Below, piece by piece: positions 1-32,766 of a stretch of 32,766 bases of DNA. The notes beneath the pieces were generated by a model that had not been told where the DNA came from, did no database searches, and saw only the letters and a list, made by a program, of their open reading frames with translations. Positions within the stretch are counted from its first letter, which is position 1. Every line of letters starts with the position of its first letter. Position numbers and translations under genes: made by a program. This DNA comes from Candidatus Saccharimonadota bacterium (lineage in GTDB: Bacteria; Patescibacteriota; Saccharimonadia; Saccharimonadales; UBA4665). The stretch is taken from assembly GCA_028286405.1 (NCBI GenBank), contig JAQBRP010000016.1, positions 1-32,766 on the forward strand. The letters are read 5' to 3'.

Positions 1-841
1 CGTAAGCCTGCACGCTACTGCCCAAGCCCAGCCCAATCATACCGCCCGAACCAACTGCAATCAGTGCCTGACAGGCTTGATAGCCAGTGGTCTGACAGTT
101 GGCTTCAGGGTGCAAAAACGTCTCTAAACGCTCACGACGGTACGGCGTCGAAACAATCGCCAGTGTCGTGCCAATCAAAATAATACCGCCAATCAGGAAT
201 ACCCGCTTCAGCGGCAGCCCGGCCACATACACCATGGCACCCATCATCAGCAGCATAACACCGGTAGAGCCAAGGTCACTCTGAATACCGGCCACCACAC
301 CGCCGATCAAAGCCAGGGCGATCAGTAGCGGCTTAAACGTTTTGTTGGTGTCGCTAATGCTACCATCGGCCATGCGGGCGCTCAGTAGGCCCGCTAACCA
401 CACCAACACTGCAAACTTAAGCAATTCCACGGACTGAAACGAAAAGCTGCCCAGACGCACCCAACGATGCGCAGGATAATGGGGGTTCACCGGCATCAGT
501 AAGGCTAACAGTGTAGCTCCAGCGGCAATAATCAGTAACGGCTTGCGTAACTCCTGCCAACGCCCCAGGGGTATGCGCGAGGTTACAATAAAGGCGATAA
601 CGCTCAGCCCAATGGCCAACAACTGCTTACTGACATAGTAGTTACCACTAACATGGGTGGATTCACTGAGCGCTGGGCTAATCGCGTAAACCACCACCAG
701 CCCAATGGCTAGCAGTAAGGCACAGATCGCCACCAACCAGTAATCTGGTCGGTGCCGCCTGGCCGTTGGCACCGGTGATGATCGTCGTTCGCGCGGCAGC
801 GAAGCAACACGACCGCCCCGCCCACTCGCGCGAGGCCTCAT
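1..841 (-). CDS. ftsW: Cell division/lipid II flippase FtsW (SEDS family), C-terminus off the window edge
   Basis: Manual translation from ATG at 841 (TAATG overlap with the mraY stop) gives MRPRASGRGG...DYWLVAICALLLAIGLVVVYAISP...HRWVRLGSFSFQSVELLKFAVLVWLAGLL...GIQSDLGSTGVMLLMMGAMVYVAGL...YRRERLETFLHPE, typical SEDS sequence. Not in the ORF track because it has no stop in the window. Confidence 0.93.
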   Translation of the reverse strand, partial: MRPRASGRGGRVASLPRERRSSPVPTARRHRPDYWLVAICALLLAIGLVVVYAISPALSESTHVSGNYYVSKQLLAIGLSVIAFIVTSRIPLGRWQELRKPLLIIAAGATLLALLMPVNPHYPAHRWVRLGSFSFQSVELLKFAVLVWLAGLLSARMADGSISDTNKTFKPLLIALALIGGVVAGIQSDLGSTGVMLLMMGAMVYVAGLPLKRVFLIGGIILIGTTLAIVSTPYRRERLETFLHPEANCQTTGYQACQALIAVGSGGMIGLGLGSSVQAY

Positions 842-1893
842 TAGCCGCCAAACCTTCCGGCCGATATAAATACCAGTAGACCCACCAGTGCAGAAATTAC
901 TCCCAGGATCCAAAAGCGCATAGTAACTTTGGTCTCGGGCCAGCCAATGGCTTCAAAGTGATGGTGAATCGGTGATGACAAGAATATTTTTTTACCGTGG
1001 CGCAGTTTGCGTGAGGTACGGTTGATAATAACTGAGCCGGTTTCCATGACATACACCGCACCAATGATCGGCAACACATAAATGGTATTGGTTTGCATAG
1101 CCATAATACCCAGCGCGGTACCGAGGGCAAAGGCCCCCACATCGCCCATAAAGAAGCGCGCCGGAAACACGTTAAACCAGGTATAGCTGAGTAGCGCACC
1201 AACAATTGTTAAACAGAGACCCGCCAGCGCAAACTTCTGCTCGAAGGCAGCAATTACGGCATACGCTAGAAATGACGTTACTAGCAGACCACCGGCCAGT
1301 CCATCGAGGCCGTCAGTCATGTTTACCGAGTTAGCTGTGGCCACTACTACAAACCAGAACAAGAAGATAATACCAATCCCGAGTTGTAGTTCGTGCACAC
1401 CTGGTAGGTAAATAGAGTGCACGCCTAGCTTTTCATAGAACCACCAGCCAGCGCCAAGGGCCACCGCGCTATACAGCGCAAATTTAAGCTTGGCTGTCAT
1501 GCCGGCAATTTTAGCGGTGCCGCGAATGTTCATAACATCGTCAATCAGACCAATGAAGCCCGCGCCCAGTAGGCCAGCCAGCGGCAGCCAGGTTTGGCCC
1601 CGATTCAAGTTAAATAACAGCGTGATAATCGTAATGCTGGCAATAAAGATCAGCCCAGCCATATTCGGAATATGCCGTTTGTGCTTTTCGGCATGCAACT
1701 TGTTGTACACCGTGGCTGCCCCGCCCGACCAAGAATCGGTACGCTGCTTTTTCCACCACTGCCATTTATAGGCGGCCGTGGTGTAGAACGGCGTTAAGGC
1801 CATGCTCAAAATAAAGCCCGCTACCGCGAGCCACAGAATGTGCAACATGGAGTTGCTACTAATTGTCAGGTTGATTGCATGCATTGAATTCAT
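841..1893 (-). CDS. mraY: Phospho-N-acetylmuramoyl-pentapeptide-transferase MraY
   Basis: Multi-TM protein with NSVNMTDGLDGLAGG, FMGDVGAFALG and SSPIHHHFEAIGWPETKVTMRFW motifs. Confidence 0.95.
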   Translation of the reverse strand: MNSMHAINLTISSNSMLHILWLAVAGFILSMALTPFYTTAAYKWQWWKKQRTDSWSGGAATVYNKLHAEKHKRHIPNMAGLIFIASITIITLLFNLNRGQTWLPLAGLLGAGFIGLIDDVMNIRGTAKIAGMTAKLKFALYSAVALGAGWWFYEKLGVHSIYLPGVHELQLGIGIIFLFWFVVVATANSVNMTDGLDGLAGGLLVTSFLAYAVIAAFEQKFALAGLCLTIVGALLSYTWFNVFPARFFMGDVGAFALGTALGIMAMQTNTIYVLPIIGAVYVMETGSVIINRTSRKLRHGKKIFLSSPIHHHFEAIGWPETKVTMRFWILGVISALVGLLVFISAGRFGG

Positions 1894-1909
1894 TGTCGCT
1901 TTTTGTTTT

Positions 1910-1915
1910 AGTATA
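1910..1915 (-). promoter_or_regulatory. Putative extended -10 (TGG TATACT) upstream of mraY
   Basis: Minus strand AATGGTATACTAAAACAAAAAGCGACAATG; no Shine-Dalgarno; predicted 5' UTR about 10 nt. Confidence 0.45.
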
Positions 1916-1925
1916 CCATTTGCCG

Positions 1926-3704
1926 CTAATTTTTGGGTGTTACAAAGCCATTATTTATGAGCATATGCGCCAGATCGGCAAACACCGGTTGGCCAGCCTG
2001 CGAACCAGCGTAACCGTTGACCTTCGGCTTGTTGTTAAACACCGCAATCACATATTGCGGCTGATCACCGCCCACAAATCCCATATAGGTGCCGTTAAAG
2101 TCATTGTCAGAGTAACCGCCACCGGGCTGGGCAATCTGGGCCGTACCAGTTTTGCCGCCCACCATGTACTCCTCGCCAAACTTCATAAAGGTAAAGCCGG
2201 TGCTGCGGTAGTGGTCGACTACCTGCTCCATTAATGGCAGCATAGCCTGGCTGGTTTGAGCCGAGACCACGCCCTTTTTGAGGACTTTTGGCTGCTGTTT
2301 AGTCGTCGTACCGTCGGCGTTTATGGTTTGATCTACCAGCGTTGGCTGGTAGTAAGTCCCGCCGTTCACTACCCCGCTTAAGGCAGCTGCCGCTTGCATG
2401 GCCGTGATTGTTACACCTTGCCCGAAGGAAGAGTTAGCATAGGTCAGTGCGATAGCCGGTTTTTTAGGATTAGCCCCGGGCACGTAACCGGCACCTTCGT
2501 AGCCCTGCTCCACCCCAGTCTCTTTACCAAATAGGTAGTGGTCGGCCATGTAGCTATGCCAAGCTGCAATTGCCTGAGCGTTAATTTGGCCGCCGCCCAT
2601 TTGCATCAGCTCCCAGGTGACACCGGTGTTCAGTGATAATGCCAGTGTGCTGGCTACCGTTTGGGTGCGAGCACCACCGTCTTCTTCGATATTAGTAATG
2701 GTGTAGCCGTTGACCGTCCATTGAGCCGGGTCATACCAGCTGGTGTTGGGCTTAATTACCCCTTGGTCGAGGGCTGCTGCCGTGGTCAGCACCTTCATGA
2801 TCGATCCAGGCTCAATGGCGTGGGTCACCACGGCATTTTGGAACACACTTGGATCTTCGACGTCATTAATCTTGGCGGGATTATACGTTGGATAGTTGGC
2901 CATGGCCTTGATAGCGCCGGTGTTGGGATCCATAATAACAGCGCTCAGCAGCTCAGACTTGGTCGACTGGGCCCGCTGCTGCAAAGCCTTTTCCATTTGG
3001 GCCTGCATAGCCAGATCGATGGTCAGCACCACGTTCTTACCCGGCTGGGCGGCCTTTTGAATGTTATCTTTACTAGCCGCCAGCGGCACGCCATGGACAT
3101 CGGTAATGGCTTTTAGTTCGCCCGGTGTACCTGACAGCTCTTTGTTGAGCGCCTGTTCAATACCGTACTTCCCTACTCCGTCGTTATTCACAAAGCCGAG
3201 TAGTTGTGAAGCTAGCTGCTGCTGCGGATAGGTACGATACTGCTGCTCTTCGGTGCCCAAGCCAGGCAGTTTTAGGGCGGCAACAGCTTTACTCTGTTCT
3301 TCGGTGAGCTTTTTGCCGAGTACGGCGTACTGCGTGCCCTTCTTTTTCAGCTGGGCGGTGTAGTCACTTGGTTGGCCGCCGATAATCTTGGTAACAGCGT
3401 CGGCGTACTTATCGACATCTTTAATAAAGGCTGGGTTAGCGAACAGCGTGTACAGCTTTTGGTTGAGCACAATTGGCACCACGGTGTCGCCATTGTGGGC
3501 TTTAATAATGCCTCGGGTAGCCGGAATTTGATACTGCTTCAGCTGGTCGCTAAGAGCGGCATCTCTGTAGTAGTCATACCGAATGACCTGAATATAGAAT
3601 AAGCGCAGCCCAAACACTGCAATAATGACGATGACCAGCGAGTACCACAGTCGAACTCGCCGGACTGCGTGAGCCGGATTGACGGTTTCTGTTTTTGGAG
3701 CCAT
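1926..3704 (-). CDS. ftsI: Class B penicillin-binding protein (FtsI/PBP2-type transpeptidase)
   Basis: N-terminal TM, SxxK (EPGSIMKV), SxN (SLNTG) and KTG (GGKTGTAQIA) motifs; position in the dcw cluster. Confidence 0.93.
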   Translation of the reverse strand: MAPKTETVNPAHAVRRVRLWYSLVIVIIAVFGLRLFYIQVIRYDYYRDAALSDQLKQYQIPATRGIIKAHNGDTVVPIVLNQKLYTLFANPAFIKDVDKYADAVTKIIGGQPSDYTAQLKKKGTQYAVLGKKLTEEQSKAVAALKLPGLGTEEQQYRTYPQQQLASQLLGFVNNDGVGKYGIEQALNKELSGTPGELKAITDVHGVPLAASKDNIQKAAQPGKNVVLTIDLAMQAQMEKALQQRAQSTKSELLSAVIMDPNTGAIKAMANYPTYNPAKINDVEDPSVFQNAVVTHAIEPGSIMKVLTTAAALDQGVIKPNTSWYDPAQWTVNGYTITNIEEDGGARTQTVASTLALSLNTGVTWELMQMGGGQINAQAIAAWHSYMADHYLFGKETGVEQGYEGAGYVPGANPKKPAIALTYANSSFGQGVTITAMQAAAALSGVVNGGTYYQPTLVDQTINADGTTTKQQPKVLKKGVVSAQTSQAMLPLMEQVVDHYRSTGFTFMKFGEEYMVGGKTGTAQIAQPGGGYSDNDFNGTYMGFVGGDQPQYVIAVFNNKPKVNGYAGSQAGQPVFADLAHMLINNGFVTPKN

Positions 3705-3711
3705 AAGAAGT

Positions 3712-3717
3712 ATTATA
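3712..3717 (-). promoter_or_regulatory. Extended -10 (TGC TATAAT) immediately upstream of ftsI
   Basis: Minus strand CTTGCTATAATACTTCTTATGGCTCC; predicted TSS 1 nt before the ATG. Confidence 0.6.
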
Positions 3718-3728
3718 GCAAGAATACG

Positions 3729-4076
3729 CTAGCGCGATACGCTGCCGGTCGGAGCAACGGCGACCATGCTGCTGGCAACTCCGCTATTTGCGGTACGATC
3801 GAGGGATTGCAAACGAGCAGAATCAACTTCTAGATCAGCGTTAGTGCTCTGCAAGGCGGTTTGCTGTTCTTGCAGTCCGTTAATGGTGTAGCCGAAAGCG
3901 TTAGTTTTAGTAACTTGGGTCAGGTACAAAAGACCCAGCAAACACGCGAGTACAATCAGAATAATCGTGTTGCTTATGGGGCCAAAGGCCCGGGCTCGTG
4001 CTTGGAAACTAACCGAATTGCGCCCCGATCCGGCGAACTGTGAGCGGCTAAGTGCCAGTGAGCTTGAATATGTCAT
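3729..4076 (-). CDS. Small single-TM protein, FtsL-like by position and topology
   Basis: 115 aa with one TM (ISNTIILIVLACLLGLLYLTQV) then a short coiled-coil-like stretch (LQEQQTALQSTNADLEVDSARLQSL), between rsmH and ftsI. SD AAGGA 8 nt upstream of the ATG. Confidence 0.75.
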   Translation of the reverse strand: MTYSSSLALSRSQFAGSGRNSVSFQARARAFGPISNTIILIVLACLLGLLYLTQVTKTNAFGYTINGLQEQQTALQSTNADLEVDSARLQSLDRTANSGVASSMVAVAPTGSVSR

Positions 4077-4100
4077 TGTATAATTCCTTTTTATTTTGGC

Positions 4101-4128
4101 CCGGTACCCCGTTTAACCAAGGTACCGG
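4101..4128 (-). other. Intergenic hairpin between rsmH and the ftsL-like gene
   Basis: Perfect 8-bp inverted repeat CCGGTACC (4101-4108) / GGTACCGG (4121-4128), 12-nt loop. Confidence 0.6.
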
Positions 4129-4210
4129 ATTTGGAGCGTTAGACTACCTTTACGGTGATCTTATAAGCTCGGGAGCTGCTTTTGACCTGGATTGGCATGC
4201 ATATCCCTTT

Positions 4211-5104
4211 CTATCTTTTTATTTTCGCTGCGGCCCGAAGTTTTGCGCTTCTGGCTCGCGGATTAGAAACTGCTTCAGTGGCTGATGCGCTCAACGGTCG
4301 TTTGGTGAGGATTGTGAGCGCTGCGTCGTATCGATCACCACCATGTTCAGTAAAGAACTGCTTAACCAGTCGATCTTCCAGACTATGGAAGCTAATGATG
4401 GCCAGTCGCCCGCCAGGGGCTAACAGATCCATCCAGACCGGCAAACTGCGTTGCAATAATCCCAACTCGTCATTCACGGCAATGCGTAATGCTTGAAACG
4501 TGCGAGTTGCGGGGTGCACCCGGCTATGGCCGGGCCAGACTCGGCCAACAAGTTCCGCCAGTTCGCTGGTGGTCGTATGTGGTCGGTTCTGCACAATCAG
4601 TTTGGCAATGGCGTTAGCTTTGGGTTCTTCACCGTATTTGGAAAGAATTTCGGCTAACTGCTCTTTTTTGTAGGTGTTGACGATGTGCTCTGCAGTTAAG
4701 TCCTGCGACTGGTCCATGCGCATATCGAGCGGACCACTCATGCTTATTGCAAAGCCACGTTCAGCTTGGTTAAGGTGCGGTGACGAAACCCCCAGATCGG
4801 CCAGTATTAGGTCGAACTGACGCCCTTCACTGCGCAACTGCTCGGCTGCCGACAAAAAGTCTTGCCGCCGAATGGTTACATTACTACCTGCAAAGCGCTC
4901 AGTCAGCTCAGTAATCGCATTTTCGTCGCGATCAATCAGTACCGACTGTTCTGGTGCCTGCGTGCGCTTCAGTACTTCGGCGGCATGGCCACCGTATCCA
5001 GCCGTTACATCGAGGTAGCTATCCCCTTTGGTCGGCGCGAGTACTTGCAACACTTCTTCCAGTAAAACTGGCAGGTGTACATTGTGAGGTTCTTGGTTTG
5101 TCAC
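4211..5104 (-). CDS. rsmH: 16S rRNA (cytosine(1402)-N(4))-methyltransferase RsmH (MraW), GTG start
   Basis: HLPVLLEEVLQVLAP, YLDVTAGYGGHAAEVL, DLILADLGVSSPHLNQAERGFA, ATRTFQALRIAVNDEL and IISFHSLEDRLVKQFF motifs. Confidence 0.95.
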   Translation of the reverse strand: MTNQEPHNVHLPVLLEEVLQVLAPTKGDSYLDVTAGYGGHAAEVLKRTQAPEQSVLIDRDENAITELTERFAGSNVTIRRQDFLSAAEQLRSEGRQFDLILADLGVSSPHLNQAERGFAISMSGPLDMRMDQSQDLTAEHIVNTYKKEQLAEILSKYGEEPKANAIAKLIVQNRPHTTTSELAELVGRVWPGHSRVHPATRTFQALRIAVNDELGLLQRSLPVWMDLLAPGGRLAIISFHSLEDRLVKQFFTEHGGDRYDAALTILTKRPLSASATEAVSNPRARSAKLRAAAKIKR

Positions 5105-5142
5105 TATATTTTATGTTTGTTTTGGTAATTTTTTTGTTACAA

Positions 5143-5362
5143 GATTACCTATTCGATAGCCAACTATTTGTTTTTTGGTTGTTTTTGTTTTTGTGTGACT
5201 GTACGGATCATGCATGCGAAGCAAAGCTTCTTACAGATCTGCAAAGTCAAGTTTGAGAGACTTATGTGTGAGGTGGAGTTTTGGGAGGTGTTTTAAAGAA
5301 GGTGCGAGAGTATTTTTTATATGGTCTCTATATCCCATATGTTGACTACCGAATAGCTAATC
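5143..5362 (-). ncRNA. Putative structured RNA / leader element in the mraZ-rsmH intergenic region
   Basis: 22-nt imperfect inverted repeat (5143-5164 GATTACCTATTCGATAGCCAAC vs 5341-5362 GTTGACTACCGAATAGCTAATC) enclosing 176 nt. As minus-strand RNA it pairs with one mismatch and two G-U wobbles. Internal hairpins at 5218-5230, 5244-5263 and 5319-5340. Confidence 0.5.
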
Positions 5363-5371
5363 TCGAATGGC

Positions 5372-5402
5372 TCTTCCCAGCCCATCTATCACTTTGGGAA
5401 GA
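5372..5402 (-). other. Hairpin upstream (5' on the minus strand) of the structured element
   Basis: TCTTCCCA (5372-5379) / TGGGAAGA (5395-5402), 8-bp perfect stem, 15-nt loop. Confidence 0.5.
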
Positions 5403-5464
5403 ACTTTTGTTGAAAACTATTCGTTTTGCTGTTAATTTTTAATGTTCGTGACGGTCCGTGGTCC

Positions 5465-5824
5465 CTATTTAGCGATGATTCGCCAATAGTTTCCAGCGCG
5501 CACACATATGACTTCGCGGTCTATCCCGGCATAGTCCAGTAAATGCTGCTCAAGGACAATCCGCCCCTGTTTTACATCTAACGGACTTTCGGCCTTCCCC
5601 ATACGGAACTGGACGTTCAAATCGGCGGTCTGCTCATCGAGGATATTCCCCTTCAGCTGCGGCTCGACTTCGTTGTCCCACACCGTTTTTGGGTATAGGT
5701 GTAGATAGTTTTTAAATCCGCGGGTGACGACCACACCGGACGCTAACTCAGCGCGCATTTCAGCTGGTATTGTCAGCCTGCGCTTGTCGTCGAGCTTTCG
5801 TTCGAAGTAATCTTGTATCGCCAT
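5465..5824 (-). CDS. mraZ: Transcriptional regulator MraZ
   Basis: MAIQDYFERKLDDKRRLTIPAEMRAEL plus second AbrB-like half FRMGKAESPLDVKQGRIVLEQHLLDYAGIDREVICVRAGNYWRI. Confidence 0.92.
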   Translation of the reverse strand: MAIQDYFERKLDDKRRLTIPAEMRAELASGVVVTRGFKNYLHLYPKTVWDNEVEPQLKGNILDEQTADLNVQFRMGKAESPLDVKQGRIVLEQHLLDYAGIDREVICVRAGNYWRIIAK

Positions 5825-5905
5825 CCCTTAAATCATCTAGTGGTTTTTATTTTTTAGCTTCGGCTAACTTGTTTTGATTAGCTTCAGTGTTTTGCCACTG
5901 ACCTG

Positions 5906-5938
5906 AATATACTACCCACACTTACCCACTGCAACCCA
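5906..5938 (-). promoter_or_regulatory. mraZ promoter overlapped by three MraZ-type TGGG boxes
   Basis: Minus strand TGGGTTGCAGTGGGTAAGTGTGGGTAGTATATT: TGGG boxes at 5935-5938, 5925-5928 and 5915-5918 with exact 10-bp period; -10 TATATT 5906-5911; candidate -35 TTGCAG 5929-5934; 17-nt spacer. Confidence 0.8.
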
Positions 5939-5945
5939 CTTTCAT

Positions 5946-5975
5946 AAAAAAAAGTGGTGTTTTTAACACCACTTT
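5946..5975 (-). terminator. Rho-independent terminator of the 5996-6592 gene
   Basis: 11-bp perfect stem AAAGTGGTGTT (5951-5961) / AACACCACTTT (5965-5975), 3-nt loop, followed on the minus strand by a run of eight Ts. Confidence 0.85.
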
Positions 5976-5995
5976 CCCACAGCTGTTGCAAGCAC

Positions 5996-6592
5996 TTAGA
6001 CGTTAGCCGCTGGTGGAGCTGTTTCCACAGCTGGCAAAATTTGCTGGAACTGAATCGATCCAGGGTATAAATCGGCTGTTTCTCTCAGGGGTGTGTAGCC
6101 ACCCTTTGTACCTTGGTCGGCAGATAATTGAACTTCAGATTGATCAAGATTGCCCAAGTTTAGTACGACTTTAGAGCCGGGCTGTAGGTGACCTTCATCG
6201 CCATCAGGCGTACCCTGGGCAGCCAAGGCTTTCTCGACCGTATCGCGATTGTCTTCTCCTGTTATATGCAGCTTATTCAGAATGATATCGACTGTGTCAT
6301 CCCCTTCGACACTATATACGCCAAACTCATCAGGAACGACACCGTCGTTCTTGAGCGCTATCTCGTTTAGGGCATTAGGGTCCAGTGTCGCCTTCTCGTC
6401 TGGGGTCAATTCATTTATTAACCCGACATTGACTGCTGCATCATGAGCGACATTTTCAACGGTGGGGGCCACCGCAACTGCCAGCACTGCTCCAGCAGCT
6501 AAGGCTGCAAGTCGACGACCAATTCGTTGCGAACGAGTTATCTCCTGCTTACCTGTTGGCTGTTGATCATGTTGTGCAGTATTTGGTTTCAT
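5996..6592 (-). CDS. Hypothetical membrane-anchored/exported protein, possible LysM-like region
   Basis: N-terminal hydrophobic segment (RLAALAAGAVLAVAVAPTV); YSVEGDDTVDIILNKLHI...LQPGSKVVLNL resembles a LysM-like repeat (weak). SD AAAGGAG before the ATG. Confidence 0.7.
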   Translation of the reverse strand: MKPNTAQHDQQPTGKQEITRSQRIGRRLAALAAGAVLAVAVAPTVENVAHDAAVNVGLINELTPDEKATLDPNALNEIALKNDGVVPDEFGVYSVEGDDTVDIILNKLHITGEDNRDTVEKALAAQGTPDGDEGHLQPGSKVVLNLGNLDQSEVQLSADQGTKGGYTPLRETADLYPGSIQFQQILPAVETAPPAANV

Positions 6593-6603
6593 AATTTTCT
6601 CCT

Positions 6604-6861
6604 TTAAAAGCCGCTAATGTGTGGTGCACGCAGCGCGTCATCAAGACGGACTGGGTGACGGGCGGTTTCGCTTTCCTTACCCGTGTGCTCAATTACGGCA
6701 AACGCCGGGCGCAGAGCAAGATCGCTCAGTAAGCGACGGGCTTCGGTGCTGACAGCAACGATACCAATAAGGGTACCGGCAATCAGAATCACCGCGCCAA
6801 CACGCTCATGCATGCGACGGATGTTTTTTCGTAACTGGTTTTTAGTTTTTTTGTTTTGCAT
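6604..6861 (-). CDS. Small single-TM hypothetical protein
   Basis: 85 aa, basic N-terminus then TM (VGAVILIAGTLIGIVAVS); strong promoter upstream. Confidence 0.7.
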   Translation of the reverse strand: MQNKKTKNQLRKNIRRMHERVGAVILIAGTLIGIVAVSTEARRLLSDLALRPAFAVIEHTGKESETARHPVRLDDALRAPHISGF

Positions 6862-6873
6862 AATTGCTTTACT

Positions 6874-6902
6874 ATAATAGCAAAGTTTTTATGCTTTGTC
6901 AA
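6874..6902 (-). promoter_or_regulatory. Consensus promoter for the 6604-6861 transcription unit
   Basis: TTGACA (6897-6902), 17-nt spacer, extended -10 TGC TATTAT (6874-6879); predicted TSS about 6 nt from the ATG. Confidence 0.85.
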
Positions 6903-6912
6903 GTATGTGTCC

Positions 6913-7776
6913 TTAAGCTAGGTTGTCGAGCTGTTGTATGTCATTGCTATCTAGTTTGAGGCTGGCAGCGGCTATGTTGTCTTCGAGGTGCTCCAGCGAG
7001 CTGGTACCCGGAATTGGCAGTATGACCGGTGAATGCGCCAGTAGCCAGGCCAGCGCAACCTGGTGCGTCGACACACTATGCTTAGTAGCAATGTCTTGTA
7101 ATACCTGATCGGCTACCCCGCCCGGCCGATTTCCGCCCATCGGAAAGTATGGGATAAAGGCAATCCCATGCTCCTCGCAGAGCTTGAGCACGTCTTCGTG
7201 CTCGCGGTTTAACACATTGTAGTTGTTCTGGACGCTCACAAATGAGCCCATCTCGAGCGCCGCACTAAAGTGCTCTGGCTCGATATTACTGAGGCCGATG
7301 TGGCGGATTTTACCTTCGTTTTGCAATTCCAGCAGTGTGGCGAACGAATCTCTGAACGGTACCTTGGGGTCGACCCGGTGCAACTGATACAGATCAATAC
7401 GCTCAACGCGCAGTCGCTTGAGGCTGGCTTCACAGGCTTCACGCAGGTGCTTAGGTGTTCCGTCAGCGCCCCACTGCCCGGGACCGGAGCGCGTACTGCC
7501 GCCTTTCGTGGCAATAATAATACCGTCGTAGGGGTGCAGCGCTTCGGCAATCAGATTCTCGGAAACTTCGGGGCCGTAGGCATCGGCCGTATCAATAAAG
7601 TTGACGTTTAAATCGACTGCTCGGCGCAGCACTGCCTTGGCAGCTTCGCGGTCGTCAGGCTCACCCCAAATACCCTCACCGGTAATGCGCATGGCTCCAA
7701 AGCCCAAGCGATTAGCATGAAAATTACCGACCTTGAGCGTGCCAGCAGCACGAGCAGTACTATCGGTGGCATCCAT
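6913..7776 (-). CDS. Aldo/keto reductase
   Basis: GFGAMRITG, NFIDTADAYGPEVSENLIAEAL, IIIATKGG, DLYQLHRVDP, VALAWLLAHSPVILPIPGTSSLEHLEDN motifs; TAATG overlap with the upstream gene. Confidence 0.92.
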   Translation of the reverse strand: MDATDSTARAAGTLKVGNFHANRLGFGAMRITGEGIWGEPDDREAAKAVLRRAVDLNVNFIDTADAYGPEVSENLIAEALHPYDGIIIATKGGSTRSGPGQWGADGTPKHLREACEASLKRLRVERIDLYQLHRVDPKVPFRDSFATLLELQNEGKIRHIGLSNIEPEHFSAALEMGSFVSVQNNYNVLNREHEDVLKLCEEHGIAFIPYFPMGGNRPGGVADQVLQDIATKHSVSTHQVALAWLLAHSPVILPIPGTSSLEHLEDNIAAASLKLDSNDIQQLDNLA

Positions 7777-8426
7777 TACACGACTCCTTCGGTGTCAATC
7801 ACAATTGGTTCACCGGTTTTCAGAGGCATAAAGGTGATCCCCTCTTTATCGAAGGCCTGCCCCAGCAACTCGTACATCTGCTCGCGGGCTTGGTCACTCC
7901 AATGCCAGTCATGAATCGGCAGCACGTAACGGGGTTTGAGCTTAATGGCCAAGTTCAGCCCTACAATAGTCGACGCCCAGGGGCCGGCCACGGGTAGCGC
8001 CAGTATGTCTTTGGTTTCGGTAAAGCTGTGGCTATCGCCAGGATGCGTCAGCGTTTCTAAATAATGCACGCCAATTTGCTCGGGGTGTGGAAACAGTGGC
8101 TCGACGTTTTCGTGAGGCGAATCAAATAAAGTCATACCCTGGGGCGACTCGTCCGACGCCGTAATGCCCTCCTGCGAAAGCTGCTCAACCACCTCTGCCG
8201 GCGCGGTAATGCGTACTTCCGGAAACTTACTGACTAGTTTCTTGATCAACTCTGGGTTGTAGTGATCGGGGTGAATATGAGTAATTACCAGATCGTCGAG
8301 ATGCGCTAAGGTATCGATGTTTAGCGCCGCTTCACTCATCGCGCCGGGATCAAATAGCACCGTCCGGTTGACCGGTGCAGGCATTTCTACCAGCAAGCAG
8401 GCGTGGACAAATTTGGTTATCTTCAT
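7776..8426 (-). CDS. MBL-fold metal-dependent hydrolase (UlaG-like)
   Basis: THIHPDHYNPE (HxHxDH), LTHPGDSHSF and LPIHDWHWSDQAREQ; SD AGGAGG before the ATG. Confidence 0.85.
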   Translation of the reverse strand: MKITKFVHACLLVEMPAPVNRTVLFDPGAMSEAALNIDTLAHLDDLVITHIHPDHYNPELIKKLVSKFPEVRITAPAEVVEQLSQEGITASDESPQGMTLFDSPHENVEPLFPHPEQIGVHYLETLTHPGDSHSFTETKDILALPVAGPWASTIVGLNLAIKLKPRYVLPIHDWHWSDQAREQMYELLGQAFDKEGITFMPLKTGEPIVIDTEGVV

Positions 8427-8491
8427 ACCTCAAACCTCCTGAGTTCCCAAGTGTAACAGGTTCGCGCCAGCTTTCTGTAAGAAATATCCCT

Positions 8492-9079
8492 CTAGCCATT
8501 TACTGCCATGCCAACGAAGAAGAAATCGACGACATTCAAGGTCACCGTGCCCTGCGCCGAGGCCACAGCAGTCGGTTCCATTTCGATCTGCAACAGATAG
8601 CGGCCGACCTGTCCGGGTGGTAATTGGGCATTCATCGACACACTCCGGCCACCAGCATAGGCATCATACAGTGAGGCCAGTGACAACCTGGTGGACTGCC
8701 CACCGGAGGCCGGTGTAACAACCAGAAAAACATGATCTAGGCGGGCGTTTTGCGGGTTCGCCAAGGCCGTCGACAGACTAATATTGAGGGCTAGCGCACT
8801 AGTGCCCTCGTTTTTAAAATACACCTGGTAGCCCGGCTGTGGTGATGGTGCCCCACCTGGCTCAACGCCCAAAAAGGCAAAGCCTGGCAGCGTGTCGGAA
8901 TACGTCGTACCATTACCGCTCAATAGCAGCCGCGCCGTGGCTGAAGAAATGGTGCTGCCCTGAATCATGACATCGTTACTTTTAAACAGCGCATAGCTAA
9001 CACCAGTTAGCATTAGTAGTATGGCACTCGAAACGGCCACCAGCCGAGCGAGCGGAGTCAGACGAATACGTCTTAGCAT
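8492..9079 (-). CDS. Exported beta-rich protein, TasA/camelysin-like by overall layout
   Basis: Start reassigned to MLRRIRLTPLARL (SD GGAG 8 nt upstream). Hydrophobic segment then ALFKSNDVMIQGSTISSATARLLLS, reminiscent of SipW-type signal peptides; repetitive beta-strand pattern. Confidence 0.6.
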   Translation of the reverse strand: MLRRIRLTPLARLVAVSSAILLMLTGVSYALFKSNDVMIQGSTISSATARLLLSGNGTTYSDTLPGFAFLGVEPGGAPSPQPGYQVYFKNEGTSALALNISLSTALANPQNARLDHVFLVVTPASGGQSTRLSLASLYDAYAGGRSVSMNAQLPPGQVGRYLLQIEMEPTAVASAQGTVTLNVVDFFFVGMAVNG

Positions 9080-9154
9080 GTGAGGTCTCCACTTAGATTG
9101 TGCAGCCATCATGCACCCGGGCCGCAGGTCAGTCAAATAGGAGTTAATAGTTAT

Positions 9155-10690
9155 TTAATGAGTGAGCGTTTTGGCGTGGGCCGTAACTAGGGTGATCAGC
9201 TCAGGGCCATATTTTTCAATTTTCATGGGGCCAAAGCCTTTTACCGCTGACAGCTGAGCTGACGTTTGGGGCATGCGGCGGGCCAGTTCCATGAGCGTAG
9301 CGTCATGAGCCACCATGTAGGGAGCAATGGCCTGAGTCTTAGCCTGTGCATAGCGCCACTCCCGCAGTGCTTGGAATAATGCGGCATCGTAGGAAGCCTC
9401 GCCAGGGTCGTCGACTTCTTGGTCTTCATCGGCAACATCTTCGGTGCGAGCAGCAAGACCAGCCGAGTCTTGCTTTAAGCCACGATCAAACTCGTAAATA
9501 TCGGGGTGCAGTTGTAGTGCCGTTGGGTTGAGACCGAGCAGAAACACGCCGTCCAGTGACCGCACCCGGCTCAGGGCGACATAGCCCATGCCTGGAGTAA
9601 AGGCCTGGCTAAGGTCAATCTCGGCGGCGTCCAGGCTCATGCCCTGGCTCTTGTGAATCGTAATTGCCCAAGCCAGCCGCAGCGGTAACTGCGAAACTTC
9701 GGCGCGTACTCGCCCGTCTTCAGTCAGGCTCCAGGTATGCGGCTCTACTTTGAGCACCCGGTCGTTGTCGAGCAGGCGTACCACTGGCCAGGTACCGTTA
9801 AAATCAATCACCTGCCCCCGGCTGCCATTCACAAAGCCCTCGGCAAAGTTGTTGGCCACAAACATAACTTCAGCGCCAACTTTCAGTTGCAGCTTATCGG
9901 GGGCCAGTACGCTTTTGATTAGTTGTTCAACCTTAGCTTGAGCGCCCTTGGTGGCCATATTGTAGGTTTTTGAGTCGGTGACTAGGGCTTTTAAGTGACG
10001 GTCGTTAATGGAGTCGACATCTCGGTTGTGCGTGTATAAACGGGTAATAGTTATGCCGCCGGGGTCCTGCCCTTTTCGGGAATTTAATAGCGCTAAATGT
10101 TCTTCTTCAAAGTCGCCACTGCGCAGTGCAGTCAGTAAATCAAGGAGTCCGTCTTCCGCTTGCCGGTGTTGCTCGCTGAGGTAGCAAATTTGGGGGCTTA
10201 ACTCTTCCCAAGCCTGGCTGAGGTGGGCAAAATCAAACACTTCGTGACCACGACTGACTGGCGGCAGCTGGAATAAATCGCCCACCAGCACTACTTGCAG
10301 GCCGCCAAAGGGCTTATCGTTTTGGCGTAGCAGCTTGCAGGCCATATTGACCATATCGAGCCGGGCACCGTGCAGCATGGAAACTTCATCGATTACCAAA
10401 ATGTCGGTGGCGTTGTAACGCTTGCGCAGGCGATCGTTAGCGCCAAGCCACTCCAGGTCGTGCTGGCTGAGACTGTCGCGAATACCCAGGCCCGACCATG
10501 AATGAATGGTGGTACCGCTTAAGTGCGTGGCGGCAATGCCGGTGCTAGCAGTAACAGCCACTGTTTTGCCCCGCTTGCGGGCGCGCTGAACAAACTCATT
10601 TAATACATAGGTTTTGCCAGCGCCTGGTGGCCCCGTCAAAAATACGTTCGCACCAGACAGCAAAACACTCAGTGCTTGTGCTTGCCTCAT
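9155..10690 (-). CDS. Pif1/RecD-like SF1B helicase with C-terminal HRDC domain
   Basis: Walker A GPPGAGKTYVLNEF, ILVIDEVSMLHGARLD, VLVGDLFQLPPV, LAWAITIHKSQGMSLD, GYVALSRVRSLDGVFL; C-terminal ALREWRYAQAKTQAIAPYMVAHDATLMELARRMPQTSAQLSAVKGFGPMKIEKYGPELI is HRDC-like. Confidence 0.9.
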   Translation of the reverse strand: MRQAQALSVLLSGANVFLTGPPGAGKTYVLNEFVQRARKRGKTVAVTASTGIAATHLSGTTIHSWSGLGIRDSLSQHDLEWLGANDRLRKRYNATDILVIDEVSMLHGARLDMVNMACKLLRQNDKPFGGLQVVLVGDLFQLPPVSRGHEVFDFAHLSQAWEELSPQICYLSEQHRQAEDGLLDLLTALRSGDFEEEHLALLNSRKGQDPGGITITRLYTHNRDVDSINDRHLKALVTDSKTYNMATKGAQAKVEQLIKSVLAPDKLQLKVGAEVMFVANNFAEGFVNGSRGQVIDFNGTWPVVRLLDNDRVLKVEPHTWSLTEDGRVRAEVSQLPLRLAWAITIHKSQGMSLDAAEIDLSQAFTPGMGYVALSRVRSLDGVFLLGLNPTALQLHPDIYEFDRGLKQDSAGLAARTEDVADEDQEVDDPGEASYDAALFQALREWRYAQAKTQAIAPYMVAHDATLMELARRMPQTSAQLSAVKGFGPMKIEKYGPELITLVTAHAKTLTH

Positions 10691-10699
10691 CGTGTTCCG

Positions 10700-10705
10700 A
10701 TTGTA
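10700..10705 (-). promoter_or_regulatory. Extended -10 (TGC TACAAT) upstream of the Pif1-like gene
   Basis: Minus strand CTGTGCTACAATCGGAACACGATG; predicted 3-nt UTR. Confidence 0.5.
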
Positions 10706-10736
10706 GCACAGCCGTGGTCAGCGCGGCCGTCAAATA

Positions 10737-11330
10737 TCATGTTTTCTTAATGAACTTCTTGCGGTCATGGTAGGCCAGTTCGCGCTTCAGCTGGTCAATG
10801 CGCACAATGCGGTCTTCATATTGCTTGAGCAAGCTGGAGTACTGCCAGTTGGGGGTCATAATGTGCAGTAGCTTGCCCTGTTGGTCTAAGTACTCAACCA
10901 GGCTCAAAAAGTCGCCATCGCCCGATACAATAATGGCCTTGTCGTAATTGGGTAGCTCTTTCATGGCGTATAGAACCAGGTCAGCATCAATGTTGCCCTT
11001 AACGACTGGCCGGGCGTGTTCTTCTTCGCCGGGTTTTAATTCCCGGGCCACTGACTGGTCTGTCCCTTCGGCTTGCTGCGAGCTAATTTCGAGCGTCGGC
11101 TTGAGGGCAATCAGGTAGCCCAGCTCGTGCATGTGCTCATACAGCGATTCATTTTCGACCATGTAGCCAATAAACATATAGGCGTGGGTGACGTTATATT
11201 TGTCGGCCAAATATTTGCGGAATTTGCGCCAGTCCATTTTCCAACCAATTTTTTGGGTGCCAAGATTTAGGTTTTGGCTATCGATAAAGGCGTAGACGTT
11301 GGGTTTTGCTTTAGGGTTTCTTCGGGGCAC
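10737..11330 (-). CDS. NYN-domain (LabA/DUF88-like) putative ribonuclease, GTG start
   Basis: VYAFIDSQNLNLG, KGNIDADLVLYAM, KAIIVSGDGDFLSLVEYLDQQGK: NYN/PIN-like acidic motifs. Confidence 0.85.
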   Translation of the reverse strand: MPRRNPKAKPNVYAFIDSQNLNLGTQKIGWKMDWRKFRKYLADKYNVTHAYMFIGYMVENESLYEHMHELGYLIALKPTLEISSQQAEGTDQSVARELKPGEEEHARPVVKGNIDADLVLYAMKELPNYDKAIIVSGDGDFLSLVEYLDQQGKLLHIMTPNWQYSSLLKQYEDRIVRIDQLKRELAYHDRKKFIKKT

Positions 11331-11367
11331 GGGGAGGATTCCTACTTGAGTTAGTTTCAGTATACTC

Positions 11368-12051
11368 TTACTTTACACTGACTTCGTCTAATGAGCTCAC
11401 AACTTCTAGAAATGGGGTGTCATCACCTAGCTCAGCCAAATGCGGCACCGGCTCATCGCCACGATTTACGATGATCGCTTGGCCGCCAAGATTCTGCGCC
11501 AATTGGGCATCAACAAATTGGTCGCCGATGACCACAATTTCACTGCCCTGCAGCCCAGAGGCCTGCTCAAGGGCATCTAGTACTCGAGCATCGGGCTTAC
11601 CATACGTCGTATCGTCGCCACAGATTATTTCATTGATGTGGTTCTTGAGGCTGGACAGCGACACCAAGCGCCGGGGGCTGGCATTGCCACGACCGACATG
11701 CGCCCGGTTGGTCACCACCACCTGGTACACCTGTTTAGCAGTGAGCTGCTCGGCCAATCGCAGCGCGTCCAAATGGAGGTGTTCTTCGGGCTTTTGGTAG
11801 TAATTCTCTTGGACGGTCAAGAAATCATTGAGTAGCTTGGTAAATGCCTCACCGTCGACCATATTTAAACTATCTTTCAGCGTCTGATCAAGCGAACCAT
11901 GAAAATTGTGTCGAAGCGTCTGCTCATCGGGCATAGCCAGGCCACTAAGTTCGGCTGCCTCTTTTAAAATTGCAGCGTACACGCCGTAACTGTCAATCAG
12001 CGTGCCATCAAGGTCCCAAATAACCAGTTTTACCCCGTTAAGCTGAGTCAT
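11368..12051 (-). CDS. HAD-superfamily hydrolase
   Basis: LVIWDLDGTLIDSYG, VVVTNRAH, YGKPDARVL, VVIGDQFVDAQLAQNLGG. Confidence 0.88.
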   Translation of the reverse strand: MTQLNGVKLVIWDLDGTLIDSYGVYAAILKEAAELSGLAMPDEQTLRHNFHGSLDQTLKDSLNMVDGEAFTKLLNDFLTVQENYYQKPEEHLHLDALRLAEQLTAKQVYQVVVTNRAHVGRGNASPRRLVSLSSLKNHINEIICGDDTTYGKPDARVLDALEQASGLQGSEIVVIGDQFVDAQLAQNLGGQAIIVNRGDEPVPHLAELGDDTPFLEVVSSLDEVSVK

Positions 12052-12057
12052 GCGTTC

Positions 12058-12063
12058 ATCATA
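12058..12063 (-). promoter_or_regulatory. Extended -10 (TGC TATGAT) upstream of the HAD gene
   Basis: Minus strand GCGTGCTATGATGAACGCATGAC; predicted TSS coincides with the ATG. Confidence 0.5.
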
Positions 12064-12074
12064 GCACGCTGTGG

Positions 12075-13118
12075 CTAGACGCCCATTTTGAGAAGCGACG
12101 ATTCGTCTTCCTCTTCGGGTCGCAGTGGCTTTTTGCGGACGATTTCGTAGCGCTCGCCAGTTAGCGGCGATTCAATGTAGTCGTCGTTCAGCAAGTTCAC
12201 GAATCTAACCAGATCTTTGTCATCCATGATTATGATGGCACCGGCTTCGTCTTGCATTAGCTCCACACCCATTTCTTCGGCGTGGTTCACCAGGTCGTCT
12301 TGCTTAATGGCGGAGGGGTCGAGTTTTTGCAGTTTTTTAATAATACTCTTCTTGCCCTTCACCAGTGTTTGCATAGTGTTTTCGCCGTCGAAGGTCAGCT
12401 TAAAATTACGCTCAATTTCTGCCACCTTTTGCTGGGCAATGCTAGCTTCTTTGGCGTCGTAGCCGAACAGCTGCTTCAGTTTGGTTTGATTAAACACGTA
12501 TATATCTTGGTCGAGCAGTAAAAGTTGTGGTTCGGTTGGAATACGGAGCGCTGCGTCAGCATCAAACGGCACAAACTTATCACCACGCAGCATCCACCCC
12601 TGTTTGCCACGCATAATGTTTGACTGGGGCAATACTTTAAAGATGTAGAACGGCTTATCCATTTGGGGATGGCTAACCCGAGCCATAATGCCCTTAATGC
12701 GCCTGAAGTCATGTTCTTCCTCCACGAAGACCTCGATTTCGTGCTCCTGTGTTCGTACCCAACCCAGCACTTCCTTGGCTTTATCGACATTCGATAGCAG
12801 TGTGCGCTGCAGCACTTTGTCCTCAGCTTCGGCAGCCTCAAAGTCGCGGACGATCATACCTTCAGCCGCACCCTTTAGTACATACTCCAGCATTTCATCC
12901 ACAAAAATTGGCTCCAGCTGCTTGCTAATACCACCGCCACGAGCTGTTTTGTAGACCACGTAATTCTTGTTGATCAAAAACACGTCAATCTTTAAGTCGT
13001 CCTTGTATTGCACCAAATTGTTGGCCCACAAAAAGACATCGCTTTCTTGGTAATTACGCATATCGGCATCTTCGTTGGCCAGAATATCGTCGGGCAGTTT
13101 ATTCGAATCTTGATCCAT
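12075..13118 (-). CDS. DUF4868-like protein (KwaB-like, Kiwa-associated family)
   Basis: C-terminal half LLLLDQDIYVFNQTKLKQLFGYDAKEAS...IKKLQKLDPSAIKQDDLVNHAEEMGVELMQDEAGAIIIMDDKDLVRFVNLLNDDYIESPLTGERYEIVRKKPL matches my recollection of DUF4868. SD GGAG before the ATG. Confidence 0.6.
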   Translation of the reverse strand: MDQDSNKLPDDILANEDADMRNYQESDVFLWANNLVQYKDDLKIDVFLINKNYVVYKTARGGGISKQLEPIFVDEMLEYVLKGAAEGMIVRDFEAAEAEDKVLQRTLLSNVDKAKEVLGWVRTQEHEIEVFVEEEHDFRRIKGIMARVSHPQMDKPFYIFKVLPQSNIMRGKQGWMLRGDKFVPFDADAALRIPTEPQLLLLDQDIYVFNQTKLKQLFGYDAKEASIAQQKVAEIERNFKLTFDGENTMQTLVKGKKSIIKKLQKLDPSAIKQDDLVNHAEEMGVELMQDEAGAIIIMDDKDLVRFVNLLNDDYIESPLTGERYEIVRKKPLRPEEEDESSLLKMGV

Positions 13119-13232
13119 TGTGGCTCCACTTTTTGAGCCGCCTTAAAAGAGGCTCTGGCTCATTATTTATTTCTAAAACGTAAGCCCTATTCTACTCGAC
13201 GCTGGCCCAAAAATCTGCTGTAAAATTAGCGT

Positions 13233-13952
13233 TTAGTGAGGCAGCGTGTAGGTACCACTATTGAGAAAGTCTGTAAGTACTATCGGTTCTTGCTCTTTTA
13301 CACACCTCATGGCGGAAGCGATCTGCCGGAGGCGCAGACCCCTCCTGCTCGTTGATGACGGCATTTCTAACGTGCTACATAGATCAGTGAATGCGTCAAG
13401 GTCGATAGCACTTAGTCCACTCTCTGTAGTCTCATCATCAAGGGGCTGCTCAAGATCCACCAGCGTCTCGTCGCCATCAATAATTTCATCTTCTTCTGGA
13501 TCACGGAGCACATAATCACAGCGCTCATCCCAAAACAGATAGCTCACTGCAAATCTGATTTCAACTAATCGGCGTCGTGTTAATTCTAGGCCAAATACTG
13601 GAACTAGTGCTTTATCTTCCATCTCTGCTCTTTCCTTCAACTCCTTGGGCCAATCCTGTACATGATCCTCTATACTCATCGTCACCTTGCAGTAATACGG
13701 CGCAATGTCGCCATAAGATACAAAGTCATCGGGGGGAGTCATGCCATGGAGGTCGTGTGCTACATGAAGTGCAGCTTGGGCATCGACCCGGTCTAGACTC
13801 AGCCAACCAAACGGCAGGTTTACGGCGGTTATACGTTGGTCGTGAAAGGCATCTACGCGGTTCGCTTCGCCCACTGCTATCGCCACCAGACTATCTAGGG
13901 ACGCGTCAGGGCTGGGCTGTTCACCTTTTACTGTAGGAGTTGTCTCGCTCAT
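13233..13952 (-). CDS. Hypothetical acidic soluble protein
   Basis: Long ORF; start placed at MSETTPTVKG (alternative ATG at 13967). No recognised family. Confidence 0.6.
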   Translation of the reverse strand: MSETTPTVKGEQPSPDASLDSLVAIAVGEANRVDAFHDQRITAVNLPFGWLSLDRVDAQAALHVAHDLHGMTPPDDFVSYGDIAPYYCKVTMSIEDHVQDWPKELKERAEMEDKALVPVFGLELTRRRLVEIRFAVSYLFWDERCDYVLRDPEEDEIIDGDETLVDLEQPLDDETTESGLSAIDLDAFTDLCSTLEMPSSTSRRGLRLRQIASAMRCVKEQEPIVLTDFLNSGTYTLPH

Positions 13953-13993
13953 ACCTATGGTTGCCATTCTACGCTGCACAGCACTTTCACAAT

Positions 13994-14010
13994 AGTGTAG
14001 TTTCTACACT
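13994..14010 (-). other. Perfect 7-bp inverted repeat overlapping the rnhA stop
   Basis: AGTGTAG TTT CTACACT; no T-tract follows on the minus strand. Confidence 0.45.
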
Positions 14011-14444
14011 TTGTGCTTTGCGATATTCTGCTCACGGGCTTTGTTAGCCCAGTGATCGGCCAGTTCGTTACCGGGATCGCCAGCGTGGCCTTTGGTCCAT
14101 ATGAGTTTAGCCTGGCTATCACGATGTAGCGCGCAGGCCTCTTTGACGATATCGAGGTTTTTAATGGCCCCACCCTTCTTACTCCAGCTATTCTTCTCCC
14201 AGTTGAGCGACCAAATAGTGATCACATTAATCCAAAATTCGCTGTCGGTATAAATAACGCAGGGCTGGCCATTTGCGTTTTTAAGGGCAGCAATAATCGC
14301 CAGGCCTTCCATGCGGATGTTAGTAGTCACTAGTGTCCCATCTGGCTCACCGCCAAGCACACAGACCTGCATGTCTTTAATAACCGAGAAGCCGCCGGGC
14401 CCAGGATTAGGGCTGGCGCTGCCGTCGGTATAGTACGTAATCAT
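14004..14444 (-). CDS. rnhA: Ribonuclease H (type 1 fold)
   Basis: YYTDGSASPNPGPGGFS, RMEGLAIIAAL, YTDSEFWINVI, KGHAGDPGNELADHWAN. Start taken as ATG at 14444. Confidence 0.9.
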   Translation of the reverse strand: MITYYTDGSASPNPGPGGFSVIKDMQVCVLGGEPDGTLVTTNIRMEGLAIIAALKNANGQPCVIYTDSEFWINVITIWSLNWEKNSWSKKGGAIKNLDIVKEACALHRDSQAKLIWTKGHAGDPGNELADHWANKAREQNIAKHKV

Positions 14445-14450
14445 CAACCT

Positions 14451-14456
14451 AGTCTA
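14451..14456 (-). promoter_or_regulatory. Extended -10-like (TGC TAGACT) upstream of rnhA
   Basis: Minus strand CGTGCTAGACTAGGTTGATG; predicted zero-length UTR. Confidence 0.4.
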
Positions 14457-14464
14457 GCACGGGC

Positions 14465-15007
14465 CTAGCGCAGGTAACGCTTCTTATATTCAGCGATTGT
14501 CATATACGATTTGGTGTCCTCGACCCGATCGACAAACAGCACGCCGTTCAAATGGTCGACCTCATGCTGCAGCACATGGGCAAGCAGGCCATCAAAATCA
14601 CGTTCGTGCGATGTAGCGTTTTCGTCTTGCCAACGGAGGCGTACCTTTTTATAACGTGGCACCTGCGCATACGGGAAGTTCTTGGTGCCACCAAAGCTCA
14701 GGCAGCCTTCCCACATTGGCTCCTTGCCGCCATATGTCTTGATAACTTCAGGATTAATAAGCACCATGTTAACCGTTGGATGCTTTGGTCGTGACGGTGT
14801 CGGCTTAATGCCAACTAAGATAAGTGCCAGGCTCTTTCCGACTTGCGGTGCAGCTAGACCAACGCCATACTCTTTATTTTCCAGGGTATAGCGCATGCGC
14901 CCAATCAATTTTTGGAAGCCATCTGACTGGATCTCGACCTGACTAAGCCGCTTCGTTACCTGACGTAGAATGGGATCCCCGAACTGTGTACGGCGTAAGG
15001 CTCTCAC
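14465..15007 (-). CDS. def: Peptide deformylase
   Basis: GVGLAAPQVG, EGCLSFGG, QHEVDHLNGVLF. GTG start at 15007 forms a GTGA overlap with the upstream stop (ORF track uses TTG at 15028). Confidence 0.92.
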   Translation of the reverse strand: MRALRRTQFGDPILRQVTKRLSQVEIQSDGFQKLIGRMRYTLENKEYGVGLAAPQVGKSLALILVGIKPTPSRPKHPTVNMVLINPEVIKTYGGKEPMWEGCLSFGGTKNFPYAQVPRYKKVRLRWQDENATSHERDFDGLLAHVLQHEVDHLNGVLFVDRVEDTKSYMTIAEYKKRYLR

Positions 15008-15645
15008 GATTCGTTGAACAACTGCCAAAGACCACTGCTAATGACTTCGACTTCCCCATCGACTACTTTTATGGCTGTTGCGTCATCAATCGCATACACA
15101 GGGTTCGATCGAGTTTTGGCGTAAGCCTTAACTTTTTCAAATCGCGCAGCGTCGCAGTGTGGCTCAATCTCGAAGTCCACATAATTGAGCCCTGTGAGAT
15201 CTGTCAGCGCAGGCAAATTCTCGTCTCCAGGCTCCATGCCTGCTAGCTCGATCGAGGGAGTCATGAGAATTGTACTTGCGCTACCACCGACGTACACTTT
15301 ATCTTTTAAATTATCCTTCAGCCAGGTATCAAAGCCAGTTTTACGGACTTGATCCAGCAAATGGAATGTATTGCCCCCCAATACATAAACAATATCCACG
15401 TCTTCTAGGCGAGCCTTCCAATCAACGCCAGCAGCTGACGGATCCACGATATCAATCTGATTAAACCCGTACCTCCACAAATTCAAGAACTGATTTACGA
15501 CCCAGTCTTTATTACGTTCTTCAACGTTAGCAGCCGTCGGAATAAAACCAATTGTAGCTTCGCCAGCTGGCTTGCCAACCATCTGCTGTAATGTCGCTCC
15601 GATCGATCGTGTACTAATGCCCGATGATGTTAGCAAAAATTTCAT
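15004..15645 (-). CDS. Peptidase E-like (S51 family, class I GATase-like fold)
   Basis: MKFLLTSSGIS, IGFIPTAAN, VYVLGGNTFHLLDQVRKTG, VYVGGSASTILMTPSIE, VDFEIEPHCDAARFEKVKAYA. Confidence 0.85.
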   Translation of the reverse strand: MKFLLTSSGISTRSIGATLQQMVGKPAGEATIGFIPTAANVEERNKDWVVNQFLNLWRYGFNQIDIVDPSAAGVDWKARLEDVDIVYVLGGNTFHLLDQVRKTGFDTWLKDNLKDKVYVGGSASTILMTPSIELAGMEPGDENLPALTDLTGLNYVDFEIEPHCDAARFEKVKAYAKTRSNPVYAIDDATAIKVVDGEVEVISSGLWQLFNES

Positions 15646-15650
15646 GTATT

Positions 15651-17033
15651 TTATGCAAGTTTACTAGTTAGCTCTGTGCTAGCTACTCGTTGTTGCTCGG
15701 TCGTGTCACGATCACGGACCGTAACCGTGCCGTCTTCAAGCGTGTCAAAGTCGATAACCACGCAGTACGGCGTACCAATTTCATCTTGCCTACGGTAGCG
15801 TTTGCCGATGTTGCCATTGTCGTCCCACATGACATTGCCGAATTCTTTTTTGAGTGCCGTGTATACTTCGCGAGCTTTTTCGACAAGTTCTGGCTTGTTT
15901 TTGAGCAGTGGCGATACCGCAACTTTAACTGGCGCGAGGTGCTTTGGCAGTTTTAGATAGGTGCGCTTTTCACCGTTCACTTCGTCTTCGGTGTAAGCGG
16001 CAGCCAATACGGCCATAATGCTGCGCTCCAAGCCAAACGACGGTTCAATCACGTGTGGCACAAACGGTTCACCACCGTCTTTTGGTCGGTAGTCCATACT
16101 TTTACCGCTTGCCTTTTGGATGTTCTGCAGGTCAAAGTCAGTGCGATAAGCCAGGCCCAAAAGCTCTTCGCGGCCAATTGGAAAATCAAATTCAAAGTCG
16201 ACGGTGCGCTTGCTATAGTGGGCACGGTCAGCTTCGGGCACTTCTAATTCGTGTACCGATTCTGTCGGCAGACCGAGCGCGTCGGTCCACTCGTGCACCA
16301 ACTTCAGCCACATAGTAAAGGCTTCTTCCCAGTTATCGGGGTGCACAAAATACTCGATTTCCATCTGTTCAAACTCGCGCGAGCGAAACACAAAGTCACG
16401 CGGACTAATCTCGTTGCGGAAGGCCTTGCCCTGCTGCGCCAAACCAAATGGCATATCGGGGTAAAACGAATCTACGACATTTTTAAAGTTCGTAAAAATA
16501 CCCTGCGCGGTTTCTGGCCGTAGGTATGAAACACTTGATGGTTCGTAAGTTATCGCTTTACGACCTTCAAGGTCAACACTTCGCTTCTGTTCATCCAGTG
16601 GCGCACCAATCGTCACTTCTTCACCTTGGTTTGGACCAACAAATGTGCGGAACATCATATTGAACTGGCGCGCTTCGCCAAACGTATCGGTTTTGCCACA
16701 AGTTGGGCACTTGTTAGGATCGTCCAGCTTGTCAGCACGGTGGCGGGCATGGCAGTTTGAGCACTCGACGAGTGGGTCAGTAAAGGTGTCAACATGACCA
16801 CTGGCCTGCCAAACTTTTTGATTCATTAAAATAGCGGCGTCAACGCCGAGCATGTCCTCACGGTCGTCGACGAACATCTTCCACCAAAGCTGCAAAATAT
16901 TGCGCTTCAGCTGAACGCCAAGCGGACCGTAATCCCAAGTACCACTTAATCCACCGTATACGTCTGAGCCTGGGTAAATAAATCCGCGGCGTTTACAGAG
17001 GCTAACGATGTCTTCAAGTTTGGTGTTGCTCAT
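15651..17033 (-). CDS. glyQS: Glycyl-tRNA synthetase (dimeric class II)
   Basis: CKRRGFIYPGSDVYGGLSGTWDYGPLGVQLKRNI, LRPETAQGIFTNFKNV, GKAFRNEISPRDFVFRSREFEQMEIEYFV, VIEPSFGLERSIMAVL, YRRQDEIGTPYCVVIDFDTLEDGTVTVRDRDTTEQQRV. Confidence 0.96.
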   Translation of the reverse strand: MSNTKLEDIVSLCKRRGFIYPGSDVYGGLSGTWDYGPLGVQLKRNILQLWWKMFVDDREDMLGVDAAILMNQKVWQASGHVDTFTDPLVECSNCHARHRADKLDDPNKCPTCGKTDTFGEARQFNMMFRTFVGPNQGEEVTIGAPLDEQKRSVDLEGRKAITYEPSSVSYLRPETAQGIFTNFKNVVDSFYPDMPFGLAQQGKAFRNEISPRDFVFRSREFEQMEIEYFVHPDNWEEAFTMWLKLVHEWTDALGLPTESVHELEVPEADRAHYSKRTVDFEFDFPIGREELLGLAYRTDFDLQNIQKASGKSMDYRPKDGGEPFVPHVIEPSFGLERSIMAVLAAAYTEDEVNGEKRTYLKLPKHLAPVKVAVSPLLKNKPELVEKAREVYTALKKEFGNVMWDDNGNIGKRYRRQDEIGTPYCVVIDFDTLEDGTVTVRDRDTTEQQRVASTELTSKLA

Positions 17034-17041
17034 TGCTGAAA

Positions 17042-17047
17042 ATTATA
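17042..17047 (-). promoter_or_regulatory. -10 box TATAAT upstream of glyQS
   Basis: Minus strand GGGTATAATTTTCAGCAATGAGC; predicted 2-nt UTR. Confidence 0.5.
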
Positions 17048-17735
17048 CCCGAATGTAAGAAGTTAGCATAGTTTGCACCAGCGGCATGACAATTGGCAGC
17101 AACTTGGGCACACCAGTGACTTGCTGCAATAGTTTGGGCGAACCGCCAGCAAAGGCCAGGCGCAGGAACTTAATGTGGTCGGGCGTGAACTGCCCTTCGG
17201 GATGTTCGGCGAATGATACATTGTCAAAATCAAAGGTGTAACGCAGATCGGCCGACAGTTTTGCGCCCGTGGCATCGGTGTGTAAATTGGGCGAGTGGCC
17301 GGACAGCTTTACCAGCTGCACATTAAACCAAAAACGCACCAGAGCCACGTCAATCGAATCGTCGTTCAGGGCTTCAAATACCTGCTGTAGTAGCTCGAAG
17401 TATTCGGCCTCTGGCTCGTCTTCGGTTGCCCGGTCGAGCGCTTTAATAAGTTCATAGCCCAGCTGCACTCGGTCAATGTTTTTTACAATCTTGCCGTAAT
17501 GTTTGTCTAAACGAGCCGATACCAGTGTTCCAAGCTCTCCCCTGCCCTTAATATATGTGATGCCGCTCACACTAAATAGCTCAATGCCGCCAGCTAACTT
17601 ACTCTTGGGTTTGCGCACACCCCTGGCAATTAAGCTAATTTTACCGTTTGCCGGGGTCAGTAGCTTAATAATCCGATCGGCTTCGCCGTAGTTGGTACGC
17701 GATAAAATAATGCCATCGGTAATGAGTTGATTCAT
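17043..17735 (-). CDS. recO: DNA repair protein RecO
   Basis: TDGIILSRTNYGEADRIIKLLTPANGKISLIARGVRKPKSKLAGGIELFS...LVSARLDKHYG; OB-fold N-terminus typical of RecO. Confidence 0.92.
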   Translation of the reverse strand: MNQLITDGIILSRTNYGEADRIIKLLTPANGKISLIARGVRKPKSKLAGGIELFSVSGITYIKGRGELGTLVSARLDKHYGKIVKNIDRVQLGYELIKALDRATEDEPEAEYFELLQQVFEALNDDSIDVALVRFWFNVQLVKLSGHSPNLHTDATGAKLSADLRYTFDFDNVSFAEHPEGQFTPDHIKFLRLAFAGGSPKLLQQVTGVPKLLPIVMPLVQTMLTSYIRV

Positions 17736-18115
17736 ACAGTTACAGGATTCACGGCGCTGACTGCACGCAATAAGGTGCGTAAGCTGGTCAGCGGCTTGTA
17801 GTGATAACCCTGCACGCCCAGCTGGTCACGTAGCAGACTCCAGCAATCGCTGAACTCACCGGCTGGCACGTTGGTTAACACAATCACCGGCACAGCCGTC
17901 CAGTCGTCGTAACTGCGGAATTCATACAAAAACTCGATGCCCGAGTGGCTGGTGAGCTGTAGTTCCATAATCACCAGGTCGGGCTTGAGCTCGTCGGCGG
18001 CAAATATTGCCGCCTGCGCAGTGGCACACATCACTACTTTGTGGCCAGCCTGTGTCAGCGCCTGGCGATAGGTGTTGGCCAGTACTTTGTCGGGTTCTAA
18101 TAAGACGATCTTCAT
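17732..18115 (-). CDS. Degenerate response-regulator receiver domain (pseudo-receiver, Asp to Glu)
   Basis: MKIVLLEPDKVLANTYRQALTQAGHKV...KPDLVIMELQLTSHSGIEFLYEFR...VPVIVLTNVPA...YHYKPLTSL. Acceptor position is Glu51 (codon 17963-17965, GAA). ATGA overlaps on both sides. Confidence 0.85.
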   Translation of the reverse strand: MKIVLLEPDKVLANTYRQALTQAGHKVVMCATAQAAIFAADELKPDLVIMELQLTSHSGIEFLYEFRSYDDWTAVPVIVLTNVPAGEFSDCWSLLRDQLGVQGYHYKPLTSLRTLLRAVSAVNPVTV

Positions 18116-18825
18116 ACGAGCTGCAGCTGGTTGTTAGATTGCATGACGGCACCGAGCCCATATAGACGATTGTGGCGGGTAGGTTGCAGGCGTAAATTCA
18201 TGGCCTGCAAAATAGCGTCGGCCACAAAAATACCGGCTCCGCTACTGTGTGACACGCCGACTAATGGCTGGCGGCTCTTGCCGAGCAGCTGGTTGCCCCG
18301 ACGTAGGCTTTCGGCCGTCAGTGCTTCACTATCGCTGTATAATCCGGCCACGATGCCATAGCGGCTGCGGTGGGCTCCCAGTTGCAGCGTGAGTTGCTGA
18401 CTATTCAGCGCTGGCAAGGCTTCAATTAAAGCCACACCAAGGCTGGTTAAGGCTGCTTGCAGGCCCTCTCGATTGGTGAGTACCGGCGCATAACGACCGC
18501 CAATGCTGAGTTCTAGGTGGACACCGTAGAACTTGGCAACACTGCTTAGTTGGTGGGCCGTATCGTATAACACCGAGGAGACCGATACTGGTTCGAGCTC
18601 CAGTGCCGCCTGGCCGCCCTCGGCCAGGCGTACACCAAGTACATAGGAATCGACCAAACGAAGTGCCGAATCGGCCGTGGCTTGGATGGCGGCCAGGTCG
18701 ACGTCTTGGCCCAGTGAAGCCAGCTCGGCGCGGCGGGCAATTTGGAGCAACGGCAGCTTTAGTTGCTCGGCTAATCCAAGCAATAATTGCTGCGACTGAA
18801 TCGGCTCGTCGGCCGCACGCACCAT
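18112..18825 (-). CDS. Degenerate sensor histidine kinase-like protein (H-box His to Glu; eroded N-box)
   Basis: LAEQLKLPLLQIARRAEL aligns with SHELRTPL with His replaced by Glu20 (codon 18766-18768, GAG); C-terminal SSGAGIFVADAILQAMNLRL resembles a remnant G2-box. Confidence 0.7.
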   Translation of the reverse strand: MVRAADEPIQSQQLLLGLAEQLKLPLLQIARRAELASLGQDVDLAAIQATADSALRLVDSYVLGVRLAEGGQAALELEPVSVSSVLYDTAHQLSSVAKFYGVHLELSIGGRYAPVLTNREGLQAALTSLGVALIEALPALNSQQLTLQLGAHRSRYGIVAGLYSDSEALTAESLRRGNQLLGKSRQPLVGVSHSSGAGIFVADAILQAMNLRLQPTRHNRLYGLGAVMQSNNQLQLV

Positions 18826-18868
18826 AACCCGCTCCTCACTTACTAATTGGTAGTATAGCGGAAAATTG

Positions 18869-19525
18869 TTACGGGGAGAATGTCAAATTCGGCAGAATAT
18901 TGTTATTGAAGTCGGCCATGAAGGCGTCAGCTTCGGTGTAGATCTTTAGGGTCTTGTCGCGGACTGGCAGAATAACCATGCTGCCCTTCTTGGCATCTTC
19001 AATTTGGCCATCAACCTTCACGCCAATAACTTTTGGCAGTTTTGGCAAGGCGTACGGTGTAATCGTGACACCTTCTTGATCGCTGTAATCACTTAGAACT
19101 TCGCTATAGGCGCTATCTACTACTTCAATGCGCAGGGCGAAGGTACTACTTTCGGCACCCACGGTTGGCACAAAGTCAGGGTTAAAGTAACCACTAAGCC
19201 CCGCATCACTACCCTCGCCCGTGACCACGTAGGCACTCCAGGTTTTAGGGTACTGTAGTGCTAAGCTGCCGTATTCCTCGGGACCGTTGTAGGTTTTGAG
19301 CGGTAATTTAGCAGCCTCGGCGTATTGTTTGTCTTTGACAGCGGCTTCTTGTTGCTTGGCAATCACTACAGCAGCAGCAGCTTTTTGGTCGGAGTTATTT
19401 TTATAATCTTGGCGCTCACCGTACGCCCAAAAGCCAAAGCCTAAGGCACCAATCAAGAAGAGGCTGGCTAAAATTAAGGGTAGCACCAGCACATTAATTG
19501 CGCCGTTCTGGTTATGCTTTCTCAT
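18869..19525 (-). CDS. Hypothetical membrane-anchored protein
   Basis: Start reassigned to MRKHNQNGAINVLVLPLILASLFLIGALGFGFWAYGERQDYK; one TM plus extracytoplasmic domain. Confidence 0.7.
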   Translation of the reverse strand: MRKHNQNGAINVLVLPLILASLFLIGALGFGFWAYGERQDYKNNSDQKAAAAVVIAKQQEAAVKDKQYAEAAKLPLKTYNGPEEYGSLALQYPKTWSAYVVTGEGSDAGLSGYFNPDFVPTVGAESSTFALRIEVVDSAYSEVLSDYSDQEGVTITPYALPKLPKVIGVKVDGQIEDAKKGSMVILPVRDKTLKIYTEADAFMADFNNNILPNLTFSP

Positions 19526-19532
19526 AGCTACG

Positions 19533-19538
19533 ATGGTA
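19533..19538 (-). promoter_or_regulatory. Extended -10-like (TGG TACCAT) upstream of 18869-19525
   Basis: Minus strand TGTGGTACCATCGTAGCTATGAG; predicted 1-nt UTR. Confidence 0.4.
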
Positions 19539-19557
19539 CCACAGGCAGGAGCGACGA

Positions 19558-20049
19558 TCAATCGGCGTAATCGTACAGCAAAACACCTTTTTTCTCTCGC
19601 GTCGGCGTACGACCAGGCACCGCGAATGCAAAACTCACCAGTTTGACGTTTTGCATATTCGATTGAACAATTTTTTTATCCAGCTTTTTCATAAATCGCG
19701 GGTGCAAAAACGTAAAAATACCGCTTGCCTCGGGCCATTGCTTGGTCCAGAAGTTACCGCAGACTACGCGTACAGCGCCCTTAAAGCGTCTAGTTCGGGC
19801 CCAAGCTACGAAGGCTAGCAGCGGGTTTAGTTCATAGCCTACAGCGTGCAAGCCAGTCTGGGCAGCGGCAATTAACACCTTACCGTCCCCGCAACCCAGC
19901 TCTAACAGCGTTTCACCGGGCTTCAAGTTCACGAGTTCCAGCGCTACTTCCACTTGCGGCGTTAGGGTTGGTACATACGGCGCACCAAACAGCAGCACAA
20001 AGCTAAAACTGAACAACACCACCAAACCGATGAGCGCCAACCATATCAT
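19558..20049 (-). CDS. Membrane-anchored class I SAM-dependent methyltransferase
   Basis: N-terminal TM; LVNLKPGETLLELGCGDGKVLIAAAQTGLHAVGYELNPLLAFVAWAR. Confidence 0.85.
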   Translation of the reverse strand: MIWLALIGLVVLFSFSFVLLFGAPYVPTLTPQVEVALELVNLKPGETLLELGCGDGKVLIAAAQTGLHAVGYELNPLLAFVAWARTRRFKGAVRVVCGNFWTKQWPEASGIFTFLHPRFMKKLDKKIVQSNMQNVKLVSFAFAVPGRTPTREKKGVLLYDYAD

Positions 20050-20051
20050 AC

Positions 20052-20252
20052 TTAGTCCTGGAGCTTGGCTTGCAGTTCGGTGATACGGTTTTCGGCTGTC
20101 TGCAAGTACTTTTCGAGTTCTTTGACCAGCTGCATGCCCCGCTCATAAGCCGGCACGGCTTCATCGATGCCCAACTCCCCACTTTGTAAGCGGTTTAAAA
20201 TGGTGTCGAGCTCGTCACTCAGCTTGCGGTAATCAACATTCTTATTTGCCAT
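20052..20252 (-). CDS. xseB: Exodeoxyribonuclease VII small subunit
   Basis: YRKLSDELDTILNRLQSGELGIDEAVPAYERGMQLVKELEKYLQTAENRITEL; adjacent to xseA. Confidence 0.92.
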   Translation of the reverse strand: MANKNVDYRKLSDELDTILNRLQSGELGIDEAVPAYERGMQLVKELEKYLQTAENRITELQAKLQD

Positions 20253-20271
20253 ATAAACCTATACTACCAGC

Positions 20272-21399
20272 TTATTTGCGTGGCCCAAGATGATTAATTG
20301 TTGCCTGTGCCTGCCCATCTTGCAAATCAATTACTACCGCTTGCCCGGCCTTCAGTTTTTTGACCGAAGTGATCGGCCTGGTGCCGTCACGCAAAATAGC
20401 GTAGCCACGTTTTAGAGCAGCTGCCGGATCGTAGGCCATGAGCAATTGGCGCTTGAGGGCTAGCTCGCGCTTTTGGTCAGCAGCCAACTGCTGCCAGGCC
20501 TGCTGTAAATACTCTGTAGAGCGGGCCAGTGCCGCTTGTCGATCAGTCACCGATTGGCGTAATAAATGCCCCAGTTGCTTACGGATGTCGCTGAGCACCT
20601 GCAGCTCGTGCTGTCGATCGGGTACTAGCAGCTCAGCGGCATTACTTGGTGTGCTGGCCCGCCTATCGGCGGCCAGTTCAGCCAGCGAAAGATCAACCTC
20701 GTGCCCAATAGCTACCAATGTGGGCACCCGGCTAGCGGCTACTGCTCGAGTGACCTGTTCGGTTGAAAAGGCAGCTAGATCTTCGGCGCTACCGCCACCA
20801 CGAATCAGTATCAGTACCTCTGGCGGTTCGGCCATGGCGTTAAACTGCTCAATGGCCGCCACAATCTGACGCGGCGCTGGTTCACCTTGCACTTGCACAT
20901 CAATGACGTCAATTGCCACCCCGCCCCAGCGGGCATTTAAAATCTTAGTAAAGTCGGCGTAAGCCGCCGATTGCCGCGAGGTAATTAGGCCGATGCGCGC
21001 CGGGGGATACGGCAGTGGCCGCTTGCGAGATTCATCAAACAAACCTTCTTTGGTGAGTTGTAGCTGCAGCAGTTCGGCAGCCTTGCGAATCGACCCTTCC
21101 CCGGCTGGCTGAATAGACTGCACATTCATACTAAAGCCGTACAAATTGTGCAGCCGCGGCGTAGCCACTACTTTGAGCAGCATGCCATCTTCCAGCGGTC
21201 CCGGCAGCATGTACACGGTGCCAAAGAACTTTACGCTAGCGAATTCGTCTTTAAGGGCGAAGTACAGCCACTTACCCTTGCTGACGCGCAAGTTGGCCAG
21301 CTCACCGGTAACGGTTACCGATGGATAGGCGTAATCGAAGGTCTGATTAATAAGCGCTACAAGCTCACCAACCCCAATTTCGACGGCACCCGGTTCCAT
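20272..21399 (-). CDS. xseA: Exodeoxyribonuclease VII large subunit
   Basis: OB-fold VTGELANLRVSKGKWLYFALKD; RIGLITSRQSAAYADF; ILIRGGGSAEDLAAFSTEQVTRAVAASRVPTLVAIGHEVDLSLAELAADRRASTPSNAAEL. Confidence 0.95.
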   Translation of the reverse strand: MEPGAVEIGVGELVALINQTFDYAYPSVTVTGELANLRVSKGKWLYFALKDEFASVKFFGTVYMLPGPLEDGMLLKVVATPRLHNLYGFSMNVQSIQPAGEGSIRKAAELLQLQLTKEGLFDESRKRPLPYPPARIGLITSRQSAAYADFTKILNARWGGVAIDVIDVQVQGEPAPRQIVAAIEQFNAMAEPPEVLILIRGGGSAEDLAAFSTEQVTRAVAASRVPTLVAIGHEVDLSLAELAADRRASTPSNAAELLVPDRQHELQVLSDIRKQLGHLLRQSVTDRQAALARSTEYLQQAWQQLAADQKRELALKRQLLMAYDPAAALKRGYAILRDGTRPITSVKKLKAGQAVVIDLQDGQAQATINHLGPRK

Positions 21400-22458
21400 T
21401 TACACCCCCTGTACGGCGCGTTTTTGGCTACTCGACAGGTTCTTTTGGTACAAGTAATAGCCTGGTGGCACCTGAATGAGGGTGCTCAGCACGCGGTACA
21501 TAATAATTACCGGCAGGCTGACACTGGCCGGTACTCCAGCCGTGGCCAGCACCGCGGTCATCAAGAACTCATAAATACCCACGCCGCCCGGCAGCACCGA
21601 AATGAGTCCGGCAAAGTTGGCGACACCATAGGCCAGAATAACCGCACCAATGTTCACAAACTCGTTAAAGGCCAGGAACACGACGTAAATCGACAGAATT
21701 TCGGTTAAGTTCATGGCTAACGCCCACCAAAATGGTGCTTTGAGCTGCGGTAGACTTTGGCGCAACTGCTTATAGTTATCGTGAAAATCATTGAATACTT
21801 CGCGGGCTTTGGAAATCTTAATGGTTTCGGGGTGTTTGGGTCGCACGAGTTGAATAAGGCGGTTCAAAACCTTAGTAACGCCCGTAAAAAAGTTATTAAT
21901 TCGAGATTTGCTTTCTACGACATATACAAAACCGAAGGTACCTACCAGCAGCAACGTAGATAAGGCGGTGCCCACTAAAATGGTCAGATTATTCACCCGC
22001 CCCATGGCTGCCAAACAAAGCATGCCAACCATGAGCAGCACTTCAAACGACAAGAACGTCAGCGCCAGCTTCATAACTTGAATCAGTGTGGCTTTAGCGG
22101 CCGTAATCTCGGTAGTCTTCAGCCGCAGGCCAAAGTACGAGATACCGGCTGCTCCACCACTAGGAAATACGTGATTTACAAAATTTAGCTCCAGCGCCGC
22201 TTTGTACAGGAATTTATACGGCAAATTATTGCCAACAATCTTAAACATCCCCTGGTACAGCTTAGTTTGGGCATGATAGTTTAGCGCCTGCAGCGGCAGT
22301 AATAACAGTAGTAACCAGGCATTAACCCGCTTGATGTTATTGAGGGTATCAACGAGGTCACCACGAATGGCATAGGCAAGCAGTACTAGTGCCAAAATTG
22401 TCACAATGTTCAGGATTAGTTTCCAGCGCTTGCGCCAGAAAGAGTTATTCTCAGCCAT
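21400..22458 (-). CDS. Lysylphosphatidylglycerol synthase TM-like (flippase-like/UPF0104) membrane protein
   Basis: Multi-TM protein with VFPSGGAAGISYFGLRL and LISVLPGGVGIYEFLMTAVLATAGVPASVSLPVIIMYRVLSTLIQVPPGYYLY. Start reassigned to MAENNSFWRKRWK. Confidence 0.85.
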   Translation of the reverse strand: MAENNSFWRKRWKLILNIVTILALVLLAYAIRGDLVDTLNNIKRVNAWLLLLLLPLQALNYHAQTKLYQGMFKIVGNNLPYKFLYKAALELNFVNHVFPSGGAAGISYFGLRLKTTEITAAKATLIQVMKLALTFLSFEVLLMVGMLCLAAMGRVNNLTILVGTALSTLLLVGTFGFVYVVESKSRINNFFTGVTKVLNRLIQLVRPKHPETIKISKAREVFNDFHDNYKQLRQSLPQLKAPFWWALAMNLTEILSIYVVFLAFNEFVNIGAVILAYGVANFAGLISVLPGGVGIYEFLMTAVLATAGVPASVSLPVIIMYRVLSTLIQVPPGYYLYQKNLSSSQKRAVQGV

Positions 22459-22468
22459 ATGCCCCTCC

Positions 22469-22493
22469 AGTATAGCGCAACATCGGTTATACT
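22469..22493. promoter_or_regulatory. Divergent promoter pair (back-to-back -10 boxes)
   Basis: AGTATA (22469-22474, minus TATACT) and TATACT (22488-22493, plus) separated by 13 bp, each close to its start codon. Confidence 0.55.
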
Positions 22494-22501
22494 GTAGGTA
22501 G

Positions 22502-23740
22502 ATGCAAAGTTTATTAATTTTAGGCCGCCAGGCCGAGCTTGGCTTGGCCGAGCTAGAAAGTCTATACGGATCGGGCGTTGTGCGGGCCGCCGGCGAGCAA
22601 GCCGCTGTGGTTGACGTCGACCCCTGTCTACTGGCCTTTGACCGCTTGGGCGGCTCTGTTAAGTTCTGTAAACTACTCACCACTCTCGACACCAACAGCT
22701 GGAAAGACGTCGAAAGGTTCTTAATTCAGGTAGCCCCTGGCCACTCCCAAACCATGCCCGAAGGCAAAATGACACTGGGCCTCAGCGTATACGGCTTTAC
22801 CGAAACCATCCAGCGCATTGAGGCCACCGGCTTAACCGTTAAAAAAGCCATTAAAAAGACTGGCCGCAATGTCCGCTTAATCCCAAACAAAGCCCACGAG
22901 TTAAACGCTGCCCAGGTCATTCACAACAAACTCACCACACCAACTGGCTGGGAGCTGGTATTTGTGCGCGATGGCGACCAAGTTTTAGTTGGCCAAACCG
23001 TCAAGGTGCAAGATATTGATGCCTATACTCGCCGCGACCGCGAACGCCCCTCGCGCGACACTAAAGTTGGCATGCTACCGCCCAAGCTGGCCCAAATTAT
23101 CGTTAACCTAGCGGTCGGTCAGTTGCCGAGCGAAAAGCTACAAAATATTTGCGATATCCCAGCCGGTAAACCAATACCATTTAATCTGTTAAACAAGACT
23201 ATTTTAGACCCCTTCTGCGGTACCGGCGTGCTGCTGCAAGAAGCTTCGCTGATGGGCTACCACGTGGTTGGTACCGACCTAGAACCGCGCATGGTTAAGT
23301 ACTCCGAAAAGAACCTGGAATGGCTGCATGAGTTATATGACCTACCCGACCTGGAAGCAGTTTTACAAGTCGGCGATGCTACCAATTTCACTTGGTCTGT
23401 CCAGGCCGATTTTGTGGCTGCCGAAACTTACCTGGGCCGTCCGTTTACCACTATGCCGAGCAACGAAATCCTTAACCAGACCATTAGCGAATGTAATTTA
23501 ATTATTAAAAAGTCCCTGCGCAACTTGCACGAACAACTAGCGCCCGGTGCCCGCCTTTGTTTGGCCGTCCCGGCATGGCAAACCCGCCAAGGTGAGTTTA
23601 AGCGCTTGCCACTAACCGACCAGCTCAACGACCTGGGTTATGCCGAGGTGGTGCTGGCAAGTAACACTGGTCGGCCGCTGATTTATTCAAGGCCTGATCA
23701 GTTCGTTGCCCGCGACCTCTTGATACTGACCGCCAAGTAG
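22502..23740 (+). CDS. TRM11/UPF0020-like SAM-dependent RNA methyltransferase
   Basis: TILDPFCGTGVLLQEASLMGYHVVGTDLEPRMVKYSEKNLEWL plus DFVAAETYLGRPF in place of the usual (N/D)PPY motif; central stretch QVIHNKLTTPTGWELVFVRDGDQVLVGQTVKVQDIDAYTRRDRERPSRDTKVGMLPPKLAQIIVNLA. Confidence 0.85.
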   Translation: MQSLLILGRQAELGLAELESLYGSGVVRAAGEQAAVVDVDPCLLAFDRLGGSVKFCKLLTTLDTNSWKDVERFLIQVAPGHSQTMPEGKMTLGLSVYGFTETIQRIEATGLTVKKAIKKTGRNVRLIPNKAHELNAAQVIHNKLTTPTGWELVFVRDGDQVLVGQTVKVQDIDAYTRRDRERPSRDTKVGMLPPKLAQIIVNLAVGQLPSEKLQNICDIPAGKPIPFNLLNKTILDPFCGTGVLLQEASLMGYHVVGTDLEPRMVKYSEKNLEWLHELYDLPDLEAVLQVGDATNFTWSVQADFVAAETYLGRPFTTMPSNEILNQTISECNLIIKKSLRNLHEQLAPGARLCLAVPAWQTRQGEFKRLPLTDQLNDLGYAEVVLASNTGRPLIYSRPDQFVARDLLILTAK

Positions 23741-23751
23741 TCTACTACTTC

Positions 23752-23780
23752 TTGACGCGACCGCTGTTTTTTAGTACAAT
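23752..23780 (+). promoter_or_regulatory. rpmA promoter
   Basis: TTGACG (23752-23757), 17-nt spacer, TACAAT (23775-23780); SD AGGAG at 23807-23811. Confidence 0.8.
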
Positions 23781-23821
23781 ACAACAGATTGATTTACTAA
23801 TTTTGTAGGAGTTATCTACAT

Positions 23822-24094
23822 ATGTCACACGTAAAAGCTGGCGGTACCGCCAAAAACGTCCACGATAGTCCCGGCCAGCGCCTGGGTGTTAAGCGTAGCG
23901 GCGGCCAAAAAGTTCGCACCGGCGAAGTTATTGTTCGTCAGGTTGGCATGAGCAAGCGCGGTGGCGTTGGCACTAAAGTCAGCCGCAACTTCACCATCCA
24001 TGCTGCCAAAGACGGCATCGTGCAGTTCCAAAGCCGCAAAGTTCGCCTGTTCACCGGTCGCAGCGTTAGCCGCACCGAAGTCACCGTCATTTAA
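23822..24094 (+). CDS. rpmA: 50S ribosomal protein L27
   Basis: MSHVKAGGTAKNVHDSPGQRLGVKRSGGQKVRTGEVIVRQVG...TIHAAKDGIVQF. Confidence 0.93.
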   Translation: MSHVKAGGTAKNVHDSPGQRLGVKRSGGQKVRTGEVIVRQVGMSKRGGVGTKVSRNFTIHAAKDGIVQFQSRKVRLFTGRSVSRTEVTVI

Positions 24095-24117
24095 ACCAAC
24101 CACATTTGGGTTAGTTA

Positions 24118-24717
24118 TTATTGCGCAGATTGATGCGGGGGTTCAGCAATACCCAGGGCGGTATCGGCTGCGAAGCGGCTCTGACCTTCCATGTCACCCC
24201 GTGCATTTATACTAATTTGATCCGTAGAGCTAACCATACGGTCATCAAAAGTTCCATCAAGTTTTGCCAAGCATAACAATGCTGCATACTCCCGGCTTGT
24301 CATGCTGGACACTGGTGCCGCATATTTATCAGGAGTTTTCTGTGTATCCTCGGTTATGCGTAGCGGCATAACATCTTCAATAGCTGCAAGTTGATCTATT
24401 TTTCGCAGAAAATACGTTCCCGCCTCTACGCGAAGTTGCTCGACTGTACGTAAGCCATCGACGACGGTAAGCTCTTGACCCGCGACGATGCCTGCATCAC
24501 CCCTCACTACTGGCCCTAAATGGCGATTAAGAATGTCCCCGAGCTCTCTGTTAAAGTGAAGAGCTGATGACAGACGCCCCACTGCCTGCTGCCGTGTTGC
24601 AGACGACACAACTAGCCGCTCACGTCCTCCATGATCTTGGGTCGCAAATAGGCGTGTGTAGCGCGTACCTAATCGTGATTCTTGAGGTGCTGGATCGGGT
24701 TTGGGGAAGTTTTCCAT
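24118..24717 (-). CDS. Hypothetical protein downstream of the FHA-transglutaminase gene
   Basis: 199-aa ORF in tandem (20-nt gap) with the FHA-transglutaminase gene; no recognised family. Confidence 0.6.
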   Translation of the reverse strand: MENFPKPDPAPQESRLGTRYTRLFATQDHGGRERLVVSSATRQQAVGRLSSALHFNRELGDILNRHLGPVVRGDAGIVAGQELTVVDGLRTVEQLRVEAGTYFLRKIDQLAAIEDVMPLRITEDTQKTPDKYAAPVSSMTSREYAALLCLAKLDGTFDDRMVSSTDQISINARGDMEGQSRFAADTALGIAEPPHQSAQ

Positions 24718-24737
24718 AGTTTAGAATAATTCTTGCT

Positions 24738-26075
24738 TTAAAACTGCATATCTATTTGGGTACTGTCACCTAGCACTCGGCTAACAACCGCGTTGCCGCT
24801 AAACTTCTGCATATAGGCATCCTTTTCACCCGAACGAAAATACTCCCAACGATCGGGCCTGTACGATAGGTTGGCCAAGCGACCAAAATAACGCTGGGCC
24901 GGGTCGATAATAAACACTTCGCCGTTAGCTGCAGTATAACGAGCCCATTCATGAGCTGCGTTGTCATGTACGCGTTGATTTACTTCAGCAGTCATACGAC
25001 CCGTGAGTAGACCACGCTCAGCTGCCTCGGATCCGAGCCAAGCAGCAGCAAGCGCCATCTGGCGGCACACTCCCTTCTTGCTATCCAGATACCAAGCAAG
25101 GTTAATCTTACGATGGTCGCTACCGCTTTTTTGCATCATTTCCGATATCTCATTCACATATGGAAGATCATATTCCATACTAGATGAGACAGCTCGGTGG
25201 ATGGCCGCCAACACAGCCTCTTCATCTAAGCCTCCTTCAGGACCCCAGCGACGGGTACTATCAAGGTCCTTCATAAATGCGTCGAAGAGCTCTTTGTAAG
25301 GTTGTGGGTCTTTATCTGGATCAACAACTATCGCTTCTGCTCCGGCACCCCAAGAGCGGATATCAACGGTCGCTTCGCCCTTTGGTCCAACTGTTGTATT
25401 ACGGGTAATGACTTTACGGCCAGCAAATTCGTCCTGCTCATTCAGTAATTGACGGCGACGCGCTAATTCTGAAGCGCTAATCGTGTGTTCCGACACATGA
25501 CTTTCGGTCGCAAAGACTTTACCCTTAAGACGAGTGCCGTTCGTAGAGGTCTCGTGCATAAATAGACGGGGGCCAAAGCTTGTTAGAGTAATGTGCTCCC
25601 GAGAGACACCCTCATCATACTGGAAACCTTTGCCCCATAACGCTTCGGCAGATACGGGAGTGTGCTTACCCTCGGCATGACCACTATCGGCAAAGCGACC
25701 AAGTGTTATACCCTTAGAGCGAACGGGCACGAAATGCTTATTCGCAATAGCGTTGCCAGCTTCATCAACATCCAGACCCTGCAGTACATAGATATTCCGC
25801 CCATCGGTACGATTTTTCATTCTCAAGATAGCCACATGTGCGTCCTGACTACTTATGCCACGCTCAGGGTTATCAACCTGGAGTACGATTTCTGCCACTA
25901 CACTAATGTCAGCTACGCTGTCTTGGGGGTGGAGGCCAATACTTTCAATATCATATATAGGTTCCTCGACCATGAACTCGGCTTCTGTTTGGCGTAACTC
26001 TTGCATACGTAGCAGATCGGTTCTCTCTTCTCGAGGAGCGGCAAGTGGGGCTTGATTGTGTGAGGCAACTGTCAT
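24738..26075 (-). CDS. FHA-domain/transglutaminase-like fusion protein
   Basis: FHA core GITLGRFAD...YDEGVSREHITLTSFGPRLFMHETSTNGTRLKG; transglutaminase-like triad region SKKGVCRQMALAAAWL (Cys), AAHEWARYT (His), VFIIDPAQ (Asp). Confidence 0.8.
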   Translation of the reverse strand: MTVASHNQAPLAAPREERTDLLRMQELRQTEAEFMVEEPIYDIESIGLHPQDSVADISVVAEIVLQVDNPERGISSQDAHVAILRMKNRTDGRNIYVLQGLDVDEAGNAIANKHFVPVRSKGITLGRFADSGHAEGKHTPVSAEALWGKGFQYDEGVSREHITLTSFGPRLFMHETSTNGTRLKGKVFATESHVSEHTISASELARRRQLLNEQDEFAGRKVITRNTTVGPKGEATVDIRSWGAGAEAIVVDPDKDPQPYKELFDAFMKDLDSTRRWGPEGGLDEEAVLAAIHRAVSSSMEYDLPYVNEISEMMQKSGSDHRKINLAWYLDSKKGVCRQMALAAAWLGSEAAERGLLTGRMTAEVNQRVHDNAAHEWARYTAANGEVFIIDPAQRYFGRLANLSYRPDRWEYFRSGEKDAYMQKFSGNAVVSRVLGDSTQIDMQF

Positions 26076-26098
26076 ATTTTTAGTGGTTTACTCTAAAA

Positions 26099-26127
26099 AT
26101 ATTAGCATAAGTTGTATAAAAAGTCAA
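26099..26127 (-). promoter_or_regulatory. Promoter of the FHA-transglutaminase unit
   Basis: TTGACT (26122-26127), 17-nt spacer, extended -10 TGC TAATAT (26099-26104). Confidence 0.8.
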
Positions 26128-26140
26128 TAAGGTGTTAGCG

Positions 26141-26515
26141 CTAGAGGCCGAGGTGGTGCTTGATTCGTTCAATAACGTCAGCTATAACGACTTGGGATTT
26201 GACCATGTAATCGTCTACCCCGAGTGATTCGGCGCGTTGCTTGTCGCTTTCTTGGCTGAGGGCGGTTAGCATAATAACCTTGAGGTTGGCGGTTTCGGGG
26301 GTATTGCGCAGAATGTCGAGCACGTCGAAGCCGCTGACTTTTGGCATCATAACATCGAGCAGTACCAGATCGGGTTTGTAGCTAATGGCGTCAGCTAGGG
26401 CGTCTTCGCCGTTGGCGACGCGGCGGACGTCAAAACCTTCGGCCTGGAGGCGCATAAGGTACACATTTGCCAGGGCGTCGTCGTCTTCAACCAGCAGGAT
26501 TCGTTTTGGGTGCAT
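26141..26515 (-). CDS. Stand-alone response regulator (intact receiver domain)
   Basis: ILLVEDDDALANVY, KPDLVLLDVMMPKVSGFDVL, VIMLTALSQ, DYMVKSQV: canonical DD/D/T/K set. Confidence 0.93.
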   Translation of the reverse strand: MHPKRILLVEDDDALANVYLMRLQAEGFDVRRVANGEDALADAISYKPDLVLLDVMMPKVSGFDVLDILRNTPETANLKVIMLTALSQESDKQRAESLGVDDYMVKSQVVIADVIERIKHHLGL

Positions 26516-26562
26516 ATTGCTTATGGTAGCTCAGATTGCCTCTGATGGCAAGGCGCGGACGA

Positions 26563-28158
26563 CTACTTTTGCCTAGCGATTGCTGCTTTAATGAAGCCGT
26601 CAAACATCGGGTGAGCCCGCACTGGACGACCCTTAAATTCAGGGTGGAATTGGCTGGCTAAGAAGAATGGGTGGTCGACGCCTTCAATGACTTCAACCAG
26701 ATTAGTCTGCGGGTTACGGCCAACTGCACGGATGCCCCAGCTTTCGTACTGCTCGACGTAATCGGCATTGCACTCGTAGCGGTGCCGGTGTCGTTCGATA
26801 ATCTTTTCGCTGCCATACACTTTGGCTGCCAGGCTGCCGGGCGTTAAGTCGCAATCATAATCGCCCAAGCGCATGGTGCCGCCGGTGCTTTCTTTGCCCT
26901 CTTGGCCAGCCATGGTGGCAATAACAGGATTAGTGGTGTCGGGGTCAACTTCAGTGGTGCTAGCGTCGGTTACGCCGTGTAAGCGAGCGGCCGCGATGAC
27001 GGCCATGTGCAAGCCGTAACAGAGGCCCAGGTATGGTAACTTAGTTTGCAGCGCCGTTTGGGCGGCTTTGATTTTGCCGTCCACGCCGCGAGTGCCGAAG
27101 CCGCCAGGCACCACAATACCATCGTAGGCGCTCAGATCGACCGCGTCATCGACTTTTGTGGCGTCGACCCACTCAATGTCGATACTGACGTCATTCCACC
27201 AGGCAGCGGCTTTCAGAGCCTCAAATACACACATGTACGTATCGGCGTTATCCATGTACTTGGCAACAATACCGATGGTGACTTTTTTGTCGTACTTGGT
27301 GGTGGCTCGTTTGACCATTTCGCGCCAGTCGCTGAGGTCGGGCTTGGTGGTTTGCAGGTCGAGCTTGCCGGCAATAACATCGGCGATACCTTCATCTTCG
27401 AGTGTTAAGGGGACGTCATAAATGCTGCGGGCATTGGGTAGCAGCGCTATTGCCTCTTCGCCGACGCCACAGAACTGACTAAGTTTGGTTTTAACACTGG
27501 GGGGTGGCATTGCTTCAGAACGGGCCATTAAAATGTCCGGTTGAATACCGAGGCCGCGAATTTCGCGGACCGAGTTTTGGGCGGGCTTGGTTTTGGTTTC
27601 TTTACTAGCGCCTAGATACGGCAGGTACACCAAGTGTACGTAGCAGCAGTTTTCACGACCGACGCGCATACTAAACTCACGAATCGCCTCTATAAAACTG
27701 AGCGATTCGTAGTCGCCCACGGTGCCGCCAATTTCGACGATGTGTACATCAAAGCCCTTGCCGGCTTCCTCAATAAAGTCTTGAATTTTGCTGGTGACTT
27801 GGGGAATAATTTGAACTGAACGACCTTCGTATTTGCCATTACGCTCGTCTTCAATCACTTGGCGCAGTACCCGACCACTCATTAAACTACTGATTTGGGT
27901 AAGCTCTTCGTCGATAAAGCGTTCATAGTGACCGAGGTCGAGGTCAGTTTCGGCGCCGTCTTTGGTCACAAAGCATTCGCCATGTTCGCGAGGGTTTAAT
28001 AAGCCGGCATCGACATTCAAGTACGGGTCACATTTTTGGAGGTTAACCGAGAGCCCGCGGGCTTTTAAGAGGTTGGCAATTGAGGCGGCGGTGATACCCT
28101 TGCCGAGCCCGGAAAGTACACCACCAGTAACAAAAATATACTTCGTCGGCTTTGTCGC
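26563..28158 (-). CDS. pyrG: CTP synthase
   Basis: KYIFVTGGVLSGLGKGITAASIANLLKARG, CDPYLNVDAGLLNPREHGE, GATase domain VPGGFGTRG, LGLCYGLHMAV, SQFHPEFKGRP. Start taken as GTG at 28158 with SD AGAGG. Confidence 0.95.
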   Translation of the reverse strand, partial: ATKPTKYIFVTGGVLSGLGKGITAASIANLLKARGLSVNLQKCDPYLNVDAGLLNPREHGECFVTKDGAETDLDLGHYERFIDEELTQISSLMSGRVLRQVIEDERNGKYEGRSVQIIPQVTSKIQDFIEEAGKGFDVHIVEIGGTVGDYESLSFIEAIREFSMRVGRENCCYVHLVYLPYLGASKETKTKPAQNSVREIRGLGIQPDILMARSEAMPPPSVKTKLSQFCGVGEEAIALLPNARSIYDVPLTLEDEGIADVIAGKLDLQTTKPDLSDWREMVKRATTKYDKKVTIGIVAKYMDNADTYMCVFEALKAAAWWNDVSIDIEWVDATKVDDAVDLSAYDGIVVPGGFGTRGVDGKIKAAQTALQTKLPYLGLCYGLHMAVIAAARLHGVTDASTTEVDPDTTNPVIATMAGQEGKESTGGTMRLGDYDCDLTPGSLAAKVYGSEKIIERHRHRYECNADYVEQYESWGIRAVGRNPQTNLVEVIEGVDHPFFLASQFHPEFKGRPVRAHPMFDGFIKAAIARQK

Positions 28159-28194
28159 CACGCTAAACACCTCTGCCCTCTTTATTTCTCACCA

Positions 28195-28200
28195 ATCATA
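28195..28200 (-). promoter_or_regulatory. Extended -10 (TGC TATGAT) upstream of pyrG
   Basis: Minus strand TTGTGAGCCAGCGAGCGGCTGTGCTATGAT; 18-nt spacer to TTGTGA. Confidence 0.55.
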
Positions 28201-28226
28201 GCACAGCCGCTCGCTGGCTCACAAGG

Positions 28227-29459
28227 TTATTTAGCTAGGTAAGCTTGGGCTGCTTTGAGCTGCGTGTCGTTAGTAGCTTTGGCGTCGGCGTCGCTGAGCG
28301 CCACCTTCTGATCGGGCGTAATGCCTTGGTGGTTGATGTTCTTGCCATTGGGGCGGAACCAGCTAGCCACGGTGACTTTAAGTTGGCTATCATCACCGAA
28401 GTTAATAATGCGTTGCACGACGCCTTTGCCGTAGCTCTTTTCGCCAATAATGTAGGCGTGCTTGTTGTCGTGCAGGGCGGCGGCCACAATTTCGGAAGCC
28501 GAGGCCGAACCATCGTTAATCAGCACTACCGTTGGCATGCTAGCTAGTTGGGCGCTGCCAGTAGACTGGTAGGTTTGTATAACCGTGTTGCCGCGCTTTT
28601 CTTGCATAATCAGCTGGTTTTCGGGTAGCCATTCGCTGGCAATCGATACGGCGGTGTCGACTTGCCCACCGGGGTTATTGCGCAAATCGAGCACCATGCC
28701 CTTAACGCCATCCTGCTTAAACTTAGCGGCAGCTTGATGTACCAGGCCGGCGGTGTCAGCACCGAAGGTGCTGACTTGCAGGTAGCCAACGTTACCGTCA
28801 AGGGTTTTGGTGGTCACGCTTGGAATGTGGATGGTTTCGCGGGTAATTTCGAGTACCAGGGCTTCCGTGCCGCCGCGGACAAGCTGCAGCTTCACTTTGC
28901 TGCCCGACGTGCCGCGAATCGCTTTTACCGCATCGTCCACCGACATGCCGACAGTGGTCTTGCCGTTCACCGTGGCAATGACGTCCCTAGGCTTAATGCC
29001 AGCTTTTTCGGCTGGCGTACCAGCGATTGGTGCAATTACCTGAATGTTGCCCTGCTCGTTTTTGCCAAGTTCGGCTCCAATGCCGCTAAACTGTCCTTGC
29101 AGGCTGTCGTTAAATGACTGGGCTTCAGTTGGCGTGAAGTAGCTGGTGTATGGGTCCTTCGTAGCTTCGGCCAGGCCGTGCTTGAGGCCATTAATAAGCT
29201 GTGATTCGGTGAGTTTGCCGTCGTAGTTTTCAATGAGTGACTTGTAAACATCGTTAACTGCCGAGTAATTCAAGGTTTCGGGCAAACTACCGTTACGACC
29301 GGTGCTGTGTGACCAGCTAATAGTGCCGTTGCCGACGTTGACGCCCCCGGCAAAAACTGCCGCCACCAACACCAAGACGCCAATGCTGCGCAATGCTTTA
29401 CTACGCCATAAGCGCTTCGGCTGACCAGTCGAAGACTGCTGTGTTTGTTTCCCTCTCAT
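28227..29459 (-). CDS. S41-family C-terminal processing peptidase (CtpA-like)
   Basis: N-terminal TM, PDZ (GAELGKNEQGNIQVIAPIAGTPAEKAGIKPRDVIATVNGKTT), catalytic VLINDGSASASEIVAAAL and GEKSYGKGVVQ. Confidence 0.94.
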   Translation of the reverse strand: MRGKQTQQSSTGQPKRLWRSKALRSIGVLVLVAAVFAGGVNVGNGTISWSHSTGRNGSLPETLNYSAVNDVYKSLIENYDGKLTESQLINGLKHGLAEATKDPYTSYFTPTEAQSFNDSLQGQFSGIGAELGKNEQGNIQVIAPIAGTPAEKAGIKPRDVIATVNGKTTVGMSVDDAVKAIRGTSGSKVKLQLVRGGTEALVLEITRETIHIPSVTTKTLDGNVGYLQVSTFGADTAGLVHQAAAKFKQDGVKGMVLDLRNNPGGQVDTAVSIASEWLPENQLIMQEKRGNTVIQTYQSTGSAQLASMPTVVLINDGSASASEIVAAALHDNKHAYIIGEKSYGKGVVQRIINFGDDSQLKVTVASWFRPNGKNINHQGITPDQKVALSDADAKATNDTQLKAAQAYLAK

Positions 29460-29468
29460 CTAGCCTAG

Positions 29469-29474
29469 ATTATA
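29469..29474 (-). promoter_or_regulatory. -10 box TATAAT upstream of the S41 peptidase gene
   Basis: Minus strand CGCTATAATCTAGGCTAGATGAG; predicted 3-nt UTR. Confidence 0.5.
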
Positions 29475-29479
29475 GCGAT

Positions 29480-30622
29480 TTATTGCCAGTCGCGCCACTG
29501 ATAAGACAGTCGACCATCAAGCTGAGCATTATATTGCGAGACATAAATTCGGTCACCGCTGACGGCTTCAACATACATAACGTGACCCCAGGTTCCGCTG
29601 TTACTAACGGCGATGTCGCCAACTGCTGGAGAGCTGTAAACTGGAATGTTAGCGGCCCGGGCCCGATCGTCCCAATTCTTGGCGTTGCCCCAACCGTATG
29701 GTGCGCTGCGGCCGGAGGCCTCGACTGCCCAGGCGGCGTAGGAAACACATTGGCGAGTGCAGTAGCCCCACTTGTCGGGACCGTCGTTATCGTTACAGCC
29801 GGGAGCGGTACTCATACTAAAGCCGGCGTTGGCATATGGATAGTCACTTGGGCTAAAGTCACGTACAGCACCCGAGAAGCGAACAAAGGCGTAGCCACCA
29901 CTCGATACGGATGACGAATTGTTAGCCGCACGTTGGGCGGCAATCAGGGCGTTCAGCTTGGACTGGTTTTGGGAAGTCTGGGCGTTGTAGGCCACTTGTT
30001 GCGACTTGTTATATGACAGTAACGAAGACTGCTCGGCCCGGTCGGAGCTCAGCTGAGATGCCTGGGCGCGCTGTTGGGCCAGCAAACTGGCGACCTGTTC
30101 ACGCTGGGTTTGCAGTTGAGCCTGCAGCTTGGCGATCTTATCAAGGCTGGTCTGAATCGAGTTCTGCACGGCCGTGCGGTTCTCTTCTTTATCAACGTAA
30201 TCGCTCAAGTTATTACTGGTAGCTAGCGATTCAATAGTCGTCATGTGACCTTCGATGTACATAGCCCGCAAATCGGCACCCAGCACTTTCTTTTGATAAT
30301 CCACTTGGGCCTGCGCGTCGGCGATTTCCTTCTCTAGCCGTGCCTGTTCGGCTTGGTTGACGTTAATCTGGCCCTGCACGATGTTAATTTGCGACTGCAA
30401 ACGCGAAACGGCATCTTGATAGCTGACGGCTTGGTTCTTTAAGTCGTTAACGGCGTTTTTGCTAGCAGTAATCTGGTTGGTGCAGTCGGCAATGGTGCTA
30501 CAGGTGGCTGCTGCCCAGGCCGTTTTAACGCCCGGAAAGGTAGTGTACGAAATCAACAGGCCAAGCATGATGGCCGCGAATATTTTACCGGTAGTAGTCA
30601 CTTTTTTAGTTGTTTTTTGCAT
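29480..30622 (-). CDS. Exported coiled-coil CHAP-domain peptidoglycan hydrolase (PcsB-like architecture)
   Basis: Signal/TM segment, long coiled coil (DLKNQAVSYQDAVSRLQSQINIVQGQ...), CHAP domain GYCTRQCVSYAAWAVEASG and WGHVMYVEAV. Start reassigned to MQKTTKKVTTTGK. Confidence 0.88.
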   Translation of the reverse strand: MQKTTKKVTTTGKIFAAIMLGLLISYTTFPGVKTAWAAATCSTIADCTNQITASKNAVNDLKNQAVSYQDAVSRLQSQINIVQGQINVNQAEQARLEKEIADAQAQVDYQKKVLGADLRAMYIEGHMTTIESLATSNNLSDYVDKEENRTAVQNSIQTSLDKIAKLQAQLQTQREQVASLLAQQRAQASQLSSDRAEQSSLLSYNKSQQVAYNAQTSQNQSKLNALIAAQRAANNSSSVSSGGYAFVRFSGAVRDFSPSDYPYANAGFSMSTAPGCNDNDGPDKWGYCTRQCVSYAAWAVEASGRSAPYGWGNAKNWDDRARAANIPVYSSPAVGDIAVSNSGTWGHVMYVEAVSGDRIYVSQYNAQLDGRLSYQWRDWQ

Positions 30623-30726
30623 CGCGTTTTTGTTATTTAAGCGTAACCGTATTTTAGCACGAGTTGTCAACGTTGCCTACTCTCCGCCCACCATGAGACG
30701 AGTTTTAGTTGCTGTAGAATTTTTGC

Positions 30727-31671
30727 CTATTTCGTTTTGAATTTTAGATACCGACGGGTCGCAATAAGAGAAGAAGCGGTACCTATTACGATACCAAGCA
30801 CAAGCTGGAAGGTCAAGAACGCAAAGAAGTGATCGGCAAAGTACTGACTGGCAAAGTTAATGTCCAGCAGCCCTAGACTGCTCGCCTGTAGCGCACTACT
30901 GCTAGCCACAAACGCCGAGTTAATAATTAATATTGAGATAATGGCTGACAGCAGCCCATAAATCGCGCTCTCAACTACGTAGGGTCCTCGAATGTACCAG
31001 TTACTGGCCCCTAGCAGACGCATGATTTTGATTTCGTCGCGGCGGTTAAAGATAGCCATCTGAATGGTGTTAAAGATAATTAACGCCGAAACGACTGCAA
31101 ACACCACAATGCCGGCAATGCCAATTTTTTGCAGAATGTCGGCCGCATGGCTAATATTCTCGATAGCTTTCTGCCGGTCGCCAGAATACGACGGCGAACC
31201 TTCAGTTTGTAAATCGGCTATCGACTTTTGGGTCAGGAAATTCTTAATGTCTTGGATCTTATTAAGTTCGTGCGGCTTAATATTAATGGTTGCCGGAATC
31301 GGGTTATCCGACAAGCTGGCGGCAGTAGCTAGGGTTTCGTTGTCGGCATTTTGGTCGATGTAGCGCCTAAGGGCAGCTTCTTTGTTGAGGTATCGGACGC
31401 TTTCGACGTTAGGTAGCTGCTTGAGTTGGCTTGTTAGCTTTACACCCTGTGCTTCGGTGGTCGTATCCTTTAAGTACACAGAGACATCAATTTTGTCGGC
31501 AATGTCATTGATAGTATGCGTCAAGGTGGCATTGGTAATAACTGAAAATAGGACAATCGTCAGCGTGATGACCATGACAGCTACGGCGGCAATGGCCAGG
31601 CTGGCGTTGCGGATAAAGTTCACGATGCCCGCGTGTATGATTCGACCGAAGGTAATCCACTTGCGTTTCAT
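30727..31671 (-). CDS. ftsX: Cell division ABC transporter permease FtsX
   Basis: Four-TM layout, N-terminal IIHAGIVNFIRNASLAIAAVAVMVITLTIVLF, extracytoplasmic KIDVSVYLKDTTTEAQ; pairs with ftsE. Confidence 0.93.
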   Translation of the reverse strand: MKRKWITFGRIIHAGIVNFIRNASLAIAAVAVMVITLTIVLFSVITNATLTHTINDIADKIDVSVYLKDTTTEAQGVKLTSQLKQLPNVESVRYLNKEAALRRYIDQNADNETLATAASLSDNPIPATINIKPHELNKIQDIKNFLTQKSIADLQTEGSPSYSGDRQKAIENISHAADILQKIGIAGIVVFAVVSALIIFNTIQMAIFNRRDEIKIMRLLGASNWYIRGPYVVESAIYGLLSAIISILIINSAFVASSSALQASSLGLLDINFASQYFADHFFAFLTFQLVLGIVIGTASSLIATRRYLKFKTK

Positions 31672-31672
31672 A

Positions 31673-32371
31673 TTACTTTCCCTTGGTGTCCACAGTGTAT
31701 GAACCGTTGGCGCGGTCGCTGGCCACCTTACCGTGATCCAGGGTGACGACCCGGCGCTTCAGTTTGTTAACAATGTCTTGGTTGTGAGTGGTTAATAGCA
31801 CCGTGGTACCATAGCGGTTAATTTTTTCTAATACCTTAATGACATCCCAAGCATGCTTGGGGTCGAGGTTACCAGTGGGTTCGTCGGCAATTAAAATGCG
31901 GGGTTGGCGGACGATTGCCCTGGCAATTGCCACCCGCTGACGCTCACCACCAGAGAGCTGCATGGGCATGCTGTTCTCTTTGCCCTTCAAGTTCACAATG
32001 TCGAGTACTTTGGGCACGGTGTGCTTAATTTCTTTGCGGCCCATGCCAACAATTTCGAGCGCAAAGGCCACGTTTTCAAACACCGTGCGATTCGGCAACA
32101 ATTTAAAGTCCTGGAACACTACGCCAATCTTGCGGCGTAGCAGCGGAATGTCCTTATCTTTTAGCTTGTCGTAGTCGATGCCGCCAATAATAATCTTGCC
32201 GCTGGTGGGACGCTCTTCACGAGTTAATAAGCGCAGCAGCGTCGTTTTACCAGCACCGCTCTGCCCGACCACAATGACAAACTCTTTGGGCTCAACATGG
32301 AGGCTAATACGGTCGAGTGATGGCCCGGCGGCCTTGTTATAGGTTTTACTGACCCGATCCAACAATATCAT
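31673..32371 (-). CDS. ftsE: Cell division ATP-binding protein FtsE
   Basis: Walker A GQSGAGKTTLLRLL, VFQDFKLLPNRTVFENVAF, LSGGERQRVAIARAIVRQPRILIADEPTGNLDP. Confidence 0.95.
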   Translation of the reverse strand: MILLDRVSKTYNKAAGPSLDRISLHVEPKEFVIVVGQSGAGKTTLLRLLTREERPTSGKIIIGGIDYDKLKDKDIPLLRRKIGVVFQDFKLLPNRTVFENVAFALEIVGMGRKEIKHTVPKVLDIVNLKGKENSMPMQLSGGERQRVAIARAIVRQPRILIADEPTGNLDPKHAWDVIKVLEKINRYGTTVLLTTHNQDIVNKLKRRVVTLDHGKVASDRANGSYTVDTKGK

Positions 32372-32378
32372 TAGCAAT

Positions 32379-32384
32379 ATTGTA
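32379..32384 (-). promoter_or_regulatory. Extended -10 (TGC TACAAT) upstream of ftsE
   Basis: Minus strand CTTATGCTACAATATTGCTAATGATATTG; predicted 1-nt UTR. Confidence 0.55.
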
Positions 32385-32406
32385 GCATAAGCAGCAAGCT
32401 ATTGAG

Positions 32407-32763
32407 CTAGGTTAAGGGTGCTGCTGGGCCTGTTTTTTCAAGTTTACCGATAAGCTTTCTTTGGGCAATCATGACGTCAATCGGCGAACGACGGGTTAGG
32501 ACACCGTCAACTATCTGCTCTGCAAAGTCTACAAATAATTCCGGTTCGGAGGGGCCCACCCCAAAGAGCGTGCGTGTATTCAGGCGACAAATATCCGGAT
32601 GGGAACGCCAGTGGGCATTCCTGATCGACTTAATTTGAGCCCTATATTCTCCTTCGTCAATCATGGTGCCGTCCGAGTAGATCGTCAGATCCCAGTTATA
32701 GTTCATACCGTCGATCTTCTGGCCTCTCGATTCTTGACGTGCATAACTTGGTTTGGCACGCAA
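32407..32763 (-). CDS. Hypothetical protein, probably truncated by the window edge
   Basis: Open reading frame to the edge; the listed start is a TTG only 4 nt from the window end, so the true start is uncertain. Confidence 0.5.
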   Translation of the reverse strand: MRAKPSYARQESRGQKIDGMNYNWDLTIYSDGTMIDEGEYRAQIKSIRNAHWRSHPDICRLNTRTLFGVGPSEPELFVDFAEQIVDGVLTRRSPIDVMIAQRKLIGKLEKTGPAAPLT

Positions 32764-32766
32764 ACC

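Follow-up and report, generated by a model that had tools for sequence, protein, structure and literature searches.

Organization of the locus

The window considered here is the whole analysed stretch of 32,766 nucleotides from a Candidatus Saccharimonadota contig, and the source assembly comprises 636 kb in 20 contigs. On the minus strand, a methyltransferase-like gene is followed in the order of transcription by the genes of a membrane protein, a kinase-like protein, a receiver, RecO and GlyS (Table 1). The initial annotation described the kinase-like and receiver genes as a two-component-like pair with both phospho-acceptors replaced by glutamate. The coordinates it gave for the two reading frames are correct, and the −4 ATGA overlaps at the kinase-receiver and receiver-recO junctions are real (GTATGAAG, GTATGAAT). 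As a sign of a special link these overlaps are weak, since 4-nt overlaps are common among the orthologous loci: they are present between the kinase and receiver genes in 49 of 127 loci and between the receiver gene and recO in 77 of 126. Scans of the region for promoters and terminators yielded no more than scans of shuffled sequence.

Table 1. Features of the window, with the kinase-receiver-recO block in the order of transcription
Feature	Coordinates	Strand	Description
Class I methyltransferase-like gene	19558..20049	−	upstream; kept in many loci
Putative single-pass membrane protein	18869..19561	−	has a coiled coil and an outer domain; without a Pfam match
Predicted pseudo-histidine kinase	18112..18825	−	237 aa; DHp and CA fold; no transmembrane or sensor domain
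Predicted pseudo-receiver	17732..18115	−	127 aa; single domain; Pfam Response_reg 1.1e-10
recO	17043..17735	−	RecO_N and RecO_C domains; ATGA overlap with the receiver gene
glyS	15651..17033	−	3′ of recO, in about two thirds of the loci whose sequence extends far enough
Canonical receiver	26141..26515		Pfam match
Gene with weak FHA-domain match	24738..26075	−	E 0.018, under the Pfam cut-off
199-aa ORF	24118..24717		no family; downstream of the gene with the weak FHA match

The canonical receiver noted earlier in the same window is also real, hence normal receivers occur in the window too, and canonical kinases are present elsewhere in the genome.

Folds and active sites of the two proteins

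The kinase-like protein has no Pfam match. Its AlphaFold model (pLDDT 83.6) has the DHp and CA fold of a kinase, and Foldseek matches the model to solved histidine kinases (E 5e-9), including DivL (4q20) and HK853-RR468 complexes. Glu20 occupies the phospho-His position, as had been proposed: in the MAFFT alignment AEQLKLPL stands opposite the orthologue H-box AHELKTPL. Profile-profile alignment with canonical orthologues places E20 there independently and over the whole length (hhalign E 7.5e-30), and in the AlphaFold model the residue lies in the first DHp helix (8–39). A misaligned H-box is ruled out by these two results. The N-box Asn, unrecognisable to the initial annotation, is indeed gone, with A132 at its place in the orthologue alignment. 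The same alignment puts S164 at the position of the G1 Asp, and GAG (196–198) is a remnant of the G2 box. Of the features that define a HisKA kinase, the protein thus has the DHp and CA fold, and it is without the phospho-accepting His and without two ATP-binding residues, the N-box Asn and the G1 Asp. We infer that ATP binding is lost. By its defining residues the protein should not be a working histidine kinase; it would instead fall among the pseudo-histidine kinases, which keep the fold and lose the catalytic residues, and it is conserved in this form in about 80 species.

The receiver has the (βα)5 fold in its AlphaFold model (pLDDT 95.2) in addition to its Pfam match, and DivK and FrzS are among the Foldseek neighbours of the model. 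The orthologue alignment bears out Glu51 at the phospho-Asp position and the retention of T81 and K107. It also reveals a replacement that had been missed: the second acidic position is Pro8 (EDD changed to EPD, positions 7–9), and a metal ligand is gone. With E51 and P8 in place of the phospho-Asp and one of the two acidic metal ligands, the protein is, by its defining residues, predicted not to work as a receiver, and its receiver fold without the conserved Asp is that of a pseudo-receiver, or aspartate-less receiver. Hence, the active sites of the pair are more degraded than first described, and judged on sequence both proteins fit the published definitions of a pseudo-histidine kinase and a pseudo-receiver.

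Distribution and conservation of the replacements

A search of genome contigs with the single window protein gave no matches. With five sequences the search found 37 loci, mostly named Candidatus Saccharibacteria, and the closest named relatives of the window are likewise mostly Candidatus Saccharibacteria metagenome assemblies. Among the 99 genomes searched, the window's own included, the kinase-like protein is detected in 96 and RecO in 95. Genes were extracted at 128 loci throughout the class, and 127 kinase-receiver pairs were scored for the His and Asp positions. Both residues are absent from 81 pairs and both are present in 37; seven are mixed (six without only the His and one without only the Asp), and two are unreadable at one site.

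The other orders of the class mostly have a PAS/GAF kinase of 800–900 aa with all catalytic motifs, then an Asp receiver, then recO; these kinases of the ancestral type carry SHELRTPL and the N-box. In the window's own order, the large family f35 and a number of small families have a kinase of 230–260 aa with all or most motifs and an Asp receiver. The double replacement is found in the remaining families, which are most of the order and include the window's family f1. Five loci of family f37 are mixed: in four the receiver Asp is kept and the kinase His position is D or N, and in one the His is kept and the receiver has Glu. At three loci from other orders, a small kinase-like ORF whose catalytic motifs are damaged adjoins a receiver that keeps its Asp, possibly a separate route to a pseudo-kinase.

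The replacements go together within the pairs. Among the 82 Glu receivers, the kinase position is a readable residue other than His in 80 (Glu in 69) and His in one; the 43 Asp receivers with a kinase neighbour have His there in 37 cases. The second acidic residue is Pro in 76 of the 82 Glu receivers and Asp in 38 of the 43 Asp receivers, and the receiver Lys is present in 81 of the 82. With few exceptions the derived set is fixed for Glu51, and P8, E51, H57 and W72 are all newly fixed in derived receivers, the positions of P8, H57 and W72 being different or variable in canonical ones. Both Glu codons are freely used at E51 (45 GAA, 36 GAG) and at E20 (34 GAA, 35 GAG), so that it is the residue that is kept and not merely the DNA. 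In some families the residue substituted in the H-box is not constant (D, Q, N, Y, K, S, V). The reading frames are open in about 80 derived species, and alignments of 27 proteins each have 9 invariant columns for the kinases and 13 for the receivers.

Strain-specific decay is ruled out by the clade-wide occurrence of the double replacement. Orthologues with intact His and Asp, which the initial annotation had named as evidence for such decay, do exist, but only in distant families or other orders. They are relatives of the ancestral type and therefore speak for an ancient conversion.

History of the double loss

On the RecO tree the non-canonical pairs lie mostly within one clade. When all 84 non-canonical pairs of the order were constrained to a single clade, the AU test gave p 0.751, with a likelihood above that of the free quick search. 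Hence, a single ancestral loss is not rejected, and one ancient conversion, or a few, would explain the data. As the joint loss represents one or a few events, the association of His loss with Asp loss is not significant over independent events: the independent-pairs test had two supported independent pairs only and did not show a significant correlation over independent lineages. The fixation that followed the loss carries more weight than the association itself. We tentatively suggest, at somewhat less than even odds, that a single ancestral step turned a complete cognate pair into a signalling complex independent of phosphate, which persists in most families of the order, and that the series from sensory kinase through minimal kinase to pseudo-pair, with the mixed intermediates of f37, is preserved in living species.

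Co-variation of the proteins and the wider block

Protein distances of the kinase, the receiver, RecO and the upstream membrane protein were compared by partial correlation with label permutation. The kinase-receiver partial correlation is 0.67 for all 77 derived loci, 0.53 for the 50 least divergent and 0.66 for family f1, and 0 of 500 or 200 permutations reached these values. For the same three sets the receiver-RecO values are 0.08, 0.20 and 0.17 and the kinase-RecO values 0.22, 0.05 and 0.05; between the kinase and the membrane protein the partial correlation is 0.21–0.40 in the derived sets. Since the kinase-receiver correlation exceeds that of either protein with RecO, the two still vary in step with each other more closely than either varies with RecO. 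This co-variation points, indirectly, to continued interaction, and may alternatively stem from shared changes in selection.

The kinase-receiver-recO order is near-universal in the class, and outside it was seen in 3 of 28 loci checked, from two families. The membrane-protein gene neighbours the kinase gene in 114 loci (upstream sequence of 500 nt or more is available for 116), and glyS lies downstream in 54 of the 82 loci whose sequence continues there for 400 nt or more. The upstream membrane-protein gene is thus linked as tightly as recO, and with glyS linked too the whole block is conserved, so the synteny is not specific to RecO. The membrane protein, which adjoins the kinase gene across the class, carries a YPKTWS-type motif in its outer domain.

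Family f20 departs from this order. A RecO_N match is absent from both of its genomes. In G327 the kinase and receiver genes are followed directly by glyS, with recO missing, which means that the pair can outlive recO at the locus; the G327 receiver carries Asn in place of the Asp and no longer has the Lys. In G077 only the kinase gene is present, before an unrelated ORF and glyS. From two f20 loci both recO and the membrane-protein gene are missing.

Proposed mechanism and alternatives

We suggest, with a probability of about 0.6, that the two proteins form a predicted pseudo-kinase/pseudo-receiver complex that works without phosphate and derives from a cognate two-component pair. The modelled folds and, in sequence comparisons, the replacements, their fixation and the continued kinase-receiver co-evolution speak for this. 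The phosphorylation-independent pair of the initial annotation is thereby well supported, the replacements being clade-wide, fixed and concerted in proteins that apparently still co-evolve.

The ancestor of the class would have had a cognate two-component pair upstream of recO. An ancient and concerted change, seen in most of the order's families, would then have deprived the kinase of the phospho-His and the ATP-site residues and the receiver of the phospho-Asp and a metal ligand. The pseudo-kinase may still dock the receiver through its DHp dimer, and Glu51, facing the retained Thr/Ser and Lys, may hold the receiver in an active-like state. Glu at the phospho-Asp position can act as a phosphomimetic, though it is not always activating (PMC12632262). 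Signalling would be set by the abundance of the complex or by the binding of a third partner and not by phosphate. As a partner that provides input or an anchor, the foremost candidate is the membrane protein whose gene directly precedes that of the kinase. Co-transcription with recO would provide shared expression, and contact with RecO would not be required.

The initial annotation tied the pair to a repair gene, and the receiver or the complex could indeed act on RecO by binding it and tuning recombination. The gene order speaks for this, being shared by almost every genome of the class and by a few more families elsewhere in the phylum, and so do the 4-nt receiver-recO overlaps. As a RecO partnership, however, the tie to repair finds little support: RecO distances do not track those of the receiver, with partial correlations of just 0.08–0.20, the G327 pair stands directly before glyS in a family where recO was found in neither genome, and the conserved block also includes the membrane-protein gene and often glyS. 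The low correlation and the retention of the pair in f20 do not speak for RecO as a dedicated partner, and we consider action on RecO unlikely.

Relaxed selection, under which obsolete signalling genes decay slowly and persist inside a co-translated operon with needed downstream genes, is about as unlikely. In its favour, the kinase evolves faster than the other three proteins of the derived set (mean distance 1.4, compared with 1.01 for RecO), the residue that replaces its His varies in some families, and f20 is further gone, its receiver having Asn for the Asp and no Lys. Slow decay is hard to reconcile, however, with open frames in about 80 derived species, with the 9 and 13 invariant columns, with the newly fixed P8, E51, H57 and W72, with Glu being fixed though Asp is one base change off, or with G327 keeping the pair after the loss of recO. 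A third reading, about equally unlikely, is that the pair works on other, canonical two-component proteins, the pseudo-kinase reading a phosphorylated receiver as DivL does or the pseudo-receiver sequestering a kinase. The genome has several other kinases and receivers, canonical where checked, and DivL is among the structural neighbours, but the kinase-receiver co-evolution and the constant adjacency of the genes point to each other first. We favour a complex of the two proteins that works without phosphate.

Significance and comparison with known systems

Pseudo-kinases and pseudo-receivers are each known but rare: the His is missing in 0.9% of HisKA domains and the Asp in 2.0% of receivers (PMC12632262). 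In the present case the two members of one cognate pair are disabled jointly and have been retained throughout a large clade. In the open-access papers searched we found no described case of both halves of a cognate operon pair being converted and kept, no report of this pair itself, and nothing relevant on Saccharibacteria two-component systems or recO operons; the main text of the Southlakia Tn-seq paper contains no two-component or response-regulator terms (PMC10633639). The data suggest that a sensor kinase and its partner switch protein were turned as a unit into a phosphate-free complex, and their genes have remained neighbours across dozens of families. Intact relatives survive today in the same gene neighbourhood, as do mixed intermediates, so residue swaps between relatives make two questions testable, namely which functions a two-component pair has beyond phosphotransfer and what controls a pseudo-receiver. 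The switching of bacterial pseudo-receivers has been termed a mystery (PMC12632262).

The closest described case for the kinase is DivL, and for the receiver it is FrzS or ChxR. DivL of Caulobacter shares with the window protein a kinase fold that is without the phospho-His and is kept as a protein-interaction module (PMC4211667). However, DivL reads the phosphorylation state of DivK and its partners are not operon neighbours (PMC4211667), whereas the pseudo-kinase of the window is a minimal, soluble protein encoded next to a receiver that is disabled too. FrzS, ChxR and RitR share the receiver fold without the phospho-Asp, and Glu is the commonest substitute in aspartate-less receivers (PMC12632262, PMC4395418). 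Such characterised pseudo-receivers are enriched for orphans without a partner kinase (PMC12632262, PMC4395418); unlike them, the single-domain receiver of the window keeps its adjacent kinase, itself disabled. Ordinary pairs of a PhoR/PnpS-like kinase and a single-domain receiver share the fold and the gene order, and with the basal relatives all catalytic residues as well. The derived members differ from these pairs in being without the phospho-His, the N-box, the G1 box, the phospho-Asp and the metal ligand.
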